This document shows, one piece after another, positions 1 to 64,000 of a stretch of DNA of 64,000 nt. Numbering within the stretch: position 1 is the stretch's first letter; every line of letters starts with the position of its first letter. The notes under the pieces are model-generated. The model was given only the letters and a program-made list of their open reading frames with translations. It was not told the DNA's origin and did no database searches. The stretch is from Peristeroidobacter agariperforans (GTDB taxonomy: Bacteria > Pseudomonadota > Gammaproteobacteria > Steroidobacterales > Steroidobacteraceae), in assembly GCF_004138335.1 (NCBI RefSeq), contig NZ_RYFW01000006.1, positions 186,001 through 250,000 of the forward strand, read 5' to 3'. A program made the position numbers and the translations under genes.

Positions 1-132
1 TTGATTGTTACGACCGGCGAACCCGCTGAAAAATCCGCCTGTCGCCATTTACAGACCAAAACTGCGGCGAATTTTGCCACAACTCGGGCCGGCACACGGG
101 CCTTCGACGGACTTTTTCCTGCCCTGTTCCTG
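1..132. other. Left-edge segment downstream of tolB, no confident gene
   Basis: In most gammaproteobacteria pal (and cpoB) follow tolB, so pal would be expected just beyond the left edge. On the minus strand an ATG at 48-46 opens a frame of 16 codons running off the window. It encodes no lipoprotein-like signal and is not called. No intrinsic terminator follows tolB here. Confidence 0.4.
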
Positions 133-1458
133 CTAATTCGCGTTCGGCGCGGGTGAAAACGGCGCCCACACCGGCTCGCGCACTTCGCCCACCGTATTGG
201 TGAACCGCTCCGCCGTGCGGCCGTCGGTGGAGACCGTCGCCAGCACGCCACGACCTCTATCCTGCGTCGCATAGATCAACACCGCGCCGTTGGGCGCGAA
301 GCTCGGACTCTCGTCCTGGCGTCCCTCCGACAGCACCTGCATGCCCTTCGAGGCCAGATCGATGACAGCAATTCGGTAATTGCCACGATCCAGGGTCACG
401 ACCGCGAGCTGTTTGCCATCCGGGGAGACGCGCGGCCGGGCGTTGTAGCCGCCCTCGAAGCTGACGCGCGTGGCGCGCTTCGGATTGTCCACCTCGATCT
501 CATAAATCTGCGGCCCGCCGGCGCGATCGGAATTGATGTACAGCTTCTTGCCGTCGGACGACCAGCTCGGCTCGGTGTCGATGCCCGGATCGAAGGTCAT
601 GCGCGTGAGCACCTGACTATTGAGCTCCAACGTATAGACGTCGACATCGCCGTCCTTGCGCGACAACGTGAGCGCCAGGGTCTTGCCGTCCGGCGACCAC
701 GCCGGCGCACCGTTGATGCCCGCGCGAGCGGATACTCGTTTGCGCTCGCCCGTGCGCACTGTCTGCACATAGATCGCCGAAGCTTTGCTCTCGAACGAGA
801 CGTACGCGAGGCTCTGACCGTCGGGCGACCAGGCCGGCGACATGATCGGCTCGTCCGAGCTGAGCAGCGTCCGCTGATTCTCGCCGTCGTAATCCGAAAC
901 GACCAGCTTGTAACGCTGTTTGGGCGGTGTCCCTTCCGCGTTGACGAATGCAACACGGGTCGAGAAGGCGCCACGCACACCGGTGAGCTGCTCGAAAATG
1001 ATGTCCGCGACACGGTGCGACAGCGCGCGCATGTTATTCGCGTTCGCCGTAACACGCCGGGGGTCGGACGGCTGTCCCAGCTTCTGTCCCGTCAGCACGT
1101 TGTAGATCTCGAATTGCGCGGCATAGCCCTGCCCTTCGGGCATCAGCTTGCCGACCACGATGAAGTCGGACTTCAGATAGCGCCAATCCTGGAATCGGAT
1201 CTGATCGCCCTGCGTGGGCCGATCGATCATCTCCTTGCGATCCAGCGGCGCGAAACGGCCGCTACGCCGCAGATCGGCGGCCACGACTTCGGCCACGTCG
1301 AACGGCGCGGCGCCGCTGGAGGACCAGCCGAATGGCACGATCGCGATCGGCACCGCATCCTCGGCGGACTTGGTGATCTCGATGACCAGTTGCGCGTTGG
1401 CCGCGGCCGCGAACCACGACAGTGCGAAGCAAACGAAAACGGCAAAAGTTTTTTTCAT
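133..1458 (-). CDS. tolB: Tol-Pal system protein TolB
   Basis: Periplasmic beta-propeller protein of the Tol-Pal complex. It contacts Pal and the TolA C-terminus and helps outer-membrane constriction at division. The 441-residue product has a cleavable signal peptide ending near residue 22 (AAANA/Q), an N-terminal domain (IEITKSAEDAVPIAIVPFGW) and a C-terminal series of WD40-like PD40 repeats (SPDGQSLAYVS, SPDGKTLALT, SSDGKKLYINSDR, SPDGKQLAVVT). Length matches the family. It is the last visible gene of the ruv-tol run, 41 nt after tolA. The identification is secure. Confidence 0.97.
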   Translation of the reverse strand: MKKTFAVFVCFALSWFAAAANAQLVIEITKSAEDAVPIAIVPFGWSSSGAAPFDVAEVVAADLRRSGRFAPLDRKEMIDRPTQGDQIRFQDWRYLKSDFIVVGKLMPEGQGYAAQFEIYNVLTGQKLGQPSDPRRVTANANNMRALSHRVADIIFEQLTGVRGAFSTRVAFVNAEGTPPKQRYKLVVSDYDGENQRTLLSSDEPIMSPAWSPDGQSLAYVSFESKASAIYVQTVRTGERKRVSARAGINGAPAWSPDGKTLALTLSRKDGDVDVYTLELNSQVLTRMTFDPGIDTEPSWSSDGKKLYINSDRAGGPQIYEIEVDNPKRATRVSFEGGYNARPRVSPDGKQLAVVTLDRGNYRIAVIDLASKGMQVLSEGRQDESPSFAPNGAVLIYATQDRGRGVLATVSTDGRTAERFTNTVGEVREPVWAPFSPAPNAN

Positions 1459-1499
1459 CAGTCACAGCTCCTTCGAGCGAAATCGGATGGCCAGGCGCG

Positions 1500-2441
1500 T
1501 CAACCGGCGCCGGGCCTGAAATTGAACGTCAGGTCCGCCCTGAACAGGCGCGGATTCGATGGTGTCGGCAACGGCGATGCGTTCATCACTGCGTTCTGGA
1601 CAGACTGTTTGACCGCGGCGTCACCGTTGCAGCTGCCAATTTTCGCGGACAGCACGACGCCGGCAGGGGTTTGCCTCACTGTCACCTGGCACAGCAGATC
1701 GTCCCGTGCCGAGAGCGGACGATTCCAACGACGCTCGACCGCTTGAGCGACCATGGCAATGTACTGCGCCATCTCCGGTGAGCTCGCGGCGGCCGCATCG
1801 GCGGCGGCGTTAGCCTCTTCTTCCTGCAATTGACGCTGCAAATCCGACTCCGCTGCCTCCCGCAAACGTTTGTCATCGGCCGCCTTGCGCCGCTCGGCCT
1901 CTTCCCGCTGCTTGCGCTGGATCTCGGCCACGCGCTTTGCTTCTTCCTCGGCGCGCTTCTTGCGCTCCGCTTCGGCGGCGGCCCGTTTCTTCTCCGCCTC
2001 CTGGCGCTCGCGCAGCTGCTGCTCTTCCGCCTGGCGGCGCTGTTCAGCGTCCTGGCGTTGTTTCAATTCGATCTGACGCTCCTGCTCGGCCCGTTGTTCC
2101 GCTTGCTTGCGCTGAACCTCTTCCTGCTCCCGGCGTTGCTGGTCGGCGGCCTGCTCCTGCTCGCGTTGCTTCTGTTGCTCGGCTTCCCGCTCGCGTTCGC
2201 GCTCGGCCTGCTGTTCGCGCTGCTGTTGCTGGGCGCGGTCCCGCTCCCGCTGCTGACGTTGCTGACGGGCAGCGTCATTCAGCATTTTCGGATCGACGAC
2301 CACCGCCTGGATCGCCAGCTGCACGGGCGGCGGCGTGCGCTGCATATTCAGCATGGTCAGGCCAAATATGCCCGCAAACACCGCGTGCAGCAGCAGCGCG
2401 CCGAGAATGTACGTCCAGTGTTGTTTGACGAAATCGACCAT
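1500..2441 (-). CDS. tolA: Cell envelope integrity protein TolA
   Basis: Inner-membrane anchored, periplasm-spanning protein that transmits energy from TolQR to TolB/Pal. The 313 residues show the classic three parts: an N-terminal transmembrane helix (about 11-32), a very long Gln/Glu/Arg/Ala-rich helical stalk (about 50-210), and a compact C-terminal domain (about 215-313) with AVERRWNRP near its start and TonB-like topology. The stalk is richer in Gln-Arg-Glu heptads than the KAAAE-type repeats of the E. coli protein. It starts 6 nt after tolR stops, so coupled translation is likely. Confidence 0.95.
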   Translation of the reverse strand: MVDFVKQHWTYILGALLLHAVFAGIFGLTMLNMQRTPPPVQLAIQAVVVDPKMLNDAARQQRQQRERDRAQQQQREQQAEREREREAEQQKQREQEQAADQQRREQEEVQRKQAEQRAEQERQIELKQRQDAEQRRQAEEQQLRERQEAEKKRAAAEAERKKRAEEEAKRVAEIQRKQREEAERRKAADDKRLREAAESDLQRQLQEEEANAAADAAAASSPEMAQYIAMVAQAVERRWNRPLSARDDLLCQVTVRQTPAGVVLSAKIGSCNGDAAVKQSVQNAVMNASPLPTPSNPRLFRADLTFNFRPGAG

Positions 2442-2447
2442 GAGGCC

Positions 2448-2906
2448 TTAGCGCTTCTTGTTATTCCGCGCTTCCGCCGGATCGGTGATGAACCCCACCT
2501 TCTCGGCGCCCGCTTCTTGTAACAGCACCATGCCGTTGACGACGCGGCCATAGGGCACATTGGTGTCGGCCTTCACCAGCACCGGCGTCTGCGGCTCACG
2601 CTTCAACACCGTGGCGACCCGCTCGACCACGGCGTTTTCTTCGAGCGCCGTTTCCTCGTCCTTGCCAATATTCAAGTAGTACTGCCCCGAAGAGTCGACG
2701 CTCAGGATCAACGGCTGGTGCTGGCGCATCAGGTCTTCCGGCAGCGGCTCGGCGGCCGCCTTGGGCAGATCCACCTTGATGCCCTGAGTGAGCATGGGCG
2801 CGGTGATCATGAAAATGATCAGCAGCACGAGCATCACGTCGATGTATGGCACGACGTTCATCTCGGCGACGAGCCGCTTGCCGCGGCGGGCATTCATCGG
2901 GCTCAT
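2448..2906 (-). CDS. tolR: Tol-Pal proton-channel subunit TolR
   Basis: ExbD/TolR-family protein of 152 residues. One transmembrane helix (about 19-40) carries the proton-relay aspartate in the motif PYIDVMLVLLIIF, followed by a periplasmic ExbD-type domain. With TolQ it converts proton flow into movement of TolA. Its ATG overlaps the tolQ stop by 4 nt and tolA begins 6 nt downstream, so tolQRA is translated as a coupled unit. Confidence 0.96.
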   Translation of the reverse strand: MSPMNARRGKRLVAEMNVVPYIDVMLVLLIIFMITAPMLTQGIKVDLPKAAAEPLPEDLMRQHQPLILSVDSSGQYYLNIGKDEETALEENAVVERVATVLKREPQTPVLVKADTNVPYGRVVNGMVLLQEAGAEKVGFITDPAEARNNKKR

Positions 2907-3616
2907 GCGTGCGCCTCGGCGCTACGCTGCGACTCACGAGAAGCCGATGCGTGACGCTGCAGGATCGTCGACAGCTCTTCGGTGAACGTGTCGTAGCGCA
3001 CTTCGATGCGGCTCACCTGGTCGGCATAGCGGTTGTATGCGACCACCGCGGGAATAGCGGCAAACAAACCCATGGCCGTAGCAATGAGCGCCTCGGTGAT
3101 GCCGGGAGCAACCATCGAGAGCGTCGCCTGCTGCACGTTACCGAGGCCGTGGAACGCATTCATGATGCCCCACACGGTGCCGAACAAGCCGACATACGGA
3201 CTGGTCGAGCCGATGGTTGCGAGCATCGCGAGGCCCAACTCCAGACGGTCGCTTTCCCTGAGCAGCGCTACGCGCATACCGCGTCGTGCGCCTTCGATCA
3301 GCTGTGCGGAAGCAATGCCGCCTTGCTGGCGCAGGCGTGAGAACTCCCGAAAGCCCTGCTCGAAGATCGCCTCCATGCCCCGGGTGACCCGGCGGCTCTG
3401 GTCGATGGTGCGAAACATGGCGGTGAGATCGCCGCCCGACCAGAATGTTTCCTCGAAGCGGTCGGCATCGGTGCGCGCCTTCTTCAGCTCGGCACGTTTG
3501 CGCAGCATGATGGACCACGACACCAGCGACGCCAGCAGCAGCAGCGCCATCACGATCTGCACCACGATGCTGGCGTTGAGCACCAGCTCCAAAGGATCCA
3601 GGTTCTCTGACATCAT
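2903..3616 (-). CDS. tolQ: Tol-Pal proton-channel subunit TolQ
   Basis: MotA/TolQ/ExbB proton channel protein. The start is placed at the double ATG (MMSENLDPLEL) because the in-frame upstream extension, through the ybgC stop, is not family-like. That gives 237 residues. Three transmembrane segments are visible: an N-terminal one after the ENLDPLELVLNAS lead, and two around GSTSPYVGLFGTVWGIMNAF and ITEALIATAMGLFAAIPAVVAY, the conserved TolQ signature regions. It starts 5 nt after the ybgC stop and overlaps tolR. Confidence 0.95.
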   Translation of the reverse strand: MMSENLDPLELVLNASIVVQIVMALLLLASLVSWSIMLRKRAELKKARTDADRFEETFWSGGDLTAMFRTIDQSRRVTRGMEAIFEQGFREFSRLRQQGGIASAQLIEGARRGMRVALLRESDRLELGLAMLATIGSTSPYVGLFGTVWGIMNAFHGLGNVQQATLSMVAPGITEALIATAMGLFAAIPAVVAYNRYADQVSRIEVRYDTFTEELSTILQRHASASRESQRSAEAHA

Positions 3617-3621
3617 TCCCG

Positions 3622-4026
3622 TCACTCCCAAGCGAATTCTTTTGGTAGGGCCGTCGGCCTCAAGCTCACGGCATCCAGGCACGCCACGCGCACCTTGCCT
3701 TCGACCAGCAGCTCGCCCTCGAGGCCGCCGCGAAACACCTGTTGCTGGAACGTGAAGCTGGCGCGCGTGCGCTGCGCGATCTCGCAGGTAACCAGCAGCT
3801 CATCGCCATATCGCGCCGGCCGGCGATAATGCGCTTCGATATCGACGACCACGAACATCAAGCCGTGCTGCTCCTTCAAAGGCAGCTGTTCGATGCCTGC
3901 GGCGCGCAGCCATTCGGTGCGGGCGCGCTCCATGAACTTCATATAGTTCGCGTAGTACACGATGCCGCCGGCATCAGTGTCTTCCCAATAGATGCGAACG
4001 GGCCAGGCAAAGGGCTTAGCCATCAA
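3622..4026 (-). CDS. ybgC: Tol-Pal-associated acyl-CoA thioesterase YbgC
   Basis: Hotdog-fold thioesterase of 134 residues, the usual first gene of the tol cluster. It hydrolyses acyl-CoA or acyl-ACP thioesters and has been linked to phospholipid metabolism at the division site. The 4-hydroxybenzoyl-CoA-thioesterase-type motif [20 protein letters not shown] contains the catalytic Asp (near residue 17), and the family ending is intact. Two adjacent ATGs (4026 and 4023) are possible starts. The first overlaps the end of ruvB, joining the ruv and tol blocks without a gap. Confidence 0.94.
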
Positions 4027-5050
4027 ACAGCTCGCCAGTCCCGGGCCGTTCCGGCAATTTCAGACCGAAGTGATGATACGCCGTGCGCGTCGCCATCCGG
4101 CCGCGGGCGGTGCGCATGATGAAACCTTGTTGGATCAAATAGGGCTCGATCACATCCTCGATCGTGCCGCGCTCCTCGCCCAGCGCCGCCGACAGGCTTT
4201 CCACGCCCACCGGCCCGCCGTCGAATTTTTCGATGATGGTCAGCAGCAGCTTGCGGTCCATGACATCGAAGCCGAGCGGGTCCACGTCCAGCAAATCGAG
4301 CGCCGCCTGCGCCACTTCGTCGGTAATCCGGCCACTGGCGCGCACTTCGGCGTAGTCACGTACGCGCCGGAGCAATCGATTGGCGATACGCGGAGTTCCA
4401 CGGGAGCGCTGGGCTATCCGGCCCGCGCCCGCCGTATCCGCCGGCACGCCCAGCAGGCTCGCGGAGCGAGTCACAATGCGTTGCAGCTCAGCCTGATCGT
4501 AAAACTCCAAACGCTGCACGATGCCGAACCGGTCTCGCAGCGGCGAAGTCAGCAGGCCGGCGCGCGTGGTCGCACCGATCAGCGTGAACGGCGGCAGGTC
4601 CAGTTTGATGGAGCGTGCGCCCGGCCCTTCGCCGATCATGATGTCGAGCTGAAAATCTTCCATCGCCGGATACAGGATCTCCTCGACCTGCGGGCTGAGC
4701 CGATGAATCTCGTCGACGAACAATACGTCGTTGGCCTGCAGATTGGTCAGCAGCGCCGCCAGATCCCCGGCGCGCTCGATCACCGGCCCCGAGGTCTGCC
4801 GCAGATTGACCCCGAGCTCGTTCGCGACGATGTTCGCCAGCGTGGTCTTGCCCAGGCCCGGCGGACCGAAGATCAACACGTGATCCAGCGCTTCGCGCCG
4901 GTTGCGCGCCGCCTGGATGAATATTTCCATCTGCGTCTTGACCGCCGTCTGGCCGACGTAATCGGCCAGTTTCTTCGGCCGCACGGCGCGGTCGAAGGCG
5001 GCTTCATCGCCCTGCGAGGCGGCGGAAACGATGCGGTCCTGCTCGATCAT
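4016..5050 (-). CDS. ruvB: Holliday junction branch-migration ATPase RuvB
   Basis: AAA+ motor of the RuvABC resolvasome; it forms hexameric rings that pump DNA through a RuvA-bound four-way junction. The 344 residues contain Walker A ([10 protein letters not shown], about 61-70), Walker B ([10 protein letters not shown], about 109-118), the sensor-1 segment [10 protein letters not shown], and the C-terminal winged-helix domain ending with the family motif RTARGRMAT. It follows ruvA by 20 nt and overlaps ybgC by 11 nt. Confidence 0.98.
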
Positions 5051-5070
5051 GCCTTAGGTATAAGTGTGAA

Positions 5071-5676
5071 TTAGCGGCTGACAGCGGCTTGCAGCGCGCC
5101 GCGAATGATTTCCTCGGTGGTCTGCACCGACGCATCCACCGCCTTCAACAGCCGCGTCACCTCGGCGGGTTTGTAACCCAGAGCCACCAGCGCGCTGAAA
5201 GCCTCCGCTTGTGGACCGATCGCAGCCTCGCCGGTTCCCCCCGAAGGCAGCACAGCCTGCCCGGTGTCGCCAAATCCCTTCACCCGGTCGCGCATCTCGA
5301 CCACCAGTCGCTCGGCGGTCTTGCGTCCCACGCCCGGCGTGCGCACCAGCGTGTCGATGTCCTGGGCCTCGATGCACATCAGGAAGGCGTCGACGGTGAG
5401 GCCCGACAGCAGCGCCAGAGCCAGCTTCGGCCCCACATTGGAAACTTTCAGCAGCTCGCGAAACAGCCGTCGCTCGCGCTCGGTGCCGAAGCCGAACAGG
5501 ATGTGCGCATCCTCACGGACCACCAGGTGCGTGAACAAATGAATATCCGCGCCGGCCTGGGGCAGCCCATAGAACGTCGACATGGGCGCTTCCAGCTCGT
5601 AGCCGACGCCGCCCACGTCGATCACCAGCTGCGGGGGCTGCTTGGCGGTCAGCCGACCGCGCAGAAAACCGATCAT
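5071..5676 (-). CDS. ruvA: Holliday junction DNA-binding protein RuvA
   Basis: RuvA binds four-way junctions as a tetramer and loads RuvB. The start MIGFLRGRL is chosen because it matches the canonical N-terminus and its ATG overlaps the ruvC stop by 4 nt (ATGA); an in-frame extension upstream lies inside ruvC. The 201-residue product has the OB-fold domain I (GVGYELEAP), helix-hairpin-helix motifs in domain II (SNVGPKLALALLSG and TPGVGRKTAERLVVEM), and the small C-terminal domain III that contacts RuvB (ALGYKPAEVTRLLKAV). Confidence 0.97.
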   Translation of the reverse strand: MIGFLRGRLTAKQPPQLVIDVGGVGYELEAPMSTFYGLPQAGADIHLFTHLVVREDAHILFGFGTERERRLFRELLKVSNVGPKLALALLSGLTVDAFLMCIEAQDIDTLVRTPGVGRKTAERLVVEMRDRVKGFGDTGQAVLPSGGTGEAAIGPQAEAFSALVALGYKPAEVTRLLKAVDASVQTTEEIIRGALQAAVSR

Positions 5677-6197
5677 TGGGCCGAGCCTGCGGCGAGCTGC
5701 TGCAGCTGGCGGTCGAGATTGCGGGAATGCGCGTGACAAAGCGCGATGGCCAGCGCGTCGGCCGCGTCGGCGCCGAGCGGCCCGGACAGATTCAACAAAC
5801 GTCGCACCATCAACTGCACTTGTTCCTTCTGAGCGGCGCCGGTTCCCACGACGGCCAATTTCACCTCACGAGGCGCGTACTCAAAAACACGAGGACGCAC
5901 GGCAAAAGTCGCACTCAGGGCCGCCCCTCGCGCCTGCCCGAGTTTCAGCGCGCTGTCGGCATTGCGATGCATGAACACGCGCTCGATCGCGACCTCGTCG
6001 GGCTGGTACTGGTTGGCGAGCTTATCCACCCCGGCAAAAATTTCCTGCAGCCGATCGGCCAGCGAAGCGCCGCGGGCACGGATCGATCCGCTCACCACGT
6101 ACGTAACCTTCGGCCCGGTCTCCACCACCGCGTAACCGGTGCACAGTGAGCCCGGATCCAGGCCCAGGATTCGAACACTCGCTGCCGGCGCCGCCAT
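5673..6197 (-). CDS. ruvC: Crossover junction endodeoxyribonuclease RuvC
   Basis: RNase H-fold resolvase that nicks Holliday junctions symmetrically. The ATG at 6197 gives 174 residues, the usual length, beginning MAAPAASVRILGLDPGS with the first catalytic Asp at residue 14. Other acidic residues lie in DEVAIERVF and ADALAIAL. An in-frame extension upstream of this ATG is arginine-rich and overlaps the relA promoter region, so it was rejected. First gene of the ruvCAB-ybgC-tol run. yebC, its common neighbour, is absent; relA lies divergently instead. Confidence 0.96.
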   Translation of the reverse strand: MAAPAASVRILGLDPGSLCTGYAVVETGPKVTYVVSGSIRARGASLADRLQEIFAGVDKLANQYQPDEVAIERVFMHRNADSALKLGQARGAALSATFAVRPRVFEYAPREVKLAVVGTGAAQKEQVQLMVRRLLNLSGPLGADAADALAIALCHAHSRNLDRQLQQLAAGSAQ

Positions 6198-6356
6198 TGT
6201 CGTCGTCGCGGCCACCGAGCGCTGCCGAAGGCTCAGAACAGCCGCCGATACCTTTGTGTCACCCCGGGCGAGGTTGAGCTCGGCGAGACTTTTCGGGCGC
6301 CTGTGTCTGCGCAAGGACTCCCTCTGCCTGGACCCGCGCGGGTCTTGAGTTGCGAA

Positions 6357-6373
6357 GCCGGTATGATACCGGC
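6357..6373. promoter_or_regulatory. 17-bp palindrome with embedded TATGAT before relA
   Basis: A perfect dyad (GCCGGTAT-G-ATACCGGC) lies 33 nt before the relA ATG and contains TATGAT, a good match to a sigma-70 -10 box. I could not find a well-spaced -35. It may be a relA promoter element or operator; this is inferred from sequence and position only. Confidence 0.4.
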
Positions 6374-6406
6374 AACGGCTACAAACCGACACGATCCGCG
6401 CTTTCC

Positions 6407-8584
6407 ATGCCTTCCGTCGACGACGCTGCATCCGACACCGAGCAGACCGCGAACGCCCGCCGCCGGGCCCGAGAGCTGCTGTCGAAACTCGCGGCCGCGG
6501 TCGGTGAGGACAAGCCCAAGGCGCCAGCCGCACTGGCGCGTGCGCAGGCCATCGTCGACATCCTGGTCACGTTGACCGATGACGACGACATTCTCGGCGG
6601 CGCCCTGCTCTTGCCACTGCTCGAAGCCGAGGTGATCACGCCGGAACAGGCGACCGCGACGCTCAGCGCACCAGCCAACCGGATCGCCACCGAGCTGCAG
6701 CGACTGGGCTCGCTGAATATCAGCATCCCGACGGGCGCCGCCGGCGCTCGGACCGCGCCGTCGCTCTCGAGCAATCAAGCCGAGGGCTTGCGCAAGATGC
6801 TGCTCGCCATCGTCACCGACCCACGGCTCGTACTCGTCAAGCTCGCGGCTCAATTGCAGCAGCTGCGCGATAGCAAGGACGCGCCGGCCGTCGAACGCGA
6901 ACGTCTCGCTTATGAAACGCGGGAGGTCTACGCCCCGCTCGCGAATCGCCTCGGTGTGTGGCAACTGAAGTGGGAGCTGGAGGATCTGAGCTTCCGCTAC
7001 CTCGATCCGGAGAGCTACAAGACCATCGCCGGCTGGCTCGCCTCCAAGCGCATCGACCGGGAGCGTTACATCGGCGAGGTCATCGAAGTGCTGCGCCGGG
7101 AGCTGGACAAGGCGCACATCCCGAGCGCGGAAATCGCCGGCCGGCCGAAGCACATCTACAGCATCTGGCGAAAGATGCATCGCAAGGGGCTGCAGTTCGA
7201 TCAGCTCTACGACGTGCGCGCCGTGCGCGTGCTGGTCGATTCGATCGCCGATTGTTATGCCGCGCTCGGCATCGTGCACGGCATGTGGCCTTACATTCCC
7301 GGCGAGTTCGACGACTACATTGCCACGCCCAAGGACAACCTCTATCGCTCCCTGCACACGGCCGTCATCGGCCCGGGCAAGCTGCCGCTGGAAGTGCAGA
7401 TCCGCACGCGCGAGATGCATGCGCATGCCGAGCTCGGCGTCGCAGCTCACTGGCGCTACAAGGAAGGCGGCAAGGCGAATCCGGCTTACGAGCAGAAGAT
7501 CGTCTGGCTCCGGCAAGTGCTCGAGCCCACCGAGCGCGGCGAGGAAACCGAAGGCGAGTTTCTGGATCGGGTGCGCTCGGAGCTGTTCGAGGATCGGGTC
7601 TACGCCATTTCACCGCGAGGCGAAGTGGTCGACCTGCCGCGCGGCGCGACGCCGCTCGATTTCGCCTATCACGTGCACACCGATCTGGGTCATCGCTGCC
7701 GGGGCGCGAAGGTCAACGGCCGCATGGTGCCGCTCAATCAGGTCCTGCAGAACGGCGATCAGGTCGAGATCATCACCGGCAAGCAGCTCAATCCGAGCCG
7801 CGACTGGCTGGTGCCCTCGCTCGGCTATCTGGCCTCGCCGCGCAACCGGAACAAGGTTCGCTCGTTCTTCCGTAAGCTGGACGAGCAGCAGAACACCCAG
7901 CAGGGCCGACAGATTCTCGAACGTGAATTGCAGCGGCTCGCCATTCACTCGGTGACGCTGCCGGAGCTGATCGGCGAGTTCAATTTCGACAACGCCGATC
8001 AGCTGTATCGGGCGATCGGCGAAGGCGAAATCAACGTCGCCCAGATCAGCGGCGCCGTGCAGCGGCGCGCCAAGCCGCAGGAATTGCCGACGCCGGTGTT
8101 GCGCCGTCCGATGGCCGAGCCGAAGAAGGCCTCCGGCATCACCATCGATGGCGTCGATGATCTGCTGTCGAACTTCGCCGGCTGCTGCAGCCCCGTGCCA
8201 CCCGAACCCATTGCCGGTTACATCACGCTCGGTCGTGGCGTCAGCATCCATCGCGATAACTGCGCCAATTTCAAACGGCTCGCGACCGCAAACCCGGAGC
8301 GCGTCATTCCGGTCGAATGGGGCTCGGGCGGCGAGCGCTCGTTCCCGGTCGACATCAACGTTCGCGCTTACGACCGGCGCGGCCTGTTGCGCGACGTGAG
8401 CGCCGTGCTCGCCGATTCCAAGATCAACATCCACGCCATGAACACGTTGACACACGAAACCGATGGCATCGCCGACATGAACCTGAAGGTCACGGTTCAC
8501 GATCTGGAAGAGCTGTCCCGGGTGCTGGCCCGCATCCAGGGCTTACCCAACGTGCTCAGCGCCCGACGCAAGGTCCAACTATGA
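6407..8584 (+). CDS. relA: (p)ppGpp synthetase RelA (GTP pyrophosphokinase)
   Basis: Ribosome-associated alarmone synthetase of the stringent response; it transfers pyrophosphate from ATP to GTP/GDP. The start MPSVDDAASD gives 725 residues. Domains in order: a pseudo-hydrolase region (about 45-200) that lacks the catalytic HD pair of SpoT, a synthetase domain (about 240-355) with the EFDD motif (300-303) typical of monofunctional RelA rather than the RXKD of bifunctional SpoT, a TGS domain (about 397-458), a Cys-containing zinc-finger-like segment (GCCSPVPPEPIAGY, about 592-605) and a C-terminal ACT domain (about 645-725). The downstream cupin gene overlaps its stop by 4 nt. Confidence 0.96.
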   Translation: MPSVDDAASDTEQTANARRRARELLSKLAAAVGEDKPKAPAALARAQAIVDILVTLTDDDDILGGALLLPLLEAEVITPEQATATLSAPANRIATELQRLGSLNISIPTGAAGARTAPSLSSNQAEGLRKMLLAIVTDPRLVLVKLAAQLQQLRDSKDAPAVERERLAYETREVYAPLANRLGVWQLKWELEDLSFRYLDPESYKTIAGWLASKRIDRERYIGEVIEVLRRELDKAHIPSAEIAGRPKHIYSIWRKMHRKGLQFDQLYDVRAVRVLVDSIADCYAALGIVHGMWPYIPGEFDDYIATPKDNLYRSLHTAVIGPGKLPLEVQIRTREMHAHAELGVAAHWRYKEGGKANPAYEQKIVWLRQVLEPTERGEETEGEFLDRVRSELFEDRVYAISPRGEVVDLPRGATPLDFAYHVHTDLGHRCRGAKVNGRMVPLNQVLQNGDQVEIITGKQLNPSRDWLVPSLGYLASPRNRNKVRSFFRKLDEQQNTQQGRQILERELQRLAIHSVTLPELIGEFNFDNADQLYRAIGEGEINVAQISGAVQRRAKPQELPTPVLRRPMAEPKKASGITIDGVDDLLSNFAGCCSPVPPEPIAGYITLGRGVSIHRDNCANFKRLATANPERVIPVEWGSGGERSFPVDINVRAYDRRGLLRDVSAVLADSKINIHAMNTLTHETDGIADMNLKVTVHDLEELSRVLARIQGLPNVLSARRKVQL

Positions 8585-9063
8585 AGCTGGTTTCCAATAC
8601 TCTGCTCGATGAAATGACAGCCAAGGCGGCGGCCAGCCCGCGCCGCCGGGCCCACCACAATCTACACACTTCACCGAGCGATCCGGTGCAGCGCTTCGTC
8701 ATCGTGGCCCAGAGCGATACCTATATTCGCCCGCATCGACACCTGACCAAGTCGGAGCTGTGCACGGTGGTGCGCGGACGTTTCGAAGTCGTCGTGTTCG
8801 ACGCTGACGGCACGATCACGGAGCGAACCGTCGTCGGTGAGGGTACGCCGAATATCGCGTACGAACTGCCAGCGCAGACGTGGCACACGTTGCTGACGCT
8901 CACTGACGGCGCCGCGTTCGTCGAAGTGAAAGAAGGGCCTTACGATCCCACGACCGCTGCCGAGTTCGCGCGATGGGCGCCGGAGGAAGGACAGTCTACG
9001 GCTGACTTTCAGCGTTGGATCAAAACGGCGCCGGTGGGCGCGCGCGTACCGTCTCTTTCTTAA
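8581..9063 (+). CDS. WbuC-like cupin-fold metalloprotein
   Basis: A 160-residue protein starting at the ATG that overlaps the relA TGA, so it is probably translationally coupled to relA. It has a cupin barrel with the first metal-binding motif PHRHLTKSELCTVVRG (about residues 44-59) and the second around PAQTWHTL. The N-terminal MKLVSNTLLDEM and RRRAHHNLH resemble WbuC-type cupins found near O-antigen genes. No catalytic activity is established for the family as far as I know. Its stop overlaps the stop of the convergent ABC ATPase gene. Confidence 0.8.
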   Translation: MKLVSNTLLDEMTAKAAASPRRRAHHNLHTSPSDPVQRFVIVAQSDTYIRPHRHLTKSELCTVVRGRFEVVVFDADGTITERTVVGEGTPNIAYELPAQTWHTLLTLTDGAAFVEVKEGPYDPTTAAEFARWAPEEGQSTADFQRWIKTAPVGARVPSLS

Positions 9064-9788
9064 GTCGAGGCAGCGGCCAGCGCTGTTTCCATGGCGCTGT
9101 TTCCTTGCACACGGAACGCGGCGATCTCGGATTCGCTCCACTCACGCACGATACGGCCGTCGATCAGCAGCGCCGCTTTGTCGGCGTAGTGTTCGACGAT
9201 GTCCAATGAGTGTGTAGCCAGTAGCACGGCACAGCGGCCGTTGGTCAGTCGATGCTGCAAGTGATGTTTGACCAGCAGCGCACTGGCCGGGTCGAGTCCA
9301 TTGAACGCCTCATCCAGCACGATCACCGTCGGCTCGCCGAGCAGTGCGAGCAGGATGCAAAGCTTCTGTCGTGTGCCCAGCGAATAGGTATCGACAAAGC
9401 TGTCGAAGTAGCCATCGAAGCGCAGCTCGTGCGCCAGCGCGAGGACATCAGCGCCGATCTCTGTCAGTCCTTTCGCCTGCGCGTACACCTCGAGACATTG
9501 GCGGCCGGTGAGCAATCCGGGCAGTTGCTCTGGCGCGCACGCATAACCCAGTCGTTGCTTGGCTGCGAGCGGCTCGGTAGTCGCGGAATGTCCGGCGATG
9601 AAGAGATCACCCGACGATGGCGTGAGCGCGCCGCTGATACAACGAAGCAGCGTGCTCTTGCCGACGCCATTCGGCCCGAGCAAGCAAAACCACTCACCCG
9701 CCGGCACCTGCAAACTCACGCCGCTCAGCACTTCACGCTTGCCGTACTTGGCGTGCACCTGGCGAACATCGAGCACGATCGAAGTCAT
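9060..9788 (-). CDS. ABC transporter ATP-binding protein
   Basis: A 242-residue ABC ATPase with Walker A GPNGVGKST (about 39-47), a signature-like segment YSLGTRQKL (a degenerate LSGGQ), Walker B TVIVLDEAFNGLDPAS and the switch histidine in LLATHSLDIVEHYADK. The subfamily resembles ATPases of export or gliding-type ABC-2 systems. It lies 64 nt downstream of a multi-span membrane protein that is probably its permease. A good ribosome site (GGAGCAGGAAC) precedes the ATG. The substrate is unknown. Confidence 0.9.
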   Translation of the reverse strand: MTSIVLDVRQVHAKYGKREVLSGVSLQVPAGEWFCLLGPNGVGKSTLLRCISGALTPSSGDLFIAGHSATTEPLAAKQRLGYACAPEQLPGLLTGRQCLEVYAQAKGLTEIGADVLALAHELRFDGYFDSFVDTYSLGTRQKLCILLALLGEPTVIVLDEAFNGLDPASALLVKHHLQHRLTNGRCAVLLATHSLDIVEHYADKAALLIDGRIVREWSESEIAAFRVQGNSAMETALAAAST

Positions 9789-9852
9789 GTTCCTGCTCCT
9801 GCACGCAACAGCGGCAGGCTTTCCTCATCGCTCGCGTGATCTTCACAGGACG

Positions 9853-10989
9853 TCATGTCTTGGCTCCGGCGCGCAGTTGTAAGATGGTCGCGAAGGCCGC
9901 GACTGCGGCAACGGCTAGCGCGATCTTCACTACTGGCGATCGGCCGCGATAGTTGTCGACCAGCGCGAACCCGGCGATTGAAACGAACAGCCCTAGCCAG
10001 AGTGCCGCGACCTGCAGCGCCACGCCAATAGGCGCACCGAGCATGACCATGCAGCCGACCGCCAGTACCACACCGATGATCTGATGCGTGAGTGCACGGC
10101 GCGATACTGACCAGACGAACCCCACGAGCGTGATCGGCGTTGCGCGCAGCCATGCGGCGGCCGATTTCGCGACGGTCGTCATCGCCGATACCAGCGCCGC
10201 CAGGTAACTCGCAACGAAGTACATCGCGACGACCGACAGCCCGGCGATGGCGGACGAGCCGCCCTGCACGGCGAGCAAGGCTGCGACCAGCACGTAACGC
10301 GAGTTTTCCGGACGGCTCCACGCCAGCACCTGAGCGATGGGCCATCCGGCCAATGCGGCCGCATCCGGGCGCATGCTCTCGTTCGCCGGCCTGCCCGAGG
10401 GTCGTGGCACGTAACGCGAAGGAACGACGCCTGACACCCTCGCTCGCCCACCCGTCCACCATCCGAAAACGCCACCAATGAGTAATGCGCCCCCCGCGGC
10501 GCCTGCAACTTTTTCAGCGGCGGCAGCGATGCCCTCGTTCGTCACTGCGACCAACGCAGGAAACAGCACCACGATCACTGCGATGACAACCAGCGGCAGC
10601 AGCACGCGAATCGCGTGCGAGACGAGCAAGCTTCGGGGCGGGATGGGCGTGGCGATGAGCCACGACTGGGACTTCGCTTCTTCGAGCTGTCGCCGGCGTC
10701 CACTCACGGAGCTCGCGGCATAGATCGCCGCCACCACGGCCAGTAAGACCCAATAGTCCGCCAGCCCCTCGATGGCGCCAACGACGTGCCCCGACCACGC
10801 AAACAACAGCGCGATCACCACCGCGAGAACACTTAAGACCAGCAGTACGGTCTTACTGCCCTCCCCACGCCACCGTGACAACCAATTAAGGAGCCGCAGC
10901 CATTCGACCAGCAACGCCGGATGCCGACGCAGAAACGTCGGCGTCGAAGCCAGCAAGGACGTTACGCGGTCTGCGCCTTCAGTCGCCAC
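9853..10989 (-). CDS. ABC-2-like membrane permease, partner of the adjacent ATPase
   Basis: A 378-residue integral membrane protein with about eight hydrophobic helices, for example VLLVLSVLAVVIALLFAW, YWVLLAVVAAIYAASSV, LLPLVVIAVIVVLF and VAALWLGLFVSIAGFALV. It has no soluble enzymatic motif. Position directly before the ATPase gene argues that it is the transport subunit. The assigned start is GTG at 10989, overlapping the amino-acid permease by 28 nt. No convincing ribosome site is visible, and a TTG 11 codons in is an alternative. Confidence 0.75.
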   Translation of the reverse strand: MATEGADRVTSLLASTPTFLRRHPALLVEWLRLLNWLSRWRGEGSKTVLLVLSVLAVVIALLFAWSGHVVGAIEGLADYWVLLAVVAAIYAASSVSGRRRQLEEAKSQSWLIATPIPPRSLLVSHAIRVLLPLVVIAVIVVLFPALVAVTNEGIAAAAEKVAGAAGGALLIGGVFGWWTGGRARVSGVVPSRYVPRPSGRPANESMRPDAAALAGWPIAQVLAWSRPENSRYVLVAALLAVQGGSSAIAGLSVVAMYFVASYLAALVSAMTTVAKSAAAWLRATPITLVGFVWSVSRRALTHQIIGVVLAVGCMVMLGAPIGVALQVAALWLGLFVSIAGFALVDNYRGRSPVVKIALAVAAVAAFATILQLRAGAKT

Positions 10990-12299
10990 GTTCGCAGCCC
11001 GTACAGCACGAACACCACGGCCAGCACGACGACCAACGCAGTGAACTGCTCGCCCGTCACCGTCTCATAGAACAGCCACGACAACGACAGGCACGCCGCG
11101 ATTGGCACCAGCGGCCCGCCGGGGGTCAGGTACGGCTCGCCGTCGGTGCGGATGTCTTTCTTGCGCAGGACATAGGCTGCGATCGCACACAGGAAATAAA
11201 GACTCAACGCCGACAGGTTCGCGAAGATGGTCAATGTTTCATACGTGCCCGACAACGCGATCGAAGCGACGATCACACCATAAACGACGATGGCTTTGTG
11301 CGGGCTCTGGAAGGACGGATGCACCGAAGACAGCGTGCGAGGCAGGAACCCGTCGCGGCTCATCGCGAACAGGCCGCGCGGCTCGGACAGAACATTCGCG
11401 CTCAAATAGCCGAACATCGAAATCACGGCGCCCACGACCAGGATCGTGCGTCCGACCGGCCCGACGATTGCGCCCGCCGCGCTGGCCAGCGGCGTGGTGC
11501 GATCGTTCGCCAGGTCCGTGCCCATGATGCCGAGCGCGACGAATTGAATCGCGAGGTACAACAGCGTCGCCGCACCCAGCGCCATGAACGCCGCACGTGG
11601 CACGGTCTTGGAGGGATTCTTCACCTCACCGCTCGGCATCAGCGAGCCTTCGATGCCCGAGAAAGCGAAGATCACGATGCCCGCCGTGCTCAGCACGCTG
11701 CTCGCTTCGGGAACGTGGGTCCAGACCAGATTCGACGGCTCGATGAAGAACACGCCGATCGCGACGAACGCGAGCAGCGGTAACAATTTGGCGACCGTGA
11801 CTCCCTCGATGACGCGCGCCCCGGTTTTCACGCCGCGATAGTTGATCGCGACGAGGGTGCCGACGAGCAACACGACGACAGCCCGGTAAACCCAGGCTGA
11901 GCTGCCTGGCGCCAGCGTCAGAATGGATCGAGCCAGCACGTTACAAACACCCGCCGCGGCCGAGGTACCGGTGGCCAGCACCAAACATCCAGCCACGAAG
12001 CCCCACATCGGTCCGATCGCTGTTTCCACATAGGCATAGGGCCCGCCGGTCGCGGAAACCCGGCTGCCTGCCTCGGCGAAACACATGACCACCAGGCCGA
12101 TGATGATTGCGCAGGCCACATAGGCCAGCGGCGCGGCGGTGCCGAGCTGCAGGACGGCGAAGGCCGGCAGCACGAAAATGCCGCTGCCCACCGTGTAGTT
12201 GAAGATGGTCGCTGCCAGCTGGCGGGTCCCCAGCTCGCGGGCCAACAGTGCGTCCGGATTGCCGGCCTGAACGGCCGAGGTGTTATTAGTGTCGTGCAT
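10962..12299 (-). CDS. APC-family amino acid permease
   Basis: A 445-residue secondary transporter with twelve hydrophobic segments. The first bears the APC substrate-binding loop (NYTVGSGIFVLPAFAV, about residues 34-49). Family traits include SGIEGSLMPSGEVKNP in helix 6 and LSANVLSEPRGLFAMSRDG. It is likely an inner-membrane amino acid:proton symporter or exchanger; the substrate cannot be read from sequence. The ATG lies close to a GGAGG that is on the opposite strand, so no clear minus-strand ribosome site is seen. It overlaps the next gene by 28 nt. Confidence 0.9.
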   Translation of the reverse strand: MHDTNNTSAVQAGNPDALLARELGTRQLAATIFNYTVGSGIFVLPAFAVLQLGTAAPLAYVACAIIIGLVVMCFAEAGSRVSATGGPYAYVETAIGPMWGFVAGCLVLATGTSAAAGVCNVLARSILTLAPGSSAWVYRAVVVLLVGTLVAINYRGVKTGARVIEGVTVAKLLPLLAFVAIGVFFIEPSNLVWTHVPEASSVLSTAGIVIFAFSGIEGSLMPSGEVKNPSKTVPRAAFMALGAATLLYLAIQFVALGIMGTDLANDRTTPLASAAGAIVGPVGRTILVVGAVISMFGYLSANVLSEPRGLFAMSRDGFLPRTLSSVHPSFQSPHKAIVVYGVIVASIALSGTYETLTIFANLSALSLYFLCAIAAYVLRKKDIRTDGEPYLTPGGPLVPIAACLSLSWLFYETVTGEQFTALVVVLAVVFVLYGLRTWRLKAQTA

Positions 12300-12375
12300 C
12301 GGCCGGAGGATAGCCGATGCGAAGGCGCAAGAGACCAGCGCCTAGGAGTTCAAAATCATCATTTCATGGATCGTA

Positions 12376-12408
12376 CCCACCGTCCGGCCCGCGGGCGCGG
12401 ACGGTGGG
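12376..12408 (-). terminator. GC-rich hairpin after lpdA, probable transcript end
   Basis: Perfect 11-bp inverted repeat CCCACCGTCCG / CGGACGGTGGG around an 11-nt, partly self-complementary GC loop, 12 nt past the lpdA stop. There is no U-tract, so it is not a classic intrinsic terminator. It could stabilise the 3' end of the suc-lpd mRNA. Confidence 0.5.
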
Positions 12409-12419
12409 CCCGAATTCGA

Positions 12420-13844
12420 TCAACGATTCGGAAAGTCGATCGCGATCTTGTCCGCGTTCAGCGCCGCCTCGTGCACAGCCTCGGACAGGGTCGGGTGCGC
12501 GTGGATGGTCCGCTGCAGGTCTTCGGTGCTCGCCGAGTACTCCATCGCCAGCACGGCTTCGGCGATCAGCTCGCCGGCCATCGGGCCGATGATGTGAACG
12601 CCCAGGATCTCATCGTCATCCGTCGCCGCGACGATCTTGGCAAAGCCTGCGGTCGCTTCCATCGCACGAGCGCGACCGCTGGCGAGGAACGGGAACGAGC
12701 CGACCTTGTAAGCACGGCCGCTCTTCTTCACTTCCTCTTCGGTCAGGCCGACCCAGGCGATTTCGGGCGCGGTGTAGATGACCGAAGGAATGGTCTTGTA
12801 ATTCACTTCGGCGATCTTGCCGGCGATCAGGTCGGCGACCATCACGCCCTCTTCCTTGCCCTTGTGCGCGAGCATGGGGCCGCGCACGACGTCACCGACC
12901 GCCCACACGTTGGCTGCGTCGGTCTTGCAGTCGTGATCGACCTTGATGAAGCCGCGCTCATCGATCTGCACGCCGGTGCCGTCACCGAGCAGATCCTTGG
13001 TGAAGGGACGACGGCCGATCGCGACCACGACCTTGTCCACTTCCAGGGTCTGCTCGCCCTTGGCGTCGCTGTACTTCAGCTTCACGCCGCTGGCCGACTT
13101 GTCGGCGCCGCTGACTTTGGCGCCCAGGCGGATGTCGAGACCGAGCTTCTTGAAGTGCTTGAGCGCTTCCTTGGCGACGGCCCCGTCGGCAGCCGGCAGG
13201 AACGTTTCGAGCGCTTCGAGCACCACGACTTCCGAGCCGAGACGACGCCAAACGCTGCCGAGCTCCAGACCGATGACGCCGGCGCCGACGACGCACAGAC
13301 GCTTCGGCACGCTGTCGAATTCCAACGCGCCCCACGAGTCGACGATCTGCTTGCCGTCGAACGGCATGCTCTTCAGTTCGGTCGGCGAGGAGCCCGAAGC
13401 GAGAATGACGTGCTTGGCGGTCAGCTCTTCCTTCTTGCCATCCTTGCCGGTGAACTCGACCTTGTTGCCCTTGAGCAGCTTGCCGTGGCCCTGCAGACCA
13501 GTGACCCCCGCGGCCTTGAACAGCGAGCTGATGCCCTGAGTCGAGGCCTTCACGATGCCGGCGCGACGCTTCTGCATCGTCGCCACATCGACGGACACAT
13601 CGCCGACCTTGATGCCGTGAACCGCGAACTCGTGCTGGGCCCGGTGCACCAGCTCCGAGGATTCGAGCAGCGCTTTGGAAGGAATACAGCCCGCATTCAA
13701 GCAGGTGCCGCCGAAGGCATACGAACCGTCCTTGTTCACCCACTCATCGATGCAGGCCACTTTGAGCTTGTTCTGGCCGGCGCGGATGGCGGCGGGATAA
13801 CCGGCGGGACCACCGCCGATGACGATGACGTCGTACTGGGACAT
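12420..13844 (-). CDS. lpdA: Dihydrolipoyl dehydrogenase (E3)
   Basis: FAD-dependent flavoprotein that reoxidises dihydrolipoamide with NAD+, the E3 of 2-oxoacid dehydrogenase complexes. The 474 residues show the FAD-binding motif VIGGGPAGYPAA, redox-active disulfide GGTCLNAGCIPSKALL, NAD-binding GAGVIGLELGSVW, second FAD motif VWAVGDVVRGPMLAHK, and the C-terminal His-Glu active pair in HAHPTLSEAVHEA. It is the third gene of sucA-sucB-lpdA, separated from sucB by 88 nt containing a strong hairpin. Confidence 0.97.
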   Translation of the reverse strand: MSQYDVIVIGGGPAGYPAAIRAGQNKLKVACIDEWVNKDGSYAFGGTCLNAGCIPSKALLESSELVHRAQHEFAVHGIKVGDVSVDVATMQKRRAGIVKASTQGISSLFKAAGVTGLQGHGKLLKGNKVEFTGKDGKKEELTAKHVILASGSSPTELKSMPFDGKQIVDSWGALEFDSVPKRLCVVGAGVIGLELGSVWRRLGSEVVVLEALETFLPAADGAVAKEALKHFKKLGLDIRLGAKVSGADKSASGVKLKYSDAKGEQTLEVDKVVVAIGRRPFTKDLLGDGTGVQIDERGFIKVDHDCKTDAANVWAVGDVVRGPMLAHKGKEEGVMVADLIAGKIAEVNYKTIPSVIYTAPEIAWVGLTEEEVKKSGRAYKVGSFPFLASGRARAMEATAGFAKIVAATDDDEILGVHIIGPMAGELIAEAVLAMEYSASTEDLQRTIHAHPTLSEAVHEAALNADKIAIDFPNR

Positions 13845-13892
13845 GCGAGCTCCGCAACTATTCTTTATCTAGGAAACAAAATGGGGACAGGA

Positions 13893-13918
13893 ATGGACGC
13901 TGCAAGCGCAGCGTCCAT
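13893..13918 (-). other. Perfect 11-bp intercistronic hairpin between sucB and lpdA
   Basis: Arms ATGGACGCTGC and GCAGCGTCCAT with loop AAGC, 14 nt after the sucB stop. No U-run follows, so read-through into lpdA is likely. It may act as an mRNA processing or stability element, or as an attenuator tuning E3 relative to E1/E2. Confidence 0.55.
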
Positions 13919-13932
13919 CCCCAGCAGGCAGG

Positions 13933-15153
13933 TTACAGCTGCAGCAGCAGGCGCGCCGGATCTTCCAGCGCTTCCTTGATCGCCACCAGGAACTGTACCG
14001 ACTCGCGGCCGTCGACGATGCGATGGTCGTAAGTGAGCGCCAGGTACATCATCGGGCGGATCTTGATCTCGCCGTCGACCACCATCGGACGCTCCTGGAT
14101 CTTGTGCATGCCGAGGATCGCGACCTGCGGCGGATTCAGGATCGGCGTCGACATCAGCGAGCCGAACACGCCGCCGTTGGTGATCGTGAACGTGCCGCCG
14201 GTCAGCTCTTCCAGGGAGATCGAGCCGTCGCGGGCCTTCTTGGCGTAGTCGCCCACGCCCTGCTCCAGTTCGGCGAAGCTCAGCGCTTCAGCGTTACGAA
14301 GCACCGGCACCATCAAGCCGCGCTCCGTGGAGACCGCGACGCCGATGTCGTAGAACTCGTGATAGACGATGTCGTTGCCGTCGATGGACGCGTTCACCGC
14401 CGGGAACTTGCGCAGCGCTTCGATCGCCGCCTTGATGAAGAACGAGCTGAAGCCCAGCTTCACGCCGTGCGCCTTCTCGAACTTGTCCTTGTAGCGGGCG
14501 CGGATCTCGTTCACCGCCGTCAGGTCGACTTCGTTGAACGTCGTCAGCATCGCAGCCGTGGACTGCGCTTGAATCAAACGCTCGGCAATGCGAGCACGCA
14601 GACGAGTCATCGGCACGCGCTGCTCGTTGCGCGAGCCAACAGCCGCCGGCAACTTCACAGCCGGAGCTTTCGCGGCCGGCGCCTTCGCTTCCGCCGGAGC
14701 CGGCTTGCCCGCCATGTGTTGAATCACGTCGCCCTTGCTCACGCGGCCATCGCGGCCGCTGCCAGCGATCTGCGTGGCATCGAGTTTGTGCTCTTCGACC
14801 ATGCGCTTCGCGGCCGGAGCGAGCTTGCCGCCGGCAGCGGCAGCAGCCTTCTCGGCAGGAGCCGCTTCGGCCTTCGCTTCGCTCTTGGCAGCAGGAACAG
14901 CAGCAACGCCCTCGCCCGCCTCCAGAATCGCCAGCACCTGACCGCTCGTGACAGTCGCGCCGTTCTCGACCTTCAGCTCTTTGATCACGCCTGCCGACGG
15001 CGCCGGCACTTCGAGCACCACCTTGTCGGTTTCCAGGTCGACCAGATTTTCATCGCGGCTGACGGCCTCGCCGGGCTTCTTGTGCCAGGACACCAGGGTG
15101 GCGTCGGTAACGGACTCGGGTAATTGCGGAACCTTGATTTCGATACTCATCAT
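13933..15153 (-). CDS. sucB: 2-oxoglutarate dehydrogenase E2, dihydrolipoyl succinyltransferase
   Basis: Core acyltransferase of the TCA-cycle 2-oxoglutarate dehydrogenase complex. Domains: one N-terminal lipoyl domain with lipoyl-lysine in [15 protein letters not shown] (about 38-52), an Ala/Lys/Glu/Pro-rich linker, a peripheral-subunit-binding domain ([15 protein letters not shown] to GDVIQHM), a second Ala/Pro linker, and a C-terminal catalytic domain with [13 protein letters not shown] near the end. Two adjacent ATGs (15153, 15150); family N-termini start [13 protein letters not shown], so the second is equally likely. 24 nt after sucA. Confidence 0.97.
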
Positions 15154-15177
15154 TTGATCCTGTTATTGACCGCGGCG

Positions 15178-18060
15178 TTACTTGTTCGCGGCCTTCAGGC
15201 GCGTGGTATGCCGGAGGGATTCTTCGGTGCTGGTGGAACGCAGCGCGGCGTCGACCAGCGCCTGCTGTTGTTCCTGGTGCATCTGGGCGATACCCGTGGC
15301 GGGAGCGGCCGCCGGAGCGCGGCCTGCGTACAGCAGCTGATGATCCTTCGACAGCGACTCCTGCAAACGATGGCGAATCTGGTACCAGGCGCCCTGATTC
15401 TGCGGCTCCTCCTGACACCAGACGATTTCCTTGGCATTCGGATACTTCTTGACGATCGCCGCGTACTCTTCCGCCGGGAACGGGTACAGCTGTTCGACGC
15501 GCACGATCGCGACGTTGTGCAAGCCGTCGCCACGACGCGAGTCGAGCAGGTCGAAATAAACCTTGCCGGAGCAGAACACGACGCGCGTGACCTTGCTCGC
15601 CTGAATGTCGTCGACCTCGTCGATGACGGTGCGGAACGAGCCCTGCGTCAGATCGTCGAGCTGCGACACCGACAGCTTGTGACGCAGCAGGCTCTTCGGC
15701 GACATGATGATGAGCGGCTTGCGGAAGTTCTGTTTCATCTGCCGACGCAGCATGTGGAACATCTGCGCCGGCGTCGAGGGCACGCACACCTGCATGTTCT
15801 GCTCGGCGCACAACTGCAGGAAGCGCTCCAGGCGCCCCGAGGAATGTTCCGGACCCTGGCCTTCATAGCCGTGCGGCAACATCATGGTCAAACCGCACAG
15901 CCGGCCCCACTTCGCTTCGCCGGAGCTGATGAACTGGTCGATGATGACTTGCGCGCCGTTGACGAAGTCGCCGAACTGAGCTTCCCAGATCGTCAGGCTG
16001 TTCGGTTCGGTGGTCGAGAAGCCGTACTCGAAGCCGAGCACCGCCTCTTCCGACAGGAACGAGTCGTACACATCGAAGCGCGGCTGGCTCGGCGCCAGGT
16101 GCTGCAGCGGAATGTAGTTTTCTTCGCTGTTCTGGTCGTGCCACACCGCGTGCCGATGGAAGAACGTGCCGCGGCCGCTGTCCTGACCGATCAGGCGCAC
16201 TTCATAGCCTTCGGTGAGCAGCGTTGCGTACGCCAGATTCTCGGCGAAGCCCCAGTCGAGCGGCAGCTGGCCTGCAGCCATCTTCTCGCGATCCTGGACG
16301 ATCTTCGCGACTTGACGGTGCAACGTCAGGTTCGACGGCAGCGTCGTGAGCTTGGTGGCGAGCTCGCGCAGCTGCTCGATGCGGACGCCCGTATTCACCG
16401 TTTCGGTGAGGTCCACGTCGTGATACTTGGTCCAGTCGACCGTGTGCTTGTTGCCGATCAAGCCGAGCGACTGCTTGGCCTGCGACTTGCCCTCGTCCAT
16501 CTCGCGACGGTACTGATCGACCATCGCATCGGCATCCGCCATGGTGATCACCTTTTCGGCGACCAGGCGATCGGCGTAGATCTGTCGCGGCGTCTTGTGC
16601 GCGCGGATCTTCGAGTACATCACCGGCTGCGTGGCCGCCGGCTCGTCCGACTCGTTGTGACCCAGACGACGGTAGCAGACCAGATCGATCACGACGTCCT
16701 TGTGGAACGTCATGCGGTAATCGAGCGCGAGGCGCGCGACGAACGCCACGGCTTCCGGATCGTCGCCGTTCACGTGGAAGATCGGCGCTTCGATCATCTT
16801 CGCCACGTCGCTGCAGTACATGGTCGAGCGGGCATCTTCCGGCTTGGAGATGGTGAAGCCGACCTGGTTGTTGATGATCACGTGCACCGTGCCGCCGGTG
16901 TAGAAGCCGCGCACCTGCGACATCTGCAGCGTTTCCATCACCACGCCCTGGCCCGCGAAGGCAGCGTCGCCGTGAATCAGCAGCGGCATCACCTTGTCGC
17001 CCTTCGTGTCGCTACGGCGCTGCTGACGGGCACGCACCGAGCCTTCGACCACCGGGTTCACGACTTCGAGGTGCGAAGGATTGAACGCCATCGCGACGTG
17101 TACGTTGCCGCCCGGCGTCTTGATGTCGGTCGAGAAGCCCTTGTGGTACTTCACGTCGCCCGAGCCCTGCATGTGGTTCACGTCATAGTGACCTTCGAAC
17201 TCGGAGAACAGCTTCTGCGGTGACTTGCCGACCACGTTCACCAGCAGGTTCAAGCGGCCGCGGTGGGCCATGCCGATGACCATTTCTTCGATGCCACGCA
17301 GGCCGCCCTGCTGGATCAGGTCGTCGACCAGCGGCACCAGCGCATCGCCGCCTTCCAGCGAGAAGCGCTTCTGCGCGGGATACTTGGTGGCGAGGTAACG
17401 CTCGAGGCCTTCGGCCGCGGTCAGGTGCCGGAGGAACGTCTTCTTCTCCTCGGCGGAGAAGCGATTGGTCACCCGACCTTCCTGGAAGCGATTCTGCAGC
17501 CACAGGCGCTCGGTCGAATTGGATACGTGTGCGAACTCGGCGCCGATGGTGCCGCAGTAGATCTGGCGCAGCTGAGCGACGATGTCTTTCAGCTTCATGC
17601 GCTTCGCGATCGCATCGGTGCGCGAGCCGGTGAAGAACTCGGTCTCCAGGTCCGCATTGCTCAGACCGAAGTGCGACAGCTCGAGCACCTCCGGCACGGG
17701 GCGCTTCATCAGGCCCAGGGGGTCAATGTCTGCAACCAGGTGGCCGCGATTGGAATAAACCTGCACCAGTCGAGAGACGGCGCCCTGTTTGGCAGCAGCG
17801 TCGCTGGAGACTGAGGTGGCCGCGGCAGCCGCTGCCGGAGCGCCAATCGTGTAGGCGCGCTTGGCGAGTGCATCGCGAATCGGGCCATGCGCTACGTCGC
17901 TGGCGGCGCCTGGTTTTCCGAGTCCAGCAAAGTAGTCGCGCCACTTGGGCTCGACCGATGCTGGATCAGCGAGAAACTGTTCGTAGAGGGATTCGATGTA
18001 GGGGGCGTTGCCAGCCCCGAGAGGCGTAGAGTCGAGCAAAGCTCGCAAAGAGTCGCTCAT
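15178..18060 (-). CDS. sucA: 2-oxoglutarate dehydrogenase E1, thiamine-diphosphate dependent
   Basis: Decarboxylating E1 of the 2-oxoglutarate dehydrogenase complex, 960 residues, normal for the OdhA/SucA type. Visible family motifs: N-terminal YIESLYEQFLADP and WRDYF, IGMAHRGRLNLLVN, GDVKYHKGFS, LIHGDAAFAGQGVVMETLQ, the ThDP/metal-binding region around HVNGDDPEAV, and C-terminal VDSFLSEE-like ..YDSFLSEEAVLGFEYG followed by FGDFVNGAQVIIDQF. First gene of the operon, with a 228-nt leader region upstream. Identification is secure. Confidence 0.97.
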   Translation of the reverse strand: MSDSLRALLDSTPLGAGNAPYIESLYEQFLADPASVEPKWRDYFAGLGKPGAASDVAHGPIRDALAKRAYTIGAPAAAAAATSVSSDAAAKQGAVSRLVQVYSNRGHLVADIDPLGLMKRPVPEVLELSHFGLSNADLETEFFTGSRTDAIAKRMKLKDIVAQLRQIYCGTIGAEFAHVSNSTERLWLQNRFQEGRVTNRFSAEEKKTFLRHLTAAEGLERYLATKYPAQKRFSLEGGDALVPLVDDLIQQGGLRGIEEMVIGMAHRGRLNLLVNVVGKSPQKLFSEFEGHYDVNHMQGSGDVKYHKGFSTDIKTPGGNVHVAMAFNPSHLEVVNPVVEGSVRARQQRRSDTKGDKVMPLLIHGDAAFAGQGVVMETLQMSQVRGFYTGGTVHVIINNQVGFTISKPEDARSTMYCSDVAKMIEAPIFHVNGDDPEAVAFVARLALDYRMTFHKDVVIDLVCYRRLGHNESDEPAATQPVMYSKIRAHKTPRQIYADRLVAEKVITMADADAMVDQYRREMDEGKSQAKQSLGLIGNKHTVDWTKYHDVDLTETVNTGVRIEQLRELATKLTTLPSNLTLHRQVAKIVQDREKMAAGQLPLDWGFAENLAYATLLTEGYEVRLIGQDSGRGTFFHRHAVWHDQNSEENYIPLQHLAPSQPRFDVYDSFLSEEAVLGFEYGFSTTEPNSLTIWEAQFGDFVNGAQVIIDQFISSGEAKWGRLCGLTMMLPHGYEGQGPEHSSGRLERFLQLCAEQNMQVCVPSTPAQMFHMLRRQMKQNFRKPLIIMSPKSLLRHKLSVSQLDDLTQGSFRTVIDEVDDIQASKVTRVVFCSGKVYFDLLDSRRGDGLHNVAIVRVEQLYPFPAEEYAAIVKKYPNAKEIVWCQEEPQNQGAWYQIRHRLQESLSKDHQLLYAGRAPAAAPATGIAQMHQEQQQALVDAALRSTSTEESLRHTTRLKAANK

Positions 18061-18288
18061 TGCGCTCGCAAGTTCCTGTTGGGACTATGGAAGATGGGGC
18101 CCGCGTTGGCCATGGACGGACATTTTAGAGGGCCGGCATTGTAGCCGAACCACGCTGCGGTTGAGAAACGCAGTGTGATAAGTCGCGTGCTTAGCGAGAT
18201 CGATTTCACACCCTGACCTACTGAGCGCGTGGCTGACACCCGGTCCATCATGGGGCAATGATGGGGTCGGAGTTGCCGATTTCAGCGC
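18061..18288. other. Intergenic region with sucA leader/promoter
   Basis: This 228-nt stretch must hold the sucA promoter on its left side and the end of the kinase-acyltransferase transcript on its right. A short dyad CATCAT-GGGGCA-ATGATG (18246-18263) is visible, without a U-tract. No ORF with coding character and no confident -35/-10 pair were found. Confidence 0.4.
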
Positions 18289-19758
18289 TCAGGCGGCGGT
18301 ATTTCGCCGGGGTGGCAGCGGGAATTTGGCGACTTTCGCCTCGATATCGCCCGTCGCCGAATTGCGACTCGTGGCGACGATGCGATCCGCACCCACCACC
18401 GTGGCGCCGGGCGGAATGTCGCGGGTCACGACGGCATTCGCGCCGATCGTAGCGCCTTTGCCGATGCGAACGTCCCCGAGAATGCGTGCGCCTGCGCCGA
18501 TGGTCACGTCATCGCCGATCACCGGTGCGATATTCGGATTGCCGTCGCGGCCGCCGATCATGACCTGCTGCATGATGGTCACGCGATGGCCGATGACAGC
18601 CTGTCGGTGGAGCACGATGCCGTATGGATGCGGCATGTGGACGTCGCCAGGCAGCCGGCAATGAATGTCGCTGTTGAACAGCACGCGCACCAGCTTGCTC
18701 AACACTGGCACGTGCCGGCGACAGAAGAACAGCAGCACGTCCGTCGAGGTCGGATTGTCCTTGCTGGTATCGGGCAAACCGAGGCGTAGCGCCGTGCGAC
18801 GCGCGAGTTGAGCGACGATGGCCCGCTCGGCTTCGGCGCTCAATTCATCGAGCGTCTGACTGGCATCGAGCACCACCACGTCTTCACGACGCCGTAGCAC
18901 CTTGCGGTACTCGCTGCGCAGTCGTCCGGCCTCCTCCTCGGCCACTTCACGCGTCCGGGTCTGCAAAACCTCGGAGGGCACATCGAACACGAGCCACAGC
19001 TGGGGCCGCGGAACCCAGGGCAACAACCAGCGCGCCAGGCTTCTGAATCGGTCGATGCGGTAGTAGCCGGGATCGACCAGGATGTCATCGAAGTAGCGGT
19101 TCGAGACCACCATGGTCGATGCCACCAGCTTCGGACGAATGCGCCACCAATATCCCAGCCAGTAATCGGCCACGAACATCATGAGCTTGGCGATGGTGCC
19201 CAACCGGCCACGCGGCACTCGCGAATCCGGATCCACGGGCACGGGCCGCATCAGGCGCGGCCGGATGTTGATCACATGAGCGGCCGCGAACGGCGCCAGC
19301 GGCTGCGCGCCCAACTGCTCTACGACGTTGCTTCGTCCACTACCGGGCGGCCCGAGGCATGCAATCAAGAGTCCGGACGGTTCGCGCCAGCGACGCAGTT
19401 GCTCGCGCTTTCGTTGCCACCAACTGCCCTGCTTCGCCGCGTGCCGCTGGACACGCAACGACATGAAGTCCGGTCGCTGCCGCTCATTGAGCCAGCTGAA
19501 CATGAAGAGCTCGTCGCCGCCGTGGCACCAGTTGTGGACCAGCTGCATATCGTGACGACGACAAAATTCATTCAACAGCGGCGGCAATAGCGGCAAAGTT
19601 TCCGCCGCCACCACGATCGTCGCGGTCAGGCTCACGCGTGAACAATCATCCTCGACTGGCTCATCCGAGACGACGTGCTCGACCTGCTCCGTTTGCAGAT
19701 AACGAAGTAATGCGCCGAGGCGAGGCGCATCGGCCTCAATGCCTTTGGGCTGTTGCAT
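18289..19758 (-). CDS. Fusion of P-loop thymidylate-kinase-like domain and hexapeptide acyltransferase
   Basis: A 489-residue two-part protein. Residues 1-115 form a small mixed domain like that preceding P-loop kinases in exopolysaccharide clusters. Residues 128-330 are a dTMP-kinase-like P-loop domain with Walker A GPPGSGRS (136-143), where the invariant lysine is replaced by arginine (R142), and [19 protein letters not shown]. Residues 340-460 are a left-handed beta-helix acyltransferase of the CysE/serine-acetyltransferase type (HPYGIVLH, then [30 protein letters not shown]). The domain set and the neighbouring sugar-phosphate transferase suggest surface polysaccharide assembly or modification; substrate unknown. 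It starts 5 nt after a 33-codon ORF with no strong ribosome site of its own, implying coupled translation. Confidence 0.85.
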
Positions 19759-19763
19759 ATCCG

Positions 19764-19865
19764 TCAGAACGGCAGGTGAATGGCGCCGGTTTGCACTGCC
19801 TGCGCGGCCATCGCGAGCGCGCAGAACATCATGGCGATCCAGACGTTGAGTTGTGTTTTACGCAT
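19764..19865 (-). CDS. Small 33-residue hydrophobic peptide ORF between EPS genes
   Basis: ATG at 19865 lies 11 nt after the stop of the sugar transferase, preceded by GAAGGG at a workable distance. The frame encodes 33 residues, starting [20 protein letters not shown]: two basic residues, then a hydrophobic stretch that could be a signal peptide or a single membrane helix, then a short polar tail. Its stop is 5 nt before the ATG of the kinase-acyltransferase fusion, which lacks a good ribosome site. It may be a real small membrane peptide or a leader coupling translation of the two genes. No homologue is recognised. Confidence 0.5.
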
Positions 19866-19876
19866 GGCTCTACCCT

Positions 19877-21367
19877 TCAATACGCGTTACGGTCGCGCCA
19901 CACCAGCGAGGCGGTCCGCAACAGAATGGTGAGGTCCAGTCCCAGTGACCAGTTCCGCAGATAGTCGAGATCGTACTCGACCCGACGCTGCATCTTGTCG
20001 ACCGTATCCGTCTCCCCTCGCAGCCCGTTCACTTGCGCCCAGCCCGTGATGCCGGGTCGGACCTTATGGCGCAACATGTAGCCTTCGATGACGCGGCGAT
20101 ATTCCTCGTTGTGAGCGACCGCGTGCGGCCGCGGCCCGACCAGGCTCATCGAGCCGAGGAAGACATTGAAGAGTTGCGGCAGCTCATCCAATGACGTGCG
20201 CCGGAGGAACGCGCCGAAGCGTGTCACCCGCGGATCGTTACGTTGAGCCTGCGTGACCGTGGCGCCGTCTTCGCACACCGTCATGCTTCGGAACTTATAA
20301 ACGTTGATGGCTTCACCATACATGCCATAGCGGCGCTGGCGGAACAGAGTAGGTCCTGGCGAGCTCATTCGCACACCGACGGCAATTGCCAACAGCAGCG
20401 GCCACACCATCAGCAGCAGCAGCGACGAGAACACAATGTCGCTGGCGCGCTTGATCACGCCATCGAGTCCCGCGAACGGGGTCTCGCACACCGCCAGCAT
20501 CGGAATGCCGTCGATGTCGCAAACGCGCGCCTGGATCAGATCGAACATGAAGATATCGGGCACGAAGTACACCGACGCGGTCGTGTCCTTCAGCTCCTCC
20601 AGCAGCTTGTTGACACGCTCGTCGGCGCGCATCGGCAGACAGATATAAATGTTGCTGACGGCGTTGATGCGGACGTAATTGACGATGTCGGCCATGCCGC
20701 CCAGCAATTGCTCCTGCGGCATATCGGGCAAGCGCGCGGTGTCGCGGTCGTCAAAGAAGCCTTTGAACAGACCCAGGTGCGGATGCGCCATCAGGCGCCG
20801 GGCCAGACGCGAGCCCGCCTCGTTGGCGCCGATGATGACGTGACTCTGCTGAATCTTGCCGCGCAACGCTGAAAATGCGGCGTAGCGACGCAAGCAAGCT
20901 TCGGCCAACACGACGGCGAACGGTGTAATCGCGAACCAAGTAAGAATTACCCGTCGCGAAAAAGTCTCAGTGACCTTGAACGCAAACGCCATCAGCAGCA
21001 GCGCGGCGGAGACCAGCAACCACTCGGCGAAAATGCGGTGCTGGAGCAGATTGGTGAGGCCGTTGCGAACCGAACAATCCATCACCGGCTCGCTCACCAC
21101 TTGCGAGGCGATCAAAAAAGCGAGCGCCGCAAGCGCGAAATAAGCAGGCGTCAGTTCCTGTGCGAACAGAAATGCACAGAACATCAGGGTCAGCACGATG
21201 ACCGATGGGTTCAGAACGTGTCTGAGTAGAGCGACAGTGGGCGGCTCCGACGTGCCGCGATGAACACGCTGACTGCGACGACGGCTCGCTGCGACATAGT
21301 CGAAGGCGTGCGCAGCAGAGCCGCGCGAATCAGCGCGGGTGTTATCTGCTTGCGGTGCTTCGCGCAT
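19877..21367 (-). CDS. Polyprenyl-phosphate sugar-1-phosphate transferase (WcaJ/PssY type)
   Basis: A 496-residue membrane initiating transferase for exopolysaccharide or O-unit synthesis; it moves a hexose-1-phosphate from a UDP-sugar onto undecaprenyl phosphate. Four N-terminal hydrophobic helices (about 53-160) precede a CoA-binding-like Rossmann segment ([16 protein letters not shown]), another membrane helix ([20 protein letters not shown]), and the catalytic bacterial sugar transferase domain with [35 protein letters not shown] and [12 protein letters not shown]. Length fits the polyprenyl glycosylphosphotransferase family. No glycosyltransferases, Wzx or Wzy are adjacent, so the rest of the pathway must be elsewhere. 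Confidence 0.92.
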
Positions 21368-21399
21368 GATTCGCTGATTGATACAAAATTACCACGGCT

Positions 21400-21413
21400 G
21401 CCAGTTAACTGGC
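21400..21413. promoter_or_regulatory. 14-bp perfect palindrome upstream of sugar transferase
   Basis: GCCAGTTAACTGGC sits 33 nt before the transferase ATG. Such a position is typical of an operator near a promoter; a TTAACT-17 nt-TGTATC arrangement overlaps it on the minus strand but is a weak promoter match. The regulator is unknown. Confidence 0.4.
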
Positions 21414-21500
21414 CTTGCACCATAAAAGTTCCAGCTCGCATGGGGCGTCGGCTTGCAGACACGTCTGAAGTCAATGACACCTTGGTGACATTGCGAACGG

Positions 21501-21538
21501 CAATAAAAAACGGCGTGCACCCTTGGGTGCACGCCGTT
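21501..21538 (-). terminator. Intrinsic terminator of the IclR gene
   Basis: Perfect 14-bp stem (AACGGCGTGCACCC / GGGTGCACGCCGTT) with a two-base loop gap, followed on the minus strand by TTTTTTATTG. It lies 22 nt past the IclR-gene stop. This is the clearest rho-independent terminator in the window. Confidence 0.9.
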
Positions 21539-21560
21539 CGCTTTCGGGTTCAGTAGTGCG

Positions 21561-22418
21561 TCAGGAACGAGCCTGGCCGAGCCCCTCTTCGATCCGGCGC
21601 ACCAGCTCGACCAGCCGCGGCCGCACGTCGTTCAGCAAATAATCCTGCGAGACCTTGAAGGCCGGGGCGCCGCAGTTGATGGACATAGGCGGCAAGCCAT
21701 TGCCTGGACGGAAGCCTACGGCGATGCCGTTCACATCCGGCTGCCAATCGCCGAACGAGGCGCACACGCCCAGATCCGAATACATCGCGAGCGCCTTGTC
21801 GATGCCCAGCTTCAAGCCCGGCCACGCCAGGTGATCCAGCTCCTTCAATTGATCGAGCAGATCGGCGCGCTCGGTGTCGCTGCACACCGCGAGATAGGCG
21901 CGACCGATGGCGGCCGTCGCCAGCGGCAGGCGCATGCCCACTTCCATATTTAATGAGAGCACCGCGTTGCCCTTGCAGACTTCGACGCACACCATGCTGA
22001 GACGCTGCCGCGCGCCCAACGCCACCGAGGTCCCGGTTGCGTCCGCCAGCTCCTGCATCAGCGGCCGGGCGAGATCGCGCACTTCGAAGCGGCCGAGCAC
22101 CGCGCTGCCGAGCGCCAGCGTCGCCGTGCCCAGGCGATATTTGCCCGACTCCTTCACGTAGTGCAGGTAGCCGAGCTTGGTCAGCGTGTAGGTCAGACGG
22201 GACACGGTCGACTTGGGCAGCCGGCAGCGCTCGGAAATATCTTGATTGCCCAGCAACCGGCTGCCGCTGCGGAAGCACGACAGCACGTCCAGGCCGCGCG
22301 ACAACGCGGTGACGAAATGCCGGTCCTGCTTGCCCACGTGGGGTTTCGGTGCAGCCGCTGCGTGCGCCGCTCCGCTGGTCTCGATCATGCGAGTCGTTTC
22401 TGATGCTCTGGTCGCCAT
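21561..22418 (-). CDS. IclR-family transcriptional regulator
   Basis: The ATG at 22418 (MATRASETTRM) is preceded by GGCGGGAAC and gives 285 residues; a longer in-frame extension looks non-coding. The N-terminal winged helix-turn-helix (about 55-105: ISERCRLPKSTVSRLTYTLTKLGYL) is followed by the IclR effector domain (GTSVALGARQRLSMVCVE, LPLATAAIGRAYLA, GIAVGFRPGNG). Family members often regulate aromatic or acyl-CoA catabolism. It lies 88 nt downstream of the acyl-CoA ligase on the same strand and ends at a strong terminator, so it probably controls that cluster. Confidence 0.92.
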   Translation of the reverse strand: MATRASETTRMIETSGAAHAAAAPKPHVGKQDRHFVTALSRGLDVLSCFRSGSRLLGNQDISERCRLPKSTVSRLTYTLTKLGYLHYVKESGKYRLGTATLALGSAVLGRFEVRDLARPLMQELADATGTSVALGARQRLSMVCVEVCKGNAVLSLNMEVGMRLPLATAAIGRAYLAVCSDTERADLLDQLKELDHLAWPGLKLGIDKALAMYSDLGVCASFGDWQPDVNGIAVGFRPGNGLPPMSINCGAPAFKVSQDYLLNDVRPRLVELVRRIEEGLGQARS

Positions 22419-22506
22419 GGTAGTTCCCGCCTTAATTCGTAACGGCCTGTCGTCCGATTTGAAGTATCTCGTTTGACTGTTTCTCTGAGCGCGCTTACGA
22501 AGCGCG

Positions 22507-24174
22507 CTAAGCCTGCGCCGCGCGCGCCATTTCAGCTTCCTGCAATTGACGCCACTGGACTTTGCCGGTCGCCGACTTGGGCAGCGCCTCGACAAATTCG
22601 ACGATCCTCGGATGTTTGTAAGTCGCCATGTTCTGGCGCGTCCACTCGATGATCTCTGCTTCGCTCACTTTGCCTTTGTGAGTAGCCCGCAACACCACCA
22701 CGGCTTTCACCGTCTCACCGCGATGCGCGTCTTTGGCTCCGATCACGCAGGCTTCCTGGATGGCCGGATGCTTGTACATCTGCGCCTCGATCTCGGCCGG
22801 CCACACCTTGAAGCCGGAACAGTTGATCATTCGCTTGAGCCGGTCGACCAGGAAGAAATAACCGTCCTCGTCGACGTAGCCCAGGTCGCCGGTCCGGAAG
22901 AATTTCTTGCCGTCGATGGCGAGGAACGCCGCCTCGGTGGCCTGCGGATTGCGCCAGTAGCCCTGGAAGATCTGCGGCCCGTTCGTGACGATCTCGCCCA
23001 CCGTTCCCTGCGGCACTTCCTGCAGCGTGTCCGGGTCGATGACGCGCGAGTCGGTATTGAAGATGGGAACGCCCAGGCACTGACGCTTCGGCCGATCCGG
23101 CGGATTCACGTGGGTCGGCGCGATGGTCTCGGTCAGACCGTAGCCTTCGATGTACGGCGAGCCGACCAGCTGCTGCAATCGTTCGCCCACGGCAGCCGGC
23201 ATGGCCGCGCCGCCGCCGGACACGCGGACGAGCGACGACAAGTCATATTGGTCGAGTTTCGGGTTCGCGAGGAAATCGATCACCATGGTCGCGATCGCGG
23301 TCCACGACATCAGCTTGTATCGCTGGATCAGCTCGGCCGCGACCTCGCGGTCCCAACGACACATCAGCACGATGGTGCCGCCATAGAACATCGGCGCGTT
23401 CATGCCACCCTGCATGCTGGTGACGTGGAAGAACGGCAGCACGACCAGCTGACTGGTATCGGAGTTGCCGCCGAACCAGAACGCATTGGTGAGCAGCGTG
23501 TGCATCACATTGCGATGAGTGAGCATGCAGCCCTTCGGCCGGCCCGTCGTGCCCGAGCTGTACGGAATGACGCAGAGATCGTCGGGCCCGACGGTTAGTG
23601 GTCCCGGCGTGCGCTTCGCCGCTAGCGCGTCGACCCACAACGTCACGCCTTGTTCCCCGATCGGCTGCCTCGGCGCGCTCACCACCTCGGGCATGCGCAG
23701 GTCCGTCGTCGGTTTGATGTAATCGCTGTACGCCGCAACGACGGTGCGATCGAGCTTGCCGAGCAGCGGCTGCAGCTGCGGATAAACTTCTTGTGCCACG
23801 AGAGCCACTTTCGCGCCGCTGTCGTGGAGGTAGTGCTCGAGCTCGGCGGTGACGCTCATCGGGTTCACCGGCACGACGACCGCGTTCGCTCGCAATACGC
23901 CGTAATAAGCGAGGATGAACTGCGGGCTGTTCTGCATCACCAGCAGCACGCGATCGCCGGCTTTGACGCCGCAATCCTGCTGCAGAAAGCCCGCCAGGCG
24001 CTCCGCCTGCTCCTTGAATTGCCCGTACGAGAGCGGCGCTTCGAAAAAGATCAGGTACGGCTTGTCGGGATACCGGGCCGCGGAAACCTCCACGTTGTAG
24101 AACAGGTTGGTCGCCGGCGATGTGATATTGCGTGGCAGGCCGACAGGCCAAAAATCGAAATGCTTTTGGGACAT
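22507..24174 (-). CDS. Fatty-acid/aryl acyl-CoA ligase (AMP-binding)
   Basis: ANL-superfamily enzyme activating a carboxylic acid to an acyl-CoA via an acyl-adenylate. The start MSQKHFDFW (ATG 24174) has GGGGAGC just upstream, giving 555 residues. Core motifs: P-loop-like IPYSSGTTGRPKGCMLTHRN (about 186-205), EGYGLTE, the hinge DRLKRMINCSGFKVWPAEIE, and the catalytic lysine in SATGKVQW near the C-terminus. It heads a minus-strand unit with IclR downstream and is divergent from two acyl-CoA dehydrogenase genes, so it likely feeds them. The chain-length preference cannot be told. Confidence 0.92.
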   Translation of the reverse strand: MSQKHFDFWPVGLPRNITSPATNLFYNVEVSAARYPDKPYLIFFEAPLSYGQFKEQAERLAGFLQQDCGVKAGDRVLLVMQNSPQFILAYYGVLRANAVVVPVNPMSVTAELEHYLHDSGAKVALVAQEVYPQLQPLLGKLDRTVVAAYSDYIKPTTDLRMPEVVSAPRQPIGEQGVTLWVDALAAKRTPGPLTVGPDDLCVIPYSSGTTGRPKGCMLTHRNVMHTLLTNAFWFGGNSDTSQLVVLPFFHVTSMQGGMNAPMFYGGTIVLMCRWDREVAAELIQRYKLMSWTAIATMVIDFLANPKLDQYDLSSLVRVSGGGAAMPAAVGERLQQLVGSPYIEGYGLTETIAPTHVNPPDRPKRQCLGVPIFNTDSRVIDPDTLQEVPQGTVGEIVTNGPQIFQGYWRNPQATEAAFLAIDGKKFFRTGDLGYVDEDGYFFLVDRLKRMINCSGFKVWPAEIEAQMYKHPAIQEACVIGAKDAHRGETVKAVVVLRATHKGKVSEAEIIEWTRQNMATYKHPRIVEFVEALPKSATGKVQWRQLQEAEMARAAQA

Positions 24175-24555
24175 GCTCCCCGTTCCCCCACTGGTCCTTG
24201 CAACGCCAGCAACAGCTCCTGCGTCGCGAAGCTTTGGCCAAGCTCCGTGCCGCAAGGCGATCCGGCACCCCTCGTCAGTTGGTCTCGGCACCCGTCGTTA
24301 TTCCACAATGCGGGCGACCGTTCTGCCCAAAAATTATCACATCTCGCAGTGCGCAACCAAGCCACCGGTCCGTGAAGGTATGTGAGCATATATCGCTCCG
24401 CAAGGGTCACTCCGGCGGAATGTCTGGACTGACAGCGCGAGACCACGAAAGCTGCGCCCGAGTGGCGCGCGGTTGCGAATAGAAAGGTCGAGCCCCTATC
24501 ATCGCGGTCTGCATCGAGAATTATTGTTCTGCACAGCAGCCAAAGCAGGTCTCCA
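24175..24555. promoter_or_regulatory. Divergent promoter region of the acyl-CoA cluster
   Basis: 381 nt between the divergent ligase and dehydrogenase genes, with a locally more AT-rich centre (about 24320-24400). An imperfect dyad AGAA-TTATTG-TTCT (24517-24530) is 26 nt before the dehydrogenase ATG and could be a regulator site. No convincing sigma-70 pair or coding ORF was found. The downstream IclR protein is the natural candidate regulator. Confidence 0.4.
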
Positions 24556-25755
24556 ATGGATTTGAATTTCACACCCGCCGAGCTGGCATTTCGCGACGAA
24601 GTCCGCCAATTCCTGCGCGATCAGCTCCCACAGGACATAGCGCAGCGGGTCAAGAACGGGCTTGCGCTACGCGCCGAGGACTACACCCGTTGGCAGAAAA
24701 TCCTGTTTCAGCGCGGCTGGGGTGCGCCGGGCTGGCCGAAACAATTCGGCGGTCCGGGCTGGGGCCCGGTCGAAATGCACATCTACGATGAGGAAGCCGC
24801 CGCGGCCGGTGCGCCTCGGACCATTCCTTTTGGGTTGAAGATGGTGGCGCCGGTGATCATGGCGTTCGGCTCGCCGGCTCAGCAGCAGCGCTTCCTGCCG
24901 GGGATCCTCAATGGCGAGGTGTGGTGGTGCCAGGGCTACTCCGAGCCCGGCGCCGGGTCCGACCTCGCATCGTTGAAGACGCGCGCCGAGCGACAAGGCG
25001 ATCACTACATCGTGAACGGCCAAAAGACCTGGAACACCCTCGGCCAATACGCCGACTGGATTTTCTGCCTGGTGCGCACCGATCCGAACGCGCCCAAGCA
25101 ACAGCAAGGTATTTCTTTCCTGCTGATCGACATGAAGACCCCGGGCATCACCGTGCGTCCCATCATCACGATGGACGGCGCGCACGAAGTGAACGAGGTC
25201 TGGTTCGAGAACGTCAAAGTGCCGGTCGAGAATCGGATCGGCGAAGAAAACAAAGGCTGGACTTACGCCAAGTTCCTGCTCGGCCACGAGCGCACCAACA
25301 TCGCTGGCGTCGGCGCCTCGAAGCGCGAGCTCGGCCGCTTGAAGGCCATCGCGCAAAAAGAAACAAAAAACGGTCGCCCGCTGCTGGAGGATCCGTTGTT
25401 CGCCGCGCGCGTCGCGCAGGTCGAGATGGAATTGATGGCGCTCGAGATCACGAATCTGCGTGCGCTGTCGGCCGAATCCGAGAAGCGTGCGCCCGGGCCG
25501 GAAGCCTCCATTCTCAAGATCAAGGGCACGGAGATTCAGCAGGCGCTCACCGAGCTGATGATGTATGCGGTCGGTCCGTATGCCCTGCCGTTCGAGCGCG
25601 CCTCCATCGAAGAAGGCGACCTGACCAGCGTCGCCGGCCCCGACTATGCCGCGCCGCTGGCCGCGACCTATTGCAACGTCCGCAAGGTCACGATCTACGG
25701 CGGCTCCAACGAAATTCAGCGCAACATCATTTCCCAGATGATTCTGGGCCTCTAA
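24556..25755 (+). CDS. Acyl-CoA dehydrogenase, large subunit (PimC-like)
   Basis: A 399-residue FAD-dependent dehydrogenase that introduces an alpha-beta double bond into an acyl-CoA. It matches proteins named pimeloyl-CoA dehydrogenase large subunit. Visible: CQGYSEPGAGSDLASLKTRA (FAD/substrate loop, about 125-144), HYIVNGQKTWNTLG, and the C-terminal KVTIYGGSNEIQRNI. In medium-chain enzymes the catalytic Glu lies in Y-E-G-T at that last site; here it is Y-G-G-S (G382). A Glu in LLGHERT (E245) matches the alternative base position of isovaleryl-CoA dehydrogenase-type and heteromeric enzymes. Paired with the smaller dehydrogenase 151 nt downstream. Confidence 0.9.
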   Translation: MDLNFTPAELAFRDEVRQFLRDQLPQDIAQRVKNGLALRAEDYTRWQKILFQRGWGAPGWPKQFGGPGWGPVEMHIYDEEAAAAGAPRTIPFGLKMVAPVIMAFGSPAQQQRFLPGILNGEVWWCQGYSEPGAGSDLASLKTRAERQGDHYIVNGQKTWNTLGQYADWIFCLVRTDPNAPKQQQGISFLLIDMKTPGITVRPIITMDGAHEVNEVWFENVKVPVENRIGEENKGWTYAKFLLGHERTNIAGVGASKRELGRLKAIAQKETKNGRPLLEDPLFAARVAQVEMELMALEITNLRALSAESEKRAPGPEASILKIKGTEIQQALTELMMYAVGPYALPFERASIEEGDLTSVAGPDYAAPLAATYCNVRKVTIYGGSNEIQRNIISQMILGL

Positions 25756-25793
25756 TGAAACAGCGACTCGGGCATCCTGCCACTCGCGCTGTG

Positions 25794-25864
25794 GCGCAGA
25801 GGGGAAAAGGCGTGACTTTTCCCCCTGCGCTCGCCGCCTGCGGCGGCGGGCACATCCCTGTGCC
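25794..25864 (+). repeat. Tandem hairpins between the two dehydrogenase genes
   Basis: Within the 151-nt spacer are successive inverted repeats. The first is a 15-bp stem with one bulged base (GCGCAG-A-GGGGAAAAG / CTTTTCCCC-CTGCGC, 25794-25830). Then come a short CGCCG/CGGCG dyad (25832-25845) and GGCACA-TCCC-TGTGCC (25849-25864). No U-tract follows, so co-transcription is expected with possible RNA processing or stabilisation. Confidence 0.6.
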
Positions 25865-25906
25865 TGTTGGTGGCACGTATTGAGCAAAATTTAAGGGCGA
25901 ACCTCC

Positions 25907-27046
25907 ATGGATTTCAATTTCAGCGATGAACAGCAGCTGCTGGCGGACTCCGTCCAGCGTTTCGTCCGCGACAACTATTCGTTCGAGGCCCGGCGCGCCA
26001 TCCTGCAAGGCAAGGCTGGCTGGAGCCGCGAGATGTGGCAGGAGCTCGCCGGTCTCGGTCTCACCGCGATCAACGTTCCCGAAGAGCACGGCGGCCTCGG
26101 CAACGGCCCCGTGGAAACCATGTTGGTGATGAACGCGCTCGGCGAAGGCCTGGTGGTCGAGCCGTTCCTCGCCGCCGCCGTGATCACGCCGGTGTTTTTG
26201 ACCCGGATTGGCGATAAAGCCGCGGCCGAGCAATTGCTCCCGAACATTGCATCGGGCGAGCGCATCGTGATCCTCGCGCATCAGGAGCCGCAGACTCGCG
26301 GTGAGATCAATCACGTCGCGACGCGCGCGGAGAAATCTTCCGCCGGCTATGTGATCGATGGTCTCAAGAACGTGATCATCGGCGGCGGAGCCGCCGACGA
26401 ATTACTCATCAGCGCACGCACCGGCGGCCGCACTGGGGACACCGATGGCGTCAGCGTCTTCCGCGTCGATCCGAAGGCTGCGGGCGTCACCGTCAGGGAG
26501 TACGGCACCATCGACGGCCTGCGCGCCGCCGACATTGAACTGAAGAAAGTGACCGTGCCCGCCTCCGCTCTCGTGGGCGCTGAGGGCAAGGCATTCGCCG
26601 CAATCGAAGCGGCTCACGATCAAGCGTTGAGTGCGCTGTGCGCCGAAGCCGTCGGCATCATGAAGGCCGTGAATGCCACGACGCTCGACTACACCAAGAA
26701 TCGCAAGCAGTTCGGTCAGCCGATTGCGAAATTCCAGGTGTTGCAGCATCGGATGGCGGACATGTTCCTGCACGGCGAGCAGGCCAAATCGATGAGCTAT
26801 CTGGCGGCGATCAAATGCGTCGATGCGGATGCGGGCGAGCGTCGGCGCGCCTTGTCGGCGGCCAAAGTGATCGTCGGTCAGGCCGGTCGCTTCGTCGGCC
26901 AGCAGGCGGTGCAGCTCCATGGCGGCATGGGCATGACCGAGGAACTGATGGTCAGTCATTATTTCAAACGTTTGACGGCCATCGACCTGACGTTGGGCGA
27001 TGCTGACTTCCACACTCAGCAGTTCATCGCCACCGGCGCTGCGTAA
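25907..27046 (+). CDS. Acyl-CoA dehydrogenase, small subunit (PimD-like)
   Basis: A 379-residue acyl-CoA dehydrogenase-fold protein resembling pimeloyl-CoA dehydrogenase small subunit. It keeps N-terminal MDFNFSDEQQLLADSVQRF, the Arg-containing NRKQFGQPIAKFQVLQHRMADM, and the C-terminal QLHGGMGMTEELMVSHYFKRL, but the FAD/substrate loop is degenerate (ILAHQEPQTRGEINHV). No Glu is apparent in the usual YEGT catalytic position. It probably forms a heteromer with the upstream large subunit. Good start context: AAGGG nine bases before the ATG. Its 3' end faces a convergent gene 39 nt away. Confidence 0.88.
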   Translation: MDFNFSDEQQLLADSVQRFVRDNYSFEARRAILQGKAGWSREMWQELAGLGLTAINVPEEHGGLGNGPVETMLVMNALGEGLVVEPFLAAAVITPVFLTRIGDKAAAEQLLPNIASGERIVILAHQEPQTRGEINHVATRAEKSSAGYVIDGLKNVIIGGGAADELLISARTGGRTGDTDGVSVFRVDPKAAGVTVREYGTIDGLRAADIELKKVTVPASALVGAEGKAFAAIEAAHDQALSALCAEAVGIMKAVNATTLDYTKNRKQFGQPIAKFQVLQHRMADMFLHGEQAKSMSYLAAIKCVDADAGERRRALSAAKVIVGQAGRFVGQQAVQLHGGMGMTEELMVSHYFKRLTAIDLTLGDADFHTQQFIATGAA

Positions 27047-27085
27047 GCAGGCTTCGGGAGCGGGCGGCGCTGCTGCCGCCCGCTG

Positions 27086-27718
27086 CTACTTCAACTTATA
27101 TATGAGCTTCTGGCCGCGCTCGGTCTTCGACTCCAGCGCCAGCCACTCCTGCTGCTCCGAATACCACAGATCGATCGACAGCTTCTCGCTGCGCAGCTCA
27201 TAGCGGCGCGCCGGCGTCTTCACGCCGCGCACGACGATGGAGTCCGCCCCCGCGTCCGTGATCTTCACTTTCACGTGCTCGCCATCCTGTGAATTGAGCA
27301 ACTGCGTCTGCTGCAGCATCGCCGGATTCCAGTACGCAAATGTCAGCACGCACTCGCCCAAGCGTTGCGTGCCTTCGAGGGTCTGCACGATGGTCGCGCC
27401 CTCGCGCCGCTGCACGTCGACACGATGTTTCTCGCCGTTGTCATCGGTGGTGGATGACAGCTTGCTCAGGCAATCGCCCTGCCAATGCTCGACGTCCCGA
27501 TGCTCGTAGGTGTAGGCAGTCACGAACAGCAGCTTGACCTTCATGCGCGCCTCACTGATCAGCTCGCGCTGGCCGTCGCGATCGATCAGATCGAAGCGAT
27601 GGGCGCCGATCTCCTTTTCATCGAGGAACACCCGAAAGTCCCAGGTGTGATTGGCCAGCGCGGGCCAGGGCGCTGCCAGCAACGCCGCCAGCAGGCAGCG
27701 GCGGAAAATCTTGCTCAT
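27086..27718 (-). CDS. Exported DUF6134-like protein
   Basis: Start chosen at MSKIFRRCLL (27718; MHRM at 27727 is an alternative), giving about 210 residues with a signal peptide ending near PALA-NHTW. The mature part is beta-rich: WDFRVFLDEKEIGAHRF, VKLLFVTAYTYEHRDVEHWQGDCLSKL, STTDDNGEKHRVDV. This matches an uncharacterised periplasmic family I recall as DUF6134. No enzymatic residues can be assigned. Divergent from the diguanylate cyclase gene, convergent with the dehydrogenase. Confidence 0.7.
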   Translation of the reverse strand: MSKIFRRCLLAALLAAPWPALANHTWDFRVFLDEKEIGAHRFDLIDRDGQRELISEARMKVKLLFVTAYTYEHRDVEHWQGDCLSKLSSTTDDNGEKHRVDVQRREGATIVQTLEGTQRLGECVLTFAYWNPAMLQQTQLLNSQDGEHVKVKITDAGADSIVVRGVKTPARRYELRSEKLSIDLWYSEQQEWLALESKTERGQKLIYKLK

Positions 27719-27875
27719 CCGGTGCATGTCACTCGCAGTCAGGGCCAGCCTGAACGGATGTTCGACGAGCGCGCCGGTTTGGATGTTGGCCATGCTACGA
27801 TGCCCGCCGTTCCAAACGGGGGGAGGCTGGTCCAAATCAGCACCGTTGGGACGTCATCGGGATGGGAGGCAGATC

Positions 27876-29585
27876 GTGCGTGAATGGTTGGCCACGTGGC
27901 TGCTGGCGCTGGGCGCCTGCCTGCTGGCTGTGCCGTCCTTGGGCAGCGCTGCGAACGCGGTCGTCGCCAGCGGCACGAGCCTGCAAATCCAGATGCTCGA
28001 TCCGGCGGCGGGCGATGCCAGCATCGAAACCTTGAGCAGCGGCGCACTCGACCCACGCTTTCATCCATTCGATTTCGCTGCCGCCCGGGAACGAGACGGC
28101 GCATTCTGGCTGCGACTGCGCGCCGAAGAAAATTCCACGCCTGGCTCGGTGCCGACGCTGAACATCAGCAAGGGCCGGCATCTGCAAATACAGGCTTACA
28201 CAGTGGCAGACGGTCGCACTGTGCCACTGCGAACGGCGACTTACCTGCCCGGCTTCCGCGGCATGCACCAGATGGTGCTCGCCCTGCCGGATCGGCTCGT
28301 CGAAGGTCAGCTGCTGTACGTTCGCATCGACCCGCAGGGTCAGGGTTGGGAAGGATTACAGTTCGGCGTCTCCACGCTCGAGCAAACTCTCGCGACCGGC
28401 GCCGAGCACGCACGCATGATCGCCATTGCGTTCGGCGCGCTGCTGGCGATGGCGTTCTCCTCGCTGCTGATCTGGCTGGTGCTCTCCGACCGCCTGCTGC
28501 TGTTCTACGCGACACTGTTCTCGCTGCAGGCGTTATATGTCGCATACCTCTCCGGCCAGGGTTTCGACTGGCCGCTGCTCGAACTGGCTGCGCCGGTCAT
28601 GAGCTACACCTGGAATGTCACGGCAGCGTTGAGCGGCGCGGCTGCGTGCCTGTTCGTACGGGAGATTGCGGAGCTGCGGATCTACTCGCCGAAGGTCTAT
28701 GCAATCTTCGGCTGGATGGCGATTACATTCGTCGTGCTCGCGTTCGCCAACGTCGCTCAGCACATCGGGCTCGGGGGTGTGGTTGCCGCGATCGGCAACC
28801 TGGTGTTCCTTGGATCGGCGGTGTTCACGCTGATCGTGGCCTTCCTGGCCTGGCAGCGAAACAACCGGGCCGCCGGCTGGTTCTTGATCGCCTGGGGACT
28901 GCTGGAAGGCTTTACCATCGCGACGGCGATCCGGCTGCTGGTCACCGATCCCGAGGGCGCCGAAGGGCTGCTGTATTACGGCCTGCCGCTGTCGATGGTC
29001 GCCGCGGCCGTGTTGATTGCGCTGGGCGTCGCCGATCGGCTGCGCGATCAGAGGCTCGCGCTGTCGGATGCGGAAAAGCGTGCGCAGACAGATCCCCTCA
29101 CCGGCGTGCTGAATCGACGCTCACTGGTCGAACGACTCGAGGCGGCGTGTCTGCGCGCTCGTGCGCGAGGGCTGCCCATCGCCCTGTTGTTCATCGACCT
29201 CGACCACTTCAAGGAGATCAACGACACGCGCGGTCACCAGGCCGGCGACGCCTGCCTGCGCGCCGTCATCGGGCCCATCCACGCGGAACTGCGTCAGTCA
29301 GATGTCATCGGTCGCTATGGCGGCGAGGAGTTCGTGGTCATTTTGAGCAGTGCCGACATCGCGGCCGCCGGCCCGATCGCCGAGCGCATCCGCAATCGGG
29401 TCGCCGATGTGCGAGTCGAAGGCTTTGGCGAGCCCATCCGGGTGACGTGTAGCATCGGAGTGGCAACGAGCGACACCCTCGGCGTGTGGGGCGAACACCT
29501 CATCGCCCGCGCGGATGCGGCCGTCTATGACGCAAAAAGGTCAGGTCGGAACCGGGTTCAGATTGCCGGGGCACTGCCCGCCTGA
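27876..29585 (+). CDS. Membrane diguanylate cyclase (7TMR-DISM sensor, GGDEF)
   Basis: Synthesises cyclic di-GMP. The start is GTG at 27876, with GGGAGGC six bases upstream and a signal peptide (REWLATWLLALGACLLAVPS) right after it; 569 residues. A periplasmic 7TMR-DISM extracellular domain (about 30-175) is followed by seven hydrophobic helices (about 185-380), a short linker (ALSDAEKRAQTDPLTGVLNRR) and a C-terminal GGDEF domain. The active site is GGEEF (about 482-486) and the allosteric inhibitory site RxxD is present as RQSD five residues earlier. No EAL domain. An active, product-inhibited cyclase is expected; the ligand is unknown. Confidence 0.92.
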   Translation: MREWLATWLLALGACLLAVPSLGSAANAVVASGTSLQIQMLDPAAGDASIETLSSGALDPRFHPFDFAAARERDGAFWLRLRAEENSTPGSVPTLNISKGRHLQIQAYTVADGRTVPLRTATYLPGFRGMHQMVLALPDRLVEGQLLYVRIDPQGQGWEGLQFGVSTLEQTLATGAEHARMIAIAFGALLAMAFSSLLIWLVLSDRLLLFYATLFSLQALYVAYLSGQGFDWPLLELAAPVMSYTWNVTAALSGAAACLFVREIAELRIYSPKVYAIFGWMAITFVVLAFANVAQHIGLGGVVAAIGNLVFLGSAVFTLIVAFLAWQRNNRAAGWFLIAWGLLEGFTIATAIRLLVTDPEGAEGLLYYGLPLSMVAAAVLIALGVADRLRDQRLALSDAEKRAQTDPLTGVLNRRSLVERLEAACLRARARGLPIALLFIDLDHFKEINDTRGHQAGDACLRAVIGPIHAELRQSDVIGRYGGEEFVVILSSADIAAAGPIAERIRNRVADVRVEGFGEPIRVTCSIGVATSDTLGVWGEHLIARADAAVYDAKRSGRNRVQIAGALPA

Positions 29586-29919
29586 CAGGGGTCCAAGGTA
29601 TTATTCGGACTCATGCGTGGCTCCAGCGCCCCTGACGGGGCGCCGGCACGCAGCCCATGACGAGGAACAATTTTTCAGCCTAAGCCTTGGATTTTTCAGG
29701 GGCAGCCCCACTTCTGGCGGGCGTCCCGCGGCGGCTAAGTTAAATCCGTGCCGGCCGTTTGAGGCGAACTGGCGGCGAATTGAGTGCGAATCTGACCCCC
29801 CATTGAGTCAAATTTCCCGGTGAAACCCGTGTTAGAGGCGGCCCCAGCGGCCGCGTTTTGGCATACAATCCGCGCCCCGAAAAACTCCCGCTAGCTGATC
29901 TGTCCAATTATTGGCCTTA
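29586..29919. other. 334-nt intergenic region with a GC hairpin
   Basis: A 7-bp stem GCGCCCC-TGAC-GGGGCGC (29626-29643) lies 40 nt past the cyclase stop and may mark its transcript end, although no U-tract follows directly. A 9-bp direct repeat ATTTTTCAG occurs twice about 30 nt apart (near 29669-29700). A TACAAT hexamer about 60 nt before the next gene could be a -10 box without an obvious -35. No ORF with coding character was seen. Confidence 0.4.
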
Positions 29920-30714
29920 ATGGCGAGCTACGTTTTGTCTACTCCCCGTAACCAACCCCAGGAAGTGAATGTGGAACAAGCGCAACTTGAGCTGCAGTTG
30001 AAAGTTTGGAAAGAGCTTGCGATCAGCAAGCAGATTTTGATGCGGTCGGCGACCGACGCCTTGAAGCTGGATCCCAACTGCTCTCAGGAAGAACTCAAAG
30101 TAGCGCTTGACGCCGTCATCAAGAAGATTGCCGAGGCCGACTCGAGCGTCGCCACCGCGCGCCAGGAAGCCAAGCAGGCGATCGCCGAGATGGAGAAGAA
30201 GCTGCAGATCGCCGAGAAGGCTCGCGCGATCGCCCTGGCCTCCGCCGAGGAGACCCGCGTCGCTCAGGACAACGCCACGCGCCAGATCGAAATCGAGCGC
30301 GCGAATTTCACCAAAGAAATGGCGCAGATGAAGAGCGTCGTGGCCGAGAAGGACAAGACAGTCAAGGCGATCAATGCCGCGCTGGCCGATACGCCCGAGA
30401 ACGTGGTGAAGAAGCTCAAGGCGCTGCGCAAGGAGAAGCAGGACGAGGCCGATGGCCGCCGTACCGCCGAGGCCAACATGGCCACCCTGCGCAAGGAAAA
30501 GCAGCAGACCGATGAGCAGCTCACCAAGGCGAACGAAAAGACCGCCAAGCTGATCACCGCGTACACCGAGACGCACGCGTTCGCGGGCAAGCTGCACGAG
30601 CAGCTCAAGCCGCTGGTCAAGGATGAGAAGGATCTGCCGGCGCTGCCCGAGCTCGACAAGAGCCTGACCGAAGAAGCCAAGGACGAGCCCAAGGGCAAGA
30701 ACGGCAAGAAGTAA
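29920..30714 (+). CDS. Orphan coiled-coil protein, function unknown
   Basis: ATG at 29920 gives 264 residues. Almost the whole protein is predicted alpha-helical by eye: charged Lys/Glu/Ala/Gln-rich heptads from about residue 20 to 225 (for example AEMEKKLQIAEKARAIALA and KKLKALRKEKQDEADGRRT), then a short Pro-containing tail ending in a basic patch (KGKNGKK). No signal peptide or membrane helix, so likely cytoplasmic. The basic tail could touch nucleic acid or membrane. No family is recognised. It stands alone between two intergenic regions of about 300 nt. Confidence 0.8.
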   Translation: MASYVLSTPRNQPQEVNVEQAQLELQLKVWKELAISKQILMRSATDALKLDPNCSQEELKVALDAVIKKIAEADSSVATARQEAKQAIAEMEKKLQIAEKARAIALASAEETRVAQDNATRQIEIERANFTKEMAQMKSVVAEKDKTVKAINAALADTPENVVKKLKALRKEKQDEADGRRTAEANMATLRKEKQQTDEQLTKANEKTAKLITAYTETHAFAGKLHEQLKPLVKDEKDLPALPELDKSLTEEAKDEPKGKNGKK

Positions 30715-31007
30715 GCTTGCGGAGACGCGTCATTCGAACGGATGGCGCGTGCAAGCAACAGTTGCGACGCGCGGCGACCGATATTGAGACAAAGCCGCGC
30801 ATCGTTCGCTAAGCCCGCGAAATCCCACGCCCGGTACGGCATAACATACGTTATGCGTCGCTGCACCCAGGCGCGCCCCGACAGGGCTTGTCGCGGCGCC
30901 GACAACAATTGTCGCCGTTCTCCTACGGAATACGGATTGTAAAACACACCGCGGCGAGCATATGGTTTGACCTCCGACAACAGCGAACAAGCGGACGGAG
31001 GTTTCTC
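30715..31007. promoter_or_regulatory. Intergenic region with GCATAAC-ATAC-GTTATGC dyad
   Basis: A perfect 7-bp inverted repeat (30839-30856) with a 4-nt spacer lies about 150 nt before the next small gene and looks like an operator. An imperfect GC/CAA dyad near 30747-30775 may end the coiled-coil transcript. No coding ORF is convincing here. Confidence 0.4.
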
Positions 31008-31289
31008 ATGTACGCCACTGTCATTCCCGCGGGAACGCTGACCATCCGAGCCGCTACTGACGACAGCATGAACTGCGAGCTGTGGCTCAACGACGACTTC
31101 GTCGGTTCGTTCCCTTCCGCCGACGCCGCGGCGCAAAGCGTGAGTCATCACAGTAGCGGCTGCGATCTGATCGATGAGAGCGGCGCGGAGCTGCCTCAGA
31201 CCATCGATGCGTGGCAGTGGATCAGCGTGAGCTCGAAAGCCGCCAATCAGCCCGTGTTCTTGATGAAAGGAGCGGCGCCGGCACTTTGA
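31008..31289 (+). CDS. Small hypothetical protein (93 residues)
   Basis: The start is well supported: GGAGG six bases before ATG (31008). The product begins MYATVIPAGTLTIRAATDDS, a short beta-rich domain with NCELWLNDDFVGSFPSADAAAQSV, followed by GCDLIDESGAELPQT and a Trp-containing end. There is no signal peptide or membrane segment. The family is not recognised. Its 3' end overlaps the 3' end of the convergent acetyltransferase gene by 43 nt. Confidence 0.7.
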   Translation: MYATVIPAGTLTIRAATDDSMNCELWLNDDFVGSFPSADAAAQSVSHHSSGCDLIDESGAELPQTIDAWQWISVSSKAANQPVFLMKGAAPAL

Positions 31290-32050
31290 CTAGCTTGATC
31301 GCACTCCTCACAGCCCGCGTCGACGGGATGAAGAAATAACAGCGGGTCCATGGATAAGTATTCGAGCGCGACGCGGACAATATCGCGCGATTTGGCCAGG
31401 CGAGAATACGCCTGCCCTACCCGCCCTTCTATTTGCAGTCCCCGGGCTCGCAACCATTCGTCCGCCAAAGCGAAGCGCACGCAGCAGTGATTGTTCTCGC
31501 CGTAGTCGACCCGCGTCGGCCGGCCATTTTCGAGCACCGTGCAATAGCTCGGCGTCCGATACGGAACACCGGCGATCAGCTCCGCCAGATGCAGCGTGGT
31601 GTTTGCATCGTGCCCCACGCCGAGCAGCAGCACCTGTCCATCCAGGTCGTGCACTCGCCCCACCGGACTTGCCGGGATATGCGGCGGCAGGGGTAACGGA
31701 TCGGCAGTGATGACTGCCGCCTGTGGTCCCTCGGCTGCGAACGCATGGAAGTGATCGCTACGACGCACGCCTGGCCGTCGCCAGAATGTTTGCGCGACGA
31801 CGCCTAGGTCGCGGGCGCTCGGCGTCGTGAGCGCGTCGAAGGGCTCATCATCCAGTTCGGTCCATGACGGCATCACCAAGGTACCGTCGGGACCCAGCAC
31901 GTCGCACAGTGCTTCGATCAATCCCAGCGGCCCACCTTCGACGGGGCGAACCTCGCGGAACGACGTGTGTACGAGTAACACGCCTCCGCGCTTCACGCCG
32001 AGGCGACGCAGCTGTGCCGCGACCTCTGCTCGACTCAAAGCTTCCGTCAC
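31247..32050 (-). CDS. AAC(3)-family N-acetyltransferase-like protein
   Basis: A 267-residue member of the aminoglycoside 3-N-acetyltransferase (antibiotic_NAT) fold. Family landmarks: LLVHTSFREVRPVEGGP near the start, LGPDGTLVMPSW, the RRPGVRRSDHFHAFAA substrate/CoA segment, and LLLGVGHDANTTLHLAE. Many chromosomal members act on unknown amines, so resistance should not be assumed. A four-Cys/His-rich tail (HPVDAGCEECDQ) is notable. The start codon is GTG, 6 nt after the SRPBCC gene, implying coupling. The 3' end overlaps a convergent gene. Confidence 0.85.
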   Translation of the reverse strand: MTEALSRAEVAAQLRRLGVKRGGVLLVHTSFREVRPVEGGPLGLIEALCDVLGPDGTLVMPSWTELDDEPFDALTTPSARDLGVVAQTFWRRPGVRRSDHFHAFAAEGPQAAVITADPLPLPPHIPASPVGRVHDLDGQVLLLGVGHDANTTLHLAELIAGVPYRTPSYCTVLENGRPTRVDYGENNHCCVRFALADEWLRARGLQIEGRVGQAYSRLAKSRDIVRVALEYLSMDPLLFLHPVDAGCEECDQASQSAGAAPFIKNTG

Positions 32051-32056
32051 GGCTTG

Positions 32057-32545
32057 TTACAACGTCGCGACCAGCGCACCCAACTGGTCCGCGCACTGGC
32101 CCCAACCTTCGTGAAAGCCCATTTTTTCGTGGGTCTCGCGATCCGCCGCCGACCAGTGCTGCACGCGAGCGGTGTATTTCGTGCCGCCCTCGTGATCTTC
32201 GAAAGTGACAGTCGCGACCATGAAGGCCTTCTCGGAGGGCTGCCAGGCTTTGACGAAAGCATCGGTGAACACCAGCTTCTCGTTCTTCACCACCTCGAGG
32301 AACACGCCGGGATTCCCAAATTCGTGGCCCTCCGGGCTGCGCATCACCACCAGACTGGTGCCGCCGGGGCGCAGATCGAATTCGACTTTGGCAATGCTCC
32401 ACGGCGCTGGCGCGAACCATTGCTTCACCAGCTCCGGCTCGGTCCAGGCGCGATAGACCTTGGCTCGCGGCGCCTTGAAGGTGCGCGTCAAGATCAGCTC
32501 ACGCTGTTCGATCGGGGTCGGTACCGGGGCAGCAAACTCGGACAT
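32057..32545 (-). CDS. SRPBCC/AHSA1-family protein
   Basis: A 162-residue START-like hydrophobic-pocket protein of the activator-of-Hsp90-ATPase (AHSA1) group. The hallmark sequence is RTFKAPRAKVYRAWTEPELVKQWFAP near residues 20-45, then FDLRPGG, EVVKNEKLVFTDAF and the C-terminal FHEGWGQCADQLGALV. Such proteins bind small ligands, or are stress-related; the specific role is unknown. It is first of a two-gene minus-strand unit with the acetyltransferase. Confidence 0.88.
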   Translation of the reverse strand: MSEFAAPVPTPIEQRELILTRTFKAPRAKVYRAWTEPELVKQWFAPAPWSIAKVEFDLRPGGTSLVVMRSPEGHEFGNPGVFLEVVKNEKLVFTDAFVKAWQPSEKAFMVATVTFEDHEGGTKYTARVQHWSAADRETHEKMGFHEGWGQCADQLGALVATL

Positions 32546-32826
32546 GTCCTTCTCCGTTGGCGGACAAATACAAAATCGTTACGGCCCAAGAACGAGGCCG
32601 GCGCCCAGTATCCGACATTCGCTCGCGGAATTTTGTTTGCGTAGCGAGCGGCGATTGCTCATCCGCACGGCGCTTGGGCAGATCCGTATTTGCCCGAGGG
32701 GGCTTCGAAATTGTGAACTTTCTGCAGAAAAGGCGGCACAGACGCCTTTGGTGCGTATTGTGTCTTACTGCCGAAATCATCTAGCCTTTGTGTTGGCGAT
32801 TTGCACCTCAAGTAAAGGCCAAGCCA

Positions 32827-33429
32827 ATGATGCAGGCACTCGAAGAAAAGCTGAGGTCGTTGCGTCGTAGAGTGCGCCACTGGTTGGAATCAGTCCGAGA
32901 GCCGCCGGCCGACTCTGACTCCACCGCGAACCCCTGCACCGCCAACCGCTCATCCGTCAGTGACTCCGGCACCAGTGCCCGGCTCGCCCACGATCTGGGA
33001 CTGCCCCACGAAGAAGTCAGTCGCATCCTGGACCGTACCGCGGCCGATCTGCGCCAGCTCTCGGAAAGCGATTCCGACGATGTTGACGCCCGCCCCATCA
33101 TCGACCGGGCCGTCAGCGAGCTTGCCAAGCTCGGCTTCGAGTCACGACCCTTCGAGGAGGCGGCGATGGAGCAATTTCTGCGGGAGCTTCCGGAGCGCGA
33201 TTATCAGATCCTCCGGCTGTTCAAACTCGGCGAGAAACACAGCGAGATTGCAGCTCAGCTGGACACGACCGTCGAGGAGGTGCGCAGCTCGCTGGTAAAA
33301 ACCTATGCCGAGCTGCGCATGAGAATGATCGGCTCCACCGACGACGGCGGCGGCGGCGAGCCCTGCGAAGTGCCGCCCTCCATGACTTACACCAAGCCTC
33401 CCAAGCAAACCTCTCTGTACCACTCTTAA
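32827..33429 (+). CDS. Sigma-70 region-4-like helix-turn-helix protein
   Basis: Start set at the first ATG of MMQALEEKLRSLRRR, with AAAGG upstream; about 200 residues. An N-terminal basic helix and Ser/Thr-rich linker are followed by an acidic helical segment (LGLPHEEVSRILDRTAADLRQL). The C-terminal half holds MEQFLRELPERDYQILRLFKL and HSEIAAQLDTTVEEVRSSLVK, the pattern of a sigma-70 region 4 or LuxR-like HTH. Sigma region 2 is absent, so it is not a complete sigma factor. It could be a DNA-binding regulator or a sigma-like accessory factor. No close family recognised. Confidence 0.7.
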   Translation: MMQALEEKLRSLRRRVRHWLESVREPPADSDSTANPCTANRSSVSDSGTSARLAHDLGLPHEEVSRILDRTAADLRQLSESDSDDVDARPIIDRAVSELAKLGFESRPFEEAAMEQFLRELPERDYQILRLFKLGEKHSEIAAQLDTTVEEVRSSLVKTYAELRMRMIGSTDDGGGGEPCEVPPSMTYTKPPKQTSLYHS

Positions 33430-33567
33430 AAGAGCGCACTGCGCATTGGCCGGCACATACGCCGTGCCCGACGTCTCATATTCCGCCCTTCCCTCGATCA
33501 CGCAACGCGGCTGTCATCTTCGACGACTAAGTTACGCGCCCATCCAAGGCGTGAGCTTGAGTGATCG

Positions 33568-35334
33568 ATGCCGATCTCTGCGTCACCGTTCGAACTCACT
33601 GGACCGCTGAAGCGCGTTCCCGCGGTCGGTCCTCTCATTCTCAACGTCGCCGAGCGTGCCCTCGCGTTTCAGCGCTTGGCCAACATCCACCGCCAGCTCG
33701 CCGGACGCAACTTGTCGCCGGCGCAGTTTGCTCGAGAAGCGCTGGAGATATTGCAGGTTCGTTTCGAGCTGGAGCTGGCTCGTCTGGAACAGATTCCGAA
33801 GAACGGCCCGGTCGCGGTGGTCGCGAATCATCCGTACGGCGGCTTGGAAGGGCTGTATCTGATTCATTTGCTGCTCGAGTTGCGCCCGGACAGCAAACTC
33901 ATCGGCAATCAACTGCTGCAGCGAATTCCCGAGCTGCGTGGCGCGATCATCCCCGTCGATGCGTTCGGAGGTTCACGTGCCGCGAAAGCCAACGCTCGCG
34001 GCATGCGTGTCGCGCTCCGGCACGTTCAGGACGGCGGGCTGATCATCCTGTTTCCCGCGGGCGTCGTCTCTCATTTGCACCTATCCAACGGCCGAGTGTG
34101 CGATCCGCCGTGGAACCCGACAGCCGCACGCCTTCTGCGGATGTGCGAATGCCCTGTCGTTCCGATGCACTTCGGTGGCGGCAACAGCTCCATCTTTCAG
34201 ACGCTCGGACTGCTCCATCCGCGCATGCGAACCGTGATGCTGTCACATGAGCTGCTCAACAAGCGCAATCGCATAATCCCGGTCACGGTGGGTCGCCCGA
34301 TCAAGGCCAGCACGCTCGCGGATGAAGCGGATGATGTGGCGCTGGCTCGCTCGTTACGATTGAGCACCTACGCATTGGAAGCTCATCGAACCGTACAGCG
34401 TCGGATCGCTCGCAGCCCGGAGCCGACGGCCGGGCCGGTCGCCGCCGCCTTGCTCGAAGCGGAGATCGCCAATCTGCCTACCGAAAACGTGCTCGCCGCC
34501 ACTCAAAGCACGCAAGTAATGTTCGCTCGTGCCGAGCAGATTCCCTGGACGCTGCGCGAGATCGGCCGGCTCCGTGAGATCGCTTTCCGCGCCGTCGACG
34601 AAGGCACCGGCCGCAGCCGCGATCTCGACAAGTACGACGAGCACTACGTCCACATGTTCTCGTGGGACACGCAGAAGCGCACGATCGTCGGTGCGTACCG
34701 GATTGGCCACGTCGACGAGATTCTGGCGAAGCACGGGCGTCGCGGGCTCTACACGCATTCGTTGTTTGCTTACGGCGCGCCCTTTCTTCGCGCTGTGAGC
34801 AATGCACTGGAGCTCGGACGTTCCTTCATCGTGCCGGAGCACCAGCGCAACTTCGGCGCCCTGCTACTGCTGTGGAAGGGCATCGCTCAATATGTCGTCC
34901 GCCATCCGCGCTATCGCGTGCTGATCGGTCCGGTGAGTATGAGCGCCGAATACCGCCCGCACTCGCAGGCGCTGCTGGTGGACTTCATCAAGCGTCGCTG
35001 CTTCGATCATCAGCTCGCGCAACTGATCAAGCCGCGCCGGCCGTTCCGCCGCACACATTCTCTGGCCGCGCTGAGCGGCGACCTCGCCGGACTCGGCGAC
35101 CTCGACGGCCTGTCGCAACTGATGGAAAAGATCGAGCCCGATGGCAAGGGCGTGCCGGTCCTGCTGCGCCAGTATCTGAAGCTCGGCGCGCGCGTCGTCG
35201 GCTTCAACGTCGATGCCAACTTCAGCCATGTGGTCGACGGCATGATCGTCGTCGATCTCACGCGCGTGGAGCAGCGTGAGCTCTATAAATACATGGGCCG
35301 CGAAGCCGCCGAAACGTTCCTGACCGCCACGTGA
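33568..35334 (+). CDS. Bifunctional acyltransferase, OlsF-like (PlsC + GNAT/OlsB domains)
   Basis: 588 residues in two domains. The N-terminal half (about 60-270) is a PlsC-type glycerolipid acyltransferase with the block NHPYGGLEG (87-95, standing for NHxxxxD) and FPAGVVSHLH. The C-terminal half (about 305-588) resembles the OlsB/hemolysin-type N-acyltransferase GNAT domain (LREIAFRAVDEGTGRSRDLDKYDEHYVHMF). This order matches OlsF proteins, which make phosphorus-free ornithine lipids by N- then O-acylation. The acceptor amino acid is not certain. Monocistronic by position. Confidence 0.82.
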   Translation: MPISASPFELTGPLKRVPAVGPLILNVAERALAFQRLANIHRQLAGRNLSPAQFAREALEILQVRFELELARLEQIPKNGPVAVVANHPYGGLEGLYLIHLLLELRPDSKLIGNQLLQRIPELRGAIIPVDAFGGSRAAKANARGMRVALRHVQDGGLIILFPAGVVSHLHLSNGRVCDPPWNPTAARLLRMCECPVVPMHFGGGNSSIFQTLGLLHPRMRTVMLSHELLNKRNRIIPVTVGRPIKASTLADEADDVALARSLRLSTYALEAHRTVQRRIARSPEPTAGPVAAALLEAEIANLPTENVLAATQSTQVMFARAEQIPWTLREIGRLREIAFRAVDEGTGRSRDLDKYDEHYVHMFSWDTQKRTIVGAYRIGHVDEILAKHGRRGLYTHSLFAYGAPFLRAVSNALELGRSFIVPEHQRNFGALLLLWKGIAQYVVRHPRYRVLIGPVSMSAEYRPHSQALLVDFIKRRCFDHQLAQLIKPRRPFRRTHSLAALSGDLAGLGDLDGLSQLMEKIEPDGKGVPVLLRQYLKLGARVVGFNVDANFSHVVDGMIVVDLTRVEQRELYKYMGREAAETFLTAT

Positions 35335-35392
35335 GTCGCGGCCGGACAATAAGTGACCGCGCATTCAGGGATACTCGCAATTTTCATGATCG

Positions 35393-35412
35393 CCCCGCGC
35401 GAAGTCGCGGGG
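35393..35412 (+). other. Hairpin between acyltransferase and tpsA
   Basis: CCCCGCG-CGAAGT-CGCGGGG forms a 7-bp perfect stem about 58 nt after the acyltransferase stop. A second small stem AAAAGG-CAGT-CCTTTT (35453-35468) lies about 40 nt before tpsA. One may terminate the upstream message, or both may structure the tpsA leader. Confidence 0.4.
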
Positions 35413-35508
35413 ATGTGAGCGGTTCCTCGCCGGCTCATTGCGCACCGCGCTAAAAAGGCAGTCCTTTTGGCCCAGGACACCTGTCGACGACGGCAGGTTG
35501 CGGTGTCG

Positions 35509-38500
35509 ATGTCCATCATCAAGAACAAGCGGCGCACGGCTGTGCCGAAGCGCCCGCTCAATGGCGTGCTCTCGTCCTTCGTAGTCGCCGGCTTTTCCAG
35601 CGCCGCGCTGGCCAATCCTCAGGGCGCCACGATCGTCGAGGGTTCCGCGACAATAACCCAGAGCAGCGCCAGCCAACTCGACGTCATCTCGACCACTGAT
35701 CGAGCCATCATCAACTGGAATTCCTTTTCGATTGGCAGCGGCGAGCTGACGCGCTTTCAGATGGGCAGCAGCGATAGCGCCGTGCTGAATCGGGTCATAG
35801 GCGGAACGATTTCACAGATCGACGGCTCGCTCACGTCGAACGGCCGCGTCTATCTGATCAATCCGAACGGCGTGATCATCGGCGCCACGGGCATGGTGCA
35901 GACGCAGAGCTTCATCGCCAGCACCCGATACCTCGCCGACGAGGACTTCATGAACGGCGGCGAGATGACCTTCCTCGGCACGGGCTCGGGCGAAGTGCAC
36001 AACCTAGGGACCATCGTCGCCTCGGACGGTGACGTCGCGCTCATTGGCGATCGGGTCGTCAATAGCGGCTCCATCAGCGCCCCGCAAGGCGTCATCGCGC
36101 TCGCCGCGGGCGATGACATCATGCTGGCTGCGCCCGGCTCGTCGCGCCTTCTGGTCCGTGTCGCCGGCGTCACCGACGCCGACGCTGCTCAGATTCAACA
36201 CACCGGCGATCTAAGTGCCGCTCAAGCAGAGTTGCAAGCCGTCGGTGGCAATCTGTATGCGCTCGCCGTCAATGCGGCCGGTGCGATCACCGCGACCGGC
36301 GTCCAGAATCGTGGGGGTCGCATTTATCTCACAGGAAACGCGGCGCAGATCAATGTGACTGGAACGCTGACCGCGCGCAACAGCGACGGCGCCGGCGGCA
36401 GCATCCACATAGATTCCGGCGTCGGTTATGAAAGTGAAGCTCGCGTCACTGGCACGCTCAACGCCTCGTCCACATCGACGGGCGGCAGCATCAACATCGA
36501 TTCGTCTCGCATCGAGCTGAACGATGGCGCTCGCCTGCTCGTCTCGGGCGGCAGCGGCAACGCAGGCGGTGTATTCGTGGGCTCCGAGGAAGACACGAAT
36601 CAAGTGATCGTTGCCGAGGGCGCCAGCATCGAAGCGAATTCGCTGTCCGGCGACGCGGGCAATATCGAGCTCAGCGGCGCCGGAGTCTATTTCCACGGCG
36701 AACTGCACGCGCGTGGCGGAGCATCGCAGGCGCAGTTCAACATCCACTCGGGCGAAGGCGTCGAGTACACCGGTCTCGCGGACCTGCGTGCCTATGGCGA
36801 TGAGGCGCGCTTCGGCTCGGTGAACATCGACAGCGCTTATTCGAATCTGCGCATCGCCCCCACCGACGGCATTCTCCCTGTCCTCGACTCCGACGCGCTC
36901 GCTACGCAGCTGAATTACGGCAATGTGAAGATTGCCGCGAACGGAGCGGGCCGCTACATCGACGTGTTTGCACCGCTGAGCTGGCAGGCCGCCACCCGAC
37001 TCACCTTGCAGGCCGACGACACTGTGGACATCAATCAGGCGATCGACGGCAGCAACGGCGCCTTGCATTTGATCTCACTCAACGCCGCCGTGACGGATCT
37101 CGAGCCCGCGACCATCACGGTCCGCGACCTGTGGCTGTCAGCAGCCGAACAGGTGAATCTCGCGAATCGCGTCGTCGCGCAGAACGTCACGCTTTACGAC
37201 ATCGGCGGCCCCACCTGGCTGACCAATGAGCAGAACCAACTCGGCTCCATCACGTTCATGCGTGACCTGCGCGCGCAGAGCGGCGAAGTCGACATCGTCG
37301 ATAGCGCTGGCGGACTCAGCTTGACCACGAGCAATGTCGGCGGCATCGGCTACTCCACCTACGGCAATTTCCGTGTGCGAACCTCGGGCAATCTGACACT
37401 GGCACCGGAGTTCCACACGCAGGTCGGTGGCGATGTGACTTTGGTTGCGGCCGGTGGCGTGTTACGCAATCAATCCACCGCAGGCGCCAACGTTTTCGGC
37501 ACCTCCTCCACGGGACTCGGCCGCACGCGCGTGTACGCATCTGCCGTCGGCGACAATGGCGGCCTCGAAGGCGCGGCTCAGTACAATGTTTCTTATTCGG
37601 CGGAGCACGAGACCGCCGCCAGCACCGGCTTCTATTACAGCGGCAGCGCGCCGCAGGAGCCAGGCCCATCGGATCCTGGCCCGGTCGATCCTGTCGATCC
37701 TGAAGAACCAGTGGATCCTCCGGATCCGGTCGATCCGCCGGTCATCCCCGAGCCGCCGCCTCTGCCACCATCGCAGATCATCCAGACCGCGCTCGATGGT
37801 AATTCGTTCGAGCAGCTCAGTCGCCCCTCGCCGGACGACTTCTCCCGGCTGGCCGCAAATCTGGGAGTGCTCACGCCGCCTCTGCCACCAGGCGACCCGG
37901 CGAACTGGTCGACCGGGAAAACCGACCAGCTGGAAGCGTTGGCCGAGCTCGCCGACGTCAAAGGCACGAACACCAGCAAGCGACCGATCGGTGCGCCTGA
38001 AAATCAGCCGCCGCCGGAGCGGCTGGAACAGCGGGTCCTCGATCAGATCGAAGATATGGTCGCGCGGCTGAGCGCGTTTCTGCAGGCGGTGCAGAGCGCC
38101 CCTGGCAAGGAAACGGCCGGGATGAGCAGCGCCCAGATCTCGCAGCTGCTGAAATCGATGTCGCCTGAAGTGCTGCAGCTGTTGGGGCAGCAGTCGCCGC
38201 ACATACTGGAACAACAGCTGGCCATCATCATGGCGAAGTTGGCAATGGAACAGCGTAACCGCGCTTTGGATGAACGCCTGGCTGCCCGCGATCAAGCGCT
38301 CCAGGAACTCCAGGAAAAAGCGAACGACATGCGGGAATCAGCGCAGCAGCTGTATTCCGGAGCGATCACTAGTTTGGTCATGTCGGTCGTTCAAGCCGCG
38401 ACGCAGATTGCCGCGAGCCAAGCCGGAGCTGTCAAAACGCCAGTCCTCCGCGATCTCAATCTCCCACAGAAGCCCGATGACACGAAGTTCTCGGCCCCGA

Positions 38501-38607
38501 CGCCCCCACAATTGCCGCAGCACATGCCGCCCGTCTCCTTGCCCTCGGCCGTGCAAGCCCGGCTCGACGCCCTCAGGGCTCTCGAGGCCCTCCAGAACCG
38601 TCCCTGA
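35509..38607 (+). CDS. Two-partner secretion exoprotein (TpsA, filamentous-hemagglutinin N-terminus)
   Basis: A 1032-residue secreted protein. Residues 1-36 are a long basic signal peptide (KNKRRTAVPKRP then hydrophobic to AALA). The TPS secretion domain (about 37-270) carries NSFSIG (71-76) and NPNGV (118-122), the family signatures recognised by TpsB. Residues about 270-710 are Gly/Asn/Asp-rich beta-helix. A Pro/Asp-rich linker (about 718-755) then leads to an unusual mostly alpha-helical C-terminus with a coiled coil (MEQRNRALDERLAARDQALQ) and a hydrophobic helix (GAITSLVMSVVQAATQIAAS). Start ATG at 35509; GTG 35503 is an alternative. Its partner tpsB follows 18 nt later. Confidence 0.9.
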   Translation: MSIIKNKRRTAVPKRPLNGVLSSFVVAGFSSAALANPQGATIVEGSATITQSSASQLDVISTTDRAIINWNSFSIGSGELTRFQMGSSDSAVLNRVIGGTISQIDGSLTSNGRVYLINPNGVIIGATGMVQTQSFIASTRYLADEDFMNGGEMTFLGTGSGEVHNLGTIVASDGDVALIGDRVVNSGSISAPQGVIALAAGDDIMLAAPGSSRLLVRVAGVTDADAAQIQHTGDLSAAQAELQAVGGNLYALAVNAAGAITATGVQNRGGRIYLTGNAAQINVTGTLTARNSDGAGGSIHIDSGVGYESEARVTGTLNASSTSTGGSINIDSSRIELNDGARLLVSGGSGNAGGVFVGSEEDTNQVIVAEGASIEANSLSGDAGNIELSGAGVYFHGELHARGGASQAQFNIHSGEGVEYTGLADLRAYGDEARFGSVNIDSAYSNLRIAPTDGILPVLDSDALATQLNYGNVKIAANGAGRYIDVFAPLSWQAATRLTLQADDTVDINQAIDGSNGALHLISLNAAVTDLEPATITVRDLWLSAAEQVNLANRVVAQNVTLYDIGGPTWLTNEQNQLGSITFMRDLRAQSGEVDIVDSAGGLSLTTSNVGGIGYSTYGNFRVRTSGNLTLAPEFHTQVGGDVTLVAAGGVLRNQSTAGANVFGTSSTGLGRTRVYASAVGDNGGLEGAAQYNVSYSAEHETAASTGFYYSGSAPQEPGPSDPGPVDPVDPEEPVDPPDPVDPPVIPEPPPLPPSQIIQTALDGNSFEQLSRPSPDDFSRLAANLGVLTPPLPPGDPANWSTGKTDQLEALAELADVKGTNTSKRPIGAPENQPPPERLEQRVLDQIEDMVARLSAFLQAVQSAPGKETAGMSSAQISQLLKSMSPEVLQLLGQQSPHILEQQLAIIMAKLAMEQRNRALDERLAARDQALQELQEKANDMRESAQQLYSGAITSLVMSVVQAATQIAASQAGAVKTPVLRDLNLPQKPDDTKFSAPTPPQLPQHMPPVSLPSAVQARLDALRALEALQNRP
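37661..37770 (+). repeat. GATCC-rich Pro-Asp repeat linker in tpsA
   Basis: GATCC recurs six times in about 65 bp, encoding alternating Pro-Asp/Pro-Val units (PVDPVDP, PVDPPDPVDPP). It separates the beta-helical passenger from the helical C-terminus and is a plausible slippage or length-variable site. Confidence 0.75.
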
Positions 38608-38625
38608 GCGCGTCGGAAATAAGAT

Positions 38626-40323
38626 ATGAAACATCTCGCTCTTCTCACTGCGCTCGGCTGCTGGTCTGCTGCTTCTGTCGCGCAGGACTTGAATCGTATT
38701 CAGCCCGCGCCCGTGCCAGCTGTCGAGCCTCCGCCCGTCACTCCGAACGTTGGCGATGCTCCCGGCGCGGCTGCGTCGTCGACGCTGTTGTTGCCCGAGC
38801 TGCGCAGCCTGATCTTCATCAGCAAACCCGAGCAGCTCACTGAAGCGAAGGCAGGCGATGCGGCGGTGGATTCCTCCCGCATCCCGCTGCTCGACAACCA
38901 AACATTCCGCAATCGCATCGAGCCGTATCTCGGCGAGCCGCTGCGTCAGAGCGGACTGAAACGTCTGTTGGCCACTATCAACTTGTTCTACGCCGCCAAT
39001 GACAAGCCCTTCGTGAGCGCAAGCGCGCCTGCGCAGGACGTAACCGACGGAGTGTTGCGTATCCTCGTCGTCGAAGGCCGCGTCGAACAGGTCAAAGTCG
39101 AAGGCAATCGCTACTTTTCCGATGAGCAGTACCTCGCGGCGCTTGGCCTCCGCGCCGGCGATTCGCTGCGGAAATCACAGCTCGAAGCGAACATTGCATG
39201 GGTCAATCGCAACCCGTTCCGTGCAGCCACCATCGTGGCGGCGCCCGGCGAATCCTTCGGCGGCACGAATCTGATCGTTCACGCCAACGAGCGCTATCCC
39301 GTGCGCGTCTACGCCAACGCGGACAACACCGGCTCGCCCAACACCGGCGAAGAACGCCTGGGGCTCGGCGTGAATTGGGGTAATGCCTTCGGACGCGGAC
39401 ATCAACTCAACTATCAGCTGACCAGCAGCGCCGACTTCGATCGTTCCATCGGCCACTCGGCCAGCTATGTCGTGCCCTTGCCGTGGCATCACCTGCTGAC
39501 CTTCAGCGGCGCCTGGTCGCGCATCAATGCCGACGTGCCGGTGGATTTCGATTCGCAGGGCACGTCGTGGCAAACGGCCTTTCGCTACGAAGCGCCGCTG
39601 CAACCCACCGAGCGCGGCTGGAATCAATCGCTGCTCGCGGGCGCCGACTTCAAGCGCTCCGACAACAACCTGGAATTCGGCGGCGTGCCGGTGACCGACA
39701 ACACCACCGATATCGTGCAGGCGGTGCTCGGCTACCGAATGAGCGCCGAAGACAAGTACGGGCGCACCGGCGTCGCCGCCACCGTTGTCTATTCGCCTGG
39801 CTCGATCGGCAGCCGCAACGAGACCCGATATTTCGACATCAGCCGCTGGGGCGCGGAATCGGACTACTCATACGCCCGCATCGATCTGGAGCGCTTGACA
39901 AAGCTGCCCGCCAACTTCGCCTGGCGCTTGACCGCATCGCTGCAAGCCGCGAGCGACAACCTGCTCGGCTCCGAGCAGCTCGCGCTCACGGGCACGTACG
40001 GCGTCAGAGGGTACGGCGAGAACGACAGCTTCGCCGATGGCGGCTACATGATCCGCAACGAGCTGTTGCTGCCGCATGTGAATGCCAGCTCGTTATACGT
40101 GCGCCTGCAGCCGCTGGTGTTCTATGACTATGCCCAGGGCGCGAACAAACGTCTGTTGCCTGGCGAGCGCGACCGCGCCACGTTGAGCAGCGTCGGTCTT
40201 GGCGGCCGCATGGCCTTCGGCCAGTCCTGCGAGTTGCGCTTCGCTTACGGCTGGCAGTTGCACTCGTTGTCCGGCGAGGACCGAGGCGACCAGGCGCACG
40301 CCGGCATCGTCTTCAGCTATTGA
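38626..40323 (+). CDS. Two-partner secretion outer-membrane transporter (TpsB, ShlB/FhaC/HecB type)
   Basis: A 565-residue outer-membrane beta-barrel that exports its TpsA. Signal peptide MKHLALLTALGCWSAASVA; a Pro-rich linker; POTRA domains (about 80-220, with DGVLRILVVEGRVEQVKVEGN at the boundary); then a 16-strand barrel. The conserved barrel motif GVRGYGENDSF is present near residue 459 and the protein ends in FSY, a typical barrel terminus. It is co-transcribed with tpsA. Confidence 0.93.
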   Translation: MKHLALLTALGCWSAASVAQDLNRIQPAPVPAVEPPPVTPNVGDAPGAAASSTLLLPELRSLIFISKPEQLTEAKAGDAAVDSSRIPLLDNQTFRNRIEPYLGEPLRQSGLKRLLATINLFYAANDKPFVSASAPAQDVTDGVLRILVVEGRVEQVKVEGNRYFSDEQYLAALGLRAGDSLRKSQLEANIAWVNRNPFRAATIVAAPGESFGGTNLIVHANERYPVRVYANADNTGSPNTGEERLGLGVNWGNAFGRGHQLNYQLTSSADFDRSIGHSASYVVPLPWHHLLTFSGAWSRINADVPVDFDSQGTSWQTAFRYEAPLQPTERGWNQSLLAGADFKRSDNNLEFGGVPVTDNTTDIVQAVLGYRMSAEDKYGRTGVAATVVYSPGSIGSRNETRYFDISRWGAESDYSYARIDLERLTKLPANFAWRLTASLQAASDNLLGSEQLALTGTYGVRGYGENDSFADGGYMIRNELLLPHVNASSLYVRLQPLVFYDYAQGANKRLLPGERDRATLSSVGLGGRMAFGQSCELRFAYGWQLHSLSGEDRGDQAHAGIVFSY

Positions 40324-40404
40324 CCCTCGCTGTCAGGCCAGTCTTGACGCCCCGCCGAGCCGCAGCGCATCCTCGCGCTGCGGTCAATTCAGGCGGAGAC
40401 AGCG

Positions 40405-41487
40405 CTGGCTACGCAGGACAAACGGCGACCCCGCCGTCAGATACAAGAAGTCACCATCGACGATGTGGCGGAGGAAGCCGGCGTCTCACGCATGACCGTA
40501 TCTCGAGTCCTGCGTGGTGGGCATCTGGTGCGCGCGCCCCTTCAGGAACGCGTGTTCGCGGCGGTCAAGAAACTCAACTACCGGTTGAATGTTTCCGCTC
40601 GCGCGTTGGCCGGCTCCGGGCCGTCGCGCGTGGGCCTGGTCTATTCGAACCCCAGCCAGGCCTATCTCGGCGAGTTGCTGACCGGCGCGCTGAAAGAGTC
40701 CAGCAAGCTCGGCATGCAGCTCACATTGACCGCCGATGCCGACAGCCATGACCGCACCGCAGAGATCGAATCGCTCCTGCGCAGTGGCGTGACCTCGTTC
40801 CTGCTGCCCTCGCCCGCCTGCGATGCGCCCGACGTGGTCAAGTTACTGCGAGAAGCGAAGGCGCGCTGGGTGGCGATCTCACCGGCGAATCTGGAAATTC
40901 ATCCCTTCAGTGTGTCGGCCGATCATTTCGACATCGCCGGCCGGATGACAGCGCGGCTGATCGAGCTGGGTCATCGTCACATCGGCTTCATCGCCGGGGA
41001 TCCGGCGTCCAAGGGCGGCGCCGAGCGCTTGCGTGGACACCTGCGGGCCATGGCGGCGGCGGATATCGAGAAATGTCCGATCGAGCAAGGTTATTTCACG
41101 TTCCAATCGGGGCTGGAGGCCACCGAGCGCCTGCTCAAATCGTTCACCGAGTGCACCGCCATCATCGCGTGCAACGACGACATGGCCGCTGCCGCGATCT
41201 CGGTCGCGCATCGACATCATCTGAGCGTGCCGGACGATCTCACCATCGTGGGCTTCGATGACACGCCCATTGCTTCGATCGTTTCGCCGGCCATCACGAC
41301 GGCGCGCCAGCCCATCGCCGAGATGGCGCGAAGCGCGATCCGCATGTTGCACGCTGCAGGCATGGCCGGCGATGCAGACGACGACAAACGAACCCAGAAG
41401 GTCCTGCCCGGCACGCTCATCGAGCGCGAGTCGAGCGCGCCACCGCGACAGCGCGCATTCCCGAAGTCCGCGCTCAGCGCCGGCTGA
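40405..41487 (+). CDS. LacI-family transcriptional regulator, apparent CTG start
   Basis: A 360-residue LacI/PurR-type repressor when read from CTG at 40405: MATQDKRRPRRQIQEVTIDDV then AEEAGVSRMTVSRVLRG. The helix-turn-helix is complete only with this start; the next ordinary start (GTG, 40465) would remove TIDD and half of helix 1. GGAG lies six bases before the CTG. No ATG, GTG or TTG occurs in frame between the preceding stop (40345) and 40465. The C-terminal periplasmic-binding-like domain carries SRVGLVYSNPSQAYLGEL, LGHRHIGFIAGD and DDLTIVGFDDTPIASIVSPAITT. The target is unknown; a LacI-type operator exists at 61419. Confidence 0.85.
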   Translation: MATQDKRRPRRQIQEVTIDDVAEEAGVSRMTVSRVLRGGHLVRAPLQERVFAAVKKLNYRLNVSARALAGSGPSRVGLVYSNPSQAYLGELLTGALKESSKLGMQLTLTADADSHDRTAEIESLLRSGVTSFLLPSPACDAPDVVKLLREAKARWVAISPANLEIHPFSVSADHFDIAGRMTARLIELGHRHIGFIAGDPASKGGAERLRGHLRAMAAADIEKCPIEQGYFTFQSGLEATERLLKSFTECTAIIACNDDMAAAAISVAHRHHLSVPDDLTIVGFDDTPIASIVSPAITTARQPIAEMARSAIRMLHAAGMAGDADDDKRTQKVLPGTLIERESSAPPRQRAFPKSALSAG

Positions 41488-41506
41488 TCCGCCTCACCAG
41501 CAGCGA

Positions 41507-42580
41507 TCATTCCATGCCGCTTGCCGCGCGCCACTCTTGAACGAGCTGGCTCATCAACACGGCGGCGGGCAACTCCCGAGCTAGCGGCGCAGCTTGCCCC
41601 GCCCAGTACGCTGCGAACTCGTGATTACCCTTGGCGCTGGCTGCCGCGTGCAACGCCTTCGCGGCGTCGTACGCAATCGGATAGTCCGGCAATGCCGGCG
41701 CGCCCGCTTCGACGAGCTCATACATTTGATTTGGAAGACCACGCGCACCGCGACCGGAAATGGCGGCCGTAATGCGAGTGTGGTGCGCACGTTCGCTCTT
41801 CATTTGTTCTCTGTACGCGGCGTTTGCAGATGACTCGGGGCAGAGCACGAACGCAGTGCCCATTTGCACGCCGGCGGCTCCCAATGTCATTGCAGCGACG
41901 ATACCTCGGCCATCCATGATGCCGCCCGCGGCGATGATTGGAACACTGCACTGCTTCACCAGTATTCGAACGAGGGCGAAGGTACCGATGTCATCATCGC
42001 CGCGCGAGGGATCGAACACACCTCGATGACCGCCCGCCTCCACTCCCTGCGCGACGATGGCATCCACGCCGGCGTGCTCACATAGCCTTGCCTCTTCTGC
42101 ATTCGTCGCACACGCCAGCGTTACGATGCCGGCCGCGCGAAACAGCTTGATCCACTCGGGCGATGGCAGCCCGAAATGAAAGCTGACGATCGCCGGCCGC
42201 TCTTCCAGTAACATGGCGAGCATCGGCTCGTTGCCCACGAAGGTCTGATAGATCTCCCGCAATGCTGGCGGTGGCTTCGCACCAAACCTTGCGAACTGCG
42301 GCTCGAGATACGCCAGCCACGCAGCCTCGCGCGTAGCATCAGCCATCGCCGGACGATGGCAGAACAAATTGACGTTGAACGGCCGCGACGTGAGCGCTCG
42401 CGTCGAGCAGATCATCGCGCGAGATTGCTCGACGTTGCTTGCACCGAGCCCCAGCGAGCCCAAACCGCCGCTGTTCGAAACCGCCGCCGCCAACGCCGGC
42501 GTGGATACACCCGCCATCGGCGCCTGGATGATGGGATGCTCGATGCCGAGCAGAGCCAGGAGTGATTGAACGCTACTCAT
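41507..42580 (-). CDS. Nitronate monooxygenase-like FMN enzyme
   Basis: Start [12 protein letters not shown] at 42580; 357 residues. TIM-barrel flavoprotein of the NMO/2-nitropropane dioxygenase family. Motifs: [38 protein letters not shown] (FMN-phosphate site), [15 protein letters not shown] and [12 protein letters not shown]. It oxidises alkyl nitronates in characterised members; some homologues act on other compounds. It lies downstream of the M20 gene on the same strand but behind a strong hairpin, so probably not in that operon. Confidence 0.9.
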
Positions 42581-42604
42581 GCCGCGATGGTAGCGCATGC
42601 GGCG

Positions 42605-42631
42605 ACGCTGGCGTCACTAAGACGCCAGCGT
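42605..42631 (-). terminator. Hairpin after the M20 gene
   Basis: Perfect 11-bp stem ACGCTGGCGTC / GACGCCAGCGT with loop ACTAA, 14 nt past the M20 stop and 24 nt before the NMO gene. There is no U-tract; it likely ends or stabilises the riboswitch-controlled transcript. Confidence 0.6.
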
Positions 42632-42645
42632 GACCTGCCTCTACT

Positions 42646-44238
42646 TCAAGGAGCCGCGCCTGCTGCCACCGCCGATGCCGGGGTGCCCGGATAGGCGATG
42701 CCGAGTTGCTCGAGATAACTGCTGTACTTCTTCGGGTTGTAGTAGTACCTGGTCATCTGCGGGCGGATCCGCTCCATCAGCTCCTTGTTGAGATGAATGG
42801 CGGGCTGATCCGCCGGCGCCAGCACCGGATCGTATTTCATATCCTTCAGTTGCTCGTTGTTGAAGTAATCCTTCGCGCTCGCGAGCAGCGCCGGCGTCGT
42901 CATCATGTCCATCACCGTGAGCGCCACCGCCTTCGCGCCGGTCACCGCGCCTTTGTGAGCAATCGGCGTCGCCATCGCCATGGCAGCGGTGACGTTGTGA
43001 CCGATGGTGTTGGGAATATTCGACGGGAAGCGGATCGTGATCGTCGGCACCGTCCACATGATGTCGCCGATGTCGTCAGAGCCGCCACGCATGGCATTTT
43101 CCTTCGACTCCGGTGTCTGCAGCGGCGCCACCTCGGTCGCAAGCTTTTCCACCTTGAACCCATTCGCCTCTTGCACCGATTTCGCGAACGTCTGATCGGC
43201 CTCGCTCCACTGCGGCATGCCGATGGCCTTCATGTTCTCGTACGCAGCCTCGGCCAGCGGTTTGTTACCGAAATTCGGCGCCGCATAGCCGAGCAAACGT
43301 CGGCTGACCTTCGTGCCAGTCGCCTGCGCGGCCGCCTCCGAAATGGTGTTGCCAACCTCGTACAGATCGCGGATCGCTGCGAACGTCTGATCACGGAAGT
43401 AATACCAGACGGTGCCGACGCCAGGCACGACGTTCGGCTGGCCACCGCCGTTGGTGATCACGTAGTGCGAACGTTGCGTGAGTGGCAGATGCTCACGGCG
43501 CATGTTCCATGCGATGTTCATGAGCTCGACACCGTCGAGCGCGCTACGCCCGGACCACGGTGAACCTGCCGAATGCGCCGTCTTGCCGCTGAACGTGTAC
43601 TCGACGGACACCATGCCGTTGTTGCCGGCCGGTCCCCACGAGGTGCTGAGGTCCTTGCTCACGTGCGTGAAGATGGACGCGTCCACGCCTTGGAACATCC
43701 CGGCGCGGACATAGAACGCCTTGGTGCCTAACAGTTCCTCGGCGACGCCCGGCCAGATCATCAGGCGGCCCTCGATCTTGTTCTTCTCCATCACTTCCTT
43801 GACAGCGAGTGCCGCAGCGACGACGGCCGGCATGCCGGAGTTGTGACCTTCACCATGCCCGGGCGCACCGGCCAATTGTGGTGTGATCGCCGCCGAACCC
43901 GGCACCTGCGACAGACCGAGCAGCGCGTCGATATCGCTGCCGAGCGCGATCGTCGGCCCCGACTTTCCCCACGTCGCGGTCCACGCGGTGGGAATGCCTG
44001 CCACGCCGCGCTCGATAGTGAAGCCATTCTTTTCCAGAATGCCGGTGATGTACTCGGAAGTGCGGAACTCCTGAAAGCCCGGCTCCGCAAAACTGTAGAT
44101 GGAGTCGACCATTTCCTGAACCAGCTTGGCGCGTTTGTCGACGCCTGCGAGGGTCGCCTGCTTCAACTCCGGTGCCGCCTGCGCCAGCACAGCCGGGGCG
44201 AACAGAGCCGTCAGAACTCCAATGCTCGTCTTGATCAC
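42646..44238 (-). CDS. Exported M20-family amidohydrolase (AbgB-like)
   Basis: A 530-residue zinc-dependent amidohydrolase with a signal peptide (IKTSIGVLTALFAPAVLAQA). It belongs to the M20 amidohydrolases similar to p-aminobenzoyl-glutamate hydrolase subunit B. Metal-site motifs: ALGSDIDALLG, GHGEGHNSGMPA, GVAEELLGTK, HVSKDLST, and SNIPNTIGHNVTAAMA near the C-terminus. The characterised relatives cleave N-acyl amino acids or dipeptides. Start codon GTG with GGAG six bases upstream. It lies 42 nt after the TonB receptor, under control of the same glycine riboswitch, so a glycine-yielding substrate is a reasonable inference. Confidence 0.9.
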   Translation of the reverse strand: MIKTSIGVLTALFAPAVLAQAAPELKQATLAGVDKRAKLVQEMVDSIYSFAEPGFQEFRTSEYITGILEKNGFTIERGVAGIPTAWTATWGKSGPTIALGSDIDALLGLSQVPGSAAITPQLAGAPGHGEGHNSGMPAVVAAALAVKEVMEKNKIEGRLMIWPGVAEELLGTKAFYVRAGMFQGVDASIFTHVSKDLSTSWGPAGNNGMVSVEYTFSGKTAHSAGSPWSGRSALDGVELMNIAWNMRREHLPLTQRSHYVITNGGGQPNVVPGVGTVWYYFRDQTFAAIRDLYEVGNTISEAAAQATGTKVSRRLLGYAAPNFGNKPLAEAAYENMKAIGMPQWSEADQTFAKSVQEANGFKVEKLATEVAPLQTPESKENAMRGGSDDIGDIMWTVPTITIRFPSNIPNTIGHNVTAAMAMATPIAHKGAVTGAKAVALTVMDMMTTPALLASAKDYFNNEQLKDMKYDPVLAPADQPAIHLNKELMERIRPQMTRYYYNPKKYSSYLEQLGIAYPGTPASAVAAGAAP

Positions 44239-44280
44239 GTTGATCTCCGTTGATGGTCCGATGGTTGTTTATTGGAAGTA

Positions 44281-47160
44281 CTAGAACGACATCCGCACGC
44301 CGAGCCGGAAGACCCGCCCCATGGTGTCGTACAGGATGCGATTGGTCTGTGGATACGCCGGCGTGTTGTTGCCATCCGGACCGTTGCCCACCAGCTCCGG
44401 ATCGGTGTTGAGCAGATTGCGGATGGCAAGAAATGCCTCGGCTTCCGCCGGCCCCACCGTGAATGAATACGTGGCCGACGCGTCCAGGTAAAACGCCCCG
44501 TCGATGTCGTTCTCGTCGATCGTGCGATGCTCGACTGTCGACACCGGGCAGTTGCTGGCGCACTCGATGAAGGAGTTGTTGTAAACGCCGCTGCTCACGC
44601 CGCGCCCGATCAGCGTAAACGACAGCATGTCCACCGCATAAGTCGCACTGAGGCGATAACTCCAGCTCGGCGTTGCATTCGCCCCCTGGTTCACACCGGC
44701 ATAATCGATCGGAAAGTCGATGCCGTTGTCCGTGATGTTTTCTATGTAGTGCGTCGCCAGTCCTCGCAGCGTCAGGTCGCCGTGCCCGAGCGCGAGCCGG
44801 TAGCTCGCTTCGATGTCCAGCCCCTTGGTCCTCTGACTGGCGAAGTTGAATGGCACGAGCAGGATCTCCGCGATCTGCTGCACGTCGCCAACTGTAATGT
44901 AGCTGATGTTGTCGCAGAAAGATTGCACATTCTGCTCGAAACATAGATCAACTGTGTTCTGCGCAGTCACTGTGCCGATCGCGTCCTCGATCTCGATGTC
45001 GAAATAGTCCACGGAGAACGCGAGGCCCGCCGCGAACGACGGCGTGACGACCACGCCGATGCCGAGCGACTGTGCCTCCTCCGGCACCAGCGCCAGGCTG
45101 CCCGTCTGCTTTTGTACGAACTGCACTGCCTGATTGCTCGGCGGCACATTGACGGTGTTGGTCCGTGCCGTGCCCGCAGCGAACAGCTCGTTGAGATTCG
45201 GCGCGCGAATATCCTTGGAGCCCGTGACACGCAATTTCACGTCCGCGACAGGCTGATACGTCAGGCCCGCCTTCCACGTCTCGACACTGCCCGAGAGGCT
45301 GTAATCGGTGAACCGCAAGGCGCCGTTGAAATCCAGCCCTTCCCACAGAGGCACCACGGTCTCGATGTAACCTTCCGTGACGTGATAGTCGCCTTTGGTG
45401 ACCAGGTAGTTGCCATAGAGCCAGCCGCTCTGATACTGCGTCTCGACGAAGCCGTCGATCTTCTCTTCGCGCCATTCGCCGCCGAACGCCAGCGACACCG
45501 GGCCTGCCCAGGTGCTGAATATGTTATTGGTCGCGAAGTTGAATGCCGCAACATCCTGCGTCAGCTCCTGCTCGCGATAGGGATTGCTCGGAATGACGTA
45601 GTCGAGAGCAGCTTGCGTTACGCCGCCGATCCCAATGCGGTTGATGGGCACGCAGCCGTTGCCCGGGTCGACAATCGACGAACGGCACACGACCTCCCCG
45701 GTCGTTGGGTGAACGACGGCATCTTGCGCGAGCGCCATGCGCGCGTTGCTCCAAGTGTTGATGAGCTGCTCATTGAGTTTGGCGACGCCTCGCTGTGCAT
45801 AGGCGTCCCAATTCCAGTCCCGGCCGAGCAACGCGAAATCGCCGTCGGCGCCGATGAGATACCGATTCACCTCGCGCTCGTTGTCGCTGCCCGCTGCCGG
45901 AATGCCAGCGTTGGTCGTGCCCATGACGAAGGACGTAATGTCGGGATCGTTCGCCGCGTTGTATTGGGCGATCTGCTGCACAACCGAGGCCGGCAGATAG
46001 GCGTTGTCGGTGCGGATCGTGACGTTGCCGACATTCGGCGTCTGCTGGTAGTAACTGAGGCCCTGGTACTCGTTGTGCGACAGCTGCGCGAATACCGTCA
46101 CCGCCGGCGTCAACTCAAAGCTCGCACGACCGAAGATCGTGCGTCGTTCCTCATCGGGCGCGAGCGAATTGCTGCCCGCGTGGCCCTGACTCGTGTACTG
46201 CCAGTCTCCGCCGATCATCCACGGATTGCTCGCGCTCGTCGTGCCATACGCCAGCCGGCCCACGGTTGCGCGCCCCGTCGCCTGATCGATCGTGCCGAAG
46301 TAAGTGCCTCGCAAGGGTCCACTTACAATCAACCCGCCCGGCGTGTGTTGACTGGGCCCGATGCCAGCCTGCACCAGACGAAAAGGCTGACCGTTGGTCG
46401 CCGTGTAATTGGGATTGTTGATCTGGAAGAAGCCGCCGTCGTTCCAGTCACGATCGATGGTGTGAACACCGTCCTGCGTGAAGTATTCACTACTGAACAG
46501 CACGTGACCGCGCCCGCCGCCGAACGGCATACCGGCCGCGAGCGTGAAAGTGTGATTGGGATTGTCGTCGTAGGTCGTGACGCCATACTCGTAGTCGGTC
46601 TTCACGCCAGTGAAGTCGCGATCGAGGATGAAGTTCACCACGCCGCCGACGGCATCCGAGCCGTAAGCTGCCGAAGCACCGCCCGTGACGATCTCGACGC
46701 GCTCGATCAGCGCTTGCGGAAATGTGTTGATGTCGACCGTGCCGGTCGACGCGGACGCCACCGAACGCTGGCCATCGAGCAGCACCAGCGTGCGATTCGT
46801 GCCCAGCGAACGCAGGTTCAGCGCAGCGATGCCCGCTTGGCCGTTGCTCAGCGCACCTGACGAGTTGGACGCCGTGGCGCTGCCGACGACCGAAGGCAGA
46901 GTATTCACAAAGTCGGCGACGTTGGCCGTGCCCGCAGTCTGGATCTCCTCCGCACCGAGCACGCTCACCGGCGTTGGCGCATCGTAACCGTCACGCGCAA
47001 TGCGAGTGCCGGTGACCGTGACTGAATCGATCGGGCCCTCCATCGCCGATGTTTCCTGCGCTTCGGCATTGAGCGCAGCGAGCGATGCTGATGTCAGCAC
47101 CACTCCGAGACACCTGGAAACAGCAGCACGCAGCGAGAGACAAGACGTGAGCTTCGACAT
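44281..47160 (-). CDS. TonB-dependent outer-membrane receptor
   Basis: A 959-residue receptor with a signal peptide (through LNAEAQE), a plug domain (about 45-175: VTVTGTRIARDGYDAPTPVSVLG, ALNLRSLGTNRTLVLLDGQR, EIVTGGASAAYGSDAVGGVVNF) and a 22-strand barrel ending in VRMSF. The plug type matches large Xanthomonas/Caulobacter-type TBDRs for peptides or carbohydrates rather than a classic siderophore receptor. It is the first gene behind a tandem glycine riboswitch and precedes an exported amidohydrolase. A good ribosome site (GAGGGAG) is at 47174-47168. Substrate inferred, not shown. Confidence 0.93.
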   Translation of the reverse strand: MSKLTSCLSLRAAVSRCLGVVLTSASLAALNAEAQETSAMEGPIDSVTVTGTRIARDGYDAPTPVSVLGAEEIQTAGTANVADFVNTLPSVVGSATASNSSGALSNGQAGIAALNLRSLGTNRTLVLLDGQRSVASASTGTVDINTFPQALIERVEIVTGGASAAYGSDAVGGVVNFILDRDFTGVKTDYEYGVTTYDDNPNHTFTLAAGMPFGGGRGHVLFSSEYFTQDGVHTIDRDWNDGGFFQINNPNYTATNGQPFRLVQAGIGPSQHTPGGLIVSGPLRGTYFGTIDQATGRATVGRLAYGTTSASNPWMIGGDWQYTSQGHAGSNSLAPDEERRTIFGRASFELTPAVTVFAQLSHNEYQGLSYYQQTPNVGNVTIRTDNAYLPASVVQQIAQYNAANDPDITSFVMGTTNAGIPAAGSDNEREVNRYLIGADGDFALLGRDWNWDAYAQRGVAKLNEQLINTWSNARMALAQDAVVHPTTGEVVCRSSIVDPGNGCVPINRIGIGGVTQAALDYVIPSNPYREQELTQDVAAFNFATNNIFSTWAGPVSLAFGGEWREEKIDGFVETQYQSGWLYGNYLVTKGDYHVTEGYIETVVPLWEGLDFNGALRFTDYSLSGSVETWKAGLTYQPVADVKLRVTGSKDIRAPNLNELFAAGTARTNTVNVPPSNQAVQFVQKQTGSLALVPEEAQSLGIGVVVTPSFAAGLAFSVDYFDIEIEDAIGTVTAQNTVDLCFEQNVQSFCDNISYITVGDVQQIAEILLVPFNFASQRTKGLDIEASYRLALGHGDLTLRGLATHYIENITDNGIDFPIDYAGVNQGANATPSWSYRLSATYAVDMLSFTLIGRGVSSGVYNNSFIECASNCPVSTVEHRTIDENDIDGAFYLDASATYSFTVGPAEAEAFLAIRNLLNTDPELVGNGPDGNNTPAYPQTNRILYDTMGRVFRLGVRMSF

Positions 47161-47220
47161 GACTCAACTCCCTCAGCACGGACAAAGCGGCGCCGCCCTT
47201 TATTTCTAGGGTTGTTTGCG

Positions 47221-47424
47221 CCGCTCCCGCTGTCCTGGTACCTGAGAGTTTCCGCACGACTTTCAAGGTCGCGCTTGCCCCGTCGGTGGAGACGCGTGCC
47301 TGCTCGCGCCTCGCTCTTCAGACGGCATTACAGATCCGCAGTACTTGAGCCTGAGAGTTCATGGGAGATTGCTCCTTCGGCGGAGCGCCGGCGTCGCCGC
47401 CGGCGCTCGCTCTCCTGCGAATCC
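47221..47424 (-). ncRNA. Tandem glycine riboswitch (gcvT element), both aptamers
   Basis: On the minus strand the leader contains two glycine aptamers. Aptamer 1: GGAGAG (47415-47410), CCGAAGGAGCAA (47380-47369), ACTCTCAGG (47358-47350). Aptamer 2: GAAGAGCG (47319-47312), CACCGACGGGGCAAGC (47288-47273), and the hallmark ACTCTCAGGTACCAGGACAG (47249-47230). The core of aptamer 2 is nearly consensus; the linker between the two is longer and less conserved than usual. Downstream, GCGGCGC (47224-47218) can pair with GCGCCGC (47193-47187) followed by UUU, a likely expression-platform stem before the ribosome site. It sits before the TonB receptor, not before gcv genes. Confidence 0.93.
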
Positions 47425-47429
47425 GAGCT

Positions 47430-47448
47430 CATACAAGCATCTTGTATG
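47430..47448. promoter_or_regulatory. 19-bp operator-like palindrome upstream of the riboswitch
   Basis: Perfect dyad CATACAAG-CAT-CTTGTATG directly before aptamer 1. The half-site CTTGTAT is of the kind bound by GntR-family regulators, so transcription from this leader may be controlled by a protein in addition to the riboswitch. No regulator gene lies adjacent. Confidence 0.5.
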
Positions 47449-47544
47449 CCAGGGTCATTCCAGGCAGGCGCACCACTGTGAAGCGCATCGTGCTGGCGAC
47501 CGCATCGCGCGCTTTGATTCGAGAAATGCAGCTTGTTATGACGA

Positions 47545-47563
47545 GAGTGAGACTCGCTCACTC
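47545..47563. other. Small inverted repeat in the S10-riboswitch spacer
   Basis: GAGTGAG-ACTCG-CTCACTC, a 7-bp perfect stem. It may be part of the leader promoter region; nothing further can be said. The rest of 47449-47686 contains no coding ORF that I trust. Confidence 0.3.
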
Positions 47564-47686
47564 GGAAGGCTGCTCAAAATGAGGGCGTGCGCGATGCTGC
47601 ACGCAAGAGCGCTACATGCAGCCAGCTGCTTCGCGGCTGTGCAGCGTTAGGCGACACAGGCCGCGTCAGCTTGCTTGCACGACGGC

Positions 47687-47723
47687 ACGGCTCCCCGGAA
47701 GCATTACGCCTCCGGGGAGCCGT
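47687..47723 (-). terminator. 13-bp hairpin after the S10 carboxypeptidase gene
   Basis: Perfect arms ACGGCTCCCCGGA / TCCGGGGAGCCGT, starting 4 nt beyond the stop codon. There is no U-run, but the strength and position make a transcript 3' end likely; it separates the carboxypeptidase from the riboswitch operon. Confidence 0.65.
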
Positions 47724-47727
47724 TGCT

Positions 47728-49290
47728 TTACTGTGCGTTCTCGTCGATGAACGTCTTGATGTGTTCGCTGAACTTGCCCATCGAGCCGGGATGCACGTAC
47801 ATCATGTGGCCCGCCTCGTAGAGCTCGAGCTGCACATTACGCCGCAGCTCCGGCGTGATGTTGAGATGATCGATGGCGTGCTTCACGGTGCCGTACGGGC
47901 ATGCGAGGTCGAAATAGCCCGACTGCACCAGCACCTTCATCTTCGGGTTCATGGTCATCGCGTAAGAAATATCGGGCAGCACGTTCGCGTACGGGACCTT
48001 CTGGCCGTTGGTATCGGGCTGCACGTGACTCACATCCCAATCCTTGTACAGACCGGCCGAGAGCTCGTACTTCAGTTCCGAGCGGACGTTCAGTTCGTCA
48101 CGAACGTAAGCGTTGTAAGTGGCGACGACGGCCGGCGCAACGGCGCTCGCATACGGATCGAACGCGGTCGTTTCGGCAATCCGGCTCGGCATGCCGCCGG
48201 CGAAGCGTGAATCGATGCGACCGATCGTCTTGCCTTGGGCGCGCATCAGCTCTTGCAGAAAATGGTTCTCGTCCATGCGCAGGTTGGCAGCGTCCCAGTA
48301 CGCAGCATTCACGCCTGTGTAGCGTGCGAGACCCTCGAGCGCTGCCTGACGCTCTTCAGGCGTGGCTCGCGCGCCCTTGTAGAGGATGGGGTGATAGACG
48401 GTGTCGATCCACTGCTCCACTTCGCGCAGGAACGGCAACAGCTCGGGCGGTTGTGGGTTGAGCGCCTTGTGGTACCAGGCCGTTGCGGCATACGTGGACA
48501 TGAAGTTGGAGTCGCCCGCGTCCGTGTTCAGGCCGGCCGTGCCACTGACGAAGTCCAGGTAAGGCGACACCAGGATGATGCCGTTCAACGCCACGTTGTG
48601 ACGGGTCAGCAAGTCGTACGTCACGCCGCCGGTGCGGATGCCGCCGTAGCTTTCGCCGAGCACGAATTTCGGACTCGCCCAACGCCGGTACTCGCCGAGG
48701 TATCGCACGATGAAGTCGGACACCGACTTGATGTCGTTGTCCACGCCCCAGAACTGCTTGCCCTCGGCCTTGCCGACCGGGCGTGAGAAGCCGGTGCCGA
48801 CCGGATCGATCAACACCAGATCGGCGCGATCCAGAAAACTGTACTCGTTGTCCACGAGCTTGAAGGGACCACGCGTATTGCTGGCGAGATCCTCGATCGC
48901 CGCGCGGCGCGGGCCGAGAATGCCCATGTGCAGCCACGCCGAGGCCGACCCCGGACCGCCATTGTATGCAAACACGATCGGACGGGTGCCCGCATTCTGG
49001 CCCTGGCGGACATAAGCGGTGAAGCCGAACAGCGCGATCGGTTCGTCCTTCTCGTCCTTCATCAGCAGCGTGCCGGTGGTAGCCTCGTAGTCGATGGCCT
49101 TGCCGCCGATGCGAATCTGATGGCGCGAGGTCCACACCTTCGCCTCGGGCTTCGGCTTCTCCTGCTTATCCACAGCCTCCTTCTTTTCCTGCTCGGCGGG
49201 CGGCGTGGGCTCGGAGGCGGCGTTGGATACAATAGGGGCTGCGAGCCAGACAAAGGCAGCGAGCGCGGCGGCGACGCCATGCTTTTTCAT
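47728..49290 (-). CDS. Secreted S10-family serine carboxypeptidase
   Basis: Start at MKKHGVAAALAAF (49290), giving a 520-residue protein with a signal peptide ending near SNAA and a Lys/Glu/Pro-rich linker. The S10 active site is complete: NGGPGSASAWLHMG, nucleophile Ser in GESYGGIRTGG, catalytic Asp in SGYFDLACPYG and His in YEAGHMMYVH. Such enzymes release C-terminal amino acids from peptides. It lies upstream of, and in the same direction as, the glycine-riboswitch-controlled receptor/amidohydrolase pair, so a peptide-scavenging role is a reasonable inference. Confidence 0.92.
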   Translation of the reverse strand: MKKHGVAAALAAFVWLAAPIVSNAASEPTPPAEQEKKEAVDKQEKPKPEAKVWTSRHQIRIGGKAIDYEATTGTLLMKDEKDEPIALFGFTAYVRQGQNAGTRPIVFAYNGGPGSASAWLHMGILGPRRAAIEDLASNTRGPFKLVDNEYSFLDRADLVLIDPVGTGFSRPVGKAEGKQFWGVDNDIKSVSDFIVRYLGEYRRWASPKFVLGESYGGIRTGGVTYDLLTRHNVALNGIILVSPYLDFVSGTAGLNTDAGDSNFMSTYAATAWYHKALNPQPPELLPFLREVEQWIDTVYHPILYKGARATPEERQAALEGLARYTGVNAAYWDAANLRMDENHFLQELMRAQGKTIGRIDSRFAGGMPSRIAETTAFDPYASAVAPAVVATYNAYVRDELNVRSELKYELSAGLYKDWDVSHVQPDTNGQKVPYANVLPDISYAMTMNPKMKVLVQSGYFDLACPYGTVKHAIDHLNITPELRRNVQLELYEAGHMMYVHPGSMGKFSEHIKTFIDENAQ

Positions 49291-49414
49291 CTTGCGGTCT
49301 ACCCGTGGTGATTCAGGGGCGGCAAGTATATTTGCGTCGCCAGTGCATGACGAGCGAATGCGCCTCGGCGTGCAGGTCGATGACAAAGGTTTCATTCGAG
49401 CTCGAGGAACGTCG

Positions 49415-50377
49415 ATGGCCAAGGGACTCTTCAGTCAATCCGTGTGTCTGCTGACCGACGGTCAGGCCACACTGCTCGAGGTGACGTCGGCGCTGCAGAG
49501 ACACAGCTTCGAAATCGTCAAAGAAATACGGCCCCTCAAGCAGTGGCAGTTTGGCGGTCCTGCGGTGGTAGTCGGCTACCGCCCCGAAGTGAACGGCTGT
49601 GCGATCCTCGATCTGGTCAACAGGCCCTGGCCCGACACGATGGGGCATCCGGAGTCCGATACGACGACATTCGGCGCGTGGTCGATGGGCCACTTCGGTC
49701 CCTGGACGTTTCCTAACGGATTGCAGCGTGCCAGACAGCATGCGTGGTCCTGGGCCGCGGGCCGGAGCATCGCAGACGCGCACTCCGGATTCATCCGCAT
49801 CCGGCTCAGATATGCGGTCGGCGCCGCCGAGGGTGCGCCGCTATTGCCCGCGAACTACGATCCTGTCGATGAGCTGAACTTCCTGAGTCGTTTGGTGCTG
49901 GCCGCAGGTGAAGCGGCCGGCGTGTTGTGCTATTTCAATCCGAACGGCGAAGTGTTGCGAGATCACGCCGGCTTCTCGAGAGTGTGGCGGGATTGTGCGG
50001 CGGACGAGCTGATTCCTTTGCCGCTGTGGACCAACGTTCGCCTGTTCCAGCTCACCGACCAGCTCGCGCTGATGGACACGGTCGGCAACAGCCAACTGGA
50101 CCGTATGGACATCGAAGCCATCTTCGCCAGCGACGAGTACGAACCTTCGAATGTCGATAACTATTTGCGCAACGTGTCGCTTTATCTGCTCCACTCCAAT
50201 CCCGAATTCGAGACCGGACAAACGATGGACGGCCCCGGTGCCACAGGCTCGTCGTGGGCGATCGATGTGCTGGACGCAGGCTTGGTGAACCCGCCCCGCA
50301 AGGTCCTGCGGCTGTATCCGAAGCGACATGCGGCTGCAGTAGCCGATGCAGTGGCAAGCGCGGGTGCACGATGCTGA
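49415..50377 (+). CDS. Conserved hypothetical protein, possibly DUF4261-like
   Basis: ATG at 49415 with GAGGAA six bases before it; 320 residues (MAKGLFSQSVCLLTDGQ). A soluble alpha/beta protein with VVVGYRPEVNGCAILDLVNRPWPD, ARQHAWSWAAGRS, AGVLCYFNPNGEVL, LWTNVRLFQL and a Pro-rich C-terminus (NPPRKVLRLYPKR). The pattern reminds me of DUF4261 proteins, but I am not certain. Earlier in-frame starts overlap the divergent carboxypeptidase signal region and are unlikely. Its stop overlaps the start of the next gene by 7 nt. Confidence 0.7.
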   Translation: MAKGLFSQSVCLLTDGQATLLEVTSALQRHSFEIVKEIRPLKQWQFGGPAVVVGYRPEVNGCAILDLVNRPWPDTMGHPESDTTTFGAWSMGHFGPWTFPNGLQRARQHAWSWAAGRSIADAHSGFIRIRLRYAVGAAEGAPLLPANYDPVDELNFLSRLVLAAGEAAGVLCYFNPNGEVLRDHAGFSRVWRDCAADELIPLPLWTNVRLFQLTDQLALMDTVGNSQLDRMDIEAIFASDEYEPSNVDNYLRNVSLYLLHSNPEFETGQTMDGPGATGSSWAIDVLDAGLVNPPRKVLRLYPKRHAAAVADAVASAGARC

Positions 50378-51147
50378 GTGATGCAGAAATTGCCTCGTTC
50401 ATTCGCGATGGCTTCGTTCGCGTCGATCGAGCTTTCTCGAGGGAGACGGCCGCGGAGGCGCGCACCATTCTCTGGCGGGCAACGGGATGCGATCCCGACG
50501 ATCCGTCGACGTGGACCCGCCCCGTCATCCGCCTCGGCCAATTCGCTCAGCCTCCGTTTCGCGAAGCTGCACATTCGCCCGTCCTGCACCGAGCCCTCGA
50601 TCAACTGGTCGGACCTGGACGATGGCTGCCTCCGGGCGCGCTCGGCACCTTCCCCGTCCGCTTTCCCTCCGCCAATGCTCCAGGTGACGATGGTTGGCAC
50701 ATCGACGTGAGCTTCGGAATGGAGACGCCGGACTTCATGGAATGGCGTGCGAATGTGAGCAGCCGTGGGCGCGCGTTGTTGATGTTGTTTCTGTTCTCGG
50801 ACGTCGAACAAAACGACGCACCGACGCGCATTCGAGTCGGGTCACATCTCGATATTGCCCGGCAACTCGCGCCAGCAGGAGATGCCGGGCTCACCTTGCG
50901 AGAATTGGCAGCGGATGGTTTCGCCGCTTCCGCGCATCGACCCGAGGCGTTGGCAGTCGGCGCAGCCGGCACTGTTTACCTCTGCCATCCATTCATCGTG
51001 CATGCGGCTCAACCTCATCGCGGCAAGAACCCACGATTCCTGGCGCAACCTCCACTGCTGCCACGTGAGCCGATTTGCCTCGATCGCAGGAACGCAGAGT
51101 ATTCGCCGCTCGAGCAGGCAATTCTGCAAGCACTCGAGGAAATATAG
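50371..51147 (+). CDS. Phytanoyl-CoA dioxygenase (PhyH)-like Fe(II)/2-oxoglutarate oxygenase
   Basis: 258 residues from the ATG overlapping the previous stop. The start MLSDAEIASFIRDGFVRVDRAF is typical of PhyH-like proteins. A metal-binding H-x-D appears in DGWHIDVSF (about 110-118), the distal His in HPFIVHAAQPHRG (about 210-222) and the 2OG-binding Arg follows it. The substrate is unknown; PhyH-like members hydroxylate acyl-CoAs, amino acids or natural products. Probably co-translated with the upstream gene. Confidence 0.85.
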   Translation: MLSDAEIASFIRDGFVRVDRAFSRETAAEARTILWRATGCDPDDPSTWTRPVIRLGQFAQPPFREAAHSPVLHRALDQLVGPGRWLPPGALGTFPVRFPSANAPGDDGWHIDVSFGMETPDFMEWRANVSSRGRALLMLFLFSDVEQNDAPTRIRVGSHLDIARQLAPAGDAGLTLRELAADGFAASAHRPEALAVGAAGTVYLCHPFIVHAAQPHRGKNPRFLAQPPLLPREPICLDRRNAEYSPLEQAILQALEEI

Positions 51148-51215
51148 ATCCCCATCTACGTATTCCAACAAGAGCGGCGCTGCTGAGAGGCTGACCCATC
51201 AACGGGGAAAGCGCC

Positions 51216-52724
51216 ATGATCCCTCGGCTCCGTCCGCTGCTCATCATCACACTGTGGCTTGCGAGCACTGCGCACGTAGGCGAAAGCTTCGCCCAAAGCA
51301 CCGCCGCTTCGCCCGAGCGTGGGCAGCTTCTCGAGAATCCGCCGGTGCTGCTCGGGGCCTACTCGCCTTCCGATCTGATCTCCAAAATCACGGATGGGAC
51401 GATCTCCCGCTGGCTGCTTCGGCGCACCTTTTCTCCGCGGTGCGCAGTCACGGTGTACCAGTTGCGATACGCAACGGTCGGGGCCCAGAACGAGCCGACG
51501 AGCGCATCGGCTGCACTGATGATTCCGACGGGCTCGGACCCCACGTGCCAGAGCCCGCGGCCGATCGTGTTGTACGCCCATGGCAAGAGAAATCTCACAT
51601 TCTTCAACATCGCGGACCTGTCGGGGCAGACCAACTATGAAGGCCTGATCATCGCGCTGGCGCTGGCGGGCGACGGCTACATCGCGGTGGCGCCGAACTA
51701 CGCCGGATACGATACATCCACGCTCGGCTATCACGCGTTCATGAATGCAGACCAGCAGTCCAGCGACATGATGGACGCGCTGGCCGCGGCGCGCGCCGCG
51801 TTACCGGCGACGAATATGGCCGACAATCAGAAACTGTTTCTAACCGGCTACTCCGAAGGCGGCTATGTCGCGATGGCAACGCATCGTGCCCTGCAGGCTG
51901 CAGGTATTCCGGTCACTGCTTCGGCGCCGATGTCGGGGCCATACGCGCTCTCAGCGTTCGCGGATGCCATGTTCTTGGGCCAGGTCGGCAGGGGTGCGGT
52001 CGAGGAAATCCTGATGCTGACGTCGAGCTATCAACATGCGTACGGAAACATCTATTCGAGCCCCACCGATGTGTACGAGGCGAAGTACGCGACAGCCGAC
52101 ACACTGCTTCCAGGTACTACCGGCACCGGCACGCTCGTCGCACAAGGAATGATTCCAGAGAGTGCAGTCTTCAGCAGCACACCGCCGCTTCCCGAGCTCG
52201 CCGCGCTGACTCCGGCAACCGCACCCGCCAAACTTGGCCCGGTGTTTGCGCATGGGTTCGGGACGGACCACCTGATCACGAACGACTATCGACTGAGCTA
52301 CTTGCAAGATGCGCTTGCCGCTCCCGACGGCGGGTACCCGAACACGACGAGCGGTCTGCCGCCCGACAGTCCGGCGAATACGTTACGACAAGCGTTGAAG
52401 AAGAACGACCTGCGCGATTGGGCGCCGACGTCGCCGATGCTTCTGTGCGCGGGCGATGAGGATCCCGTGGTCTTCTATCTCAATACACAGCTGATGCAAG
52501 GATACTGGGCCGTCACTGCGCCGGAGAGCCCGGTCATCGTTCTGAACGTGGATGCCCCGCCTTCGCACGACGGCCCCTACAAGAGTCTGCGGAAGGGCTT
52601 CGCGCGGACCAAGTCCCTGCTGAAATTGATCGAAGGCAGATCCACGGTCGTCGAGGAATACCATGACGTGCTGGTGCCGGCGTTCTGTCTGCAGGCGTCC
52701 AAATCGTTCTTCGATGGGTTCTGA
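51216..52724 (+). CDS. Secreted alpha/beta-hydrolase (lipase/esterase-like)
   Basis: A 502-residue exported hydrolase with signal peptide IITLWLASTAHVGESFAQ. The fold is seen from RPIVLYAHGK (oxyanion-loop region), GDGYIAVAPNYAGYD and the nucleophile elbow GYSEGGYVAMATH. A candidate Asp lies in CAGDEDPVVF and a late His in EEYHDVLVPAF. It resembles secretory lipase-type esterases. The natural substrate is unknown. Single gene with a 68-nt upstream gap. Confidence 0.85.
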   Translation: MIPRLRPLLIITLWLASTAHVGESFAQSTAASPERGQLLENPPVLLGAYSPSDLISKITDGTISRWLLRRTFSPRCAVTVYQLRYATVGAQNEPTSASAALMIPTGSDPTCQSPRPIVLYAHGKRNLTFFNIADLSGQTNYEGLIIALALAGDGYIAVAPNYAGYDTSTLGYHAFMNADQQSSDMMDALAAARAALPATNMADNQKLFLTGYSEGGYVAMATHRALQAAGIPVTASAPMSGPYALSAFADAMFLGQVGRGAVEEILMLTSSYQHAYGNIYSSPTDVYEAKYATADTLLPGTTGTGTLVAQGMIPESAVFSSTPPLPELAALTPATAPAKLGPVFAHGFGTDHLITNDYRLSYLQDALAAPDGGYPNTTSGLPPDSPANTLRQALKKNDLRDWAPTSPMLLCAGDEDPVVFYLNTQLMQGYWAVTAPESPVIVLNVDAPPSHDGPYKSLRKGFARTKSLLKLIEGRSTVVEEYHDVLVPAFCLQASKSFFDGF

Positions 52725-52804
52725 GAAAGCACTCAACAGCTTCCCTGACTCTTTTCCCCACCCTCGTCCGTCTTGACTATATCCAGTTGAGGCGGAGCGA
52801 TTGC

Positions 52805-53563
52805 ATGGACATCAAGAACAAGAGTGTTGTAGTCACCGGCGGAAGCCGAGGCTTGGGGCTGGGGCTGGTCGAGACGCTGGTGGAGCATGGCGCAAGCGTC
52901 ACTGTCGTCGCGCGTGAGTCCGACGCACTCGCGGCCGTGCGGTCGAAGTTAGGCGTCAACACTGTCGCTGCGGACATCAGAGATGAGGCGGCGGCGCGCA
53001 CTATCATCGCCACCGTACGGCCTGACATCCTCGTCTTGAACGCGGGCGCGAAGCCGGTGATGGCGCGACTGGATCAGATCAGCTGGGCGGACTTCACCGT
53101 GCCGTGGGAATATGACGTCAAAGCAGGATTGCATTGGCTGCAGGCCGCACTGAACCTCCCGCTCGCCCCAGGCAGTCGCGTCCTGGTAGTGTCGAGCGGG
53201 GCCGCAGTGGGCGGTTCGCCGATGTCGGGTGGTTATGGCGGCGCCAAGCGCATGCTCTGGATGATGGCCAAGTATGCCAATCGCGTGTCGACGCAGAGGG
53301 AGCTGGGCATCTGTTTCCAAACCATCATCCCGCGTCAGATGATTCTGGGCACGGGCATCGGCGACACCGCCGCCGGCGCGTACGCAAAGGCACTGGGCAT
53401 CGAGCCGAAGGAGTTCGTGACCCGCTTCGGCGCGCCGATGCCGCCAAGGGACTTTGGACAGAATGTGATATCCGCCCTGAGCGATCCGAAATATGCCGAC
53501 GGCTTTGCTTTCGGTCTGACAGGCGATGCCGGTGTCACCATGATGGAGGGACTTGCGGATTGA
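52805..53563 (+). CDS. Short-chain dehydrogenase/reductase (SDR)
   Basis: Start MDIKNKSVVV at 52805, with GGAG upstream; 252 residues. Rossmann cofactor motif TGGSRGLGLG (about 12-21), NAG in LVLNAGAK, catalytic Ser in VVSSGAAVGG and the YGGAK active-site tetrad. The VVAR after beta-2 hints at NADP(H) use. The substrate is unknown. Its stop overlaps the TTG start of the ECF sigma gene, so the pair is translationally coupled. Confidence 0.9.
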   Translation: MDIKNKSVVVTGGSRGLGLGLVETLVEHGASVTVVARESDALAAVRSKLGVNTVAADIRDEAAARTIIATVRPDILVLNAGAKPVMARLDQISWADFTVPWEYDVKAGLHWLQAALNLPLAPGSRVLVVSSGAAVGGSPMSGGYGGAKRMLWMMAKYANRVSTQRELGICFQTIIPRQMILGTGIGDTAAGAYAKALGIEPKEFVTRFGAPMPPRDFGQNVISALSDPKYADGFAFGLTGDAGVTMMEGLAD

Positions 53564-54453
53564 GCGAAGGATCACAACCGCTTGATGCCGAACGCCGCGC
53601 CGACTTTCTCGCGCGAGCGGGCGAGTTGCGGCCCGAGCTGCATCGGTATTGCGCACGTCTCATGGGATCGGTGATCGAAGGCGAGGACGTGGTGCAAGAC
53701 ACGCTCGCTCGGGCGGTAGTGGCACTGCAGGAATCCGGCGAGCCTGCAGCGCTGCGCGCCTGGCTGTTCCGTATTGCTCACAATCGCGCGATGGATCTGC
53801 TCCGCGGCCGCGCGCTGCGTAACGCGGAGCCGATCGAGGCCGCGTTGGATATCGCCGATGCCACTCCGGATCCGATGGAGACCCTCATGCGGCGAGAAGC
53901 GATCAAGACGGCCGTGTCGCGCTTCACCGAGCTGCCGACCGTGCAGCGGAGCATCGTGATTCTCAAGGATGTCCTGGACGAACCGCTGGCCGACATCGCC
54001 AGCTTGCTGGATGTATCCGTGGATTCGGTCAAAGCTCATCTGGCTCGCGGTCGCGCGCGACTGCGTGAGATCAATGCACAGATCCCCTCGCCCGCCGCTG
54101 ACCGCACACATTCAAACGACGTCTCTCGATACGTCGCGCTATTCAATCAGCACGATTGGGCAGGGCTGCGCGCGCTGCTGGCCGATGATGTGAAGCTTCA
54201 ACAATCGTCGCACCCCGTGCGCAGCGGATCGAAAGACGTCGGCGGGTTCTTCGGCAAGTACGCCACGATCGACGGCATCCGGCTCGCACCCGCGTGGCTC
54301 GAAGGACGCGAGGTCATCGCGGTGTACGAGCACAAAGGCGATCCTTCGCCCGCGTACTTCATGTGGTTGAAATGGCGGGACGGCAGGATCGTCTTCATCC
54401 GCGACTATCGTTACGACCGCTATGTGATGCGGGACGCCGAGCTGACCATCTAA
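53560..54453 (+). CDS. ECF sigma factor with C-terminal SnoaL-like domain
   Basis: TTG start at 53560 (SEGSQPLDAERRADFLARAG) with GGAGGG upstream, overlapping the SDR stop; 297 residues. Sigma region 2: EGEDVVQDTLARAVVAL and LRAWLFRIAHNRAMDLLRG. Region 4: LDEPLADIASLLDVSVDSVKAHLARGR. The extra C-terminal domain (about 200-297, YVALFNQHDWAGLRALLADDV to DYRYDRYVMRDAELTI) is SnoaL-like, as in ECF factors where it modulates activity in place of an anti-sigma. The coupled SDR suggests metabolic control, target unknown. Ends by stop-overlap with a convergent gene. Confidence 0.88.
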   Translation: MSEGSQPLDAERRADFLARAGELRPELHRYCARLMGSVIEGEDVVQDTLARAVVALQESGEPAALRAWLFRIAHNRAMDLLRGRALRNAEPIEAALDIADATPDPMETLMRREAIKTAVSRFTELPTVQRSIVILKDVLDEPLADIASLLDVSVDSVKAHLARGRARLREINAQIPSPAADRTHSNDVSRYVALFNQHDWAGLRALLADDVKLQQSSHPVRSGSKDVGGFFGKYATIDGIRLAPAWLEGREVIAVYEHKGDPSPAYFMWLKWRDGRIVFIRDYRYDRYVMRDAELTI

Positions 54454-55553
54454 TCTTCTCCGAACACCGGCGGAGGCGCCGCGCACTCCGATTCATCGCC
54501 TCGGAACTTCGGCGTCAGCACATACGCACGCGGGTTCGTTCCAACGGTGTCGGAAGTATTGATCGCGATCCATCCCAGGTCGTTCAACGCGCGTGCCGCG
54601 ATCGTATCCGCTTGCGCCAGCGGCAAGCTGCTCGGCGCGAGCAGCGTGGTCAGATCGCGCGTACCCGATCGCTTGGTCCAGATGAAAGGCCGAATCGGAA
54701 CTCCAAACGCCATGTCGACGTAGCCGACGACCGTTCCGCGCGAGTTGACATCGGTGGCCTGCGAGAAGCCCTCCTCGTTGAGCGATGGCAGAAACCGCAT
54801 GCCCTGACCTCGCGTCCAGCGCATCGCGTGCGGCAGTTGATCGTCTTGAACTGCGCTGCCCACGATGTGCAGACGATTGTTGATGGCGCTGGGCAGGATG
54901 AGACGATTGTCCGGGAACCCACGCAGCTCTCGCTCGCCTTTGCGAGCATCCCAAAGGAACACGTCGGCGGTGGGCGGCGGCTGCTGCGACTGAGTGGAAA
55001 AGCCGACCTGGCCGGCATCGGTCAGCCCAAAAGGTATTCGACCGACTCCCAAATCCTCCACGTCCCCATTCACGTCCCGGAAGTACAGGTGTTCGCCGTC
55101 CTCCGCCGCCGTGGCGCTCAAACCAATGATCTGACCCGCATCATTGATATGAGTGGCCGTGGCGGACTCTCCTCCCAACGTGGCGAACGGTCGCATGCCA
55201 TTGCGCGCGTCCCAGATGAAGGGACGCGCGCCGCTGGTGCCTACCACTTGTCGGAGATCGTTGATGTCATTGCCGAGCGAAATCGCAGCCCCCGGCAACA
55301 CGCCAAGCAGCCGAGCGCCGCGGCTGCTATCCCAGATGAAAGCCTGAGCCAGATCACCCATCGCCGCGGTGCCGACGATCTGATTCTGGTTGTTGATCGC
55401 TTCAGCGACGAGCCCTCTGCCGAGCTCGTACGCGCAGTAATTGATGGGTTCTCGCGAGGTTGCTTGCCCCGCTGCCATGCCGCAAAAACTGAAGGCCAGG
55501 GCGATTGCGCATCGGCGCGCCGCCTGGGCGGCCGCTCTGAATTGATTTTGCAT
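54450..55553 (-). CDS. Exported HAF-repeat protein
   Basis: Start at MQNQFRAAAQAARRCAIALAF (55553), with GGGGAGTGGGG upstream. Signal peptide up to about GQA, then about 330 residues of HAF-type repeats: AFIWDSSRGARLLGVLPG, PFIWDARNGMRPFATLGG, HLYFRDVNGDVEDLG, DVFLWDARKGERELRG, HAMRWTRGQGMRFLP, PFIWTKRSGTRDL. INNxxQIVG-like stretches sit between them. The repeats likely build a beta-propeller-like surface. Function not recognised. Its stop (TAG) overlaps the sigma gene stop (TAA) as CTAA. Confidence 0.8.
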   Translation of the reverse strand: MQNQFRAAAQAARRCAIALAFSFCGMAAGQATSREPINYCAYELGRGLVAEAINNQNQIVGTAAMGDLAQAFIWDSSRGARLLGVLPGAAISLGNDINDLRQVVGTSGARPFIWDARNGMRPFATLGGESATATHINDAGQIIGLSATAAEDGEHLYFRDVNGDVEDLGVGRIPFGLTDAGQVGFSTQSQQPPPTADVFLWDARKGERELRGFPDNRLILPSAINNRLHIVGSAVQDDQLPHAMRWTRGQGMRFLPSLNEEGFSQATDVNSRGTVVGYVDMAFGVPIRPFIWTKRSGTRDLTTLLAPSSLPLAQADTIAARALNDLGWIAINTSDTVGTNPRAYVLTPKFRGDESECAAPPPVFGED

Positions 55554-55601
55554 GTCCCCACTCCCCGTCGTGTGAGCGGATCCGCTCACCACTCCAACAG
55601 C

Positions 55602-56585
55602 TCAAGAGGACGCAGTGTTCCTCCGCGCGCTTGCAAACAAACGGATGAGTCCGTGCAGCGCGTCCATGTTCGGCGTTTCGACGCCAACCTTGCGGCCGAT
55701 CTCCCTAGGCGCAGCCACCAACGCATCGATTTCGAGCGAACGGCCCGCTTCCGCATCTTGCAACATGGATGTTTTAAACGCGCCAAGCTTGCGAGTGACG
55801 GCCATGCGATCCTCGCCGCTCTCTGCAATCGGACAGCCGATGCGAGCACCGATCGCCGCGGCTTCGGTCATGACTCGCAGGATGAAACCGCTGACGAGCG
55901 GATCGTCCAGAATGAGATCGCTCGTGGCCGCCGTGAGTGCGGAGATGGGGTTCATCGTCATGTTGCCCCAGAGCTTGTACCAAATGTCTTTTTGAATCTG
56001 GGGACTGACAGTGACGTCGAAGCCTGCAGTACGAAGCGCATTCACAGCGGCGTCGAGCCTTGCTGAACTGCCGCCGCGCGGCTCACCGACGATGAGCCCG
56101 TTGCCGTTCTTGTGAACGGAATATCCGGGTGCCTGCACAGAACATGACGCATGCACGACACAGCCGAGCACGCGCTCAGGCGGCATCGACCGAGTCACCC
56201 GGCCGTCGGGATCGACCGAGCTCAATGAGGTATCGTCGAGCGTCACCGGCAAGCCGTGAAAGAACCACCACGGAATGCCATTCATCGCCGGCAGGATCAT
56301 CGTCTCTTCATCAAGCAAAGCCGAGACAGACTCGGCCACGCTCGCCAACGCTTGACCCTTGACGGCGAGCACCACCAGATCCTGTTTGCCGAGATCCGAT
56401 GCACGATCGCTGACAGTGACGGCGGCGGCCTGCGTGTTGCCGCCGCTGGCGAGACGCAATCCATACTGCCTCACCGCTGCCAGCGTCTCCCCTCGGGCGA
56501 GCACACTCACATCCTGACCGGCGTTCGCCAGTCGCACGCCCAACCAGATGCCAATTGCGCCCGCCCCGACGATCGCTATCCGCAT
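55602..56585 (-). CDS. Ketopantoate reductase-like protein (PanE/ApbA family)
   Basis: 327 residues. N-terminal NAD(P)-binding motif IAIVGAGAIGIWLGVRLANAG, AVKGQAL, and the C-terminal helical domain with KDIWYKLWGNMTMNPISALTA (general acid Lys), TEAAAIGARIG and SMLQDAEAGRSLEIDALV. Canonical PanE reduces 2-dehydropantoate; many paralogues act on other 2-keto acids, and nothing here decides which. Divergent from the ccoN gene. Confidence 0.85.
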   Translation of the reverse strand: MRIAIVGAGAIGIWLGVRLANAGQDVSVLARGETLAAVRQYGLRLASGGNTQAAAVTVSDRASDLGKQDLVVLAVKGQALASVAESVSALLDEETMILPAMNGIPWWFFHGLPVTLDDTSLSSVDPDGRVTRSMPPERVLGCVVHASCSVQAPGYSVHKNGNGLIVGEPRGGSSARLDAAVNALRTAGFDVTVSPQIQKDIWYKLWGNMTMNPISALTAATSDLILDDPLVSGFILRVMTEAAAIGARIGCPIAESGEDRMAVTRKLGAFKTSMLQDAEAGRSLEIDALVAAPREIGRKVGVETPNMDALHGLIRLFASARRNTASS

Positions 56586-56736
56586 GACTTTCCCATCGAC
56601 AGTTTGAACGCGGAGCGTAGCACCGATTCAAGCAATAGCCCGCTTTTACAAGAAACGCCCGCAGACGTTGTCGACAATGCCCCGGCAACAAAGAGAACCG
56701 CGACAACGCGGGCGGGACTCGTCGTGGGAGCACATC

Positions 56737-58377
56737 TTGAGCACTAGCGTGATACTGGCGTCCGCGTTCGTCCTGTCGTTCGTGGCGCTGCTGGTGTTCA
56801 TCTGGTCCCAGCGTCACGGACTGTTCAGCCGCGATTCCAGCGGCGCCAATGTCATCTTCGGCGCTGATGAGATCGGCCGAGCCGAAGAACCGGCGGTTAC
56901 GTCCACAGCAGCCCATGCCCTGCAACAGCAGGTGAATCAGGTCTCCGGCAAGATGGCTGCCCCGGCGAGCGTCAGCGATCTGAGAGCGCGAGCCGCGGCT
57001 GATGAATCGAGCACGCCGGTCGTGTTCTTCATGTTTTGTGCCGCGTTCGCGTGGCTGCTCGTCGCGACCGCTGCCGGTCTGCTCGCCTCTTACAAACTTC
57101 ACGAGCCCGATTTTCTGACGCAGTACGCATGGCTGACCTTCGGGCGCGTGCGCACCGTCCATCTGAATGCCGTGGCGTATGGCTGGGCGCCGATGGCAGG
57201 ACTCGGCATCGCGATGTTCGTGCTGCCTCGCCTGCTCGGCCGGCCGCTGCTAGGCGGCGGCTTCGCGATTCTGGGCGCGGCGCTGTGGAATGCGGCGCTG
57301 ATCTCTGGACTCGCAAGCATCGCCGTGGGCATCAACGACGGCCTGGAGTGGCTGGAGATTCCGTGGCAGATCGATGTGCTGTTCGTGACCGGCGGCTTGC
57401 TGGTGGCGGTACCTCTCGTGCTGACCCTGGCGAAACGCAAGGTCGAGCACTTATATGTCTCGGTCTGGTACATGGCCTGTGCGCTGTTCTGGTTCCCGGT
57501 GATGTTCGTCGTCGCAAACGTTCCCGAGCTGCACAGAGGCGTCGAACAGGCCACGATGAACTGGTGGTTCGGCCACAACGTGCTGGGGCTGTTCTATACG
57601 CCGCTGGCGCTCGCGGCGGTTTATTACTTTCTGCCCAAAGTGATCGGCCGCCCGGTCCAATCCTACAATCTGTCGCTCATCGGCTTCTGGGGCCTGGCGT
57701 TCTTCTACGGCCAGGTCGGCGGTCATCATCTCATCGGCGGACCGGTGCCGGCCTGGCTGATCACGCTGTCGATCGTCCAGAGCATGATGATGGTGCTGCC
57801 GGTGATTGCGTTCACCGTCAACCAGTATCAAACGCTGGATGGCTACTTGTCGGCGCTGCGTTACTCGCCGACCCTGCGTTTCATCGGCCTCGGCGGCCTG
57901 ATGTACACCGCCAGCTCGCTGCAAGGCTCGTTCGAGGCACTACGCAGCGTCAATGCCGTCACGCACTTCACGCACTACACGGTGGGCCACTCTCACCTTG
58001 GCCTGTATGCGTTCGTGACACTGGTCTTCTTCGGCGCGATGTACTTCATCGTGCCGAGAGTCACGCGCCGTGAGTGGCCTTACCCGCGCCTCATCGCTGC
58101 TCATTTCTGGCTGTCTTCGACTGGCGTTGCCATCTACGTCATCGCCTTGTGCGTCGGCGGCTGGCTGCAGGGTGAGGCCATGCTGGATGCGAGCAAACCC
58201 TTCATGGACTCAGTGGCGGTCACCTTGCCGTACCTCAAAGCACGCACCGTCGGAGGCGCACTCATGGGGCTCGGCCACCTGGTCTTTGCAACCCACTTTG
58301 CCTGCATGATCTTCAACCTGGGTCCACGGCGCGTTGGGGCAACGCTGCTCGGCGATGCGCCGGCGGGAGCACCGTGA
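56737..58377 (+). CDS. ccoN: cbb3-type cytochrome c oxidase subunit I with CcoS-like N-terminal extension
   Basis: Heme-copper oxidase catalytic subunit. Start set at TTG 56737, preceded by GGGAG at six bases; 546 residues. Residues 1-50 form a single membrane helix plus RHGLFS..GANVIFGADEIG, resembling CcoS (normally a separate assembly protein). A linker (50-95) leads to the twelve-helix CcoN body. Ligands visible: heme b in RTVHLNAVAYGW, CuB His in WWFGHNVLGLFYTP, HH in GGHHLIGG with the nearby Tyr in FFYGQ, and heme ligands in HYTVGHSHLGLYAF. Earlier ATG at 56677 is possible. Confidence 0.9.
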   Translation: MSTSVILASAFVLSFVALLVFIWSQRHGLFSRDSSGANVIFGADEIGRAEEPAVTSTAAHALQQQVNQVSGKMAAPASVSDLRARAAADESSTPVVFFMFCAAFAWLLVATAAGLLASYKLHEPDFLTQYAWLTFGRVRTVHLNAVAYGWAPMAGLGIAMFVLPRLLGRPLLGGGFAILGAALWNAALISGLASIAVGINDGLEWLEIPWQIDVLFVTGGLLVAVPLVLTLAKRKVEHLYVSVWYMACALFWFPVMFVVANVPELHRGVEQATMNWWFGHNVLGLFYTPLALAAVYYFLPKVIGRPVQSYNLSLIGFWGLAFFYGQVGGHHLIGGPVPAWLITLSIVQSMMMVLPVIAFTVNQYQTLDGYLSALRYSPTLRFIGLGGLMYTASSLQGSFEALRSVNAVTHFTHYTVGHSHLGLYAFVTLVFFGAMYFIVPRVTRREWPYPRLIAAHFWLSSTGVAIYVIALCVGGWLQGEAMLDASKPFMDSVAVTLPYLKARTVGGALMGLGHLVFATHFACMIFNLGPRRVGATLLGDAPAGAP

Positions 58378-58378
58378 C

Positions 58379-58963
58379 ATGAAAAGCGAGTCACGCCTCC
58401 TCATCGGCGCAATGGCAATGCTTGCCTTCGCAGCCAGTGCCCTGGTGGTCATTCCCTATGTGCAGGTCGCAAACGTCGAGCCCACACCGGGCATGAAGCC
58501 CTATACGTCGACCGAGCTGCGCGGACGGGAGCACTACATCAGCAACGGCTGCTTGTATTGCCATTCGCAGCAGCCACGCGCTGCGAGCATGGCGCCCGAT
58601 GCGAAAAGGGGTTGGGGTCGTGCATCGGTGGCGGGCGACTATGCCTTCGACACGCCGCATCTGCTAGGAACGATGCGAACCGGCCCCGACCTTCTCAACA
58701 TCGGTGCCCGCCAGCCGAGCGTGCAATGGCATCTGGGCCACTTGTATCAACCACGCGCATATGTTCCCGGCAGCGTCATGCCGAGCTATCCCTATTTGTT
58801 TGTCATCAAAGATCAGGCAGAGCCAGGCGATGTGGTCGTGCAACTTCCGGAGGGCAATGCGCCGGCCGGCAAGGTCGTGGTCGCCACCCCCGAGGCTCAG
58901 GAGCTGGTGAGTTATTTGTTGAGCCTGGACCGGACGCATCCCGTGCGCGAGCAAGAACGCTAG
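58379..58963 (+). CDS. ccoO: cbb3-type oxidase monoheme subunit II
   Basis: A 194-residue membrane-anchored c-type cytochrome. One N-terminal helix (about 8-28), heme-binding CLYCH at 58-62 in the family context SNGCLYCHSQQPR, and the axial Met near PGSVMPSYPYLF. Its ATG follows the ccoN stop by one base (TGAcATG), so translation is coupled. Typical length for CcoO. Confidence 0.94.
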   Translation: MKSESRLLIGAMAMLAFAASALVVIPYVQVANVEPTPGMKPYTSTELRGREHYISNGCLYCHSQQPRAASMAPDAKRGWGRASVAGDYAFDTPHLLGTMRTGPDLLNIGARQPSVQWHLGHLYQPRAYVPGSVMPSYPYLFVIKDQAEPGDVVVQLPEGNAPAGKVVVATPEAQELVSYLLSLDRTHPVREQER

Positions 58964-58972
58964 AAGCCCCTC

Positions 58973-59569
58973 ATGAGAAAGATCTCTCCTCAGCAGCGCC
59001 GCGAACACAGCGACCCGCACGAGAACAGCAGGCCGGTGCCGAGATTCGTGCTCGGGTTGGCGGGCCTCCTCGGGATCTATGGCGTTGGCTACATTCTGGT
59101 CGAGAACCCCAACACGTCTCCCGCTTGGGGCGATGGCCGCACGATGGCCGAGCTGAGCGCCGGCAACGCCGCTCCCGGCAATGCTACCAATGCACTCGAT
59201 GGCGCCGCGCTATTCACTGCTCGATGCTCAGCCTGCCATCAGGCTAGCGGCACGGGCCTGGCAGGCGTATTTCCGCCGCTCGCCAATTCGGAATGGGTCA
59301 AGGGCGCCGAACGTACGCTCGTCGCAATCGTCCTCAACGGCGTCGAGGGCGAGCTGACGGTGAGCTCCATCAAGTACAACGGAGTCATGCCGGCATTCAA
59401 GGAAATGCTGAGCGACGACGAGATCGCCGCAATCGCGAGTTATATTCGAGGCGCCTGGGGCAACGGCGCCGGTCCGATTGCGGCGCAGGTCGTGACTGAA
59501 ATGCGCAAAGAGACCGGGGTGCGTGGCCCGTTTCACGGCGATGAAGAGCTTGCCAGGTTGGGCCAATAG
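58973..59569 (+). CDS. Monoheme membrane cytochrome c (CcoP-like)
   Basis: 198 residues: a transmembrane helix (about 24-44), then one cytochrome c domain with CSACH (85-89) and distal Met in YNGVMPAF. It occupies the ccoP position, 9 nt after ccoO, but true CcoP has two heme sites and this has one. It presumably passes electrons to CcoN. No ccoQ, ccoG or ccoI is adjacent. Converges on the membrane protein gene at only 4 nt. Confidence 0.88.
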   Translation: MRKISPQQRREHSDPHENSRPVPRFVLGLAGLLGIYGVGYILVENPNTSPAWGDGRTMAELSAGNAAPGNATNALDGAALFTARCSACHQASGTGLAGVFPPLANSEWVKGAERTLVAIVLNGVEGELTVSSIKYNGVMPAFKEMLSDDEIAAIASYIRGAWGNGAGPIAAQVVTEMRKETGVRGPFHGDEELARLGQ

Positions 59570-59573
59570 CTTT

Positions 59574-60158
59574 TCAGGCGGTTGCCCCGGTGCGTCGACT
59601 GTACTCGTGAGCTCTGTAGATGAGGAGAGCGGCCAGGCTCACGGCGACCCCGACTAGAGCTCGACCCGTCATCTGCTGATCGCCAAACAAATAGTTCACA
59701 CACAGCCGCGATTCGCTGACTTGAAATAACGAGCCCACCGAGCCAAACATCCAGCACAAGTTGCCGAGCATGAACATGCGAAGCACTTCGCTCATGCGCC
59801 GCCAGCTCAGCGCCAGCATCCACCCGGCGAACCACCAGCTCGCGTACTTCGCGAGGGCAACGCCGGGTTGGAGCAGTGAGTTGTCGAGCGAGGCCGGGAT
59901 CATCCAGTAGGCGGACACGCACAGGACCAACGTGATGGCCGTTAGTCCACGATAGTCAATCTTTTCGATGACCCAAGCAGTCCCGCCTGCGTATGAAACC
60001 ATTAGCGCAGCCGCAGCCGCTCCCGAAAGAAACAACAGCGGAAACTCGAGCAGCATATGAAGCAGCATACGAGTCTCGATGAAGTGACGCACGCCATCCA
60101 GGAACAGCACGGATGGCAGAATCGTGAAGCACGCGGCGTATGCCCCTGCGCGCTTCAT
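59574..60158 (-). CDS. Multi-span membrane protein, possible oxidase-assembly factor
   Basis: A 194-residue polytopic protein with about five hydrophobic helices (for example LLLHMLLEFPLLFLSGAAAAALMV, LTAITLVLCVSAYWMIPA, ALVGVAVSLAALLIY). His/Trp-rich segments (RHFIETRMLLHMLLEF, ASWWFAGWMLALSWRR) could bind copper or heme. It overlaps the SCO gene by 4 nt, so it probably works with it, in copper delivery to the oxidase next door. No family is recognised with confidence. Confidence 0.65.
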   Translation of the reverse strand: MKRAGAYAACFTILPSVLFLDGVRHFIETRMLLHMLLEFPLLFLSGAAAAALMVSYAGGTAWVIEKIDYRGLTAITLVLCVSAYWMIPASLDNSLLQPGVALAKYASWWFAGWMLALSWRRMSEVLRMFMLGNLCWMFGSVGSLFQVSESRLCVNYLFGDQQMTGRALVGVAVSLAALLIYRAHEYSRRTGATA

Positions 60159-60829
60159 TGGCGGGTTTCTCGATACGATTCATCGATCGCACGTGCCGTT
60201 TCACGCGCCTGCAATCCCGCTCCTTCGAGCGCCGCCTGCCAGTTGCCATAGTCGTAAATTCCACGGACCTGACCGTACTGATCGATGAGGTGCAGTGCGC
60301 TGTTGTGAACGAATCCTCCCGTGCCGTCCTCGAGGGCAACGATACCGAGCGTCCGAAGCAGTCTGTCCGCCTCCCTCTGATCGGCCGGCCGTACCACACG
60401 CCACACACTCGCGTCTGCTCCGTGTCGTTGCGAGTAGGCGGCGAGTTGCTCTGGTGTGTCGCCGGCCAGATCGAAGGAGACCGAGAGCAACGAGACCGGC
60501 ATGGTTTCAACCTGGCGCTGTAACTCTCGCTGCATCAATCGAAACTGCGCTCCGAGCCCCTCGCACAGCCCCGGACAGCTCGTATAGATGAAGTCGACGA
60601 TGTAGATGCGCCCAGAGTTCGCATCCTTGGACCAGGGAAGCCATCGCACGTCGGAGCTCTCACCAAGCGTAACCGGCGACGCCCACATCCGGCCTGCGCG
60701 TGCCTGTTCTCGACGCTGTGACTCGAACGTCCAGTTCTCCAGGCCGCTCGTCTGTTCGAACACGGCGAACACAAATGCACCCGCGAGCACGGCGCACACG
60801 CACGTCGTATTTATGAGCGCATCGGTCAT
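60155..60829 (-). CDS. SCO-family copper-binding protein
   Basis: Start MTDALINTTC (60829) gives 224 residues with an N-terminal membrane anchor (about 8-26). The Sco/SenC thioredoxin fold holds the copper ligands Cys in TSCPGLC (85-89) and the late His in FVHNSALHLID (175), with SVSFDLAGDTPEQL between. Sco proteins load CuA or CuB, and have been linked to cbb3 assembly. Upstream in-frame GTG/ATG starts at about 60880-60874 are possible. It faces the cbb3 genes and overlaps the membrane protein gene. Confidence 0.88.
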   Translation of the reverse strand: MTDALINTTCVCAVLAGAFVFAVFEQTSGLENWTFESQRREQARAGRMWASPVTLGESSDVRWLPWSKDANSGRIYIVDFIYTSCPGLCEGLGAQFRLMQRELQRQVETMPVSLLSVSFDLAGDTPEQLAAYSQRHGADASVWRVVRPADQREADRLLRTLGIVALEDGTGGFVHNSALHLIDQYGQVRGIYDYGNWQAALEGAGLQARETARAIDESYRETRQ

Positions 60830-60954
60830 CCTCGAGCCTGGCTTTACCCTGGTCGAGTCCGCTAGTACAGCCATGCGCACTTTTGGCGGAAAAGGCGGTT
60901 CGGCTGTCGTGCGGCTCTTACGGTAGAGCTCTCGTCGCCACGCCCGGACAGGCC
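60830..60954. other. Short spacer upstream of the SCO gene
   Basis: 125 nt that should contain the SCO promoter on the minus strand. No clear promoter pair, operator or ORF was seen. Confidence 0.35.
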
Positions 60955-61200
60955 ATGAAGACCGAAGACATCAGGCCTGCCATTGGAACCGCCGTTCACG
61001 TGGAAAAGGTCGCGCTCCGGGACGACGAGGTCGCGCCGCTGTCTGGAGTTGCTTGAAGCGCGTGTGCTGGTGTTTCCTCGCATCGGCCTGAACGACGAAG
61101 AGCAACTCGCGTTCACCGACAAGCTCGGTGCGCGTGTGAATTTCACATCGCGCTTGCCGGGAGGAAACAAGAGCGCACAGGATGCTTTCGCGACTCCGGA
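60955..61200 (+). pseudogene. Frameshifted and truncated TauD/TfdA-family dioxygenase remnant
   Basis: An ATG at 60955 begins MKTEDIRPAIGTAVHVEK and runs ...DDEVAPL before a stop at 61054. In the +1 frame the homology continues at about 61041 as LELLEARVLVFPRIGL and NDEEQLAFTDKLGARVNF up to PGGN (about 61165). These together match the N-terminus of a 2-oxoglutarate-dependent TauD/TfdA dioxygenase. The catalytic HxD region never appears; the reading frame turns non-homologous afterwards. A relic, about 80 codons, disabled by a frameshift and a large 3' loss. Confidence 0.75.
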
Positions 61201-61418
61201 CGCCGAATGCACCGCACCTGTGGCGGGTGCGGAGGCGTGGTCTAACTCTCTGACTTTCCGAGAACTCGACACGCCAGACCCGGGTGAGCCAGCGGGCTTT
61301 CGTTGCTCTGCAAAATGCTTTCCTGTCCCCGGCAAGCCATCATTTAGCTTCAAAATATTTCACTTTCAATCAGGAACTGTCATGATGCCATCTAACTCGG
61401 ACAATTGTGGGCGCCGGA
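61201..61418. other. Spacer between the dioxygenase remnant and the operator
   Basis: The open frame continuing from the remnant to 61423 has no recognisable homology and is likely decayed sequence. A more AT-rich stretch (about 61340-61385) could supply the promoter of the following TonB receptor gene. Confidence 0.35.
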
Positions 61419-61432
61419 GGTAACCGGTTACC
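61419..61432. promoter_or_regulatory. Perfect LacI-type operator palindrome
   Basis: GGTAACCGGTTACC, a 14-bp palindrome with the central CG pair characteristic of LacI-family sites, 43 nt before the TonB receptor ATG. TonB receptors in related bacteria are often under such regulators together with sugar-utilisation genes. The LacI protein at 40405 is a candidate, but others may exist outside the window. Confidence 0.7.
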
Positions 61433-61475
61433 CCATGCCGGGCGAACAGCTCATATAACGAATGATGGGGGACCT

Positions 61476-64000
61476 ATGTCGATGTCGAATCGTCGATCTG
61501 TCGTTTCTGCCGCTGTGACCGCGGCCTTGTTGAGTTCCGCCTATGTCATCCCCCTGGCAGCCTCGGCTGCGGAGACTGACCAGCAAGACACCCAGCTCGA
61601 AGAGATCGTAGTCACCGGCTTCCGCGGCTCGCTGAACACAGCACTGGCTGAAAAGCGCGCGGAGACTGCGGCTATCGATGTCATCGCAGCCGAGGACATC
61701 GGCAAATTCCCGGACAGCAACCTGGCCGAATCCATGCAGCGCATTCCTGGCGTGACGCTGTCTCGCGGCGATGGCGGCGAAGGCCGCAATATCTCGGTGC
61801 GTGGTCTGGGTCCACTGTTCACCCGAGTCCGGATCAATGGCATGGAAGCCGCTGCGCAGAGCGGCTCCAGCGATATCTACGGCGCCGGCAACAGCGGCCG
61901 CAGCTTTGACTTCAACGTCTTCCCCACCGAGATCTTCTCGCAGCTCGCAGTCCGCAAGACGCCTTCGGCGAATGTCGAAGAAGGCTCGCTCGGCGCCACC
62001 GTCGATCTGAAAGCGCCCCACCCGTTCGATTTCGAGCAGGATCGGGTGTTCACGCTGACCGGCCGCGGCGTGTTCAATACGATCAGCGAAGACGTCGATC
62101 CTCGCGCCTCGATGCTGTTCTCGCAAAAGCTCTTCGATAACACGTTTGGCGTCCTGGCCTCCGCGGCCTTCCAGAAACGTAACATTCGCGAAGTCGGTTA
62201 TTCGGCCGTCGACATTCTCTCGGCCAATACCAACGCCAACAATATCGGCACCAACGCGGCCCCGATCCTGCTGCCCTACTGCACGCCGATCGGCTGGACC
62301 GCGACTGCACCGAGCCCCGTGCCTGGCAGCCGCGGAGCAACGGACACGAACTGCAGCTCCCGCACTGCCCGCTCGAGCAACCTGGACGCCTTCAACACGG
62401 TCTATAACTTGCGTCGCGAGAGTGCCCCCAATACTCCGGGCAGCGGCGCCTTCCTGCCTCGCCTGCCGCGCTACGTGAACTCGGAGCAAGACACCGAGCG
62501 CACTGGCGGCACCCTCTCGCTGCAGTGGAAACCGAACGAGAATACAGACATCGCCCTCGATGGCCTGTTGTCACGCTATCAAGTCGAGCGCCGCGACAAT
62601 TACATCCTCGGTCTGTCGTTCGGCCGCAATCTCACCAACAGTGGCCAGCCGATGGTGTCGGTTCAGGACATTTCATTCGATCGCAACGGCTCGGTGGAAT
62701 ACGCCGTGTTCGACGGTGTCGACGTGCGCTCCGAAGGTCTGGTGGATCAATTCGTCTCCACCTTCGAGCAGGCGAACCTGACGTTCGAACACCGCTTCAA
62801 CGATAAATTCAAGATCAGCGGTCTGGCCGGCCGGTCCAACTCAATCTGGGACGGCCCGATGCGTCTGCAGACGTTCCTCGACGCCATCGACACCCCCAAC
62901 TTCACACTCGACTTCCGCGGCGGCCGCGAAACTCCGCTGATCGGCTTCGGCATCGACGTGAACGACCCGGGCAGCTTCGAGTACGCCCCGACCCCAGATG
63001 GTAATCAGACTGTGCTCGGCGGTTTCTCCACGCAGGGCAAACCGTCCCGCAACGTGACTCAGATCGCGAACTTCGATCTGGCCGGCGAGTGGCAGGCCAC
63101 GGATCAGATCGCGCTGACGCTCGGCGGCCAGTATCGCGAGAACGATTTCCATGCCCGTAACTCGAACCTCGTGCCCTCGCAGGTTCCGGTGCAGGCGCTG
63201 CCGAACGGCGTGACCGTGGCTGACATTTCAACTCGGATCACCGATCTGGACGATCTGTTCGGAGCCGGCGCACCGGCGAGCTGGGTAGCGGTCGACTCGA
63301 AGAAATGGCGCGACGTGTTCAACTTCGGCGACATGGATTTCTGCGGCGTCGAATGCGGCGCCGGTCAGTCGCAGATCCTGGAGAAAGTCACCAGCGGCTT
63401 CTTCCAGTTCTCGTTCGACAGCGGCAGCGACTGGCGCTTCCCGGTCCGCGGCGATGTCGGTGTGCGCTATGTGAAGACGGACCAGACGGCCATCGGCCAC
63501 ATTCCTGTCGCCGCTCCCGCCGGCGCGCCATACCCCACCGTCGGGCAGCGCAATCAGGTTGACCGCGAATACAGCGACACGTTGCCATCTCTGAACGTGG
63601 TGGTCGATCTCACACCCGATCTGTTGGCGCGCTTCTCGGCGGCAAAGGTCATGTCACGCCCCGAACTCGGCAATCTGACCCCGACCGCAACGATTACCGC
63701 CACGACGCGCACCGGCACCGTGAACAATCCGTTCCTCGATCCGATTCGCGCCAAGACCGCGGACCTGAGTCTCGAGTGGTATTTCCGCCCGGGCTCGCTG
63801 CTGTCGGTCGCGTACTTCTACAAGGACATCGAGACTTACATTCAGCGCATCACCAGCCCGGTCGTGTACACCGAGCTGGGGCTGCCTGACGCGCTGCTCG
63901 CTGGCACTCCGGCCTCGCCCACCGACGTGTTCAACGTGAGCCGACTGGAGAACACCGACGGCGGTCCGCTCAAGGGCTTCGAGCTCAACGCGCAACTGCA
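61476..64000 (+). CDS. TonB-dependent receptor (Xanthomonas/Caulobacter type), 3' end beyond window
   Basis: The ATG at 61476 follows GGGGGAC and begins MSMSNRRSVVSAAVTAALLS, a signal peptide ending near SAAE. A TonB-box-like LEEIVVTGFRGSL (about 46-58) precedes the plug (ALAEKRAETAAIDVIAAEDI, FPDSNLAESMQRIPGVTLSR, ISVRGLGPLFTRVRINGMEA). The barrel follows with GFGIDVNDPGSFEY, GDVGVRYVKTD, SRPELGNLTP and SLEWYFRPGSLLSVAYFYKDIE. About 841 residues lie inside the window; the end is missing. The type (TonB-Xanth-Caul) and the LacI-type operator upstream suggest uptake of a carbohydrate or glycoside, which is inference. Confidence 0.92.
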   Translation, partial: MSMSNRRSVVSAAVTAALLSSAYVIPLAASAAETDQQDTQLEEIVVTGFRGSLNTALAEKRAETAAIDVIAAEDIGKFPDSNLAESMQRIPGVTLSRGDGGEGRNISVRGLGPLFTRVRINGMEAAAQSGSSDIYGAGNSGRSFDFNVFPTEIFSQLAVRKTPSANVEEGSLGATVDLKAPHPFDFEQDRVFTLTGRGVFNTISEDVDPRASMLFSQKLFDNTFGVLASAAFQKRNIREVGYSAVDILSANTNANNIGTNAAPILLPYCTPIGWTATAPSPVPGSRGATDTNCSSRTARSSNLDAFNTVYNLRRESAPNTPGSGAFLPRLPRYVNSEQDTERTGGTLSLQWKPNENTDIALDGLLSRYQVERRDNYILGLSFGRNLTNSGQPMVSVQDISFDRNGSVEYAVFDGVDVRSEGLVDQFVSTFEQANLTFEHRFNDKFKISGLAGRSNSIWDGPMRLQTFLDAIDTPNFTLDFRGGRETPLIGFGIDVNDPGSFEYAPTPDGNQTVLGGFSTQGKPSRNVTQIANFDLAGEWQATDQIALTLGGQYRENDFHARNSNLVPSQVPVQALPNGVTVADISTRITDLDDLFGAGAPASWVAVDSKKWRDVFNFGDMDFCGVECGAGQSQILEKVTSGFFQFSFDSGSDWRFPVRGDVGVRYVKTDQTAIGHIPVAAPAGAPYPTVGQRNQVDREYSDTLPSLNVVVDLTPDLLARFSAAKVMSRPELGNLTPTATITATTRTGTVNNPFLDPIRAKTADLSLEWYFRPGSLLSVAYFYKDIETYIQRITSPVVYTELGLPDALLAGTPASPTDVFNVSRLENTDGGPLKGFELNAQL

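Follow-up and report, generated by a model that had tools for sequence, protein, structure and literature searches.

The genome of Peristeroidobacter agariperforans carries a tandem glycine riboswitch immediately upstream of a gene pair that encodes a TonB-dependent receptor (TBDR) and an M20D-type amidohydrolase with a predicted export signal. Judged by its sequence, the riboswitch is genuine and conserved, and its class is already known. The new part is the target, a pair for outer-membrane import and amide cleavage, together with the predicted feed-forward role, and this pairing is one of several. We give slightly better than even chances to the explanation that the leader controls translation of the TBDR-M20 operon as a glycine-ON switch that serves peptide uptake and cleavage. 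The observations behind this explanation come from sequence, homology, conservation and recurrence in another bacterial class.

The tandem leader and its putative operon

Within the 64 kb of contig analysed here (the window), the Rfam scan returned a single match above any gathering score, aptamer 1 of the leader (47329..47427, minus strand), which is assigned to the glycine riboswitch class (RF00504) by 54 bits (E 2.5e-8) against a gathering score of 32. The adjoining aptamer 2 (47220..47332, minus strand) is divergent, with a bulged U in its P1, and a permissive RF00504 search of the leader gave no match for it at E<=1. Because RF00504 alone failed on aptamer 2, we built a covariance model (R1) from an alignment of 21 second aptamers at RF00504 sites elsewhere (21 of the 37 listed), among which there are no Steroidobacter TBDR leaders and two TBDR leaders (L197, L199) of the family f217 discussed below. 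R1 detects aptamer 2 with 54.4 bits (E 6e-12), its sole match in the window at E<=1, and the leader is accordingly a tandem even though RF00504 misses the second unit. The orthologous aptamer 2 scores 56.6 bits in Steroidobacter agaridevorans (G001) and 47.3 bits in a third genome of the genus (G011).

The earlier note, made from the letters of the window, had proposed a tandem glycine riboswitch before a TBDR and M20 pair, which is confirmed by RF00504 for aptamer 1, by R1 for aptamer 2 and by Pfam and TIGR01891 for the genes; the block that it quoted, ACTCTCAGGTACCAGGACAG, is present in the leader on the minus strand. The RF00504 search that it named as a check recovers the first aptamer and leaves the second unmatched. 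Its statement that all conserved blocks of both aptamers are present holds for aptamer 1, which retains the canonical blocks, and is slightly too strong for aptamer 2, because the latter carries GAAGAG and CCGACGG in place of the usual GGAGAG and CCGAAGG (in G011, CCGTCGG stands in place of CCGACGG). Such alterations in usually conserved blocks could be taken as a sign that the aptamers sense a related compound released by the hydrolase instead of glycine. We regard this shift of ligand as highly improbable, as the canonical blocks are kept in aptamer 1 and both GAAGAG and CCGACGG are found among other second aptamers that RF00504 accepts. The genome has three RF00504 matches, namely the match in the TBDR leader and one tandem elsewhere, which precedes a gene read as gcvT from its sequence.

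The receptor gene (44281..47160, minus strand; 959 aa) starts 59 bases past the modelled end of aptamer 2, and its product contains the plug and beta-barrel domains of a TonB-dependent receptor above cut-offs (PF07715, Plug, 7e-20; PF00593, TonB_dep_Rec, 1e-32) and is 95% identical to a receptor of S. agaridevorans. The co-directional M20 gene (42646..44238, minus strand; 530 aa) follows 42 bases downstream, outside the interval 44281..47424 that the earlier note had delimited. Its assignment to the M20D type comes from a TIGR01891 score of 169 bits (cut-off 153.75) and metal-ligand-like residues, with a further match to PF07687. The residues H128/E130/H132, E167/E168, H192 and H414 (motifs HGEGHN and AEE), which we take from the family to be candidate metal-ligand positions, are conserved in all eight aligned relatives, and HGEGHN has Glu at the site where the aligned Xaa-Arg dipeptidases carry Cys. 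The nearest solved relatives by sequence are an Xaa-Arg dipeptidase, HmrA and an aminobenzoyl-glutamate utilisation protein. A gene of the nitronate monooxygenase family (NMO; 41507..42598, minus strand; PF03060, 3e-81) may be a third member of the operon; it occupies the equivalent position in S. agaridevorans (91%), and no counterpart turned up in stretch L117 of G011. The upstream neighbour of the leader encodes an S10 serine carboxypeptidase, likewise predicted to be exported (47728..49422, minus strand; PF00450). By inspection, receptor, M20 and S10 all begin with what look like signal peptides, and receptor and M20 are presumably co-transcribed and exported. Just upstream of aptamer 1 lies a perfect palindrome, ATACAAG-N3-CTTGTAT (47431..47447), a possible operator, which is the single such site in the genome at <=1 mismatch (backwards control 0). 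It is kept in S. agaridevorans and nearly so, farther upstream, in G011.

The predicted switching helix

Folded without constraints from a presumed 5' end, all three orthologous leaders show pairing between the 3' strand of aptamer 2 (core and P1 side; 47230..47251, minus strand) and the strand that covers the Shine-Dalgarno (SD) sequence. The blocking strand of the window, TGTCCGTGCTGAGGGAGTT (47166..47184, minus strand), includes the SD GAGGGAG at 47168-47174, and the predicted duplex of -21.3 kcal/mol comprises 17 pairs, compared to 16 in G011. Between the two strands, the folds of the three leaders place an apical GC-rich hairpin of the expression platform (approximately 47186..47225, minus strand). 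The blocking strand is the same at 18 of its 19 bases across the three species, and for the SD bases GGGAG 14 of the 15 values in the three unconstrained leaders lie below 0.1 unpaired. The switching helix is nearly invariant across these leaders and for that reason displays no covariation.

Dinucleotide shuffles reached the energy of the duplex 4, 4 and 5 times per 1000 in the three leaders (4 in the window), counts that are not independent since the leaders are related. The shuffles thus support the SD-covering helix in the TBDR-M20 leaders, in contrast with seven gcv leaders of the genus (of 13 fetched, all 13 with gcvT by tblastn with the genome's own copy), where the counts of 49 to 956 per 1000 leave it unsupported. 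In a null of 129 upstream sequences from other gene starts, the lowest energy was -21.3, presumably the leader itself, and the next -19.7. A first null of this kind was dropped; it held only 16 upstream sequences, of which two or three reached the energies of the leaders and were presumably the leaders themselves.

Since the core of aptamer 2 pairs with the SD in the folds, a translational ON switch is predicted, and the modelling supports it in part. When aptamer 2 is locked, i.e., its P1 imposed and its core held unpaired, the seven SD bases become more open on average in each of the three leaders (0.28 to 0.47, 0.28 to 0.44 and 0.27 to 0.37). This release is partial: three SD bases of the G011 leader remain at 0.01, 0.01 and 0.07 unpaired, and in the leaders of the window genome and S. 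agaridevorans three of the seven stay at <=0.23, pairing elsewhere in the leader. The secondary-structure model puts the cost of locking at 12.5-16 kcal/mol, which would be expected to exceed the ligand-binding energy except where folding is kinetic or tertiary contacts contribute.

The residual pairing of SD bases in the locked model would also suit the opposite logic, in which glycine represses the receptor and a system for scavenging glycine or peptides is shut by its end product. Such OFF control has a precedent, as relevant passages of PMC6944388 assign OFF switches to glycine transport contexts and ON switches to glycine catabolism. The same passages describe aptamer 1 as the better conserved one in GCV contexts, however, and here it is aptamer 1 that RF00504 detects and aptamer 2 that it misses. 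Together with the predicted alternative helix between the core of aptamer 2 and the SD, which gives ON, this leads us to consider OFF logic unlikely, while leaving it appreciable weight. An intrinsic-terminator platform was rejected: no terminator-like site lies between the aptamer and the ATG, and no U-tract is kept in the orthologues, the bases after the hairpin being UUU only in the window genome and less in S. agaridevorans and G011.

From these patterns we infer glycine binding, the ON logic and the substrate as follows. At low glycine, the 3' strand of aptamer 2 would pair with the SD region and block translation; with glycine bound, the strand would be held in aptamer 2, the SD would be freed, and receptor and hydrolase would be made. 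The operon would then serve the uptake and cleavage of short peptides or of comparable compounds with amide bonds, and an increase in cytoplasmic glycine would act as a sign of peptide nutrient, alongside the glycine-cleavage operon under the other glycine riboswitch of the genome.

Conservation in the genus and recurrence in other bacteria

Of 14 genomes searched in the genus, three (G000, which is the window genome, S. agaridevorans and G011) have the unit of leader, TBDR and M20, and four, the fourth being G003, have an M20 orthologue of >=88%. Leader identities in the three species comparisons are 94.1, 87.9 and 89.1%, in each case higher than those of the receptor coding sequence (91.4, 82.5 and 83.4%). 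Over the next 300 bases upstream of the leader, identity is 60-76% and the alignments contain many gaps. A 12 kb stretch of G011 yielded no match at E<=1e-8 to the S10, NMO and LacI genes that lie near the unit in the window, yet it retains the leader. A vestigial leader, copied from a gcv leader to its place before the receptor with subsequent loss of regulation, would be in keeping with an aptamer 2 that has diverged below RF00504 detection and with a unit confined to three of the genomes searched. Conservation of the leader beyond that of the receptor in all comparisons, and the nearly unchanged blocking strand, speak against it, and we hold such a relic to be very improbable.

In G003, the M20 gene lies immediately after an S10 gene 87% identical to that of the window; at this M20 site R1 finds no aptamer, and the receptor match is only weak (22%) and on the opposite strand. 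On account of the S10-M20 adjacency, S10, TBDR and M20 look like one peptide-use set. R1 found no second aptamer at five loci of M20 relatives (L137, L138, L005, L139, L140). Among 80 loci of receptor relatives, in six of which (L047, L049, L076, L078, L081, L083) the DNA begins <300 bases from the receptor match, a single one, from S. agaridevorans, was positive at E<=0.1 with R1, the sole model applied to these loci, so that the link is local to few species. Both Sphingomonas sp. 7/4-4 (L005) and another locus of S. agaridevorans (L140) have neighbouring TBDR and M20 genes with no riboswitch, which suggests that the riboswitch was added to a pair that already existed. Genome G037, with RF00504 matches on two contigs, was discarded as a second locus, since, in an assembly with 7% contamination, the two matches read as variants of a single leader.

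Beyond the genus, RF00504 sites were drawn from searches of relatives, of the order, of the phylum and of two families, with stricter filters in the larger genome searches, and selected sites were fetched with their downstream genes. At least 22 further riboswitch-TBDR sites were found in at least 21 of the 149 genomes of family f217, which we infer to be the Caulobacteraceae and which belongs to the same phylum as the window and to a different class; as the sites were picked among the matches listed, more of them where receptors were known, and not sampled, site fractions should not be read as frequencies, and 21 of 149 marks a minimum. The earlier note's caution that similar receptor associations may exist in other Proteobacteria was therefore right. 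A receptor lies downstream at one of the first 40 sites (which include L170, left unclassified as it has no gene of >=130 aa on the strand), at 10 of 20 f217 sites and in 11 of 13 further f217 regions. None of the 20 sites in family f228 has a receptor downstream; gcv or DadA-like genes, as read from sequence, are found instead.

The f217 receptors form four groups besides that of the window, three of which are followed by hydrolases, and 16 of the 22 sites have an S9, M19 or S45 gene. An S9 peptidase follows in nine of the ten sites of the TBDR900 group (approximately 900 aa), the contig of L197 ending inside the receptor. In the TBDR800 group (800 aa), an M19 dipeptidase is present at five of nine sites; none was found at L181, nor in its longer stretch L203, and at L183, L185 and L191 the search for M19 covered the approximately 930 bases available past the receptor. 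Both sites of a group with receptors of about 850 aa have an S45 amidase, and one receptor of 964 aa has a gcv riboswitch and gcvT downstream of it. Pfam was run on the S9 proteins of L201 (the L199 site) and L225, the M19 proteins of L153 and L187 and the S45 proteins of L193 and L233, and the remaining hydrolases were assigned by tblastn; for the L199 S9 protein, an N-terminal fragment of 241 aa had no match in Pfam.

The TBDR900 receptors are 31-34% identical to the window receptor, those of about 850 aa align with it over only about 235 residues, and for the 964-aa receptor and the five 800-aa receptors compared (of nine) no match to it was found at E<=1e-3. Nearer relatives of the window receptor (L005, L006, L014) have no aptamer detectable by R1, which makes repeated recruitment of the riboswitch to receptors seem the likelier history. 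Three TBDR900 leaders have a comparable SD-covering helix with a two-sided change, G15-C31 in L199 against A15-U29 in L197 and L225. The SD-covering helix was equalled by 8, 67 and 35 shuffles per 1000 in L199, L197 and L225, respectively, and by 56 to 904 per 1000 in the seven other TBDR900 leaders, i.e., with weak or absent support. Some 270-290 bases separate aptamer 2 from the receptor start in those TBDR800 leaders that were checked; with this long spacing the logic may differ, or a separate promoter is possible. We put at about even the chances that operons of a receptor and an exported M20, S9, M19 or S45 hydrolase acquired glycine riboswitches in several independent events, spread over two classes of Pseudomonadota, and that the riboswitches act as feed-forward sensors for which intracellular glycine stands for peptide nutrient in the surroundings.

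Substrate, meaning and known systems

Conservation of leader and pair in three species and the presence of other riboswitch-bearing TBDR-hydrolase pairs make a link between glycine and the import or cleavage of amide-bonded nutrients likely. To this extent the glycine-tuned import or cleavage suggested earlier stands, and nothing in the data points specifically to hippurate or N-acyl-glycines, which had been named among the candidates. Short peptides appear the more likely substrate, given the solved relatives of the M20 protein and the S10 gene beside M20 in G003. A known riboswitch class has probably been recruited to receptor-peptidase operons for feed-forward control of peptide scavenging, and comparable pairs in distant lineages point to glycine as a signal by which some bacteria tune peptide uptake. 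If this is true, the glycine riboswitch regulon, known for glycine metabolism and amino-acid transport, also takes in import across the outer membrane together with peptide cleavage. Orphan TonB receptors would then gain a hint to their substrates, which could be peptides or else other amino acids in amide linkage, and the operon would be a case of a riboswitch for which a product of breakdown serves as the nutrient cue.

Relevant passages of the literature give the targets of glycine riboswitches as glycine metabolism, glycine transport and serine metabolism (PMC3766115), as serC, glcB and unknown COG4198 genes (PMC2211319), and as gcv genes, glyA and sdhA (Table 2 of PMC12452182). A link between glycine riboswitch and TonB receptor was not found in the passages covered, including those of PMC2258182, PMC9549626, PMC5069720 and PMC12593503, and in the relevant passages of papers that contain both "glycine riboswitch" and "TonB" the terms are unconnected; an earlier listing may exist in supplementary tables.

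The TBDR leader shares its aptamer class and tandem layout with the gcvT riboswitch (RF00504), of which the window genome has one and of which that of Neisseria gonorrhoeae is described, in passages of PMC13104608, as a translational ON tandem; it differs in preceding an outer-membrane receptor and a predicted exported hydrolase and in its divergent aptamer 2. The TBDR-M20 pair of Sphingomonas sp. 7/4-4 has the same gene order as the window (receptor 54%, hydrolase 72% identical) but no second aptamer by R1. With the glycine riboswitches of transporters (relevant passages of PMC6944388 and PMC3766115) the leader has in common that an uptake function is under glycine-linked control, although these are described as OFF switches of amino-acid transporters, whereas a receptor and a hydrolase are the targets here and ON is predicted. 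The cobalamin riboswitch likewise controls TonB-dependent receptors and, at E. coli btuB, acts on the Shine-Dalgarno sequence (passages of PMC5756330, PMC5770649 and PMC13104608). It has another aptamer and ligand, is OFF, and its ligand is the imported compound itself, whereas in the TBDR-M20 operon the ligand would be a breakdown product of what is imported.

A palindrome ahead of the tandem aptamers

Immediately upstream of aptamer 1, the glycine aptamer at 47329..47427 on the minus strand, lies a perfect palindrome, ATACAAG-N3-CTTGTAT (47431-47447), which is the sole such site in the 7.65 Mb genome when up to one mismatch is allowed. The palindrome is conserved in S. agaridevorans and nearly conserved, at a position farther upstream, in G011, both of which are genomes that share the unit of leader, TonB-dependent receptor (TBDR) and M20 gene. 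We note that it may be a transcription-factor operator, which would place a second layer of control on top of the riboswitch.

Neighbouring and related genes

Elsewhere in the window, positions 35467-40323 hold a large protein, judged by sequence to be probably of the filamentous-haemagglutinin type, followed by a transporter of the ShlB/FhaC type (Pfam).

A relative of the window's receptor with 51% identity, at locus L014, is flanked by a putative DadA-like gene and a putative M20-peptidase-like gene; the search of this locus with R1, a covariance model built from 21 second aptamers of other glycine riboswitch sites, found no aptamer.

Glycine riboswitches at other loci

A gene that, judged by sequence, probably encodes a DadA-like FAD amino-acid dehydrogenase lies downstream of the glycine riboswitch at 18 of a set of 60 fetched sites, which were picked and thus give no frequency (L141, L144, L148, L151, L155, L156, L158, L160, L172, L173, L178, L205, L207, L209, L210, L213, L216 and L217). 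At L174, the riboswitch precedes predicted glutamine-synthetase-like and aldehyde-dehydrogenase-like genes.

Genome G1090 has three glycine riboswitch loci (L187, L188 and L234), one with gcvT, one with a TBDR and an M19 hydrolase (L187) and one with a TBDR and an S9 hydrolase, and at L235 a second glycine riboswitch with gcvT directly follows a riboswitch-TBDR unit.
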